Of a stretch of 42,360 nucleotides of DNA, positions 1 through 42,360 are shown piece after piece (position 1 is the stretch's first letter; each line of letters opens with the position of its first letter). A program made the translations under genes and the position numbers. The stretch lies in NCBI GenBank assembly GCA_024762925.1, contig JANTGM010000047.1, positions 1 to 42,360 of the forward strand, in the 5' to 3' direction. Source of the DNA: Kofleriaceae bacterium. GTDB lineage: Bacteria; Myxococcota_A; Polyangia; Haliangiales; Haliangiaceae. The notes beneath the pieces were generated by a model that saw only the letters and a program-made list of their open reading frames with translations, made no database searches and had not been told where the DNA came from.

Positions 1-79
1 GATCTGAGCAACGATGAGCCGAAGGCGTTCAAAGGGCGAAGAACCGAGCCAGGGCGTTCTATGCCTCTGGATCCCACAC

Positions 80-262
80 GAGTGCGCGATTCATGAAGAT
101 AGAACGCGCTCACTCGTCTTCTCGCCCGCTGGACAGACGGGCTCAGCCAGTCTTCTTCGTTGTTCCTCGGTCGTTTGCCCCCAGCAAACTCCCTCTTTCC
201 GCCTCGCCAGCAAACGAGCTGACTTCGCGATCACGAATCAATGTCCATGGATCCTGCACTAG
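80..262. repeat. Dispersed repeat, copy 1, with inverted arms
   Basis: The left arm (about 80-180) contains CACTCGTCTTCTCGCCCGCT at 111-130 and matches 10855-10957 over roughly 100 bases with few differences. The right arm (about 222-262), when reverse-complemented, matches the left edge of that second copy (shared core GATCCATG-ACATTGATTCG, one difference). Copy 1 therefore looks like two copies of the same end facing each other, as in a MITE or REP-type element. It abuts the IS5-type fragment at 267. The similarity is seen directly; its mobility is inference. Confidence 0.6.
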
Positions 263-266
263 CGGT

Positions 267-416
267 CGGGGCGGTCCCAAAAAAAACGCGATAGGTCCCT
301 CGCGTGGTGGACCTATGACGAAATTGCATGCTGTCACCGATACCAAGAGACGGCCATTGGAGGTCCTCGCCACGCAAGGAAACCAACACGACTCTATGAT
401 GGCGGTGACCTGTTGA
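267..416 (+). pseudogene. IS5-family (IS427-group-like) transposase fragment
   Basis: About 49 codons read GGPKKNAIGPSRGG followed by MTKLHAVTD and a QHDS tail. This is the region around the second catalytic Asp of IS5-family DDE transposases of the IS427 group (compare the family pattern GGPKNxAIGRSRGGxTTKIHAxVD). The frame ends at a stop at 414-416. No preceding DDE motif, no downstream glutamate region and no convincing terminal inverted repeats were found, so this is a scrap of a transposase and not a working element. A run of eight A residues at 283-290 lies inside the motif and resembles the slippery tracts some IS427 elements use for frameshifting. The family call rests on motif memory only. 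Confidence 0.6.
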
Positions 417-441
417 TGCGGAGGTTCAAGAGGGCCGTTCG

Positions 442-711
442 GTGGTCACACTCGATGAGGAGATCATCGAGAACACACTACCTGCCGACATTGTCGCGGA
501 GCTGCCTCACTTGGCACGGTTGGGGCGGGAGCCGCGCAGGGTGCTGAACAACAACAGGGTGCGCGCACATGACGGAGACTGCGATACGCAGGAGAACCTA
601 ATCACCGGAGCCATCTGCGTTGCATCTTTGCTTGGTGTTGCAACAGGGCAAACCTTGGGCTTGGTTCTTGCGGGAGTCTGCTACTACCGCATTGACGAGT
701 GCAATCACTAG
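442..711 (+). CDS. Small hypothetical protein with one hydrophobic segment
   Basis: An 89-residue frame with a GTG start, preceded by AGAGGG at 7-8 bases. The N-terminal half is acidic and polar. The C-terminal third is a Gly/Ala/Val-rich hydrophobic stretch of about 25 residues (LITGAICVASLLG onward), bounded by cysteines, ending in a short polar tail with Cys-Asn-His. One membrane helix, or the core of a small secreted peptide, are both possible. No family is recognised. It follows directly on transposon debris and has no partner gene in the same direction, so it could also be a chance frame. Confidence 0.35.
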   Translation: MVTLDEEIIENTLPADIVAELPHLARLGREPRRVLNNNRVRAHDGDCDTQENLITGAICVASLLGVATGQTLGLVLAGVCYYRIDECNH

Positions 712-727
712 GCGGCTACGAGGCCAC

Positions 728-1162
728 TTAGGCTCCTTGCGCGCGTAGCCACGCATTCAAGTTGGCCTTTGGCATTGCGCCACTTTGCCTAGCGCGCTCT
801 TTACCTTCACGAAACAGCAACATCGTTGGGATGCCACTAACTCGGAGCGATGATGAGAGCTGTTGATTCTCGTCGCTATTTACTTTGAGAATCATGAGCT
901 CACCAGCGCGCTCCTTGCCAATCTCTTCAAGCACCGGTGCAACCATCCGGCAAGGGCCACACCAAGGGGCCCAGACATCAAGCAAGACCGGCACCGGCGC
1001 ATTTCGAATAGCGCGCTTGAACTCAGCGGCATTGACCTCTTGCGGCTTGCCAGATGTGTCGAGCGCAGCCTTACACTGACCACACTTGGCGGTGCCATCA
1101 CTACTGTTTACAGCCTTGATTCGATTGATTCGGCCGCAAGCGGCACAGCGAAAGATCGACAT
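728..1162 (-). CDS. trxC: Thioredoxin 2 (zinc-ribbon thioredoxin)
   Basis: 144 residues, the usual TrxC length. The N-terminus carries two CxxC knuckles (C6/C9 and C27/C30) that form the zinc ribbon distinguishing TrxC from TrxA. A thioredoxin fold follows with the active-site motif WAPWCGPC (C68, C71) and the cis-proline loop SGIPT. The protein reduces cytoplasmic disulfides with electrons from thioredoxin reductase; TrxC types are often tied to oxidative stress. The ATG at 1162 has an AAGGAG ribosome-binding site 7 bases upstream. It lies 64 bases downstream of the acidic helical protein gene on the same strand and may be co-transcribed. High confidence in the family. Confidence 0.95.
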   Translation of the reverse strand: MSIFRCAACGRINRIKAVNSSDGTAKCGQCKAALDTSGKPQEVNAAEFKRAIRNAPVPVLLDVWAPWCGPCRMVAPVLEEIGKERAGELMILKVNSDENQQLSSSLRVSGIPTMLLFREGKERARQSGAMPKANLNAWLRAQGA

Positions 1163-1226
1163 TGGGAAACTCCTTCTCCAGGCAATGTAGGGCCGGTTTC
1201 ACCGACCGCAAGGCCAACAACTGAGA

Positions 1227-2618
1227 CTATGGCATTTCGCGGATCAAGCCATCAAGCTTTTGACTCATTGCTGCAGCCTCTGCTGGATTCGATCGCGCGT
1301 CGGCTGTCATCGCTTGCCAGTCAACAAGAACCCGGTCCAATGCCTCGCGCACTCCATACAGTGCGTTGGCGTTTCGAAATGCCTCCGCGATCATATCTAG
1401 TGCACCATGAGGGCTAATCTCCAAGAGCGGCTTCACGGCTTCCAGTAGTTCTCGGATGTCACGCTTCTGGTCCGCGTCGTGCTTAATCAGCACATCGCGT
1501 TGACTGACTGCTGCGAGCGAGTCGAGATACTTGTCGAGACCTTCGCAGTCAAAGCGTGCTTCGCTTCGTGACTTTCCTGAAATCACACCAAGAAAGCTTT
1601 TCAGCTCTAGACGATCCGCCGGACGCATCACACCAAAGACATCACCATCCACAAAGCGCTCAAGCTCTCCTAAAATCTCCGCAAACGCTTCGTCTTGCGC
1701 AGATTCACCAGCTACGTTGCTCTGCAGAATCGCATTGGCGGAATGAATGACATGTCGAAAATCGGTGAGGCCCCTGCGCACGGCAAGCGCCCGAGCAAGG
1801 GTGCTCTTGTGGCCAGGAAGAACGCCATCGCGATCCACGTCGTCGAGATAGGCTTCATAGATCGCGGTCATCAGCGCGAACACGCCGTCGGTTACTGAAC
1901 GGCCCACGTCGTTAAGCTCGCGCAGTGCTTGTTCGAATCGCCCGTCTTTGAGTGCGTGGGCAAAGCGCTCATCAAAGTCGCGAATCTGGCTTCCCAGCGC
2001 GTAAGCAAACGATTCAAGCTCCCCCAACAGGGAGCGCCATCGCTCAAGACATGTTTTCACAGGTTCCGGGGCGCCAAGCATCTCAAACGCGCCTTCGAGA
2101 TCGAGATCTGCGATGCTCGGTTCCTTCGCCGGCGCATCGCTCTCTAGCTCTCCAAAGCTCCCTAGCTCATCAAAGCCACCAAAGTCATCGCCAAAATCGT
2201 CGCCGAAGTCCTCGTCCACCACCGTTGTCTCTGGGGACACTTCCACGCCAGTTTCGAAGTCGAAGTTGAACTCCAAATCGGCTGCATCCCCAGACTCCGT
2301 CTCAGAAACCTCTGGCTGCTTTGCGTGCTCCTGTAGATGGGCTTCAAGGATTCGCACGCCCTGGAGAATGTCGCTTGCCAGAGCTTCCAAAGCAGGGGCG
2401 GCGGTTCTTGCGTTGCTAAGCTTGGCGGCGTCTTCACCGTGATGTTGATAGATTCTCTCGTCAAGCTGCGAAAGATCGTCAACCGCCTCAGTGCTTAGCT
2501 TGATCAGTGTCGACGCCTTCTTGCGAATGCGAGAATCAGATATCGCGGCGCGAAGCTGCTCTAAGGGCGTCTGTGACACGAGTCCGAAAGGATAAACCCT
2601 CCCACGCGACACTCGCAA
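1227..2618 (-). CDS. Acidic, helical protein of unknown function
   Basis: Up to 463 residues with no signal peptide or membrane segment, so probably cytoplasmic. Residues 1-110 and 190-463 are predicted helical, rich in Leu, Glu and Ala. A hyperacidic linker (about 115-190) contains repeated DDFGDDFGGFDELG-type motifs. The whole recalls helical scaffold or adaptor proteins, but no family is recognised. The frame opens with TTG at 2618; GTG codons at 2612 and at VSQTPLEQ are alternatives, and no start has a well-spaced ribosome-binding site. It sits between the AsmA-like gene (57 bases upstream) and trxC. A similar GFGDDF acidic motif recurs in the PilZ-like protein at 29102. Confidence 0.75.
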   Translation of the reverse strand: MRVSRGRVYPFGLVSQTPLEQLRAAISDSRIRKKASTLIKLSTEAVDDLSQLDERIYQHHGEDAAKLSNARTAAPALEALASDILQGVRILEAHLQEHAKQPEVSETESGDAADLEFNFDFETGVEVSPETTVVDEDFGDDFGDDFGGFDELGSFGELESDAPAKEPSIADLDLEGAFEMLGAPEPVKTCLERWRSLLGELESFAYALGSQIRDFDERFAHALKDGRFEQALRELNDVGRSVTDGVFALMTAIYEAYLDDVDRDGVLPGHKSTLARALAVRRGLTDFRHVIHSANAILQSNVAGESAQDEAFAEILGELERFVDGDVFGVMRPADRLELKSFLGVISGKSRSEARFDCEGLDKYLDSLAAVSQRDVLIKHDADQKRDIRELLEAVKPLLEISPHGALDMIAEAFRNANALYGVREALDRVLVDWQAMTADARSNPAEAAAMSQKLDGLIREMP

Positions 2619-2675
2619 TGTTTTGGCGCCGACCCTCTTCTGGCACTTCCATAAGTGGACAGCGGCTACCTACAG

Positions 2676-3479
2676 TTAGAACGCATCTACGACATCATCC
2701 CAGACGCCTTTGACCTTGCGCTTGGCGAGTTCTGGTCCCAGCTCCTTAAGGAGCTGCTTGGCCAGGCTCAGAATTTGACCTAGTTCCAATTTACGAGGAT
2801 CAGGATTTGGCCAAACAAAGGGAATCACAATGGGCTTCGACCCCATGAGACTTCCGCCGATGGACAAGGTCTTATCTCCATATGTCACGATGAGATGCAC
2901 GGATCCTGGGAGATGCACCTCGGCTTTCAGAGCATCTGTTTTGTAGAGCCACGACATTGCATTGCGAAGTTCCACATCATTTGCGCTCGCCGTGCCAATG
3001 GATAGTTCAGCCCGTCCCAGTCCTGGAAACACGCTCGTCACAGAGAGCGATACCTTCGAGTCGCGCATGACAAAGCGCCCCACTGACAACCGTGGCACCA
3101 CATCGCTGGATTGCAGAGTCACGACGCCCGCCGCGGACAAGTCCAAGTGTGCTCCAACAAGTTCGAGGCGGCTTGGCTCCGGATCAATCAACGACCAACC
3201 CAGCGGGGCAATGTCGAGTTCCAGTTCATCCATCGTCAGCGTGGCGGTTCCGAGCCCTGTGCGTCTGGCTTTCACCCCGCGCAAAGCGACACGCCCTCGC
3301 ACCAAGCTAACATCAACGCCCTCAACAAGAATCTCATTTGCACGCAACGTGTAGGAAAGTTGCTGCTTCACTCTTCGCTCGACCACGCCCTCGAGCGCAA
3401 AGCTAAGGACCAAGAGCAACGCGACATAGACACACGCTGCGACCGAGACTCCCATGAGGATCTTGCGTGTGCGTTTCAC
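2676..3479 (-). CDS. AsmA/DUF748-like membrane-anchored protein
   Basis: 267 residues from a GTG at 3479 that overlaps the upstream stop as GTGA. GGAG lies 7 bases upstream, so this start is preferred to longer frames. A short basic N-terminus (KRTRK) precedes a single membrane segment (ILMGVSVAACVYVALLLVLSF). The rest is beta-rich, with the pattern of AsmA/DUF748 proteins: alternating strands such as VRGRVALRGVKARR and LELVGAHLDLS, like the lipid-channel repeats of AsmA/TamB-type bridge proteins. At this length it is a short member and probably acts in the periplasm, anchored in the inner membrane. Translational coupling to the C39-like peptidase is evident. The family call is moderate, by pattern only. 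Confidence 0.7.
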   Translation of the reverse strand: MKRTRKILMGVSVAACVYVALLLVLSFALEGVVERRVKQQLSYTLRANEILVEGVDVSLVRGRVALRGVKARRTGLGTATLTMDELELDIAPLGWSLIDPEPSRLELVGAHLDLSAAGVVTLQSSDVVPRLSVGRFVMRDSKVSLSVTSVFPGLGRAELSIGTASANDVELRNAMSWLYKTDALKAEVHLPGSVHLIVTYGDKTLSIGGSLMGSKPIVIPFVWPNPDPRKLELGQILSLAKQLLKELGPELAKRKVKGVWDDVVDAF

Positions 3480-3961
3480 CCCACCTCTCCGAAGTCGAGT
3501 TGAAGTTGCTGAGACACTGCGGGGCCTCGGGCCCGCTCTGGAGCCGGCGAACAAACGATCGCAAAGCCGCCAAGACGAACCCCGTATTGCTCCCACGAGT
3601 TCTCACAGCGCTTATTGGGCTCCGGATCGGCAACGAAAACTCGTTGTGGCGATCGTCCAAACCCATAGATCACGAGCCAGTGTTCCTCATCTTCAAGATA
3701 GCCGATAAGAACTTTTCCATCGCACAAGCTGGACGCCATCCGGTCAAAGCTCATGTCGTAGCGTAGGTTCGCGCGAACGCCTTGGGAGCGAAGAACTCTC
3801 ACGATTGCACTCTGCCCGGTTCCGTCTCGAGCGGTTCCAAGTGCTGCAAAGAGGGCTTCGCCATCGAGCGAGCGCTGGTAGTGTTTGAGCACCATGAGAG
3901 TGGCAGCGAAGCCACAACAGTAGTTGCGCGTTTGCTTGTAACCGGGCACGGGCAAGGTCAT
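3476..3961 (-). CDS. C39-like papain-fold cysteine peptidase
   Basis: About 161 residues from the ATG at 3961 (AGAAGGTGAT lies 9-13 bases upstream); the frame is open 52 codons further but that stretch looks non-coding and contains a palindrome. The C39 signature is visible: oxyanion Gln10, catalytic Cys16 in YCCGFAATLMVL, His94 in EEHWLVIYGF and Asp112 in VFVADPEP. Family members cleave double-glycine leaders or act as stand-alone peptidases. Here no ABC transporter or precursor peptide is adjacent, so the substrate is unknown. There is no obvious signal peptide. The gene overlaps the AsmA-like gene by 4 bases. Catalytic residues are seen; activity is inference. Confidence 0.8.
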   Translation of the reverse strand: MTLPVPGYKQTRNYCCGFAATLMVLKHYQRSLDGEALFAALGTARDGTGQSAIVRVLRSQGVRANLRYDMSFDRMASSLCDGKVLIGYLEDEEHWLVIYGFGRSPQRVFVADPEPNKRCENSWEQYGVRLGGFAIVCSPAPERARGPAVSQQLQLDFGEVG

Positions 3962-4063
3962 TACTTGCGGATCACCTTCTGGATGCACAAGAGCGAAGGG
4001 CGGAGCCGAATACGGCTTAATACGGCGATCTCTCACGCACTTAGACCATACACTGGGACATTG

Positions 4064-4082
4064 CCTGGGACACTGTCCCAGG
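4064..4082. promoter_or_regulatory. Perfect 19-bp palindrome between divergent genes
   Basis: CCTGGGACACTGTCCCAGG is a perfect palindrome around a central C. A further TGGGACA half-site lies in direct orientation at 4054-4060, 12 bases before the first palindrome arm. It lies between the C39-like peptidase start (3961, -) and the M13 peptidase start (4165, +), which suits an operator for a dimeric regulator controlling one or both genes. A transcript hairpin is also possible but no T-run follows. Confidence 0.55.
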
Positions 4083-4128
4083 ACCTTAAGTGGCCAAAAA
4101 ACGGCAATACAGGCCAAACCAAGGCGTT

Positions 4129-4142
4129 TGCTTGTGCAAGCA
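4129..4142. promoter_or_regulatory. Inverted repeat upstream of the M13 peptidase gene
   Basis: TGCTTG and CAAGCA arms are separated by 2 bases, 23 bases before the chosen ATG at 4165. Position fits a promoter-proximal operator, but no confident -35/-10 pair can be named. Confidence 0.3.
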
Positions 4143-4164
4143 CCGTGCTAGGGTCCGCTGGCCT

Positions 4165-6252
4165 ATGACCAATCGACTCATACTTTCAGCCACGATTTTT
4201 GCCGCAGCAGCCTGTGGCTCCAACTCTGATAAAGCCGCGATCCCAACCGACAACACGGTTACGGAGAAGACCGGATCAACCAACAATCTGCCAGTCGAAG
4301 AAACGACGCTAGCCGCAGTTGGTTTGGATGGAGCAGCACTAAACCGCGATGTGAACCCATGCGACGACTTCTACGAGTTCGCATGTGGTAGCTGGCTTGC
4401 GAACACGGAGATCCCATCCGACAAAGCTCGTTACGGTCGCTTCACGCAAATCTACGAGCGCAATGAAGCAACCCTACACTCCATCCTGGAAGCGGCTCGC
4501 GATGGTAAACTCGAAAGCCCGGTCGCGCAGAAGATTGGCGCCTACTACGGAACGTGTATGGACGAAGAGGCCGTGGAAGCCGCAGGCTACACTGCCATCA
4601 AGCCACTACTGAAGATCGCCGCTTCGGTTCGCAATACCAAGAGCCTTGATGCCGCTATCCGAGCACTGCATAAAGGCGGCATCTCCGTACTCTTCCACAT
4701 TGCTTCAACGCCAGATTTCATCGATGCAACCAAGATGATCGGTGATCTTAGCCAAGGAGGCCTGGGACTTCCGGATCGCGATTACTACCTCAAGGACGAT
4801 GACCGGAGCAAAGAGATTCGCAAGGCCTATGTTGCTCACGTCACAGCGATGTTCGGCCTCATTGGCTGGCCAAAAGCCAAAGCAGCCAAAGGCGCTGCCG
4901 ACGTCATGGCGATCGAGACGGCGCTCGCCAAAGTCACGATGTCCCGAACCGAGCGTCGCGATCCCGAGAACGTCTATCACAAGATTGATCGCGCTGGTGT
5001 TGAGAAGTTGGTGCCTACCTTCGATTGGAGCGCCTACTTCACTGCGATGGGAATCCCCGACATCAAGGAGATCACGGTTGATAACGAGGCGTTCTTCGCA
5101 AACATCAACACCATTCGCGGCGACATGAAGCCTGCGGCTTGGCAGAGCTACCTCAGTTGGCATGTCGTTCACAAGACAGCTGCACTTCTGCCACAAGCCT
5201 TCGTTGACGAGAACTTCAAGCTAGCACAAGTCACATCGGGGGCCAAAGCGTTGCCTCCCAGGTGGAAGCGGTGCGTTTCCTCCACCGACCACGCGCTTGG
5301 CGAACTTCTCGCCCAGCCCTACCTCGAGCGCATGTTTACTCCTGCCGCTAAAGAAGGCGCGGATGCCATGGTCCAAGGCATCACCAGTGCGTTTGAGAAG
5401 GTTGTGACTGGGCTCGATTGGATGAGCGATGAAACGAAAGAAAAAGCCCTAGCTAAACTTGGGACGGTTAGTCCCATGTTTGGCTACCCAGATAAGTGGA
5501 AGACCTACGACTGGGACGTGTCCAACAACTACGCAACGAACGCAATGATGTCTCGCTCCTTCGAGAAAGCCCGCGACTTGGCGAAGATTGGCAAACCTTA
5601 CGATCGCAGCGAGTGGTTCATGTCTCCGCAAACCACCAACGCGTACTACAATCCGCAGGCGAACCAGATGGTATTTCCTGCGGGCATTCTTCAGCCGCCG
5701 TTCTACAGCGAGACCGCTCACGTGCCGGTCAATCTTGGGGCGATGGGAATGATCGTTGGTCATGAGCTCACTCATGGCTTTGACGATTCTGGCGCGAAGT
5801 TTGACGGTGACGGCAACATGAACAACTGGTGGGCCGAGGCCGACTTGAAGAAGTTCGAGGAGCGCGGTGAGTGTGTTGTGGAGCAGTACAATACCTACAA
5901 GCCACTCGATGACTTGAACCTAAATGGAAAACTGACCTTGGGTGAGAATATTGCTGATATTGGCGGCGTGAAGCTCGCCTTCATGGCGTACCGCGAGATG
6001 CTCGCCAATGCGGACAAGCAGCTCGTGGCCGATGGCTACACTGAAGATCAGCAATTCTTCATGGCTGTTGGGCAAGCTTGGTGTTCCAAGTCTCGCGAAG
6101 AGATAAGTCGCATGCTCGCAGTCACGGATCCTCACTCTCCGCCAAACTTCCGAGTCCTTGGCGCACTCACAAATACGCCGGAGTTCTCTGAGGCGTTCAG
6201 CTGTGAGAAGGGCAGCAACATGAACCCAGAAAACACCTGCACCGTCTGGTAG
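4165..6252 (+). CDS. M13-family (neprilysin/PepO-like) metalloprotease lipoprotein
   Basis: 695 residues from the ATG at 4165, typical for M13. A lipoprotein signal (MTNRLILSATIFAAAAC) ends in lipobox AAAC, so the protease is membrane-anchored outside the cytoplasm. The N-terminal M13 domain opens with the conserved VNPCDDFYEFACGSW. The zinc site is HELTHGFDDSG (His533, Glu534 base, His537) with the third ligand Glu594 in GENIADIGG. The C-terminus ends CTVW, as is usual for this family. M13 enzymes cut short peptides. The preceding 25 in-frame codons lack a signal and look non-coding. It may be co-transcribed with the small lipoprotein gene 45 bases downstream. Confidence 0.95.
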   Translation: MTNRLILSATIFAAAACGSNSDKAAIPTDNTVTEKTGSTNNLPVEETTLAAVGLDGAALNRDVNPCDDFYEFACGSWLANTEIPSDKARYGRFTQIYERNEATLHSILEAARDGKLESPVAQKIGAYYGTCMDEEAVEAAGYTAIKPLLKIAASVRNTKSLDAAIRALHKGGISVLFHIASTPDFIDATKMIGDLSQGGLGLPDRDYYLKDDDRSKEIRKAYVAHVTAMFGLIGWPKAKAAKGAADVMAIETALAKVTMSRTERRDPENVYHKIDRAGVEKLVPTFDWSAYFTAMGIPDIKEITVDNEAFFANINTIRGDMKPAAWQSYLSWHVVHKTAALLPQAFVDENFKLAQVTSGAKALPPRWKRCVSSTDHALGELLAQPYLERMFTPAAKEGADAMVQGITSAFEKVVTGLDWMSDETKEKALAKLGTVSPMFGYPDKWKTYDWDVSNNYATNAMMSRSFEKARDLAKIGKPYDRSEWFMSPQTTNAYYNPQANQMVFPAGILQPPFYSETAHVPVNLGAMGMIVGHELTHGFDDSGAKFDGDGNMNNWWAEADLKKFEERGECVVEQYNTYKPLDDLNLNGKLTLGENIADIGGVKLAFMAYREMLANADKQLVADGYTEDQQFFMAVGQAWCSKSREEISRMLAVTDPHSPPNFRVLGALTNTPEFSEAFSCEKGSNMNPENTCTVW

Positions 6253-6264
6253 GCAACACATCGT

Positions 6265-6295
6265 TGGCATCATGCACAGTGTGTGTATGATGCCA
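6265..6295 (+). promoter_or_regulatory. Hairpin abutting a start codon
   Basis: TGGCATCAT (6265-6273) pairs perfectly with ATGATGCCA (6287-6295) around a 13-base loop. The stem ends 2 bases before the ATG at 6298 and covers the place where a ribosome-binding site should be. It could be an operator or a translation-limiting hairpin; no T-run follows, so it is a poor terminator. Confidence 0.45.
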
Positions 6296-6297
6296 GC

Positions 6298-6666
6298 ATG
6301 CGGATTCGCTATGCGGTAGTTCTTGCGCTCCTGGGTTGTGGTGGTTCTCAGTTCGAGCCCTACCAGCCCGCAGAAATCGATCAGAACTCCAAGGCCCAAG
6401 CCTTTGCCCTAGCACTTGAGACAATGCGAAGCCGAGACCTGCGCATCCTGGAGCAAGACGAGAGCAGGGGCATTCTCTCAACGCAATGGAAGCAGTTCGG
6501 CGGGGAGCACTACAATCTGCAGGTGCTCATTAGCCCAGTGAGCGCGGTGGTCAACATTGGCTGTCGTACCGAAAAGGCGATGACAATCGGCGAATGCAGT
6601 GACGTCTCAGCCTATCCGAAGTCGCTTGTGAAGGAAGCCAAGTATATGACGCAAGCGCTTCAGTAG
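6298..6666 (+). CDS. Small lipoprotein of unknown function
   Basis: 122 residues. The signal MRIRYAVVLALLGCGG has a clear lipobox (LLGC). The mature part is mixed alpha/beta with motifs such as RGILSTQWKQFGG and LQVLISPVSAVVNIGCR. This arrangement (signal, helix, ILxTxW, beta strands) resembles small outer-membrane-associated lipoproteins seen in deltaproteobacteria, but I cannot name a family. The ATG at 6298 was chosen because it places the signal at the N-terminus. It lies 45 bases after the M13 protease gene, separated by a hairpin, and converges with copZ, whose stop is 4 bases away. Confidence 0.7.
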   Translation: MRIRYAVVLALLGCGGSQFEPYQPAEIDQNSKAQAFALALETMRSRDLRILEQDESRGILSTQWKQFGGEHYNLQVLISPVSAVVNIGCRTEKAMTIGECSDVSAYPKSLVKEAKYMTQALQ

Positions 6667-6670
6667 CCGC

Positions 6671-6868
6671 TCAAGCGCGACCGCCAAAGTCGAAGCCCGC
6701 GTCCTCGATCACTTGCTTGACGGTGTCTTCGTCAAGAGTCCCGACAGCAGCAGTCCCAGATGCAAGGTCTACGAGTATTTCTGTGCCCCTCGCATTCTCA
6801 AGAGCTCTCGTAACAGAGCGCACGCAGCCTTCACAGGTCATTCCTTCAATCTTGTACTTTGTTGGCAT
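6671..6868 (-). CDS. copZ: Copper chaperone CopZ (HMA domain)
   Basis: 65 residues forming one heavy-metal-associated domain. GMTCEGC supplies the two Cu(I)-binding cysteines, followed by the family's beta-alpha-beta pattern (EILVDLASGTAAV and a conserved VIEDAGFDF tail). It carries Cu(I) in the cytoplasm and delivers it to the CopA ATPase. Its start overlaps the end of cueR by 23 bases, so it is the last gene of the copA-cueR-copZ operon and should be induced by copper through the upstream promoter. Short but well supported. Confidence 0.92.
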   Translation of the reverse strand: MPTKYKIEGMTCEGCVRSVTRALENARGTEILVDLASGTAAVGTLDEDTVKQVIEDAGFDFGGRA

Positions 6869-7280
6869 GGTCTTCCTTCTCTGGTGTTTGGGCCAGGTTC
6901 TCTAAGATGGGGCAATCAGGTCGCTCATCACCATGGCAGCAGTCTATGAGACTTCGCATCGTAGCTCGGAGTTCTTCTAGGGCCAGGATCTTGCTCTCGA
7001 TTTCTTCGAGGTGGGCCACGGCGAGTTTCTTAACCTCAGAGCTCGCTCGCTCTTCATCCGCCCACAGACCGAGCAAACTGCTCACGTCTTCTACCGAGAA
7101 ACCCAAGTCCCGAGCACGTTTTACGAAACGCAAGATGTGTACGGCGCGCTCGTCATACATGCGGTACCCATTCGCAGCGCGCTTAGCGTCGGGAATCAAC
7201 CCAGTGCTCTCGTAGTACCGAATTGTCTTAGCGGACACGCCTGTCTGCGCCGCAACTTCGCCGATGGCAAACAATCTCAT
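6846..7280 (-). CDS. cueR: MerR-family copper-responsive regulator (CueR-like)
   Basis: 144 residues from the ATG at 7280. An N-terminal MerR winged helix ([21 protein letters not shown], about 4-25) is followed by the dimerisation helix and a metal loop with Cys115 and Cys123 eight apart (CHGDERPDC), the spacing of CueR C112/C120 for Cu(I), plus an extra Cys114. CueR activates promoters whose 19-bp spacer is too long by twisting the DNA; exactly such a promoter precedes copA. The start overlaps the copA stop as ATGA, so the regulator is autoregulated within the operon. Specificity for Cu(I) over Ag or Au is inferred from the loop and context. Confidence 0.93.
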
Positions 7281-9658
7281 CTCGTTGGTTTCCACCGTCG
7301 AAGCAAAAGGGCATTGCTTAGCACGCTCACGCTTGATAACGCCATGGCGGCCCCTGCGACCATAGGTGAGAGAAACCCCAATGCGGCCAGTGGAATGCCA
7401 ATGGTGTTGTAAGCAAAGGCCCAAAACAGGTTCTGAAAAATCTTGCGAGTGGTGGCACGCGAAATCGAAATCGCATCAGCGACAAGCGCAGGCTCAGGGC
7501 GCGTGAGTGTAACGCCTGCGGTGTGCATCGCGACGTCACTTCCCGAGCCCATCGCGAATCCCACGTCAGCGGCCGCCAATGCCGGTGCGTCATTGACACC
7601 ATCGCCGACCATAGCAACCACATGCCCTTCGCTCTGCAGCGCTGCCACCTCAGCTGCCTTCTCACTTGGCAAGACTTCGGCAACAACACGCGCTACACCG
7701 AGATCTGAGGCGATCGCAGTTGCCGCCCGGCGATTGTCCCCGGTGAGCATCAGCGTCTCGACACCAAACGATGAAAGCCCCTCCAATGCCTCGCGAGCGC
7801 CAGCGCGGGGCTTGTCTCCCACGGCGATGCCCCCGAGGAGCTCGGAGCCTTGTACGACCCACACAACGGTCATGCCCTGTTCTTCAAGCTCTGATGCACG
7901 CGCCTGCCAAGGCTCAGTCTGCAGGCCCAGCTCCGCGACCAGCCGTGGGCTTCCCACGTGCACAACCTCGCCATCAACCAGGCCTCGAACACCTTTTCCT
8001 GGGAGTGCGATAAATTCTGAGGCCTTGCTGAGCGTAAGCTCTTGCTCGGCAGCAGCTCGTCGGATCCCCGATGCTAGTGGATGCTCACTGTCATGCTGCA
8101 CAGCAGCTGCGAGCGATAGCAATCGCTTGGGCTCATCGGTGAGTAGTTCGCGAACCTCGGGTCTGCCTTCAGTAAGAGTCCCGGTCTTGTCAAAAACCAC
8201 CAAGCTCACATCGCGTGTTCGTTCCAATGCGGGCGCATCCTTGATCAGTATGCCGGCGCGTGCCGCTGCCCCGGTGCCAACCATGAGTGCTGCTGGCGTC
8301 GCCAAACCGAGGGCACAGGGGCACGCAATCACCAGAACCGATACTGCATTGATTATGGCGACCTCAGTGCGTATGCCAGCAACCAGCCACCCAACCAACG
8401 TGATCAATGCTGTCATCACGACAATCGGTACGAATATCTCTGAGATGCGATCCACAGTCTTCTGAATCGGAGCTTTCGAGGCCTGTGCATTCTCGACAAG
8501 TCGAACGATCCGGGCGAGAGTGGAGTCATCGCCAACATGCGTTGCCTCGATGGCCAGCAAGCCGGCTCCATTGACCGATCCGCCCGTCACATCGTCTCCA
8601 ATCCTCTTGCTCTGCGGAAGGCTTTCACCGGTGAGCAACGACTCATCGAGCTGGCTCTCCCCTTCGACAATCGTTCCATCGACGGGAACACGCTCTCCAG
8701 GCCGCACCACCACAACTTCGCCGCGACCAACAGCGTCGGGCGGAACCTCAACCACCCTGTCTCCTTTGCGCACACGAGCCGATTCTGGTCGCAGCTCCAT
8801 AAGAGCGCGAATGGCCCTGGTAGTGCCCTGCTTTGCCCGGGTTTCTAGCCACTTGCCAAGCCGCACAAAGGTGATCACGGTGGCCGCACTCTCAAAATAG
8901 AGTTCACCACCACGCATCATGAGAACGAGGGAAAGCACAAAGGCCGCGGTCGTTCCCATCGCGACCAAGACATCCATGTTTGCGCTCTTTGATCGCAGAG
9001 CGCCCCATGCGCCTGTGTAGAAGCGGGCGCCAGCAATCAGTTGCACGGGGGTTGCTAAGAGAAGCTGAACCCAGCCTGGTGGCATCCAGTGAATGCCAAA
9101 GGGCGTCAGTGCCATCGGCGCAACGAGAGGCGCTGTCAGCATCGCCGACATCAGTAAAACACCTAGTTCACGCTTCGACTTCCGGGATTCAATCCGCTTG
9201 CGTTCCTCCTGCTCGGCAGCCGACGAAAGAGCCACGCTCGCTTCAAACCCTGCCTTTTCAATCGCGGAGATGAGTTGAGCGCGATCGACCGTGCCTGGCA
9301 TCACTGCGATCGTTGCAACTTCGCTTGCGAGATTCACCTGCGCGGAAACCACGCCACGCTGACGCTTGAGTACTCTCTCGATACGACCGGCGCAAGTCGC
9401 ACACGTCATACCGCCAATCTGTAGGCGGTGAGTTTCCGGGGGAACGCGAAACCCCGCACGCTCAATACTTTCGGCGAGGGACTCAGCATCTGTGGTTGCG
9501 CTCTCGAATACCACTGCTGCTTTTGCGCTCGCAAAGTTGACCGATGCTTGGGTCACTCCATCCTGCTTGCGTAGAACTCGCTCGATACGAGCCGCACAAC
9601 TGGCGCATGTCATGCCTTCCAGTGGAAGTGCGACCCGGGTCTGCCTTTGCTCCACCAT
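7277..9658 (-). CDS. copA: Copper-exporting P1B-type ATPase CopA
   Basis: 793 residues from the ATG at 9658. Two N-terminal heavy-metal domains (GMTCASC and GMTCATC) precede the membrane core. P-type hallmarks follow in order: TGES actuator loop, the CPC metal-binding helix ([16 protein letters not shown]), phosphorylation site DKTGTLTEG, the HP dipeptide (SEHPLASG), and hinge [16 protein letters not shown]. The C-terminus has SxxxNAL ([12 protein letters not shown]), as in Cu(I) pumps. It expels Cu(I) from the cytoplasm using ATP. This start is preferred because only 3-4 bases separate it from the predicted transcription start, and longer frames run through the promoter. First gene of the copper operon. 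Confidence 0.95.
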
Positions 9659-9668
9659 CTTCGAACAT

Positions 9669-9699
9669 ATCATAAACCTTCCAGTAGCTAGAAGGTCAA
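9669..9699 (-). promoter_or_regulatory. CueR-type promoter and operator of the copper operon
   Basis: On the minus strand TTGACC (-35, 9699-9694) and TATGAT (-10, 9674-9669) are 19 bp apart. Between and over them lies the dyad ACCTTC...GAAGGT (9676-9696). This matches the E. coli copA promoter in spacing and in the ACCTTCC/GGAAGGT arms. The expected start site at about 9662-9661 is only 3-4 bases before the copA ATG. One of the firmest regulatory calls in the window. Confidence 0.93.
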
Positions 9700-9836
9700 A
9701 CAGTGGAGGCACAATGCAGTTTTCGCGTTTTCTAACGACACCACGCGCACATATTTCTGCACTTGAAGGATGAGAAGCCATGGCGGCCACTCACAGAGCC
9801 TTGAATCTGGGCATGCCCTGTGCAATTCAGGAACAC

Positions 9837-10742
9837 ATGAATGATGCAAGCATCGTTGTAGCCACCGACTTCTCTGAGCAGGCCGCCAACGCCATCTCCC
9901 ATGCAGCTGTCATCGCGAAAGTGCGAGATGCCGAGCTCGTCCTGGTTCACGCCTTGAGCATGCCGGATAGTGGCTACAACCTTCCCTACACGTTTCGAAT
10001 TCCAGAGGCGTACCTTGAGCTTGCAGATGAGATTCGCAACGAATCGAAGGCCAAACTCAACAAGGAGAAGGAGCGTCTAGAGGCTCTTGGTCTTCGCGTG
10101 TCGATTCGCTGTGAAGCCGAGATGCCCGACCGGAGCATCCTCGCCGCTGCCGAAGCCTGCGATGCGGGCCTCATCGTAATTGGCAGCCATGGCCGCAAAG
10201 GCCTCGCGCGCTTCTTGCTTGGAAGCGTCGCAGAACATGTGGCTCGTCACGCAAAATGCGACGTCTTGGTTGCCCGAGGGCCAGCCCCCGACGCCGGCTA
10301 TCACAGGCTTCTTGTTCCTACTGACTTCTCGGAGGTTGGCGAACTCGTGGTGGGCCAGGCGGTCAATCTCATCGATGGCAAAGGCAGCATTGATCTCCTT
10401 CACTGTTGGGAACTCCCAGGTGTTCCAGTGAATTACTGGGGAAGCACCGACTACGGCCTTGGGGAGAGCATTCGCAAAGGCGCAGAGGAGTATGGAGAGA
10501 CCTGGACCAAGCGGTTTGCTACCGATGATGTTTCGATTGCCTTCTCAACAGAGAGGGGTGACCCGCGCCACGCCATTGAGGACCGCACTAAGAATAACGC
10601 CTACGACCTCGTCGTCATGGGTTCACATCACCGAAAAGGCATGCAGCGACTCCTGCTCGGAAGCGTCGCGGAAACAACCCTTAGACACCTGAACATGTCC
10701 GTGTACATAACCAGACCCGTTGAAGGCAAAGAACAAGAATAA
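9837..10742 (+). CDS. Tandem universal stress protein (UspA-UspA)
   Basis: 301 residues with two Usp domains. Domain 1 starts IVVATDFSEQAANAI and ends in the ATP-binding motif GSHGRKGLARFLLGSVAEHV; domain 2 starts LLVPTDFSE and ends GSHHRKGMQRLLLGSVAETT. Both have the G-2x-G-9x-G(S/T) nucleotide signature, so ATP binding is likely. No signal or membrane segment. The ATG at 9837 has AGGA 6 bases upstream; an upstream in-frame start (9780) would add residues without domain character. It is transcribed divergently from copA across a 178-base region holding the CueR site, which faces copA only, so copper control of this gene is not implied. Confidence 0.92.
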   Translation: MNDASIVVATDFSEQAANAISHAAVIAKVRDAELVLVHALSMPDSGYNLPYTFRIPEAYLELADEIRNESKAKLNKEKERLEALGLRVSIRCEAEMPDRSILAAAEACDAGLIVIGSHGRKGLARFLLGSVAEHVARHAKCDVLVARGPAPDAGYHRLLVPTDFSEVGELVVGQAVNLIDGKGSIDLLHCWELPGVPVNYWGSTDYGLGESIRKGAEEYGETWTKRFATDDVSIAFSTERGDPRHAIEDRTKNNAYDLVVMGSHHRKGMQRLLLGSVAETTLRHLNMSVYITRPVEGKEQE

Positions 10743-10854
10743 TTCTTACCGCGAAGGGGCCAGGCGAGATGCCCATGGCCAGAGAGACGCCTGCCATCGT
10801 TGCCGGTTCCAATCGTCAAGCCATGCGCCAACGAGAACGATTGGTGAATTGGCA

Positions 10855-10957
10855 ACTCGTGCGCGATCCATGAACATTGATTCGCGCTTCACTCGTCTTC
10901 TCGCCCGCTGGACAGACTGGCTCTGCCGTCTTCTTCGTTGTTCGGTCGCTTGCCCCA
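10855..10957. repeat. Dispersed repeat, copy 2
   Basis: About 100 bases similar to 80-180, including CACTCGTCTTCTCGCCCGCT at 10890-10909 and the following GTCTTCTTCGTTGTTC. It fills the gap between the convergent uspA and PEGA-barrel genes, ending at the latter's stop codon. The segment 10743-10854 before it holds no gene I can support. Confidence 0.6.
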
Positions 10958-12502
<1,545 letters not shown>

Positions 12503-12506
12503 TGGG

Positions 12507-13328
12507 TCAATCATACTGGGCATTTGCCCCAGACGCTACTTGCGTTGTGACTGGCGAGCCAATGGGAGGCAGGCGCAAATACCGAGAAAGTAGTCGGGTT
12601 CCCAAATAGAAGGGACCTGTATCAAGAAGCGCCACAATAAGCTTAAAGCAATACCCCGACACGATGTACACGAAGAGCTGGCCGATCAGTCCTTCATTGG
12701 GCTCGATTCGCAGGGCACCAACGTAGAAATGGGTGATTAGAATCACCGCGCTCGTATCGACTAGCTGACTTACGAGCGTGGATCCATTGTTGCGCAACCA
12801 GAGGTGGCGGCCGTTCGTGAGCCGTTTCCAGAAGTGAAAGACTCGCACATCAACGAACTGAGCAACCGCATACGCGATCATGGAGGCAACAACAGCAGCA
12901 AACGCCAGCTCTCGAACACCATCGAAAACGGGACTTGAGAAGCCCGGTAACACACCTCCAAGCCACAGCAATGCCATCACCCACACATTGAGACCAAGCC
13001 CAACCCAAACCACATTGTTGGCTCTTCGATGTCCGTAGAGTTCACAAATAAGGTCCGTGCAGAGAAAGGTCACGGGATAGGGCAGCACGCCAATGGCGAC
13101 CACCATGGGCACGGTGAGTCCAATACCGGGAATCGTAAACGTTAGGTCGACAAAGCGTGTGATGCCGATGATATTGAGTACCGAGAGCGTTCCTAAGAAT
13201 ATGCCGCTGAGAATCAGAAAAACTCGCTCACGGCGTCGAAACACCTCGACCTCCGAGAGCCTCTCCAGATCGGCATATTCGTGCTGCTGTGAGGGAAGCA
13301 GCTCTTCGAGAGGCAGGGAGCCAGCCAT
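12507..13328 (-). CDS. Queuosine precursor transporter (YhhQ/VUT family)
   Basis: 273 residues with about six membrane helices after a 35-residue soluble N-terminus. Family motifs are present: ILSGIFLGTLSVLNIIG, PYPVTFLCTDLICELYG (the most conserved stretch), and VAQFVDVRVFHFWKR, with a polar Gln/Asp pair in the helix. PF02592 proteins import queuine, preQ0 or preQ1 for tRNA modification. No other queuosine gene is in the window. The ATG at 13328 lies 53 bases from the divergent kinase gene. The downstream PEGA-barrel gene begins near its stop, so the two are probably one transcript although functionally unrelated. Confidence 0.92.
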   Translation of the reverse strand: MAGSLPLEELLPSQQHEYADLERLSEVEVFRRRERVFLILSGIFLGTLSVLNIIGITRFVDLTFTIPGIGLTVPMVVAIGVLPYPVTFLCTDLICELYGHRRANNVVWVGLGLNVWVMALLWLGGVLPGFSSPVFDGVRELAFAAVVASMIAYAVAQFVDVRVFHFWKRLTNGRHLWLRNNGSTLVSQLVDTSAVILITHFYVGALRIEPNEGLIGQLFVYIVSGYCFKLIVALLDTGPFYLGTRLLSRYLRLPPIGSPVTTQVASGANAQYD

Positions 13329-13381
13329 GACAGCAGAATAGCGCGAATTGCGGTAGGCTGTTCTCTACTGAGAGTGAAGAT

Positions 13382-14539
13382 ATGAGCAAAGGGGAGCGAA
13401 TACGAGATGGTCGCTATGAGCTAATCGATGTCGCTGGACGGGGCGGAATGGCCGTGGTCTGGCGTGCGACGCAGCATGGTGATGTTGGTTTCAAGCGCAC
13501 GGTCGCCGTCAAGCAGATGCACGACCACCTGAGCGAGAGTCCCCTTTACATCGATATGTTTGCCGAGGAGGCAAGAGTCTGTGCGGCGATGCAAAGCCCA
13601 AATATGGCTCAGGTCTACGACTTTGTTCGCGAAGACAACCGCTACTACCTAATCTTGGAATGGATCGACGGCATTGACCTTGGCAGCTTAATTCGCCACT
13701 TCACCAAACGCGATCAACAAATGCCTTGGGAAATGAGTGCCGCTATCGGTGTTGGAGTCCTGCGGGCTCTCGCCGACGCGCATGAACGCAAAGACGACGA
13801 TGGCAACGTCTGCCCGATATTGCATCGAGATATCTCTCCGCACAACATCCTCATTACCCAGCGTGGCATGGTCAAGCTCATTGATTTTGGGCTCTGCCTT
13901 GCGCCAGATCGCAAAAAAGATCTGACTGAACCAGGTGTGGTCAAAGGCAAGATGTCTTATCTCTCTCCAGAGATTGTTCAGGGCCACCGTCCAACGCCAA
14001 AGAGTGATCAGTTCTCGGTTGGCTCAGTCCTTTGGGAGAGTCTTGCAGGCAAGAAACTCTTTGATGGCGAAAATGATTTCGAGGTCTACACAAAGATTCG
14101 CGAAGGACAGGTGGCGCCGATTCGACCAATCCGTCGCGACCTCCCTCGAGCCATGGTTGGTATTCTGCAGAAGTCGCTTGCAACGGAAGAAGAAAATCGC
14201 TTTGCGAGCGCGCGTGAGATGGGACGAGAACTCTCTTCGGTCCTAAAGTCAGCTCGCACGGCTTCCAAAGATCTGCACGCACTGATTGGTAGAACCGTTG
14301 TCGATGCCCGGGAACACTTGGAAATGGGTGAACGAACTGGTGATCACTCCACAACAACCCCCATCGCCGATCCAGTGATCGATCAAGTAACGCTTCCAGG
14401 ACAGCAAGAAACCGAGACAAAGGACGGTCGCAAGAGACGCGGTACTGCACCGATTGCGGCTGATGCGGTTGTTGACACCACAGAGAAACAAGAGCGCAAA
14501 GGGCTTCTGCACCGCTTGCCGTTCTTCAATCGACGATAG
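13382..14539 (+). CDS. Soluble Ser/Thr protein kinase
   Basis: 385 residues with a complete Hanks-type kinase domain at about 10-275: glycine loop GRGGMA, ATP lysine 44 in VAVK, catalytic loop HRDISPHN (148-155), DFG at 168, activation/P+1 region GKMSYLSPE. All catalytic residues are present, so it should be active. The C-terminal ~110 residues are polar, with Thr-Thr-Pro motifs and a basic end, and lack a membrane segment, so the protein is cytoplasmic. GAGAGTGAAG immediately precedes the ATG. It lies 165 bases upstream of the pseudokinase gene on the same strand and is a plausible partner for it. Confidence 0.95.
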   Translation: MSKGERIRDGRYELIDVAGRGGMAVVWRATQHGDVGFKRTVAVKQMHDHLSESPLYIDMFAEEARVCAAMQSPNMAQVYDFVREDNRYYLILEWIDGIDLGSLIRHFTKRDQQMPWEMSAAIGVGVLRALADAHERKDDDGNVCPILHRDISPHNILITQRGMVKLIDFGLCLAPDRKKDLTEPGVVKGKMSYLSPEIVQGHRPTPKSDQFSVGSVLWESLAGKKLFDGENDFEVYTKIREGQVAPIRPIRRDLPRAMVGILQKSLATEEENRFASAREMGRELSSVLKSARTASKDLHALIGRTVVDAREHLEMGERTGDHSTTTPIADPVIDQVTLPGQQETETKDGRKRRGTAPIAADAVVDTTEKQERKGLLHRLPFFNRR

Positions 14540-14593
14540 TCCACCGCGATTGTGGACATGCGGCATCAATAGCGATTGAGGTCCACAGTCCAA

Positions 14594-14649
14594 GGAGAAG
14601 GTCGACGCACAGGAGTAGGTCGACGCACACATCAGCCCACAGCTGTGGG
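14594..14649. repeat. 18-bp tandem repeat followed by a 14-bp palindrome
   Basis: GGAGAAGGTCGACGCACA (14594-14611) is repeated with one mismatch at 14612-14629. Seven bases later comes the perfect palindrome CCCACAGCTGTGGG (14636-14649). All lie in the 165-base gap between the soluble kinase and the pseudokinase genes. Candidate operator array; a hairpin is also possible, but no T-run follows. Confidence 0.5.
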
Positions 14650-14704
14650 TTCCAGGCTCGCGTTTTCGAGTGCATCAGAGGTCGCAGCCTTGACTCTGCA
14701 GTAG

Positions 14705-17302
14705 GTGCAGGTGTGCAGTGCTTTGCTCCACATCAATGTCCTTCCTGACCTGGTGCACAAGCTCGGCTATACTTCGTACAGACCATTGCTGGGTGCCTTG
14801 ACCACGCCGACGAACTCCCCAAGCTTCGGGAGCTTTACCCTGCTCGCGAAACTCGCGCGTGGGGACATTGGCGATCTGTTTCTGGCACGCAGCCAAGGTG
14901 CTGGCGGTTTCGAAAAACTCGTCATTATCAAGCGCATTCATCCTGAGTTCATGCGTGATGAGGAGATTTCAAATCTCTTCCATACCGAAGCGCAATTGGC
15001 CGCGCGAATCGAACACCCAAACGTTCGCATCGTCTATGAAATTGGAAGCAACGATGCGCACCACTACATCGCGCTCGAGTACCTGGAAGGAGTTCCCCTT
15101 GTTGACCTGCTCCTCTCTCGCAAACGTGAGAGACGACTTGCGGATCCCAGACTGATCGCGTCACTCATTTCGCAAGCTTGCCAAGGACTTCACGCCGCCC
15201 ACAAGATCGAGCACCGAGGACGCCCACTCGTTCACGGAGATATCAATCCAAGAAGCCTCTTTGTCACTGAGTCGGGCACGACCAAGCTGCTCGACTTTGA
15301 CATTGTGGAAATGCGAGGAGCACTAGCGAAGCGCCACGGATTCGTTCGCCGAACGATTGCATACATGTCGCCCGAGGAAGTGCGTAGCGATGTCCTGGAT
15401 CGTCGCAGCGATATCTTCTCTCTCGGTGTTGTGGCGTGGGAAGCGATTACTGGACGCCGGCTCTTTAAGCAAGAGACCCGCGACAAGACTCTGGCAGCCA
15501 TCGACCGTGGACAGATTCCCAACGCCAAGGACTTGCAGAGCGACATTTCCGATGCATTGAACGCGACCATCATGCGGTCGCTTGCCCGGGATCCAACGCT
15601 CAGGTTTCAAAATGCGCAAGACTTTGGCTCCGCGATTGATCGCGCAATGCTCGACGAAGGGCCACCGCTGACGCCCGTTGCTCTCTCAACACTGATCAAG
15701 GACGCTTTTGGGCCGGCACTTGAGACACAGCGAAACTTCGTGCGCTCTGCGCGCAAGACACAGGATGCCGACAATGATGTCCAAGGCGACATTCACGGGG
15801 GATTTGGCGAATTTGACAACCCTACGGTCGTTGCCCAAACACCGGTCGATCCAGATGATTGGAACGTTCCCACAACGGTTGGTGGCCAAGAGCTGATAGC
15901 GGCCATCGACTCGATGGCTGATGCGAGTGACTTTGGAGAAAGCACGGGTGCAGCGACGAACCCTAGCCATGCCCCCACCGATCCGTTTAAGAAAATCTCT
16001 AAGGATGCAGATTTCTCAAATACAGGCAGTCCACCGATATGGCAAGACACTCGCAATCTCGTCTTGTCTGAGGTAGAAGCAGATAGCATCAGTGAGAACG
16101 ACGATGAGGAGAAGACGGGTGCAGTCGTCCTACCTAGAGCGGACTCCTTCGGCATCAACGACTACGGCCTGGCAGCTCCGCATTCAGGCGAGAACGCCGC
16201 GCCAAATGAGACCGAAGACGAAACGCACCCTGGCGAAACACTGCCAGGGAAAACGCACCCAGGCAAAACCCTGCCAGGGGAAACGCGTCCTGGCAAGACA
16301 CGCCCTGGAGAAGATGATGGTCTTGCCATAGAAACAACACGACCACATTCGTTTGGCCCTCCCCCTGCACTCGAAGCACCACTGGTGGCTCGTCCCGAGT
16401 CAAGGGCACGCGTAACATCATCTCCTCCGGGCAGCATCTACGACCGCCGGCTAGGCACAATCAACACGCCAACACCAGAAACAACCACGCCCGCCTTAAC
16501 GAGCCTGCCAATCCCGAGTGAGCACGAGAGCCTTGATCTGGCGAGCAAGCCAAAACGCAGCAAGGGGCGCCTCGCGGTTGCGTTCTTGGGCACAGCGGCT
16601 GTAGTGCTCGGTGCTCTGCTATTCGTCTTCTCCGATGACAAGAAGAAGGCCATGGGTGCGGCAAACGTCGCGCCTGTGATATCAGAGCCAGCGACCGTGG
16701 ACAGGCCATCGAACAATCCGGGGGCTGGAGCGGCAGCGGGCATTCTCGCAGCGGCCAATGGGCCGCAGGACGAGACGACCGAGAGCCAAGCAGCCGTCCC
16801 AAGCCATGCACCCGACGCCGGCGTGGAGTCTAGCCCGGATTCCAACACTCCAGAAGCGCAAGAGCAAATCAACGGCGATGTGGCTGTGACTGGCGCAGCT
16901 GTCAATAGGAAGAACTCTCAGGACGACAAGAGCGACGATCGCAAGAGCGACAAGAACAAGAAAGATCGCAAGAGCAACAAGGACAAGAAAGATCGCAAGA
17001 GCGACAAGTCCAGCACTGCGATTGCAAAGTCACCCCCCACCAAGAAGAACGCGACAAAGGCGACAACGACCAAGCCCCCAAAAAACACGAGCAATGCGCC
17101 CGGCTTCCTCACAGTCGCGGCAAGTCCATACGCAACGGTCTTCGTCGATGGTAAGAAGCGCGGAATTACGCCAATCGTCAAACTAAAACTCAAGCCAGGG
17201 GTGCACCGGCTCAAGCTTGTGAGCTCTGCTGGCGGCAAATCCAAGAACTTGAAGGTCCGCATCAAATCTGGCGACGTCATGCGCCAAAACGTCCGTTTCT
17301 AA
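14705..17302 (+). CDS. Membrane pseudokinase with extracytoplasmic PEGA domain
   Basis: Up to 865 residues. A Hanks-type kinase fold at about 40-325 keeps the ATP lysine (K76 in VIIK) and the APE-like segment (YMSPEEV), but its catalytic loop reads HGDINPRS (metal-binding Asn replaced by Ser184) and DFG reads DFD (197-199). A long acidic linker follows, with PGKT/PGET repeats at about 507-538. One membrane helix (about 622-644) is followed by a Lys/Asp-rich repeat (KKDRKS) and a C-terminal PEGA domain (799-865) outside the cytoplasm. The frame opens with GTG at 14705 with no clear ribosome-binding site; GTG at 14753 is an alternative. Probably a sensor or scaffold; residual activity cannot be excluded. 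Confidence 0.9.
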   Translation: MQVCSALLHINVLPDLVHKLGYTSYRPLLGALTTPTNSPSFGSFTLLAKLARGDIGDLFLARSQGAGGFEKLVIIKRIHPEFMRDEEISNLFHTEAQLAARIEHPNVRIVYEIGSNDAHHYIALEYLEGVPLVDLLLSRKRERRLADPRLIASLISQACQGLHAAHKIEHRGRPLVHGDINPRSLFVTESGTTKLLDFDIVEMRGALAKRHGFVRRTIAYMSPEEVRSDVLDRRSDIFSLGVVAWEAITGRRLFKQETRDKTLAAIDRGQIPNAKDLQSDISDALNATIMRSLARDPTLRFQNAQDFGSAIDRAMLDEGPPLTPVALSTLIKDAFGPALETQRNFVRSARKTQDADNDVQGDIHGGFGEFDNPTVVAQTPVDPDDWNVPTTVGGQELIAAIDSMADASDFGESTGAATNPSHAPTDPFKKISKDADFSNTGSPPIWQDTRNLVLSEVEADSISENDDEEKTGAVVLPRADSFGINDYGLAAPHSGENAAPNETEDETHPGETLPGKTHPGKTLPGETRPGKTRPGEDDGLAIETTRPHSFGPPPALEAPLVARPESRARVTSSPPGSIYDRRLGTINTPTPETTTPALTSLPIPSEHESLDLASKPKRSKGRLAVAFLGTAAVVLGALLFVFSDDKKKAMGAANVAPVISEPATVDRPSNNPGAGAAAGILAAANGPQDETTESQAAVPSHAPDAGVESSPDSNTPEAQEQINGDVAVTGAAVNRKNSQDDKSDDRKSDKNKKDRKSNKDKKDRKSDKSSTAIAKSPPTKKNATKATTTKPPKNTSNAPGFLTVAASPYATVFVDGKKRGITPIVKLKLKPGVHRLKLVSSAGGKSKNLKVRIKSGDVMRQNVRF
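16226..16315 (+). repeat. 15-bp tandem repeat in the pseudokinase linker
   Basis: Six imperfect copies of a five-codon unit encoding (H/L/R)-P-G-(E/K)-T. Successive copies carry CTGGC/GCCAG-type inverted cores, so the DNA can also form hairpins. It sits in the cytoplasmic linker between the kinase fold and the membrane helix and supplies repeated threonines, possible phosphorylation sites. Confidence 0.8.
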
Positions 17303-17319
17303 TCGCCCCAAAATTGCGA

Positions 17320-18312
17320 ATGTACACACGAATTGCAATCCCCACCCTGCTCTTCTTCGCGCTCGTTGGATCACCAACCTCCCATGCAGACAAGACCACA
17401 GAGAGCGCACAAAAAGGGCTTGCAGAGCTTCGATTTGAAGACGCACGCTCCATCGCCCTTAAAGGCCTGAAGGAGGGAACACGTGGTCCAGAGAACGTCT
17501 CCACGCTCTACATGATTCTCGGCCAGGTCTCAGCGTCGCTAGGCGATGATGCCGATGCCGAAGAGGCCTTTCGCGCTGCACTAAGTCTCGACGGTGAGGC
17601 GAGCTTGCCCGAAGGTGTATCACCAAAGCTCAGCGAACCTTTCTCAAGAGCCAAGGCGAGCCTAGAAGACGAGCAGCCGATCAAGCTGCTCAGCGAATTG
17701 GCTGCAGATGGCCAGCTTAGCGTCCAGATTGCCTCAGACCCTGCAAAGCTCGTCGGGGGCGTTGAAGCTTCCTACCAGCTGGACGGCGCACCGAAAACGA
17801 AACGAGCCAAAGGCACGGGCACGATTCGCCTGGAATTGCCAAGTGGCATCATCAAGCTTGAGGTCGCTCTGACCGATGCGCATGGCAACCAACTCACATC
17901 ACCAGAGCCTGTCGACGTGGGGGAGATCGAAACCAACGTTGTCATGAAAGATGACCTCACCTCGCCAACAGCGTCCCCACCGATCTACAAGCGATGGCAA
18001 CTCTATGCTGGCTTGGCAATCGGCAGCTTCGCAACAGGCGCCTACTATGGAAACGCCTCGCGTTCCAAGACTGATGAGATCGCTCAACTTGAGGACGGCA
18101 CAGAGTTTTCCGTAGCGCAAGACTTGGAAGATCAGGCCAAGAAACGTGCGCTCTATGCGAACATCGGCTTTGCCGCTGGTGCGGCTCTGGGAGCAGCCGC
18201 GGTTTGGATGTTTTTGAGCGAAGCGCCAACACCTGAGGCCCCTTTGGCAACGGCAATCGTGCCCATGGTAGATATGGACCGACTAGGCGTTGCTGCTCAT
18301 GTTTCCTTCTAG
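17320..18312 (+). CDS. Envelope TPR-type protein with two C-terminal membrane segments
   Basis: 330 residues from the ATG at 17320 (a TTG 6 bases earlier is also in frame). A signal peptide (MYTRIAIPTLLFFALVGSPTSHA) precedes a TPR-like helical region (about 25-105; LRFEDARSIALKGLKEG, GDDADAEEAFRAALSLDG). A beta-rich middle follows, then two hydrophobic segments near the C-terminus (WQLYAGLAIGSFATGAYYG and ALYANIGFAAGAALGAAAVWMFL). This layout is common in Myxococcota beside PEGA-domain kinases. It starts 17 bases after the pseudokinase gene and overlaps the D,D-dipeptidase gene by 14 bases, so the three are one transcriptional unit. Exact function unknown. Confidence 0.85.
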   Translation: MYTRIAIPTLLFFALVGSPTSHADKTTESAQKGLAELRFEDARSIALKGLKEGTRGPENVSTLYMILGQVSASLGDDADAEEAFRAALSLDGEASLPEGVSPKLSEPFSRAKASLEDEQPIKLLSELAADGQLSVQIASDPAKLVGGVEASYQLDGAPKTKRAKGTGTIRLELPSGIIKLEVALTDAHGNQLTSPEPVDVGEIETNVVMKDDLTSPTASPPIYKRWQLYAGLAIGSFATGAYYGNASRSKTDEIAQLEDGTEFSVAQDLEDQAKKRALYANIGFAAGAALGAAAVWMFLSEAPTPEAPLATAIVPMVDMDRLGVAAHVSF

Positions 18313-19012
18313 GCTCCCTCTACTCATGGTTCCACTCTTGCTCAACTGTGGCGAGAGCACACCAACATCAAGCCCTCCAGCCCTCGCAGAACCCACTCAG
18401 ATTCCCGTGTCCGATGCACAGGCAGTTGTGCACATGGATGCGGCATCCGTCGACCCCAACCAGTTCGTCGACCTACAGAGCCTCGTTCCAGAAGTTCTCT
18501 TAGATATGAGGTACGCTAGCGAGAACAACTTTACCCACAAAAAAGTCTATCCCAAGGCACGGTGCCTCCTGCGTGCACCAGTTGCCAAGGCGCTCAGGCG
18601 AGTACAGGATCGATTGCGAACCCAGCAACTCCAACTCTGGATTTGGGACTGCTACAGGCCCTTTCATGTGCAAGAGGAGTTTTGGAAACTCGTACCAAAC
18701 CCCAAATACGTCGCAAAGCCCATTCGTCGCGGAAAGACCCCGTGGCGCGGATCCAAGCACAATCGCGGTGCGGCTGTCGACCTCAGCTTGGCCGACACAA
18801 GCGGAACACAGCTCGTCATGCCAACGAACCACGATGATTTCTCAGAGCGGGCGCATCGTGACGCTGAAGGAATTCCCATGGCAGTGGCGGCCCGTGCAAG
18901 AATTCTCGATGAGGCCATGCGCGCCGAAGGCTTTCAGGGAATTGAAAGTGAGTGGTGGCACTACGACTATGCAGGTTGGCAGGATTACGAACTCTCAGAT
19001 GAGAGCCTTTGA
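18299..19012 (+). CDS. VanX/DdpX-like D-Ala-D-Ala dipeptidase lipoprotein (M15D)
   Basis: 237 residues. Lipoprotein signal MFPSRLPLLMVPLLLNC (Cys17). The M15D domain starts VDLQSLVPEVLLDMRYASENNF, with YRPFHVQEEFW, zinc ligands in SKHNRGAAVDLSL (His and Asp) and the C-terminal ligand in ESEWWHYDY, which also holds the catalytic Glu. These enzymes hydrolyse D-Ala-D-Ala. Cytoplasmic VanX confers glycopeptide resistance, whereas lipid-anchored periplasmic forms more likely recycle peptidoglycan dipeptides. No vanH, vanA or transporter genes are nearby, which argues for recycling. The start lies inside the end of the TPR gene, implying translational coupling. Confidence 0.92.
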   Translation: MFPSRLPLLMVPLLLNCGESTPTSSPPALAEPTQIPVSDAQAVVHMDAASVDPNQFVDLQSLVPEVLLDMRYASENNFTHKKVYPKARCLLRAPVAKALRRVQDRLRTQQLQLWIWDCYRPFHVQEEFWKLVPNPKYVAKPIRRGKTPWRGSKHNRGAAVDLSLADTSGTQLVMPTNHDDFSERAHRDAEGIPMAVAARARILDEAMRAEGFQGIESEWWHYDYAGWQDYELSDESL

Positions 19013-19039
19013 CCGTCGGTCGTGAGTACACTTCTTTGC

Positions 19040-19738
19040 ATGGCAGATTCGAATCTCAGCCTTGATGTGGACTGGGTTGGTCATGACGAGGGCCGCCGCA
19101 GAGTGGTACGCGTTTGTGTTTCGTCGGCACATGGGTTTACTCGTGATGGGGGCGCTCCAACAATCACTGTGGACTGCATCGACAAGAGAACCTTTGAAGC
19201 GGAACTAAACCGACTGCATTGTGAACTTGATGACGTTGCATCGAAGGCGAGCGAGTTCTTTGGCGAAAGCGCGCAAGCTGTGATCCAGCTGCGAGACGCA
19301 GAGATAGGGCCGATTGAGCGCTCCGGTGATCTCAAGGTGCAAGACGTCATGACCACGAACGTCAAAACCGTCTATCGAAATGACGAGCTGTCGTTGGCGA
19401 AGGAGCTAATGGATACAGGGCAGTTTCGTCACCTTGTGGTCCTAGACAGAGGCGAAGAGCACGTCGTTGGCATCATTAGTCGGCAAGACATCTACTATGG
19501 CGCCTTGGCCTGGTCTCTCGGCATGAGCGAGCCGATGCATCAAAAGATGCTAAGCGCCACCACGGCAAAGTCCGTTATGCGAAGCGACGTGCTAACGACG
19601 GTTCCGGAGGCACCACTGCGAGAGGCGGCCTCTGTCATGCTTGCGAACAAGATCGGCTGCCTGCCTGTGCTCGATGGCGTCAAGTTGGTGGGCATCGTGA
19701 CCGAGAGCGACCTCCTCGCGCAGATTCGGGTGTACTAA
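19040..19738 (+). CDS. CBS-pair protein with an N-terminal HPF-like alpha/beta domain
   Basis: 232 residues. Residues 1-100 form an alpha/beta unit (VVRVCVSSAHGF...FEAELNRLHCELDDVASKASEFFG) loosely resembling the ribosome hibernation factor/sigma-54 modulation fold; this resemblance is weak. Residues 105-232 are two CBS motifs (VQDVMTTNVKTVYRNDELSLAKELM; VMRSDVLTTVPEAPLREAASVML), each ending VVGIISRQD or LVGIVTESD. CBS pairs bind adenine nucleotides and regulate partners. No signal peptide. The ATG at 19040 is 27 bases after the dipeptidase stop, so it may be the last gene of that transcript, but its cytoplasmic location sets it apart. Confidence 0.88.
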   Translation: MADSNLSLDVDWVGHDEGRRRVVRVCVSSAHGFTRDGGAPTITVDCIDKRTFEAELNRLHCELDDVASKASEFFGESAQAVIQLRDAEIGPIERSGDLKVQDVMTTNVKTVYRNDELSLAKELMDTGQFRHLVVLDRGEEHVVGIISRQDIYYGALAWSLGMSEPMHQKMLSATTAKSVMRSDVLTTVPEAPLREAASVMLANKIGCLPVLDGVKLVGIVTESDLLAQIRVY

Positions 19739-19747
19739 GAGAAGTAC

Positions 19748-22700
19748 CTAGGAGCCAACCTCCGCAATTTGCAGGCCTAGTTCTTCGCGGAGGTCCATGT
19801 GTGCCTCCGACACTGACGCAACACGCAAAGCAATAGTCTCGGCCACAGAGCGGTGAGTATCATCAAAGAGTTCCCTGCGGACCGCTGCCATTCCGAAGTC
19901 GAGGTCTCCAGACAGAAGCAGCGCCGCGTGGTGGGCAGTGGCATCCGCTCCGCGACACCATGTCTCCAGATCAAATCGCGTACCGTTGCGCAAGAATGCG
20001 TCGCAAGCGTCCTGAAGTCGATGACGCCAACTCGGTGGCAACTTGCGAGTGAGAACGCTTCGGTAGCTCTCAACACGCACCCTGAGAGATTGGGGGATTG
20101 CCGTGTATGGCTGTGCCAAACTAAGTCCTGCATAGAAAGCGGCGGCCAGCTCGGCTGGATCGGGAAGCGCCAACCGAAGGAAGTACGATCGGCGCCCAAG
20201 CGCCAGTGACCGCCCAAGCCCGCTTGCAATCTGCTGAACGGTCCGCCCCCGATACAGTGGCTCCCCCAAGGCAAACATTGGTTCGAGCCCGCTGCCTCGA
20301 CGGAGATTCAGCAAAGATACTGGTTGATGTAGATCGTCACTGATCAGGCAGTCGAAGCGTGGCAAGCCAAAGGCATACGAGGTTGCTGAAAATAGCTGTC
20401 GAAGGTGGTCGAAGTGAGCACCGCTATGCTCATGCAGGTTCACAACCGAGGAGGGGCGAGTGCATTGCTGCGCGATGAGTTCACCAACCAAACCAAAGAT
20501 ACGGGAGATGTTTGGATCCACACGACCATCGCGAAGTCTCGACCATGCTTCCGAGTTTAGCGGACGAGTCGGCCAACGCATCTCCGATGAAATATTTCGG
20601 CGAAAGAACGCCGTCTCACGCTGCTCGGCACCCCCCATGTTGTCGAGTGCTCGACACACGCACCATGCTCGGTCCATCTGTCGCGTCCGTACATAGAGGC
20701 CTCGAAGCGCCTTGTAGTGTTCAGAGTTGTCAGGCTCCGCGCTGAGAAGCAAGCGTCGACGTGCGATGGCCTTGTCAAGCTGATCACTGCCCGCTCCCTC
20801 ATAGAGGTCCACCAAGATTCGATGGTTCGTAAGACCCTCACTTTGCAAAGCCGATGCAACTTCGAATGAATCGATCGCAGCATCCGCTTCTCCGAGTTTT
20901 TCTCGGTAAACGTGTCCCAGATCAGACCACAAGCGTCCAACATCAGGGTCACCTGGCTCAAGACGACAAATCATCTTTCGATAATTGCGCTCAACCCCGC
21001 GCCAATCCCCTGCATCTCCGAGCAACTTGAGTATGTCTTCAAAGCAAGTGAAGCACGCAGATCGAATTTCCGCATTCATTGTGGTCGCAAGGTAGCTGTC
21101 CATTGCTCGGTTGAGTAGAGCGACCGCTTCAGTGGATTGATGCTGTTGCCGGGCAATCGCGCCTGCTGCTTGGAGGTAGCGACCACGTCGAACCGGGACT
21201 GTCTCGAGGCCTGCCATCCGCACAATCGTCTTAATTGCACTGCGCCATTCTTCGTTCTTGGCGTGAAGCACTGCCAGCCGATGCAGTGCGGGCCTCGACT
21301 CATCGTCGAACGAGAGTGCTTGTCGACAGATCTCAATTGCCGCTTCTAAGTCATGCAGGCTCTCCGAGAGCATGTCGGCGACTCGACAGAGAATTTCCAC
21401 TCGTTCTTCATCCTGCGAGGCCACCTCTGCAAGACGCAATTGCATCGCAACCGCACTCCGAAATTCCCCACGCAATCCGTGAAGCTCTACAAGAGCGTGC
21501 ATGCTACCGGCATGCTCATAGGCTGCACAGCGCTCATACAAGGCGATGGCACGCCCCTGCTGGCCCAGACTTCGATGCGCCGACGCACAAACAAAGAGCA
21601 TTTCGACAGATAGAGAATCATCTCCAACACCGTGCATCGCAATGGCTCGTTGGGCGGACTCGATAGCCTCAGGAAACGCGCGCAATGCGAGAAGACACTT
21701 TGCGCTACCCTCGATTGACGCGAGGCAATCGGCCGTGTGTGTCAACACTTCTTGGTGATGCCGCAACGCTTGCTGGTACTTGCCAAGCGCCGAGCTACAG
21801 ATGGCTGCTTTGCGCAGCAGTTCTCGGCGCTGCTCCCAAGCCAATGTGCTGCAGTAGTCAGAGGCAAGGAGGGGTTCGAGCACGGCTTCGAGCTCATCCC
21901 AGCGTTCATGGCCGAAATAGCGTTCAACCACGGGCATGGACGCGGCAAGGTGACCTGGTCTTGCCCTTAGTGCGACAGCGAAGAGGTCAACAGCGCGAGT
22001 ATTCTCGCCGAGGTCCTCAGAATATATCGTAGCGGCAGCACAAGCAAACTGAGCCTTCAAGTCTTCTGACGTGCTGCAAGCTCTGGCCTCTTCCAGAATG
22101 CTCGCGGCCCGGCGAAACTCGCCCCGCTGTCGGTGCAACGCAGCGAGCGCCTCTCGGGCGTCGTTTCTCGACGGGTCCAGGCGAATGGCCTCGGTCCAGT
22201 GCCATAGCGCGGCCTTGTCCTCGTTGCGATTTGTTTCGATCTGTGCAATGCGATGATGATATTTCGCCCGCTGGATGACAGACTGTGACATCGCAATTGC
22301 ACGGGACATGAGCCGAGCGGTCCGCTCTGCATCCCCAATACGGTCGCTCAATTGGATCATGAACGCTAGTTGGTGCTCGCCACGAATCATCCTCTCGAGC
22401 GCGTCTAGGTACCTCTGAACACGACTAGGTATCGCTTCTTCGATACGACCAAGTTCGGCAAACGCACCATCCAGATCGCGCATTCCATGTGCTCGCGCAC
22501 ATGCGAGCCGGATCCTCATCTCACCAGATTTCGACGGCTCCGTGTATTGCAGCCGCTCAGAGGACTCAGAAAAACTCTCAACCAGATCATTCCACTCACC
22601 GGTCTGCTCGGTCAGAACCTCGAGTTCATCGGCTGCGCGCATATGGGCGGGGTCAATCTCGATAGCCTTCAAGAGGATCGCCTGTGCCCCTGGCAGACTC

Positions 22701-23083
22701 TCCAGATTGTTCTTGTAAATGCCCGCCGCTTCGACAAGGAGTTCCGCAGCGTCAGCTTCATTTCTCGTTTGCTCGGCGCGCTCAATCAGAAGTTGGGTAA
22801 GGGCTGGCCAATCTCCCATCTTACGAAGAACCCGTTCGCGTTCGATTTGCCCCCCGAGCGTTGGCGCCAGGTCGGTCTGCTGTGCACGCGCCCCGTCATC
22901 GGCGAATGAAGGAAGCGTGGCAACATCAAGTGTTCGGTTGACCGAGTTTTCGTCGCACAAGTCTAGAACAACCTGCATCACATCGGTGCCCGAGACGTCG
23001 GCATGCACTAACGCTGGAGTCGTGCCCCGCTCATCAATTGTGGGTTCTTCAATGCCCTCAATGTCGTGAAGTCCGCTGTGCAT
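19748..23083 (-). CDS. Large TPR-repeat protein
   Basis: 1111 residues with no signal or membrane segment. From about residue 75 to 830 it is built of degenerate tetratricopeptide repeats: AILLKAIEIDPAHMRAADEL, KAALWHWTEAIRLDPSRNDA, RAVDLFAVALRARPGHLAA, AAIEICRQALSFDDESRPAL and others, each with the W/L-G-Y-A-F-A-P rhythm. The last ~280 residues lose the repeat and form an unrecognised domain (LNSEAWSRLRD...GEPLYRGRTVQQIASGLGRSLALGRRSYF). Proteins of this build are typical of Bradymonadales and probably act as cytoplasmic scaffolds. It converges with the CBS gene; the stops are 9 bases apart. A weak inverted repeat (TAGGCC at 23107, GGCCTA at 23130) lies upstream. Confidence 0.9.
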   Translation of the reverse strand: MHSGLHDIEGIEEPTIDERGTTPALVHADVSGTDVMQVVLDLCDENSVNRTLDVATLPSFADDGARAQQTDLAPTLGGQIERERVLRKMGDWPALTQLLIERAEQTRNEADAAELLVEAAGIYKNNLESLPGAQAILLKAIEIDPAHMRAADELEVLTEQTGEWNDLVESFSESSERLQYTEPSKSGEMRIRLACARAHGMRDLDGAFAELGRIEEAIPSRVQRYLDALERMIRGEHQLAFMIQLSDRIGDAERTARLMSRAIAMSQSVIQRAKYHHRIAQIETNRNEDKAALWHWTEAIRLDPSRNDAREALAALHRQRGEFRRAASILEEARACSTSEDLKAQFACAAATIYSEDLGENTRAVDLFAVALRARPGHLAASMPVVERYFGHERWDELEAVLEPLLASDYCSTLAWEQRRELLRKAAICSSALGKYQQALRHHQEVLTHTADCLASIEGSAKCLLALRAFPEAIESAQRAIAMHGVGDDSLSVEMLFVCASAHRSLGQQGRAIALYERCAAYEHAGSMHALVELHGLRGEFRSAVAMQLRLAEVASQDEERVEILCRVADMLSESLHDLEAAIEICRQALSFDDESRPALHRLAVLHAKNEEWRSAIKTIVRMAGLETVPVRRGRYLQAAGAIARQQHQSTEAVALLNRAMDSYLATTMNAEIRSACFTCFEDILKLLGDAGDWRGVERNYRKMICRLEPGDPDVGRLWSDLGHVYREKLGEADAAIDSFEVASALQSEGLTNHRILVDLYEGAGSDQLDKAIARRRLLLSAEPDNSEHYKALRGLYVRTRQMDRAWCVCRALDNMGGAEQRETAFFRRNISSEMRWPTRPLNSEAWSRLRDGRVDPNISRIFGLVGELIAQQCTRPSSVVNLHEHSGAHFDHLRQLFSATSYAFGLPRFDCLISDDLHQPVSLLNLRRGSGLEPMFALGEPLYRGRTVQQIASGLGRSLALGRRSYFLRLALPDPAELAAAFYAGLSLAQPYTAIPQSLRVRVESYRSVLTRKLPPSWRHRLQDACDAFLRNGTRFDLETWCRGADATAHHAALLLSGDLDFGMAAVRRELFDDTHRSVAETIALRVASVSEAHMDLREELGLQIAEVGS

Positions 23084-23159
23084 GCGGGCAAGTGCATTTC
23101 AATACCTAGGCCAAGAGGCGTTCTTCTAAGGCCTAAGTGTTTTTGGCCATTTGCGACGG

Positions 23160-23261
23160 TATGGATCGCCGACTCTGGACCCCAGCGCTTTTACTCCTCG
23201 GACTGCTGAGCCCACCAAGTTTACAGCTCGGAAACGATTGCTTCCACAAAGCTAGATGGCC
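23160..23261 (+). other. Short frame resembling a cut-off signal peptide
   Basis: ATG at 23160 begins MDRRLWTPALLLLGLLSP and stops after 33 residues at 23259-23261. Basic start, hydrophobic core and a small-residue turn resemble a secretion signal whose mature protein is missing. It runs antisense into the last 41 bases of the Cys-rich lipoprotein gene and has no clear ribosome-binding site. Either the remnant of a lost gene or chance. Confidence 0.25.
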
Positions 23262-24678
23262 CTAACTCAAAGGAGGGCACCAAGAAACTGCCACTAACAG
23301 GACCACACCCATTCCCAGAGTTCTCAAAAACTGGTTCCGAGTGTGGTGCCGCAGACAACACTCGGTTGCCCAATGGAGCGCTCACGGTGAAGTGCGATTT
23401 TCCTTGTTGGCAATCGTCGATACGCGCGAGCTGAATCGGATCTGTGCATGTTGCATTGGAGAAAAAATTTGCGGTGGTGAGCGACTCGGGTAAGCACCGA
23501 AAGCTGCCGTCAACCGCCGGTTGAAACTGGCAATCCGCGTCGAGTACGTCGTCGTGCCAGAGCCCCTGGAAACCCAGAAAGCCCTGACCATCCGAGAGCA
23601 AGCTTCGGGTGAGGCGCTCACTTCCCTCCTCCTTCTGCGCTTCAAGCGAGACAAACTCTGAGTTTTCGATCGTTTCACCAACGGGAAAGAAGCGGTCGGT
23701 CCCCGTATCTGCCAAGCAAGAGCCAGAAGAATCGTCAAACCGCTGCTCCAGGGCTGTCGTGGTGACCGCTTGCAAGGTTGTCCCAACCACACCACACGCC
23801 AGTGTCTCAGTCGTCTGTGCGTACGCAGGCGGCTCCTCTTGGCAGCGGTCTACGACCACAACTGAGCTTTGATCTGTGCATCCAGCGTTGTTGAAAACCT
23901 CTGTTGATGAAGGCCCAGTAGGAACACAGTAAAACTCTGAGTCGACGCCAAAGCCTGGCCGACATGCCGCGTCCAAATCATTGTCAATAACACTGCCCGA
24001 GAAGTCGCAAATCGAAGAGCCATCGCTGCCCTGGAATGTTGCTGTCGCCAGGCGCGGTGTTGAGGATGCAGCTCCCCGGGTTGCCGTCACAAAGCTCGAG
24101 ATTGGCAACTCTGGGCCGGCAAGGTAGTAGTCTCGAGCGGGAGCTGTGACCGGTGAGCACGTACCAGTGGTGTCCTGGCTAAACACGGCTTGCCCTCCTG
24201 TGACTGCCGATGGCATTCCGACCTTCCGGAAGTGGCGCCCTAGGAAACATCCGCCGTTGCTAAGCCTGCGAGCTCGCGCATAGGGTTTTGGCGTCGCGCC
24301 GATCGCGACTCCAACGATTGCTGAGGTGCAAGCGGCATCTTGGAACCGAATCAATGTCTCGAAATTCTCGGGGTAGCAGGTGTAGCTGCCATCCGCCTCC
24401 AAGAAGTAGCGACACTCCTCGCCAAGCTCGGTGTCGATGACATCGAACTCCTCTCGTGCTCCGGCAGCTGGCTCAATGAACTCACGTGTGAGCCGGGTCC
24501 CAGGCGTGCTCGCGCAGACTGCGGCGATTGGCGTTGTGTCCGCATCGGCTCCGTCGGTCGCATCATTTGAGGCATCAGTGAGGCTCCCGATGGATTCGCC
24601 TCCACATGCAAGTGGCAAAGCTGCGAGTGCAGCTAGAACAAAGGCTTGGGGAAGCAGGGCGTGGGGGGAGGTTGCCAT
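23221..24678 (-). CDS. Cys-rich lipoprotein with three diverged repeats
   Basis: 485 residues. Lipoprotein signal with lipobox PLACGGES (Cys25), then a Thr/Asp/Ala linker. The body carries three diverged units, each opening V(I/L)D-x-(E/D)-L-x-x-x-C and running through DGSxxC(Y/L)P(E) to an N-A-x-C-T-D segment: VIDTELGEECRYFLEADGSY, VIDNDLDAACRPGFGVDSEF and VLDADCQFQPAVDGSFRCLP. Even spacing of Cys suggests disulfides in an exported, beta-rich domain. Such proteins are abundant, and confined as far as I know to Myxococcota-type genomes; the function is unknown. Divergent from the metzincin-like gene, with a 96-base shared upstream region. Confidence 0.85.
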   Translation of the reverse strand: MATSPHALLPQAFVLAALAALPLACGGESIGSLTDASNDATDGADADTTPIAAVCASTPGTRLTREFIEPAAGAREEFDVIDTELGEECRYFLEADGSYTCYPENFETLIRFQDAACTSAIVGVAIGATPKPYARARRLSNGGCFLGRHFRKVGMPSAVTGGQAVFSQDTTGTCSPVTAPARDYYLAGPELPISSFVTATRGAASSTPRLATATFQGSDGSSICDFSGSVIDNDLDAACRPGFGVDSEFYCVPTGPSSTEVFNNAGCTDQSSVVVVDRCQEEPPAYAQTTETLACGVVGTTLQAVTTTALEQRFDDSSGSCLADTGTDRFFPVGETIENSEFVSLEAQKEEGSERLTRSLLSDGQGFLGFQGLWHDDVLDADCQFQPAVDGSFRCLPESLTTANFFSNATCTDPIQLARIDDCQQGKSHFTVSAPLGNRVLSAAPHSEPVFENSGNGCGPVSGSFLVPSFELGPSSFVEAIVSEL

Positions 24679-24774
24679 GGCTGAAGCTAGTGTAACGCGC
24701 TCCCCAATTGACTCAAAGGCGCAAAGCTGGGAGGCTCACGAGCGACTGACGCCTCTTCACCTACATCTCCATTC

Positions 24775-26748
24775 ATGCACTCCTCACGCTCATGCCTGCT
24801 TCTTATTTCTCTGTCGATGACACTCGCCATTGGATGTGGCGCCTCTGCAGATCGTTCCCGCTTTGACCCTGCCCTCGACGGTCTGAGTTTGCTTGCGGTC
24901 GATCCTGGGGTTGTGTTGCCTGGCTCGGTCCTGGTTCTCGAGGGCCGATCGTTTGTCGGCGCTCCCTGGGGGGAGCCTGCACTCGTAGTGAATGGGCAAT
25001 TCGACAATGGTGATGAGCAATATGAAGTTCGCTTCCGAACACCTGCACGCTTTGTCGATCTGCAGACCTTGGAAGTTGATGTTGATGAGGCCTTCTTCGA
25101 TTTGCTGGGAAGCAACGCGGGAGAGTTTTCCGGTTCTCTGCATATCGAAATCGATAGCGCCGTTGATTCGGAGCGTCATGCCTCCCCCGCTCTTGAAGCT
25201 GAGCTGAGCTTTCGGTCACATCTCACACCCACACTTGGAAGCCTTCTGGATCGTGGTCCGATCTATGTCAACGATCACATCACAGTTGCCGCCGAAGGAC
25301 TCCTACTTGGTGGCAACGAGGGGCAGAGCTACGCCGAAGTTACCGGGTGCTTCGTGACAGCGGAAGTCGGCCCTTGCCAACCGATCGAAGGACTCGAAAT
25401 CCCGGTCACGCCAGCAACTCCCTACAACCGGTCTGAAGCGAGCTTTGTGTTCTCGCCCGATATTGCAGGCATTGAGTTTGGACGCTTTGAGGGGCAGGTA
25501 AAGCTGCGCAATCGCCACAGCTCCGAGCGGATTGAAGAAAGTGAAGCCCGCAATGTTGTCTACGAGCTAAGTGAGACTACAGTGTTTTCCCTAGGCCCCG
25601 CGAAAGTGAGCCTGGGCCAGTTCATCGATATCGAAGGTGCAGGCTTTGTTGAGAATGGTCCGGAGGCGAGCACGATTCTCAAGCTCACAGGCGAGTTCAC
25701 CCCTTTGAAAGGCAGGCCAACCACCATCGACCTCATCTTGGTACCCGACTTTGTTGAGGGCCGGAAACTGCGCTACACCATCAACGAGGATGATGCTCTG
25801 GGCCAGCTGTTGGATCTTCGAAGCACCAAGGGAACGCTTGCTGGAACGCTGGTCGCCGAGATCAGTCACAAAGGCAGATCGGTTTCGGGCCAGCCGCTAG
25901 AGTTCAGCATTGGCTTGGCTCCTGTGAAGCAAGTGATCTACCTAAACTTCACGCCACAATACCTCGATGCCTTGCGAGCGTTTGGATTGCGGGCAACCGA
26001 TGCAGCAATTCGTGACCGCGTTGCGGAGGCAGTTCGTCGCGACTACCGAACAATCAATGTCGACATTCGACTCGAAGAGCCATCAGACTTTTCCCTATAT
26101 TCAATTGTCGATATTGGCGGCCTTGATCCCAATGGTCTCGGATTGCTGGGCTACGACAACACGCCCGGCAAGGACTCGGGCAATGAACGCCTGCACGATC
26201 ACATCGGTGGCGTGAACGCGGCGACGCAAGAGGATGGCTTCCCAGGCTATGGCGGGGTCTTCATCGAGTCGCTCTTCGTCTTCTCGGAACATCCTGGTGA
26301 CTTCGCGCCCTCGGTCTCCGCTGCAGATCCGCTCTTCGACGAAATCTTCGACTCCTTCCGACCCGATCGCGGCGGCTCGCCAGTACGCGCAGCAGATCTA
26401 ACGGGAGGCGTCGCAATGCCACCCGACGGCTTTGGATGTCCTGCTACCGAACGCACAGGGCAGATCGGGTGTGCGAGTTGGACGCTATCAAATCTCATCG
26501 GCTCCACCATTAGCCACGAGATCGGCCACTCGCTGGGGCTCGCCAATCCCGATGGCGGGAACTCACACCACACCAGCAACGCTCCGAACCGCCTGATGGA
26601 CTCGGGTTCCTCACGCCCCTTTGATGAGCGAGCGGAATTGCGTGGGGCTGGCCCTGGTGAGTTCTGTGACGATGCATATGCCTATTTGAGGCGCATTCTC
26701 CCGACCGACGAAGCCGATGATTTTGCCGGTCGTCCCACCTGTTTCTAG
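24775..26748 (+). CDS. Metzincin-like metalloprotease lipoprotein with beta-sandwich repeats
   Basis: 657 residues. Lipoprotein signal ending LAIGCGAS (Cys21). Residues 30-385 hold about three IPT/TIG-like beta units (LSLLAVDPGVVLPGSVLVLEG, TLGSLLDRGPIYVNDHITV, VFSLGPAKVSLGQFIDIEG). The C-terminal ~270 residues are protease-like: VKQVIYLNF, then HEIGHSLGLAN at 581-591 and a Met-turn candidate NRLMDSG (Met608). The HExxHxxG core is intact, but the usual third ligand is Asn591 in place of His or Asp; SHH at 598-600 could substitute. Two His and the general base Glu582 make zinc binding likely. Start ATG at 24775 lacks a clear ribosome-binding site. The substrate is unknown. Confidence 0.85.
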   Translation: MHSSRSCLLLISLSMTLAIGCGASADRSRFDPALDGLSLLAVDPGVVLPGSVLVLEGRSFVGAPWGEPALVVNGQFDNGDEQYEVRFRTPARFVDLQTLEVDVDEAFFDLLGSNAGEFSGSLHIEIDSAVDSERHASPALEAELSFRSHLTPTLGSLLDRGPIYVNDHITVAAEGLLLGGNEGQSYAEVTGCFVTAEVGPCQPIEGLEIPVTPATPYNRSEASFVFSPDIAGIEFGRFEGQVKLRNRHSSERIEESEARNVVYELSETTVFSLGPAKVSLGQFIDIEGAGFVENGPEASTILKLTGEFTPLKGRPTTIDLILVPDFVEGRKLRYTINEDDALGQLLDLRSTKGTLAGTLVAEISHKGRSVSGQPLEFSIGLAPVKQVIYLNFTPQYLDALRAFGLRATDAAIRDRVAEAVRRDYRTINVDIRLEEPSDFSLYSIVDIGGLDPNGLGLLGYDNTPGKDSGNERLHDHIGGVNAATQEDGFPGYGGVFIESLFVFSEHPGDFAPSVSAADPLFDEIFDSFRPDRGGSPVRAADLTGGVAMPPDGFGCPATERTGQIGCASWTLSNLIGSTISHEIGHSLGLANPDGGNSHHTSNAPNRLMDSGSSRPFDERAELRGAGPGEFCDDAYAYLRRILPTDEADDFAGRPTCF

Positions 26749-26779
26749 AAACTCATGCATGCCAGGATGATGTCTCTGC

Positions 26780-28192
26780 ATGCAGGATGGCAGCTCAACG
26801 TCGCTTCTGGGGAGCGAGCTCGACAAGCGATACCGGATTCTCTCGCCCCTTGGCGAAGGGGGAATGGGAACCGTTTTTCTGGGCGAGCACATCCGCATTG
26901 GTCGCCAGGTCGCCATCAAAGTTCTCAATCCTGAACTCGCAAAATCCGAAGATTTTCTTGAGAGATTTGAGCGTGAGGCAATTGCTGCAGGGCGCCTCGA
27001 TCATCCCAACTGCGTTCCCGTCACCGACTCAGGCCACCTCGAAAATGGCACTGCATACTTGGTCATGGAGTTGGTTAGCGGCAAGAGTCTCGGTTTGGTT
27101 CTTGAAACCGAGCCACAGTTGTCGCCAGTTCGAGCGCTGCGCATCATTCGCCATGTTCTTCGAGGTCTGGGACATGCGCATGACTCAGGTATTGTTCACA
27201 GAGACATCAAGCCAGACAATATCATGCTGTGTGATCGAGAAGGCGACGACAACTTCGCTCGTCTACTCGACTTTGGAATCGCGAAACTTCGAGATGACGA
27301 TAGCCAAGACAAGGCGGCGCTCACCCAAGCGGGTGTGGCGGTGGGCACCCCAGCGTACCTGTCTCCGGAGCAAGCCCTTGGTGACACCATCGACAATCGA
27401 AGCGATCTCTACTCCTGCTCGGTGGTGCTCTTCAGCATGCTCTGTGGACGTCCGCCATTTGAAGCAGCCACCCCTATAGGAGTCCTAACAAAGCATGCAG
27501 GAGAGGAGCCGCCTCATCTCTGGGACCTGGCGCCACATCTGGAAGAGATGCCAGAATTGGATGCCCTTGTACAACGTGGGCTCGCGAAAGAACGACGGGA
27601 TCGATACCAGAGTGCGAACGAATATGTGCAGGCAGTAGACCTGTGCCTTATGCGGCTTGGTGCTCATCTCACACCAGTTCCCAACGTTCGGGCCATCACG
27701 AACTCATCGCACACAGGTTCCATACCTCAGCAAGCCCGCGCTGCATCGGTCGCCCAGGCCCAACTCGAAACGGCCAACACGGGACTTGCCCACGAAGCGC
27801 AAATCGCTCCCACAGCCATTGGGCCCAACCTCGAAGGCAAGCAGTTGCGAATGCGGAGAATGCTCGCTGCTGGCTTGCTGGTCATGATGATTGTTCTCGC
27901 CGTCATTCTCTCCACTCGCGGAGGTCACAGTTCCAATGCGTCGCTGCCACTTGTCAACACCGATGCCACACGCCAAGCGCTCGAGACGCAGCTTCGAGAA
28001 GGCAAGTCGTGCAAGAAAAGGTTGCAAGCCGTGGAAGCGCTCCAACTGCTCGGCGACAAGCGAGCGATTCCCAGCCTTAAGAAAGCTCGGCGCCGAATGC
28101 GCGGAGGACTCTTGGGTGTTGGTAAGAAAAACACCAATCGTTGCCTTGTGAAGGCCGCCAAGACGGCCATCCAGAGTCTCCAAAAGCGCTAG
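26780..28192 (+). CDS. Transmembrane Ser/Thr protein kinase
   Basis: 470 residues. A complete kinase domain at about 18-290: GEGGMGTVF glycine loop, K47 in VAIK, HRDIKPDN (140-147), DFG at 164-166, GTPAYLSPEQ. All catalytic residues are intact. A juxtamembrane linker (290-355) is followed by one membrane helix (about 358-382, MLAAGLLVMMIVLAVIL). The ~85-residue outside part contains a helical, basic HEAT-like segment (KKRLQAVEALQLLGDKRAIPSLKKAR) instead of PEGA or PASTA. The ligand is unknown. Stops of this gene and the convergent membrane protein gene overlap by 4 bases. An imperfect direct repeat (CATGCCAGGATG / CATGCAGGATGG) surrounds the start codon. Confidence 0.95.
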   Translation: MQDGSSTSLLGSELDKRYRILSPLGEGGMGTVFLGEHIRIGRQVAIKVLNPELAKSEDFLERFEREAIAAGRLDHPNCVPVTDSGHLENGTAYLVMELVSGKSLGLVLETEPQLSPVRALRIIRHVLRGLGHAHDSGIVHRDIKPDNIMLCDREGDDNFARLLDFGIAKLRDDDSQDKAALTQAGVAVGTPAYLSPEQALGDTIDNRSDLYSCSVVLFSMLCGRPPFEAATPIGVLTKHAGEEPPHLWDLAPHLEEMPELDALVQRGLAKERRDRYQSANEYVQAVDLCLMRLGAHLTPVPNVRAITNSSHTGSIPQQARAASVAQAQLETANTGLAHEAQIAPTAIGPNLEGKQLRMRRMLAAGLLVMMIVLAVILSTRGGHSSNASLPLVNTDATRQALETQLREGKSCKKRLQAVEALQLLGDKRAIPSLKKARRRMRGGLLGVGKKNTNRCLVKAAKTAIQSLQKR

Positions 28193-28767
28193 CTACTTGC
28201 TTCGCCAACGAGCTTCGCGCCTGAGAATATTCCCCAGACCCAGGAAGCGGCGAGCAAGGGCAGGCCAACGTTGACCACTGCCAGCGGTAGCCCAACCATG
28301 AACATTGACATCTGGGCAACCCCAACGGCATTGCGCCCTCCCACCATACTGCCCATACCAGGACACACCAGAGCATTGATGAAGAGAGCAGCCATCGCGC
28401 GCCCAGCGGACACCGGTTCGGTTGCCTGAGGCAGGTTGCGAAGTCGTGGAACCAGCGCTGTACAATCCCAATCGTCTGCCGGCCACTCTGGTCCCGCGGC
28501 TAGCGCCAAAGGTTGGGTACAATCGCACGCAACCGGAGTGGACTCTTCAAAGAGCGGTTCATCGGGCCTCTCTGGCATTAGGTAGCGCAAGTGCCCAACG
28601 TCGTTTGAGTCGAGTTCCAGCGTCCCTTCATCCACCATGCGCTGCATGTACTCCCTCGCTCTTGGGACGGAAAGTCCAAGCAAGAACGCAGCAGCACTAG
28701 GCGAGAGTTCAAAGGACGTCGTAAATGCCAATCGCAGAAATTCTGCTTCAAACCCTCGGTAGTCCAT
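28189..28767 (-). CDS. Small membrane protein with N-terminal winged-helix-like region
   Basis: 192 residues from the ATG at 28767. Residues 1-65 are helical with a pattern like a small DNA-binding or wHTH domain (LSPSAAAFLLGLSVPRAREYMQRMVDEGTLELD), common at the front of Myxococcota TM2-like proteins. Residues 70-125 are an acidic linker with several Cys and Pro. The last 60 residues are two or three hydrophobic segments (ALFINALVCPGMGSMVGG; MSMFMVGLPLAVVNVGLPLLAASWVWGIF), resembling TM2-type hairpins with GxGSxVGG. A TATAGT hexamer ends only a few bases before the ATG, so the mRNA may be leaderless. Longer frames upstream would cover this promoter-like sequence. Function unknown. Confidence 0.8.
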   Translation of the reverse strand: MDYRGFEAEFLRLAFTTSFELSPSAAAFLLGLSVPRAREYMQRMVDEGTLELDSNDVGHLRYLMPERPDEPLFEESTPVACDCTQPLALAAGPEWPADDWDCTALVPRLRNLPQATEPVSAGRAMAALFINALVCPGMGSMVGGRNAVGVAQMSMFMVGLPLAVVNVGLPLLAASWVWGIFSGAKLVGEASS

Positions 28768-29101
28768 CACTACTATAAGTCGACCGCTTCGAAAAAAACC
28801 GGAGTGCGATTCAGCCCCAATCCGATCTACCGTTTTGCCGGCATTCAACACACAATTGCTAAGCAGTACAGTCGCTTATCGGGCTCGTGCGAGTTGCCCC
28901 ACGACAACCAGCGCAACTGTGGTGCAAGGTATGCCCGCCGCATGAAAGCCACGGGCAACACCGACAAGTGCATAGACCGCAGGCGATAAGGCAGGTGTCA
29001 TCGGGTTTGCAATCCCCCTACTTCGCCCAATAAGATTGTTCAGCGTTCTACAAACATGTGAAAACCAAGGAACATGTTTGCATTCAAGCCAGGAAGCATC
29101 A
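28768..29101. other. Divergent intergenic region, 334 bases
   Basis: Holds the upstream regions of the membrane protein (-) and PilZ-like (+) genes. A hairpin at 29051-29080 is listed separately. Short frames on both strands (for example 28804-28989 +) have no signal, no ribosome-binding site and no recognisable family. No tRNA or other RNA gene could be folded by eye. Confidence 0.6.
29051..29080 (+). promoter_or_regulatory. 9-bp stem hairpin/palindrome before the PilZ-like gene
   Basis: CAAACATGT (29051-29059) pairs perfectly with ACATGTTTG (29072-29080) around a 12-base loop, ending 21 bases before the GTG start at 29102. Each arm itself contains the palindrome ACATGT, so this could be a two-site operator or a 5'-leader hairpin. 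Confidence 0.5.
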
Positions 29102-31054
29102 GTGGCGGAAACCAACACACGTCAAGCAAGCCGCGCTCCAGTAACGCTCAAGATTAAGTTCAAGAGCGAGACTCTCGACCAGTTCATCGAGCGCTACTCC
29201 GTGGATATCAGCCATGGCGGAATTTTCATCCGGACAAAAGACCCGCTCGCGGTTGGGACGGCACTCAAGTTCGAGTTCCAACTCAAAGATGCGACTCCCC
29301 TCATTGGTGGTGAAGGCACAGTTGTCTGGACACGTGAGCATGATCCAAGTCGCAGTGGCGTTTCACCAGGCATGGGTGTGCGCTTTGACAAGCTCCCAAG
29401 CGAGAGCCAAAAGGTCCTCGACAAGGTGCTCGCCAAGAAAGATGGCTCGGCCGGAGCCGAAGAAGAAGATGAAGAAATCGAGGACGAGGACGAGGGCGAG
29501 GGGTTTGGCGACGATTTTGTCGACACTCCAACACGAGTTGCTCCCGCCGCACTTGTCGATAGCCTAACCAATTCTGAGTTTGACGAGGGTGACATGACGC
29601 CCTTGCCCAAGCCCATGCCATTTCATGGCGACATGGACGACTTCAGCGATGAAGCGTTTTCCGAGTCGACCAGAGTGGCCTCTCTCGACAGCATCCTGGC
29701 CCAAGCAAAGAGCACCGAGAAGGACGACAGCGAATTCGACAATCAAGTCTTCGCAAGCACCGCGCCTCCAGCGCCAGCAGCTCCAACTCCCGCTCCCAAC
29801 CCAGTGTCTGCCGACGATTACGAGGATCCATTTGCCGACCTCAACGATGACGATGATGACGATGATGACGATGATGACCGCGCAGACACGGTCGCATTGG
29901 ATGATGATGACACTGGCGGCGATACCGATGAGGATGCAGCTCCTCTTCCGCCTGAGCCAGAGGTCGATGAACTTGAGGACGTCAAGGCTGCTGCTGCACC
30001 TGAACCGAACCCCGAGCCGACACCGAAGGTTGAACAACCTGCCGCTACTCCACCTCGCGCTGGTGCTACAACTGACGCACCGCCAAAGGCTGCTGTCTCA
30101 GTCGCTGTCGCTGAGCGTGAGAGCAGCAGCAGTATGCCGTGGATTGCAGTTGCAGCGGTGATCCTTCTTATTGGTGGTGCTGGCGGATTCTGGCTTCTCA
30201 ACAAGGGGGAAGACAAAGAGAAGGCGTCTGAGACGGCTGCAGTGCCTGCCGTGGCGATCGATGCAGCCAAGGTCAACGAAACTGCCATCAACGACCCAAT
30301 CAAAGATCCAAAGCCCGTCGATGAACCTCCTGTCCCGACAGTTTCTGTTGCTGTGACCACGGTTCCGGAAGGTGCCACGCTCACGGTTGAGGGCACAGAC
30401 ATTTCAGAGACCAGCCCGGCAACGCTCGAACTGCCAGAGGGCGAGACATCGGTAATTGTTGTGACCCATGAAGAGTTCCTATCGCAGAGCATTGAGGTTG
30501 TGCCCGATGGAACCGAGGTTGGGCCCATCACGCTGGTTGCCATGCCGCGAGTTCTGCACTTCACATCAACGCCACCTGGTGCGAAGGTGTTTGTGAACGG
30601 CCAAAAGCTTCCAGGTGTGACTCCACTGGACTTCCCGTTCAACTCGCGTATTGCAAGACGACCAACGATGAATGTGCAGTACCGCTTGCCACGGCACAAG
30701 ATGTGGGCTGCAAAGCTTCCAACTAAGGAAGGCTTTGTCGCTGTTGAGAAATCGTTAGTACGCACCATTGATGGCGAGTTGGTAGCGCTTCTCAACCGGC
30801 CATCAATCAAGCCACGGGTGCAAGAAAATCCAGTCGAGCCTCCTGTCGACGCCGATTCCACTGACACTGCCGATACCTCATCGAAGGACGATCCACCCAA
30901 GGACGACACCGTGAACGATGATCCACCCAAGGACACCGTGAACGATGATCCGCCAAAAGATGATCCGCCGAAAGATGATCCGCCGAAAGATGATCCGCCA
31001 AAGGATGAAAGCAGCGGAGGTGACGAAGAGCCGACCCCCGACTGGATGAAGTAG
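29102..31054 (+). CDS. PilZ-like, transmembrane, PEGA-type protein
   Basis: 650 residues from GTG at 29102 (AGGA 7 bases upstream); a longer frame from 29036 covers a hairpin. The N-terminal ~105 residues match the PilZ-like domain of myxobacterial paralogs: VTLKIKFKSETLDQFIERYSVDISHGGIFI, then GMGVRF. The DxSxxG motif is present but the RxxxR motif needed for cyclic di-GMP is not evident. A long acidic linker (105-340) includes an 11-Asp run. One membrane helix (about 345-369) is followed by PEGA-like domains (about 400-470 and 483-540; TTVPEGATLTVEG, TSTPPGAKVFVNG) and a DDPPK-repeat tail. Probably links a cytoplasmic signal to the envelope. The small lipoprotein gene follows by 6 bases. 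Confidence 0.88.
   Translation: MAETNTRQASRAPVTLKIKFKSETLDQFIERYSVDISHGGIFIRTKDPLAVGTALKFEFQLKDATPLIGGEGTVVWTREHDPSRSGVSPGMGVRFDKLPSESQKVLDKVLAKKDGSAGAEEEDEEIEDEDEGEGFGDDFVDTPTRVAPAALVDSLTNSEFDEGDMTPLPKPMPFHGDMDDFSDEAFSESTRVASLDSILAQAKSTEKDDSEFDNQVFASTAPPAPAAPTPAPNPVSADDYEDPFADLNDDDDDDDDDDDRADTVALDDDDTGGDTDEDAAPLPPEPEVDELEDVKAAAAPEPNPEPTPKVEQPAATPPRAGATTDAPPKAAVSVAVAERESSSSMPWIAVAAVILLIGGAGGFWLLNKGEDKEKASETAAVPAVAIDAAKVNETAINDPIKDPKPVDEPPVPTVSVAVTTVPEGATLTVEGTDISETSPATLELPEGETSVIVVTHEEFLSQSIEVVPDGTEVGPITLVAMPRVLHFTSTPPGAKVFVNGQKLPGVTPLDFPFNSRIARRPTMNVQYRLPRHKMWAAKLPTKEGFVAVEKSLVRTIDGELVALLNRPSIKPRVQENPVEPPVDADSTDTADTSSKDDPPKDDTVNDDPPKDTVNDDPPKDDPPKDDPPKDDPPKDESSGGDEEPTPDWMK
30886..31008 (+). 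repeat. 15-bp tandem repeat encoding DDPPK units
   Basis: Seven imperfect copies of DDPPK, with near-identical GATGATCCGCCGAAA units at 30957-31003 and two longer VNDDPPKDT copies earlier. It lies at the extracytoplasmic C-terminus of the PilZ-like protein. Unit changes keep frame, so length variation between strains is expected. Confidence 0.85.
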
Positions 31055-31060
31055 TTTCCC

Positions 31061-31777
31061 GTGGTGGCCGAACGCATACGTGGGCTCACGAAGCTCACGA
31101 TTGCGCTCCTTGTCCTATCGCGCGGGACCGGATGCAAGGACGACAATAGCTTTGCCAAAGGCAAGATGCCCGTCCCAAGCAAGGCTCGTCCCGACGGTTT
31201 TGAGGAGGTTGACACAGGCGTGCGTCCCGTCGTGGAAACCGATGAGAAAGCCGGAGAATCGCCCAAGAAGACCCCGCCTCCGAGCCCCAAGCGGCCCGCT
31301 TTCACAGATGCTGACATGAAGGAACTACGTGCCAGCTTGCCGACGCTCGAGGGAGAACTTGTCTTAGAAGCCTTGAGCGTCGTCGCCCACAGCCGAGTCG
31401 CCACCTTGACGATCTGCCTCAACAAGCCCCTGACCGAGGCAACCTCACAGGTGATTCGCGCCTACAAAGAAACGTGGCAGGACATCAAAGTATCGACCCC
31501 ACCAAAGAACAACAAGCACCGGCGCTTGAGCGCGAATGGCAAGCGATTTCGCATGACTGCTGGAGCTGTGGGCGGCAGCACCATTGGCTGCCCAAATCCC
31601 GAGACACACACCAAGGTGTCATTTCGATTTCAAGAACGCACGCCGCCTGGCCTTCCAAGCTCAGCGCTCAAGTTGGACGAAATCGCGCCTATGAAAAAGG
31701 GGTTGCCTGTGAAGGATCCGGCCGTTGGCCGCCCCGCACAAGGTACCGAATCGCCTCCTCCAGCCCCTCAAGACTGA
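31061..31777 (+). CDS. Lipoprotein of unknown function
   Basis: 238 residues from a GTG start. A signal peptide ([19 protein letters not shown]) has Cys25, but the lipobox RGTGC is not canonical at -3, so lipidation is likely rather than certain. A Pro/Lys linker follows. The C-terminal ~120 residues are alpha/beta ([40 protein letters not shown]) and end in a Pro-rich tail. No family is recognised. It follows the PilZ-like gene by 6 bases, so it is probably its partner. The 3' end overlaps antisense the end of the VWA gene by 89 bases. Confidence 0.75.
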
Positions 31778-32915
31778 GGTGATACATGGGAAAAATGCTC
31801 GCGATCGCCTCAATGGTGGTTCGAGGCCAGTAGCGCTTGGGCTCAGGGTTTAGCCATGCCGTGTAGCGGTAATGATCTTCTAGTCGTCGCAGCCAGGTCG
31901 CCCCAGCAGAGGCATTGTGGTGATAGAAATAAATCGACCCACCCGGCGACATGAGCTCGCCAGGATGCATGAGGGCATCACCGACGACAACCAAGCGCTC
32001 GTCGCGGCTCGTTCGGGCAATCAGCTCCGTCACGGAGACGGGTTTGCGAAATGCCGCATCCTCAAAGACATTTTCGTAGACGCAGTTGTGGAAGTAATAG
32101 TGCTCAAAGCTCGCAAAGCGCCCTGCTCGGGAGGCTGCGGTAAAGAGCCGCTCAACCATCAGCGAGTAGGCGTCCATTGAGCCTCCAACATCCATGAGCA
32201 GAATTAACTTCATGCGATTGCGCTTGGGAGGCGTGAAGACAAGGTCTAGGTCGCCGGCATTTTTGCAGGTTGCGTTCACGGTTTCCTCAATGTCGAGCTC
32301 TTCAACGGCACCTTCGCGACCAAGCCGTCGCAGCCCTCGCAAGGCCACGTCGATCTGCCGCACATCGAGAACGCGATCTTTTCGGTAGTCCCGATAGCGG
32401 CGCATCTCAGCAACCTGCATCGCCGACTTGCCACCACCCGGTCCGCCAACGCGCACGCCACTTGGGTGAAATCCACCGTGGCCGAAAGGCGATTTGCCTC
32501 CAGTGCCGATCCACTTCCCGCCTCCATCATGACGTTCTTTCTGCTCCTTGAGACGCTCTTCAAACATCTTCTTTAGCTCTTCGACATTGAGCTCCTCAAG
32601 CAGCTTCTTCTCCTCTTCACTAAGGCCTTCAAATTTCTTGGGGTCGCGAAGCCAGCTGAGCAAGTCGTTTGTTACCGCCGCGACATCGACATAGACGTCT
32701 TTGAAGTAGGCCAAGAATGCCTGATCAAAGGCGTCAAAGTTGCTCACGTCCTTAACGCAAATGCACCGTGCAAGCCTGTAGAAGCCGTCTAGAGACGAGT
32801 TGTGAAGCCCCTTGCTCATGGCTTCCATCAGGCCCATCCACTCGTGCGCCGAGACGTTGATGCCCTGCTTTCGCAGCTCGAAGAGGAACTCAATAAGCAC
32901 TAGTGCTTGCTCCAT
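31689..32915 (-). CDS. VWA domain protein (CoxE-like, MoxR partner)
   Basis: 408 residues from the ATG at 32915 (the frame is open 17 codons further, into a repeat-like spacer). The N-terminal half is helical with a charged coiled stretch ([28 protein letters not shown], about 100-130), then a Gly-rich linker. The C-terminal half is a von Willebrand A domain whose metal site reads MDVGGSMD (Asp242, Ser246), the usual variant in CoxE-like proteins. Such proteins act with MoxR AAA+ ATPases in maturation or metal insertion of other enzymes; the gene for one lies 129 bases upstream on the same strand. The client is unknown, as no candidate enzyme is beside the pair. Confidence 0.92.
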
Positions 32916-32949
32916 TGAGGTTGGTTCGTACCTCGTGCAGGGAATGTGA

Positions 32950-33032
32950 CTCCCGACGAGGCGCAAACACGGCGCTGGCCAGACGAGCGGAGCCAGCTCC
33001 TCTCGAAGAGCAAGTGAGCGATTTCAATACTC
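32950..33032 (-). repeat. Possible third, diverged copy of the dispersed repeat
   Basis: Read on the minus strand, TTCATGA-TATTGAA..CGCTCACT-G-CTTC aligns with the left arm of copies 1 and 2 over about 33 bases, then similarity fades to a shuffled set of CTGGC/CTCG words. It fills the gap between the MoxR and VWA genes. Weak. Confidence 0.3.
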
Positions 33033-33044
33033 ATGAAACAGGTA

Positions 33045-33860
33045 CTAGTTGTTACCGAGTATGGCCATGTCTTGTTCGTTCTTGAGAAGAGTTCCCAAGA
33101 AGGGAATGCCACCGCCAACACGGGCCAAGTCGACACCGGCCTTGCGGAGAGCGAAAATCCAGTCGATCAGCTCTGAGGTACTCGGACGTTTGCGAATTCG
33201 TGGAACGTCGCGCAGCTTAAAGAACAATTCTAAGCACTGGTCGAGAACCTGCTCTTCGATATCCGGGTGATGAACACGAACGATCTTCGTCATCAACTCC
33301 ACGCTGGGAAAGTCGATGTAGTGGAATATACAACGCCGCAAGAATGCATCCGGAAGCTCCTTCTCATTGTTTGAAGTGATGATCACAAGCGGCCGCTCTT
33401 TCGCGACGATTTCCTTCCCTGTCTCGTCGATGAAGAACTTCATCGCATCGAGCTCGGTTAGCAGATCGTTGGGAAACTCGATGTCTGCCTTGTCGATCTC
33501 ATCAATGAGCAGAACGACACGTTTCTCGGAAGCAAGCGATCGCCCCAGAGGCCCCAGCTTGATGTAGGAAGCAATGTCGTTTACATCAGCATCGCCAAAA
33601 CGGCTGTCGTGAAGCCTGGCAACCGTGTCGTAAACATAGAGTCCGTCTCGAGCCTTGGTCGTGGACTTCACATGCCAAGCGATTAGATCCATGCCAAGGG
33701 CCGACGCGACATTCTGGGCAAGCACTGTTTTCCCAGTGCCGGGCTCTCCACGGAGCAACAGGGGCTTCTCAAGCGCACAAGCCACGTTGACTGCCTGCTG
33801 CAAGTCTTCTGAGGCTATATAGGTCGTGGTTCCCGTAAATTGATTAAACGCGTCAGACAT
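33045..33860 (-). CDS. MoxR-family AAA+ ATPase
   Basis: 271 residues. Walker A GEPGTGKT at 38-45 and Walker B VVLLIDEIDKAD (Asp120, Glu121) are intact, followed by sensor 1 (LVIITSNNEKELPDAFLRRCIFHYIDFPS), which also holds the arginine finger region, and a helical lid. MoxR ATPases remodel protein complexes together with VWA partners; the VWA gene is directly downstream. Start ATG at 33860 begins the N-terminal helix just before the ATPase core (TYIASEDLQQAVNVACAL). It lies 80 bases from the amylase operon's 3' end (same strand) and could receive read-through, as no terminator hairpin is visible there; wait for order: transcription of the operon runs toward this gene. Confidence 0.93.
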   Translation of the reverse strand: MSDAFNQFTGTTTYIASEDLQQAVNVACALEKPLLLRGEPGTGKTVLAQNVASALGMDLIAWHVKSTTKARDGLYVYDTVARLHDSRFGDADVNDIASYIKLGPLGRSLASEKRVVLLIDEIDKADIEFPNDLLTELDAMKFFIDETGKEIVAKERPLVIITSNNEKELPDAFLRRCIFHYIDFPSVELMTKIVRVHHPDIEEQVLDQCLELFFKLRDVPRIRKRPSTSELIDWIFALRKAGVDLARVGGGIPFLGTLLKNEQDMAILGNN

Positions 33861-33940
33861 CTTGCGGGCACGCTATCACTCACCTCGTGTAGTTGGCGAT
33901 TTGCTTTTCTAGCTATTTGATTTTGCAGGTTGGATGCAAT

Positions 33941-35851
33941 TCACTGTTGGAGCAAGATCGCAGCGGAACGAGGAGGCAGGGTTATGGGGGCTGTCAAATC
34001 GCTCCCCTCAATGAGCTCGGTGTAGCTTCCACTGGGAACGCCCTCGGCGGTATTGCTTGTATCGGCGCGGTTTATCGCAACCACAATCCGCTCACTCCCG
34101 CGCACCATTTCGTACACGATCGTGTCATCGTTTACCGACAAGACGGTCTGCGTGCCACGTCGAAGCGCTCCCTGCTCCTTGCGAATTGTTCCTAGCGTAG
34201 CGAGACGCTGTCGCATCCAGTCTTGATGCTCACTTGTGCCGTCCCACTGCATGAAGCGTCGGTTGTCAGGATCTCCCGCGCCAGCCATTCCCAGTTCATC
34301 GCCGTAGTAGATTAATGGAACCCCCGGTGAGGTGAAGAGAAACGCGAAGCCCAAGGCCATTCGCTCGTAGGCGGCTCGTTCACTGGGTTGGCCTGGAGGG
34401 TTGTCCCAACCACTCCCCGTTGCAGTGTCCCAAACGCCATAGCGCGGCTGATCTTCGGCAAGATGAATCACTCGTGGAAGATCGTGGTTTCCGATGAAGG
34501 TGCTCATGATCGACGCTGGGTGGTAGGTCGCCTTTTGCGAGGTTAAGAAATTTCCTAAGTCTCGAAGGGATCCATCGCGCCGAAGCAAGGTGCGGGTCAA
34601 CTCTGCCCGCAAGGGAAAGTCGAATTGGCCGTCAAGCTGCGTGAGTGGGTCAACATAAGACGAGATCAATCCAGAGTCGGCGCTGAATGTCTCGCCAACC
34701 ATGTAGAAGTCCTCTCCGCGCTCTGGCTCGATTTCCTCGCGGACACGCTTTCGCAGATCGTAGAGCCAACTGCTTTCGATGTGTTTGATTGCATCAAGTC
34801 GCAAGCCATCGACCCCACTATTACGAATCCACTCCACGGCATTGTTTACCGACCAGGCTCGCGCATCGGGATTCGTGAAATTGAAATCGGGAAGATACTC
34901 GGTAAACCAACAACGACGACCTTGCTCGCCTTCCCAGCCACATCCAGAACCACACACGCAGTCACCACCAAAGCCGTTGTCATTTGGCCAAAACCAGCTT
35001 GGGTTCTCACTGTAAAGCGGGCTCTCCGAATGCACATGATTCATGGCGTAGTCGAGGATTACTTTGATGCCCCGTGCGTGCGCTGCATCCACCATCTCTT
35101 GCATATCGCTCAGGTTGCCCAAATGCGAATCAATTGCCTCCATGTCCCTGGGCCAATAGCCGTGGTACGCAGAGTAGCTGCGGCCGTCCGTGCCAAGTCC
35201 AGCGCCTGCTGCATTGTCGATCGGTGAGGTAATCCAAAGCACATTCACTCCGAGGTCGTCAAAGTAGCCAGCCTCGATTTGCTCGGTGAGCCCAGCCAGA
35301 TCACCACCTTGGTAGTTGGCTTCGTAGGGAACACCTTCAACAGGGGCATTGTTGCTCGCATCCCCATCGCGAAAGCGGTCAAGAAAGACAAAGTAGAGAA
35401 TGCCATCTCGCCAGTCAAAGGTGCTCTCGCTACATCCACAATCAGCCTGAATCACAGAGTTGAGATTCCCTGAGGCATCTGGTTGGCGACTCCGATTGAC
35501 AGGATCGAGCACCCACTCTTCCCCATCGAGCACAAACTTGTACTCAAGAAGCTCGCCATCCTGCATCTCAAGTTCCGTTGACCAAGTATCGCCGTTTCGT
35601 GTGAGGTCGAGCCCTGATGCCCAAGGCTCCGCACCAAACTCTCCGCGAAGCTCAACCCGACTCACACCCTGTTGAGCAGGATAGGAGAACGCAACGTTGC
35701 AAGTTGCTGTGCAAGGAGTCTGTGCATCGGTATCGGTTCCAGCGTCGTATGCCGGCCCCGCGTCAGAGGCTTCGGGCGTCACGGCACTAGAACATGCCCA
35801 CAAAAGCGAAAGAGAAACCAAGAGTGTCGCTGTGCTTAGAGTTTTTCTCAT
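33941..35851 (-). CDS. GH13 alpha-amylase lipoprotein with N-terminal starch-binding-like domain
   Basis: 636 residues. Signal MRKTLSTATLLVSLSLLWAC (Cys20; +2 Ser, not the inner-membrane retention Asp). A beta-sandwich at about 48-135 (VSRVELRGEFGAEPW, LLEYKFVLDGEEWVLDP) resembles CBM48/AMPK-type glycogen-binding domains. The GH13 barrel follows from about 147 with region I DYAMNHVH, region II GLRLDAIKH (nucleophile Asp353), region III VGETF (acid/base Glu387) and region IV FIGNHD (Asp457), all intact. It cuts internal alpha-1,4 bonds. AAGGAG lies 7 bases before the ATG, which overlaps the previous stop by 4 bases. Last gene of the alpha-glucan operon. Confidence 0.95.
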   Translation of the reverse strand: MRKTLSTATLLVSLSLLWACSSAVTPEASDAGPAYDAGTDTDAQTPCTATCNVAFSYPAQQGVSRVELRGEFGAEPWASGLDLTRNGDTWSTELEMQDGELLEYKFVLDGEEWVLDPVNRSRQPDASGNLNSVIQADCGCSESTFDWRDGILYFVFLDRFRDGDASNNAPVEGVPYEANYQGGDLAGLTEQIEAGYFDDLGVNVLWITSPIDNAAGAGLGTDGRSYSAYHGYWPRDMEAIDSHLGNLSDMQEMVDAAHARGIKVILDYAMNHVHSESPLYSENPSWFWPNDNGFGGDCVCGSGCGWEGEQGRRCWFTEYLPDFNFTNPDARAWSVNNAVEWIRNSGVDGLRLDAIKHIESSWLYDLRKRVREEIEPERGEDFYMVGETFSADSGLISSYVDPLTQLDGQFDFPLRAELTRTLLRRDGSLRDLGNFLTSQKATYHPASIMSTFIGNHDLPRVIHLAEDQPRYGVWDTATGSGWDNPPGQPSERAAYERMALGFAFLFTSPGVPLIYYGDELGMAGAGDPDNRRFMQWDGTSEHQDWMRQRLATLGTIRKEQGALRRGTQTVLSVNDDTIVYEMVRGSERIVVAINRADTSNTAEGVPSGSYTELIEGSDLTAPITLPPRSAAILLQQ

Positions 35852-38091
35852 TTTGCGTCTCCTTCTGAGAACGAGGGCTTAAGTGGTTCGTCGGACAACT
35901 CTTTTGCAAACAAGTAGCGATTTCCACCGTTTTCCCACTGGGTCGTTGCACCAACCTGGCGAACAATTTTGAAAACGCCAATCTCATTCGCTCCCAGGGC
36001 AACTCTGAAGGTCGTGAATCCGTCGCTCCCTCGAGTGCCCTTGATTCCACGACTCGGCTCCCAATCGCCGAACGTAGGGCCAGCGCCGACAAGTCGCACT
36101 TCCTCATCGCTTTGCACCCGAAGCGCTATCTCGCGACGCTCATCCGCACCACCATCGAGCGAAAGGTCTGTATTTGGATAGATGCGGACACCAACAGAAA
36201 GCGGAGCCACTGAGAATTCTTTGGAACGGGTACCATCAAGCACATTGAGACCTGCGACACCTTTGGCGAACGTTTCAGGGGTCCATGTTTCTTGCCCCAA
36301 GTTGATCGCAATAAGAGCAGTCTCCTTGGCGCCTTCACGTAGGTAGAGAAAGTGCTCGCTCGACAAGTGCAGTGGGCGTGGCTTGCCCGCGCGAAGAACT
36401 GCATGCGTCTTTCGAGCCTCCAGCAATGCGCTGATCAACGGAGCGAAGCGGGCATCGGCCGCAAAGTCCATGTCCTGCCGATTCTCAGGCTCCCTTGCCC
36501 CTGCAAGGCCTAGCTCAGTTCCGTAGTTGAGTGTCGGAATTCCCCGCGCAGTTAGAAGAAACGTGAGCAGTGCCCGCACACGTCGGTCATCTCCTCCACA
36601 GGCACTCCACACGCGCGGGACATCGTGATTGTCGGCAAAGGTCATGAGACGATTGGCATCGGCATAAAGAACGTCCAGAGAGAGCGTTGCGGCGAGTCGT
36701 CCCAGGTGCTGCCCTTTGCAGAACGTATCCTTCATCGAGAAGTAGAGCGGAAAGTCAAATAGGTGACTGAAGCCATCCTCCGCAAAGCCTTCGGCAATCA
36801 CCTTTGGGTCACCGTTGTAGAGTTCACCAATCGTGGCAAAGCCTTCGCCCGCGCGGTCACGCAGCGCCGCGGTGTAGCGCTGCCAAAACCCAGTACCCAC
36901 GTGCTTCACCGCATCAAGCCGAAATCCTGCTGGTTGCAGGACTTCGATCCAATGCGCTGAAGCCGAGAGAAGAAACTCATAAACTGCATCGTTCTCTTGC
37001 GCGAGATCGGGCAATCCATGAACGTCGAAGGTTGTCATTTGAACGGGGTCATCCCACTTCTTGATGTCACCATTGTGATGGAACCAACTAGGTTTTTCGG
37101 CGACAAGTTTCGTGTCGTAGCCTACGTGGTTCAGCACCATGTCTAAGACGAGATTCATCCCGCGCTCTTCGAGGGCCCTACGCAGCTCTAAGAGTTCTTC
37201 GGTTGTCCCAAATCTTCGTTCTAGCGTGCGCAAGTCCTCAGTCCAATAGCCATGAAATGCTCCATGCTCGCCAATCTTCTCCGTGCGCATAGAGAAGATT
37301 GGTGAGAGCCAGATCGTCTGAAACCCCATCGCGGCAATATGGTCGAGCTTGGCGATGAGACCTGCGATGTCGCCTCCGTGAAATGCTTGCGGATCGCTGA
37401 TGTCAACTTCACCATCATTGTCGGTGCGACCATTGTAAAAGCGATCGATCATTACAAAGTACATCGGTCCGACCTCGTACGTCGTCAACCTCGCCCTTTT
37501 GGGGGCTGTAGCTGCGGCAAGCTCGAGTCCAGCAACAAAATCGTCGATCTCCTTGCCTAGTTTGCTAGCAATTGTATCGGCAGCATTGGCAAGCGCTTCT
37601 TTTTCACGCTGGTGATCAAACGTGAGCAGAACCGGAATAGTGAAGCTCGCTGTGTCTCCCGGTGTGGTTTCGCCAGCTTTTGCCATGCTGAGTTTCACGA
37701 ACACGGTCCACCGGTATCGACCATTGAGCTGCGAGTAGTACTGCGCTCGAGTCTCCACCAAGAGCGTCAACTGGGCATCATCGGCCAAAGCTGACAAGCT
37801 CTCAAACCGGTCACGACTTGCCCGCTTCCTAAGAAATATCGACTCGAAACTTGGCTGCGAGATTGGGTGAATGACTAGATTTCGCTTGCCAAGAACGTCT
37901 CGAATTCGAGTTTCTAGAGCGGCGGGTACAGAGGCCAATTCGCTGCCCTTGTCGTGCACGATGGCAACGGCAATCGACGTCTCTTGCTGCAAGCGTTGGG
38001 TTGGCTGGGACTTCAGACAGCCCGACCAGACCAGGGCAAGCGCGAGAAGTGCCCAACGCCAAGGGCGTTCTGAGAATTGTTCTAAAACCAT
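35848..38091 (-). CDS. GH13 alpha-amylase lipoprotein with new N-terminal domain and CBM20-like tail
   Basis: 747 residues. Signal ending LVWSGCLKS (Cys25). Residues 30-200 are an alpha/beta domain I do not recognise (TSIAVAIVHDKGSELASVP, AQLTLLVETRAQYYSQLNGRY, FVKLSMA); its layout vaguely recalls CsgG/TolB-N-type lipoprotein domains. The GH13 barrel (about 205-640) has LDMVLNHVG, FRLDAVKHV (Asp393), IGELYNG (Glu423) and FADNHDVPR (Asp490). Residues 665-735 look like a CBM20 starch-binding domain (LVGAGPTFGDWEPS; QWENGGNRYLF). The ATG lies inside the 3' end of the porin gene (10-base overlap), with GAGG 8 bases upstream. Probably surface- or periplasm-exposed on a lipid anchor. Confidence 0.95.
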   Translation of the reverse strand: MVLEQFSERPWRWALLALALVWSGCLKSQPTQRLQQETSIAVAIVHDKGSELASVPAALETRIRDVLGKRNLVIHPISQPSFESIFLRKRASRDRFESLSALADDAQLTLLVETRAQYYSQLNGRYRWTVFVKLSMAKAGETTPGDTASFTIPVLLTFDHQREKEALANAADTIASKLGKEIDDFVAGLELAAATAPKRARLTTYEVGPMYFVMIDRFYNGRTDNDGEVDISDPQAFHGGDIAGLIAKLDHIAAMGFQTIWLSPIFSMRTEKIGEHGAFHGYWTEDLRTLERRFGTTEELLELRRALEERGMNLVLDMVLNHVGYDTKLVAEKPSWFHHNGDIKKWDDPVQMTTFDVHGLPDLAQENDAVYEFLLSASAHWIEVLQPAGFRLDAVKHVGTGFWQRYTAALRDRAGEGFATIGELYNGDPKVIAEGFAEDGFSHLFDFPLYFSMKDTFCKGQHLGRLAATLSLDVLYADANRLMTFADNHDVPRVWSACGGDDRRVRALLTFLLTARGIPTLNYGTELGLAGAREPENRQDMDFAADARFAPLISALLEARKTHAVLRAGKPRPLHLSSEHFLYLREGAKETALIAINLGQETWTPETFAKGVAGLNVLDGTRSKEFSVAPLSVGVRIYPNTDLSLDGGADERREIALRVQSDEEVRLVGAGPTFGDWEPSRGIKGTRGSDGFTTFRVALGANEIGVFKIVRQVGATTQWENGGNRYLFAKELSDEPLKPSFSEGDAK

Positions 38092-39575
38092 GCTTCTGCC
38101 TCAAGCGCCAGCAAGTGGTGCCAGTGTTCTTCTTGGTTTGGAAAGACGTTAAAATCGTCAAGACTATCGATGAAGTTGTTGCCAAAGGCGTTGTTCTGAT
38201 TTGAGTACTGCACTCCGTAGAGCAAGCGCAGCGAGGGCCGAGAGTAGATACCCATTCCCATTGGGTTAAGAACCCAACCAATCTTGCCCTGCCATGTCTT
38301 GCGAGTCTTGAGGTCGCCAAACTGCAAGCCTCGTGGATCGCCAGTACCATTCGTGCTCTCAAAGACCGAGTCATAGTGCGCCCGGTAGAGGTTGCCATTG
38401 TTGCTGGTCTCTCTGGCCAGGCTGGTCTCGGCGAGGATGTGCGTGGTGCGAGTCATGTAGAGTTGGGCGCGGGCCACAGTCGACATGAAGGTTCGATCGT
38501 TGTCGTTGGCCACAATGTTGTTGTCTTTGTCGAAGTGATGGCCCCACCAAGCCGCCACATTCAGGTCAAGAAGCCCTGGCACAAGCCGCAGCTGCATCTC
38601 GGTTCCGATATCAAGGCGATAGCGCTCGTCGGTAAAGTCGTTGATGTAGATGGTGTATTCGCGCCCCATGTACTGTTCGGTGGTGAAGTTTTCGGGGTGC
38701 GCTTTTGTGAAGTTCACAAAGATGTTGTTCCAAATCAGTGGCCCAAAACCGCCAAAACCGAGATAGCCGATTGCCTTGTGGGATTTCGATGACGTCGCAA
38801 CGGGACGAGGAAAGAAGTCTTCCATGCCTGGATTCTCCTGCAAGAAAGACTCTGCCACTTCACCTCGTACGAAATCTTCGTAGTCGATCCCGGGCGTATT
38901 GTAGGGCGCAAACCGATTCCCTTCGACTTCAGGCTCGAAGTAGAACTGTCCTCCAGCGCCAAGTTCGAAGTGATTGCCAAACCTCATTCGAGCAGTGGCT
39001 CCGCCCGTGAGAATTGTTGAGTACTCCTCTCCACGCAAAGAGAAGCCAGCGTCGCCTACTCCCACCAAGACTTCCAGCGGGCCTTCTCGGTATTTTGCTG
39101 AAAGTCCAACGGTGCCAAAGAAGACCGTGGCGGGGCGAAAGTCATAGAGCCCCAAGTCACCAAAGAAGTACTGAAGGGTGCCCAACTGCCACGTGACGTT
39201 CTCTAGAAGAATGTTTCCAGCCTGGGCGTAGAGCTGCGTGACTCGAAAGTTTTCTAGAGAGCCTCGCCCCGGATCCATGTTTGAAACCGAGCCACCCTCG
39301 ACCCGCGCATGTACACGTGTCCAGGCATCGTTGGTTGTTGGGTCCTCTTTGAGAAGCGCGAGCCGCAGCTCCAACATACCGTAGGGGCCTTCGTTGAGAA
39401 GCCGACCATAGAGATTCCAAAACCCGAGTTTTGAATCACCACCCTGCAAATCGGGGCGAGCCATGACTCGAAAGTAACCGGCCGCCGCAAAGCGATCTTC
39501 GGCTGTGTCTGCCCGGAGAGGCGCGCTGGACAAGAGTATGACCAGGGCGCCTAGGGCGGCGATTAGCGTGCGCAT
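38082..39575 (-). CDS. Outer-membrane porin-like barrel, probably for maltodextrins
   Basis: 497 residues with a classical signal (MRTLIAALGALVILLSSAPLRADT) and no lipobox. The mature part alternates polar and hydrophobic residues with many aromatics (GMLELRLALLKED, ILLENVTWQLGTLQYFFGDLGLYD, HILAETSLARE, KIGWVLNPMG, PSLRLLYGVQYSNQN) and ends LLALEAEAWF with the C-terminal Phe required by the BAM machinery. Length and layout suit a 16-18-strand sugar porin, though similarity to LamB itself is not evident. GGAG is 6 bases before the ATG. Its place, 20 bases after the debranching enzyme gene and overlapping the amylase gene, makes it the uptake channel of the operon (inference). Confidence 0.85.
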   Translation of the reverse strand: MRTLIAALGALVILLSSAPLRADTAEDRFAAAGYFRVMARPDLQGGDSKLGFWNLYGRLLNEGPYGMLELRLALLKEDPTTNDAWTRVHARVEGGSVSNMDPGRGSLENFRVTQLYAQAGNILLENVTWQLGTLQYFFGDLGLYDFRPATVFFGTVGLSAKYREGPLEVLVGVGDAGFSLRGEEYSTILTGGATARMRFGNHFELGAGGQFYFEPEVEGNRFAPYNTPGIDYEDFVRGEVAESFLQENPGMEDFFPRPVATSSKSHKAIGYLGFGGFGPLIWNNIFVNFTKAHPENFTTEQYMGREYTIYINDFTDERYRLDIGTEMQLRLVPGLLDLNVAAWWGHHFDKDNNIVANDNDRTFMSTVARAQLYMTRTTHILAETSLARETSNNGNLYRAHYDSVFESTNGTGDPRGLQFGDLKTRKTWQGKIGWVLNPMGMGIYSRPSLRLLYGVQYSNQNNAFGNNFIDSLDDFNVFPNQEEHWHHLLALEAEAWF

Positions 39576-39595
39576 GTCTGTCTCCGAATCGAGAG

Positions 39596-42025
39596 CTACT
39601 TGCCATTGCCAGCGACGGCAATCACGATGGAGCGTGGGTTAACGAAGTAGGTACTCTCAAGCGATGGGCCCTCGGTATCGAAATTGCCTGTCGCTGTGAT
39701 GTCCCGACCGATGCCTTCGAGGTATGCCTCGGTGTCAAAGAAGTCGCTGGTATCAACAACGCGCTTCCAGTCGCGTCCTGGAGGCATCGTGAACTCCACA
39801 GCACCCGATTCCATGTTCATGAGAATCACGATCTCCTCGCCCGCGCTACTGTCATTGTAGTGCTGCATTAGATGGCGACTGTTCCAGTCGGGGTCACCAG
39901 TGTTTGTGGCATTGCGCCATACGAATGGCGCTGACTCGCCGTACTGCGGAGGTGCAAACGCATACCGATGACTGTGGCGGAACCGAGTCATGTGCGAGAC
40001 AAAATCCTTCATACGATTGCGGAACGCGGTGGGCTTCCACCCGCCCCAGTCGTACCAGTTCGCCTCGTTGTCAGACTTGGTCGAGTAGGCGTTGTTGTTG
40101 CCAAGCTGCGTCCGCATCCACTCGTCACCACCGAGAATCAGAGGCGTGCCTTGAGAAATCATCAGGCTAACGAACATGTTTCGCATTTGCTGACGCTTGG
40201 CAGCTTCATCCCCCCAGTTGCGTGAGTGGTTATTGTTGTCACCACTATCGCGGTCACAGAATGGGGAGGTGAGGTCCTCACAGCAAACCGGGTTGAGTGG
40301 CCCGCAACCGTTTTGCTTCACGTCATACGAGAAGAGGTCGTACATGGTGAAGCCGTCATGCACCGTGATGAAGTTGACAGAGTGGTAGGGACGACGACCG
40401 TTCCATGAGAATAAATCGTAGCTACCCGTCAAAGTAGAGCCACCATCGCCACCGCCACCATTGCTGCTTAGCCGCCAGCCATCTTCATTGATGAAGTTGC
40501 GCCACCAGTCGCGAAAGTATGCATTCCACTCATACCAACCCGAGGTGCCTTCGCCCTCCGTTGCAACGGGAAACGCCCCCATGCTCCAACCGTAGTCACC
40601 GCCAGCAGCCCAAGGCTCGGCGATAATACGCACGTTGTGCTTGCTCAGAACTGGATCGTCGAGGATCTCTTGCAGCACAGATTCACTGATTTCGCCCCAG
40701 CGATTTGGGTCGATGTCGCTAGCGCCCAGGACAGGTGCCAGGTCGAAACGAAAGCCATCGACATGAAGCTCCTCAACCATGTAGCGCAGTGAGTCCATAA
40801 TGAGTCGACGCATAGGCCTCGAATGCGGGCGAACCTGATTGCCAACCCCGGTATTGTTCCAATAGGTCTGGTTGCCTTCATTGAGCGCGTAATACGAAGA
40901 GTTGTCCAAACCGCGGAACGAGTAGAGGCCGGCCACTTCTTTGGGATCGAAATTCACGAGGTCACCGTAGGAGCTCGGATCCAAGAGCGTATCGACCATT
41001 TCGATCTTTTCGCGCCAAAGGCCGCCTTCGCCCGTGTGGTTGTAGACGACGTCAACGATGACCTCGATGTCGCGCTTGTGGAGCTCCTCGACCATGCTCT
41101 TGAACTCGTCAACCGCATCAATTGGGCGAGCGCTGGACGAGAAGGAAATTTCTGGTGCAAAGAAGCTGAGGTTGTTGTAGCCCCAGTATCCGCCATCTAG
41201 GGGTTTTTCGTGGATAGGCAAAAGCTCCACAGCGTTGATGCCAAGCTCTTGTAGGTAATCGGCCTTCTCGGCAAATCCTCGGAAGGTTCCCGGGAACTCG
41301 ACGCCGGATGCAGGGGATGCCGTGAAGCCTTTGGGATGCACTTCGTAAAGAATCAGGTCGCTCCAGCGATGCCCCTCCCAGTCGGGATTCTGGCGATTCT
41401 CGCGCCACGCTTCTTCTTCGGCGCCCCACACGTGCTCGCTCGACCAAACGATGCTCTTGGCACCAGCACCATAGGTTGAGAGCGTTCGTGCCGGTCCGGA
41501 TGCGAGACTTGCTCTAGACCAATCGTGATCGCGATGCAAGACCTTGGCGTAGGGATCAATGAGCAGCTTGTTAGGATTGAACCTATGGCCATCCTCATCT
41601 ACGTCGGCGAGGAAACCATGAATGGTTCCGGGAATGAAGTCTTCATGCTCTTCCCAGTTTGGCCCCCAAGCAACATAGCCATAGTGTTGCCCTCGGCCGA
41701 TGCCCTCAACATAGAGATTCCAGACATCGCCAAAACGTTCCATCTCAAATTGGCGGGTCGGTAGGTTGCTCTCTGGATCATCAAAGAGAAGAACATCCAC
41801 ACGGGTTGCATTGGCTGAGAAGACACCGAAGTTGACTCCGGTCTCCAAGATGCTCGGTCCCAAGTGATCAAGAGCCTCAACGTCTGACTGCGCAAGGCCT
41901 GGGCCTAGTGGCTCGGTGTGATAGAGGCGGACGCGGTCATCGTCGTTCTCGCCACAGGCGGTTGCTGTCACGAAGAGGAGTGCGGAGAGGAGTGTGGGGA
42001 GGAAGCGTGGGGTGGCTTGGTTCAT
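39596..42025 (-). CDS. Isoamylase/glycogen-debranching-type GH13 lipoprotein
   Basis: 809 residues from the ATG at 42025 (AAGGAG 5 bases upstream; the 26 upstream codons lack a signal). Lipobox TATACGEN (Cys24). An N-terminal CBM48 beta-sandwich (about 60-165; GVNFGVFSANATRVDVLLFD, typical of GlgX/isoamylase) precedes a GH13 barrel: VDVVYNH (region I), VDGFRFDLA (Asp428), IIAEPW (Glu470), FITVHDGFT (Asp557). HPKGFT and WYEWNAYFRDWWR patterns also match the isoamylase/GlgX subfamily. It should cut alpha-1,6 branches of glycogen or amylopectin. Cytoplasmic GlgX has no signal peptide, so an anchored, exported form points to external substrate. First gene of the alpha-glucan operon. Confidence 0.95.
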   Translation of the reverse strand: MNQATPRFLPTLLSALLFVTATACGENDDDRVRLYHTEPLGPGLAQSDVEALDHLGPSILETGVNFGVFSANATRVDVLLFDDPESNLPTRQFEMERFGDVWNLYVEGIGRGQHYGYVAWGPNWEEHEDFIPGTIHGFLADVDEDGHRFNPNKLLIDPYAKVLHRDHDWSRASLASGPARTLSTYGAGAKSIVWSSEHVWGAEEEAWRENRQNPDWEGHRWSDLILYEVHPKGFTASPASGVEFPGTFRGFAEKADYLQELGINAVELLPIHEKPLDGGYWGYNNLSFFAPEISFSSSARPIDAVDEFKSMVEELHKRDIEVIVDVVYNHTGEGGLWREKIEMVDTLLDPSSYGDLVNFDPKEVAGLYSFRGLDNSSYYALNEGNQTYWNNTGVGNQVRPHSRPMRRLIMDSLRYMVEELHVDGFRFDLAPVLGASDIDPNRWGEISESVLQEILDDPVLSKHNVRIIAEPWAAGGDYGWSMGAFPVATEGEGTSGWYEWNAYFRDWWRNFINEDGWRLSSNGGGGDGGSTLTGSYDLFSWNGRRPYHSVNFITVHDGFTMYDLFSYDVKQNGCGPLNPVCCEDLTSPFCDRDSGDNNNHSRNWGDEAAKRQQMRNMFVSLMISQGTPLILGGDEWMRTQLGNNNAYSTKSDNEANWYDWGGWKPTAFRNRMKDFVSHMTRFRHSHRYAFAPPQYGESAPFVWRNATNTGDPDWNSRHLMQHYNDSSAGEEIVILMNMESGAVEFTMPPGRDWKRVVDTSDFFDTEAYLEGIGRDITATGNFDTEGPSLESTYFVNPRSIVIAVAGNGK

Positions 42026-42056
42026 AGGACTCCTTGGGGGGCAGACGCTACCCCAC

Positions 42057-42085
42057 AATATGAATTGGATTCCAGGGTTTTCGAA
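42057..42085 (-). promoter_or_regulatory. Weak candidate promoter of the alpha-glucan operon
   Basis: On the minus strand TTCGAA (42085-42080) and CATATT (42062-42057) are 17 bp apart, about 32 bases before the ATG at 42025. Each hexamer is a poor match to the sigma-70 consensus, so this is a suggestion based mainly on position. Confidence 0.3.
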
Positions 42086-42099
42086 GTATGACGACTTCT

Positions 42100-42124
42100 G
42101 CAACCAAACGTTGCATTTCGCAAC
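42100..42124. promoter_or_regulatory. Candidate LacI-family operator with three phased half-sites
   Basis: GCAAC (42100-42104), GTTGC (42110-42114) and GCAAC (42120-42124) alternate in orientation at exactly 10-bp steps. The first pair reads TGCAAC-caaac-GTTGCA (42099-42115), close to the LacI/GalR-type word TGCAAACGTTTGCA. It lies 75-99 bases upstream of the operon's first ATG and just upstream of the weak -35. A maltose/maltodextrin-responsive repressor is the natural guess; no regulator gene is in the window. Confidence 0.5.
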
Positions 42125-42360
42125 ACAGCTGACACGTAACTAAATGGAACCCTTGGCATGTTTTGGTGGGATGCAGGATCCACTCCGACATCAGCACACC
42201 ACAGGCAGCCTTTCTCCGATCGCCCATCGGACTCGGATTGACCATCGGAGTTATTCCCTTGAGCGAACGCATGGCAGCAGCAAAGCAACTTCCAAAGATC
42301 GGTGACTTAGATAATGGCTGTACGGGCCCCCCCGGGCGAGGCAGGCCCGACCGGCCCCCC
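42125..42360. other. Right-edge segment without a supported gene; C/G-rich end
   Basis: No gene is supported. A plus-strand frame (ATG at 42271, or TTG at 42259) is open to the edge but has no recognisable family, and its last codons lie in the final ~45 bases, which are almost pure C/G with runs of seven and six C. The composition differs sharply from the rest of the window and may be a clone or assembly end. Confidence 0.5.

Follow-up and report, generated by a model that had tools for sequence, protein, structure and literature searches.

Organization of the locus

The window analyzed here, a stretch of 42,360 nucleotides corresponding to contig 47 of G000, a draft genome of the Kofleriaceae (Myxococcota), carries on its forward strand genes for a soluble kinase (kin1), a membrane kinase (PK2), an exported TPR protein, and an M15-type dipeptidase, followed by a gene for a CBS-domain protein (Table 1). 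The open reading frames of PK2, the TPR protein, and the dipeptidase hold as given in a preliminary description of this DNA, the second and third extending upstream to 17314 and 18290, respectively; the 17-base gap and 14-base overlap reported between them are correct, provided that the ATG codons at 17320 and 18299 are the starts. The genus is represented by three species (G000, G001, and G002), all of them drafts with broken contigs, and a scan of the named genomes, which are Kofleriaceae drafts (order Haliangiales, Myxococcota), gave no further species of the genus besides G001 and G002. The CBS-domain protein was rejected as a member of the unit: its G002 orthologue lies on another contig, and it is absent 3' of the unit in both G001 and G002.

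Table 1. Positions of the genes and the promoter-like site in the window
Feature	Position	Strand	Description
kin1	13382..14539	+	Canonical Ser/Thr kinase, no TM segment; Pfam Pkinase 7.4e-36, HRDISPHN/DFG
PK2	14705..17302	+	Degenerate membrane Ser/Thr kinase; TM ~623-641, C-terminal PEGA
PK2 promoter-like site	14745..14773	+	CTGACC-17-TATACT; core GCTATACT at 14766-14773
TPR protein	17320..18312	+	Exported; signal peptide, TPR-like helical bundle, beta domain, helical hairpin
Dipeptidase	18299..19012	+	M15 (PF01427) D-Ala-D-Ala dipeptidase-like, exported; complete VanX active-site residues
CBS-domain protein	19022..19738	+	Adjoins the unit in the window only

A conserved promoter-like element before PK2

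The start of PK2 at 14705 is doubtful because a TATACT element conserved in the three species falls within the open reading frame as called; this start is probably 80 to 95 bases too early, and the true one is probably a TTG at 14786 or 14798. The catalytically intact soluble kinase described upstream is indeed there, but with the TTG starts the gap, given as 165 bases, becomes about 246 to 258 bases. The sequence GCTATACT is identical before PK2 in all three species, 54 to 60 bases 5' of the FGSF codon, and apart from it the kin1-PK2 interval shows no long similarity common to them. A shared 8-mer arose in 0 of 5,000 single-base shuffles of this interval. In the window, GCTATACT provides the -10 element of the one sigma-70-like site found in this interval, although a scan of the interval alone shows no excess of such sites over chance (1 found versus 2.1 expected). 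The recurrence of GCTATACT before PK2 in three species suggests that PK2 probably has its own promoter; kin1 is probably a separate transcription unit. The G001 orthologue of kin1 is 72 to 75% identical (79% in the kinase domain) and likewise adjacent to PK2, and kin1 falls in a clade of soluble kinases that occur elsewhere in the genomes. In G002, kin1 is absent beside PK2, and the protein most similar to it (51%) is as distant as paralogues are; kin1 was thus rejected as a fixed member of the unit.

A kinase-PEGA/TPR pair in the Kofleriaceae

We define a Kofleriaceae kinase-PEGA/TPR pair as a gene encoding a kinase, a TM segment, and PEGA, directly followed on the same strand by a gene for an exported TPR/hairpin protein. 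Among 20 loci picked by similarity to the TPR protein alone, a kinase gene lay directly upstream on the same strand in 15 and a C-terminal piece of a kinase in three; one locus ended with its contig and one had no kinase. Kinase-PEGA plus TPR is a real, recurrent two-gene module of this family. Each of the paired kinases crosses the membrane once and ends in a PEGA-like tail (SIDSxPYATIFVDGKxLGxTP), and a literature search found no reports of PEGA kinases in myxobacteria. The window locus fits the definition, with its 17-base gap, but departs from the canonical kinase motifs (HRDxxPxN and DFG).

The TPR protein, with as many as five relatives in a genome, gave weak TPR matches and no other covering Pfam family. 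Its AlphaFold2 model (pLDDT 79) consists of a signal helix, a helical bundle (residues 27 to 117), a beta domain (124 to 187), and a helical hairpin (228 to 302); a Foldseek search with this model gave no significant match, the best (E 6e-3) being to an FN3-like beta domain. Two membrane segments had been proposed for this protein: the model contains the hairpin, but just one segment exceeds a mean hydropathy of 1.5.

PK2, a degenerate but maintained kinase

PK2 matches the kinase domain with an E value of 3.6e-27 and has one strong TM segment, at residue 623, with PEGA C-terminal to it. The external PEGA domain proposed earlier scores 18.7 in the window copy, below the Pfam PF08308 cut-off of 20.8, but its G001 orthologue passes at 31.9; of nine other kinases tested, seven reach or exceed the cut-off, and L099 and L112 have no listed match. 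In G002 PK2 (L111 / L062), the linker between the TM segment and PEGA is made of ADKER-type repeats, where the assembly breaks.

The beta3 Lys (VIIK), the alphaC Glu, the HRD Asp, and the DFG Asp are all retained in PK2. The HRD Arg is replaced by Gly, the Asn of HRDxxxxN by Ser, and the DFG Gly by Asp, changes that are kept throughout the genus: the copies in the window, G001, and G002 all read HGD(I/L)NPRS plus DFD (HGDINPRS in the window), and the Gly-loop reads GDIGD in the window and in G002, that part being missing from the G001 contig. More than 20 paired kinases elsewhere are all canonical (GGMAE or close, HRDxSPxN, and DFG), and the combination of HGD..PRS with DFD occurs among paired kinases in the three genus orthologues alone (3/3 species). 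The term pseudokinase, used in the preliminary description, goes too far. A strict bacterial definition demands loss of the beta3 Lys, the HRD Asp, or the DFG Asp (PMC12599244), and PK2 keeps all three; a broad one speaks of a lack of conserved motifs, and with its altered Asn, Gly, and Arg, PK2 could count as a pseudokinase under that wording (PMC4718504). Another kinase-like protein, encoded at L081 4053-5594 (-), has HRG replacing HRD and is a pseudokinase candidate under the strict rule.

In the kinase tree, the three PK2 proteins form a 100/100 clade on a long stem (0.97) that arises from within the canonical TPR-paired kinases; its closest canonical neighbors (support 87/89) are the C17/C282/C312 proteins of the same genus. 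Between species, kinase domains are 64 to 70% identical for PK2 versus 79 to 81% for the canonical sister kinase. Since the domain is still this similar, and the frame is open in three species, PK2 was rejected as a decaying pseudogene; judged by its sequence, it is maintained, yet evolving faster than its canonical sister. Its kinase domain was modeled as a kinase fold at high confidence (pLDDT 89.9), and the nearest solved kinase in a sequence search was PknB (3f61; 2.7e-28).

The M15 dipeptidase

The assignment of the third gene to the D-Ala-D-Ala dipeptidase family was borne out by PF01427 (E 7.6e-41; 140.5 bits versus a gathering score of 27). The protein carries the Zn and catalytic residues of this family (SxHxxGxAxD, ExxH, and Arg71) and aligns with VanX (1r44) at R71, H116, D123, D142, E181, and H184, the catalytic and Zn residues of VanX. 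It falls below the NCBIfam cut-offs for VanX (NF033115; 83 versus 320) and for DdpX-type enzymes (PRK10178; 153 versus 176). The lipid anchor ascribed to it rests on an atypical lipobox (LLNC in the window, where position -1 is Asn), but Cys20 is invariant in seven homologues. Most Kofleriaceae genomes with a match to the dipeptidase have a single copy. In the dipeptidase tree, the copies from this genus cluster with those of other Kofleriaceae; horizontal import is thus unsupported, though nearby forks are weak. By these sequence data, the enzyme is the ordinary exported dipeptidase gene of the Kofleriaceae.

Conservation of the linkage

Within the genus, PK2 and the dipeptidase are linked in 3/3 species, whereas the TPR protein and kin1 are each present in 2/3 and the CBS-domain gene in 1/3. 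Because the linkage is kept in all three species despite only about 46 to 51% identity of the unit's proteins over full alignments, it is more than a chance arrangement. In G001, contig 466 carries the PEGA protein, a transporter-like VUT gene, kin1, and the N terminus of PK2, and contig 604 carries the remainder of PK2 and the dipeptidase, which overlap by 4 bases; no TPR gene was found at the locus or elsewhere in this genome, which is 82% complete. In G002, contig 611 carries PK2 with a divergent carboxypeptidase-regulatory-like protein upstream in the place of kin1, and contig 441 carries the end of PK2, the TPR gene, the dipeptidase directly in line after it, and a TPR protein of 1,111 amino acids. 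In G001 (L061 2800-5697), an M13 metallopeptidase and a C39-like peptidase, not a CBS-domain protein, lie 3' of the dipeptidase.

The link between dipeptidase and kinase, whose absence in relatives the preliminary description named as refuting its scheme, is thus kept within the genus but is lacking beyond it, where the dipeptidase is not beside a PK2-type kinase. Its neighbors there are CorA, cytochrome-like, and unknown genes, and in most cases no kinase was found within the approximately 9 kb fetched. Since most Kofleriaceae copies have no nearby kinase, the dipeptidase does not need one. The exception is genus g4, in which a canonical kinase and a 255-amino-acid TPR/TM protein lie 1.8 to 3.8 kb 5' of the dipeptidase in the same orientation. 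The g4 neighborhood (L064, L067, L076, and L123) includes, before the dipeptidase, a gene on the opposite strand encoding about 320 amino acids without a Pfam match; this gene intervenes in two of the three loci with a kinase in view, and in G015 the TPR gene, the opposite-strand gene, and the dipeptidase are in view. A shared origin of the link in this genus (g1) and in g4 was rejected because their kinases fall in different clades, so the g4 link either had a separate origin or is a coincidence in genomes rich in kinases.

Interpretation of the PK2-TPR-dipeptidase unit

The PK2-TPR-dipeptidase unit is a genus-specific offshoot of a common Kofleriaceae envelope signaling module, with an atypical kinase and a dipeptidase taken into the operon; the reading of it given next is the one that we favor, tentatively and at a little short of an even chance. 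The module as usually found places the gene of a canonical membrane Ser/Thr kinase with an outward PEGA domain directly before that of an exported protein with TPR, beta-domain, and helical-hairpin parts; judging from gene order and topology, this protein most likely docks on the PEGA side and controls how active the kinase is. The kinase of this genus no longer has the Gly of DFG, the Arg of HRD, or the second metal ligand, where Ser replaces Asn; because its domain is nevertheless conserved, it most likely acts as a membrane kinase scaffold that either responds to nucleotides or is slow. The single exported D-Ala-D-Ala dipeptidase gene of the Kofleriaceae has been placed in the PK2 operon with overlapping ends (with TPR in the window, with PK2 in G001), and the envelope unit and the dipeptidase would therefore be made together, probably from the promoter before PK2. 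As a member of its family, the enzyme would cleave D-Ala-D-Ala or similar termini on the outer side of the inner membrane and thereby recycle or remodel wall or prey fragments. We infer that PEGA and the TPR protein would sense wall state, with PK2 as scaffold and the dipeptidase as the response part. Against this reading, the offshoot is one event, seen in three species, and G001 has no TPR gene although the dipeptidase link persists.

A single relocation might instead have put a housekeeping enzyme behind a kinase-TPR signaling pair, so that the dipeptidase shares a transcript but no function with it, an account to which we give appreciable weight, at roughly one chance in three. The neighborhoods outside the genus, mostly free of kinases, are as expected for such a passenger, and with about 120 to 430 kinase candidates per genome, kinase neighbors arise easily; yet in three diverged species the link has outlived the shuffling of its other neighbors (the TPR, kin1, CBS, and M13/C39 genes differ), and in g4 the dipeptidase independently follows a kinase-TPR pair on the same strand. 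The kinase itself may also be read differently. PK2 could be an active atypical enzyme in which the altered residues adjust catalysis without eliminating it, leaving an ordinary PEGA module with an altered active site; retention of the three residues of the published criterion (PMC12599244), the confidently modeled fold, and PknB as nearest solved relative make this a real possibility, if one that we hold to be somewhat less probable than not. What counts against it is that Asn to Ser, DFG to DFD, and GGMAE to GDIGD are fixed in the genus and occur in no canonical relative.

More specific schemes fare worse. That an impaired PEGA kinase and the TPR protein form a non-phosphorylating wall sensor controlling the exported D,D-dipeptidase of the same operon, evolved by degeneration of the canonical module, seems to us improbable. 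We consider quite improbable, too, the scheme of the preliminary description, in which the wall is sensed by PK2 and the TPR protein, the signal passes on through kin1, and the fragments are the substrate of the dipeptidase. The soluble kinase as relay would be its weakest step: kin1 is canonical, lies beside PK2 both in the window and in G001, and is well conserved there in its kinase domain, but being adjacent in just 2/3 species it is not an obligate relay, and the conserved promoter-like element that separates it from PK2 and its membership in a clade of soluble kinases found elsewhere argue against that role.

Comparison with known systems

Like PK2, the PASTA kinases of the PknB/StkP type are membrane kinases with one TM segment and an extracytoplasmic, wall-facing domain; PK2 differs in having PEGA instead of PASTA, degenerate HRD, Asn, and DFG motifs, and a partner TPR protein, and it scores 156 against the NCBIfam PASTA-kinase model, whose cut-off is 450. 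The MviN (MurJ) pseudokinase of Mycobacterium tuberculosis, of the ActPs3 family, likewise has a degenerate kinase domain that is linked to the membrane and associated with the synthesis of the wall (PMC12599244), but it has lost Lys, HRD, and DFG (VALT, Lsidhpsr, and Y--) and is fused to a flippase, whereas in PK2 the three catalytic residues are intact and the fusion partner is PEGA. PcgL, DdpX, and VanX share the M15/PF01427 family and the full catalytic set with the window dipeptidase, and PcgL, a D-Ala-D-Ala dipeptidase under the control of the PhoP signaling system (PMC3335776), is a precedent for a regulated enzyme of this kind; the window dipeptidase differs from these in being exported, with a lipobox-like signal, and in clustering with a Ser/Thr kinase, not with VanRS or PhoPQ. 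In PknG of actinobacteria, a bacterial Ser/Thr kinase is connected to the detection of signals by a TPR part (PMC8546545), but there that part belongs to the same cytosolic polypeptide, whereas the TPR protein of the window is separate and exported.

Myxobacterial relatives have hundreds of Ser/Thr kinases, only a minority of them with known inputs. The locus offers a natural comparison between a canonical, Kofleriaceae-wide pair and a genus in which the motifs were lost, the fold was kept, and an enzyme for peptidoglycan dipeptides was gained. If the dipeptidase is tied to the function of the pair, wall peptides would be indicated as the signal of PEGA kinases.

The G000 genome of 6.8 Mb has about 147 Ser/Thr kinase matches, and most other Kofleriaceae genomes have 120 to 430 candidates. 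On the reverse strand of the window (10958-12523), a PEGA protein contains a run of about 90 residues, nearly all Asp, between its PEGA repeats and its C-terminal domain; its G001 orthologue matches over the PEGA part.
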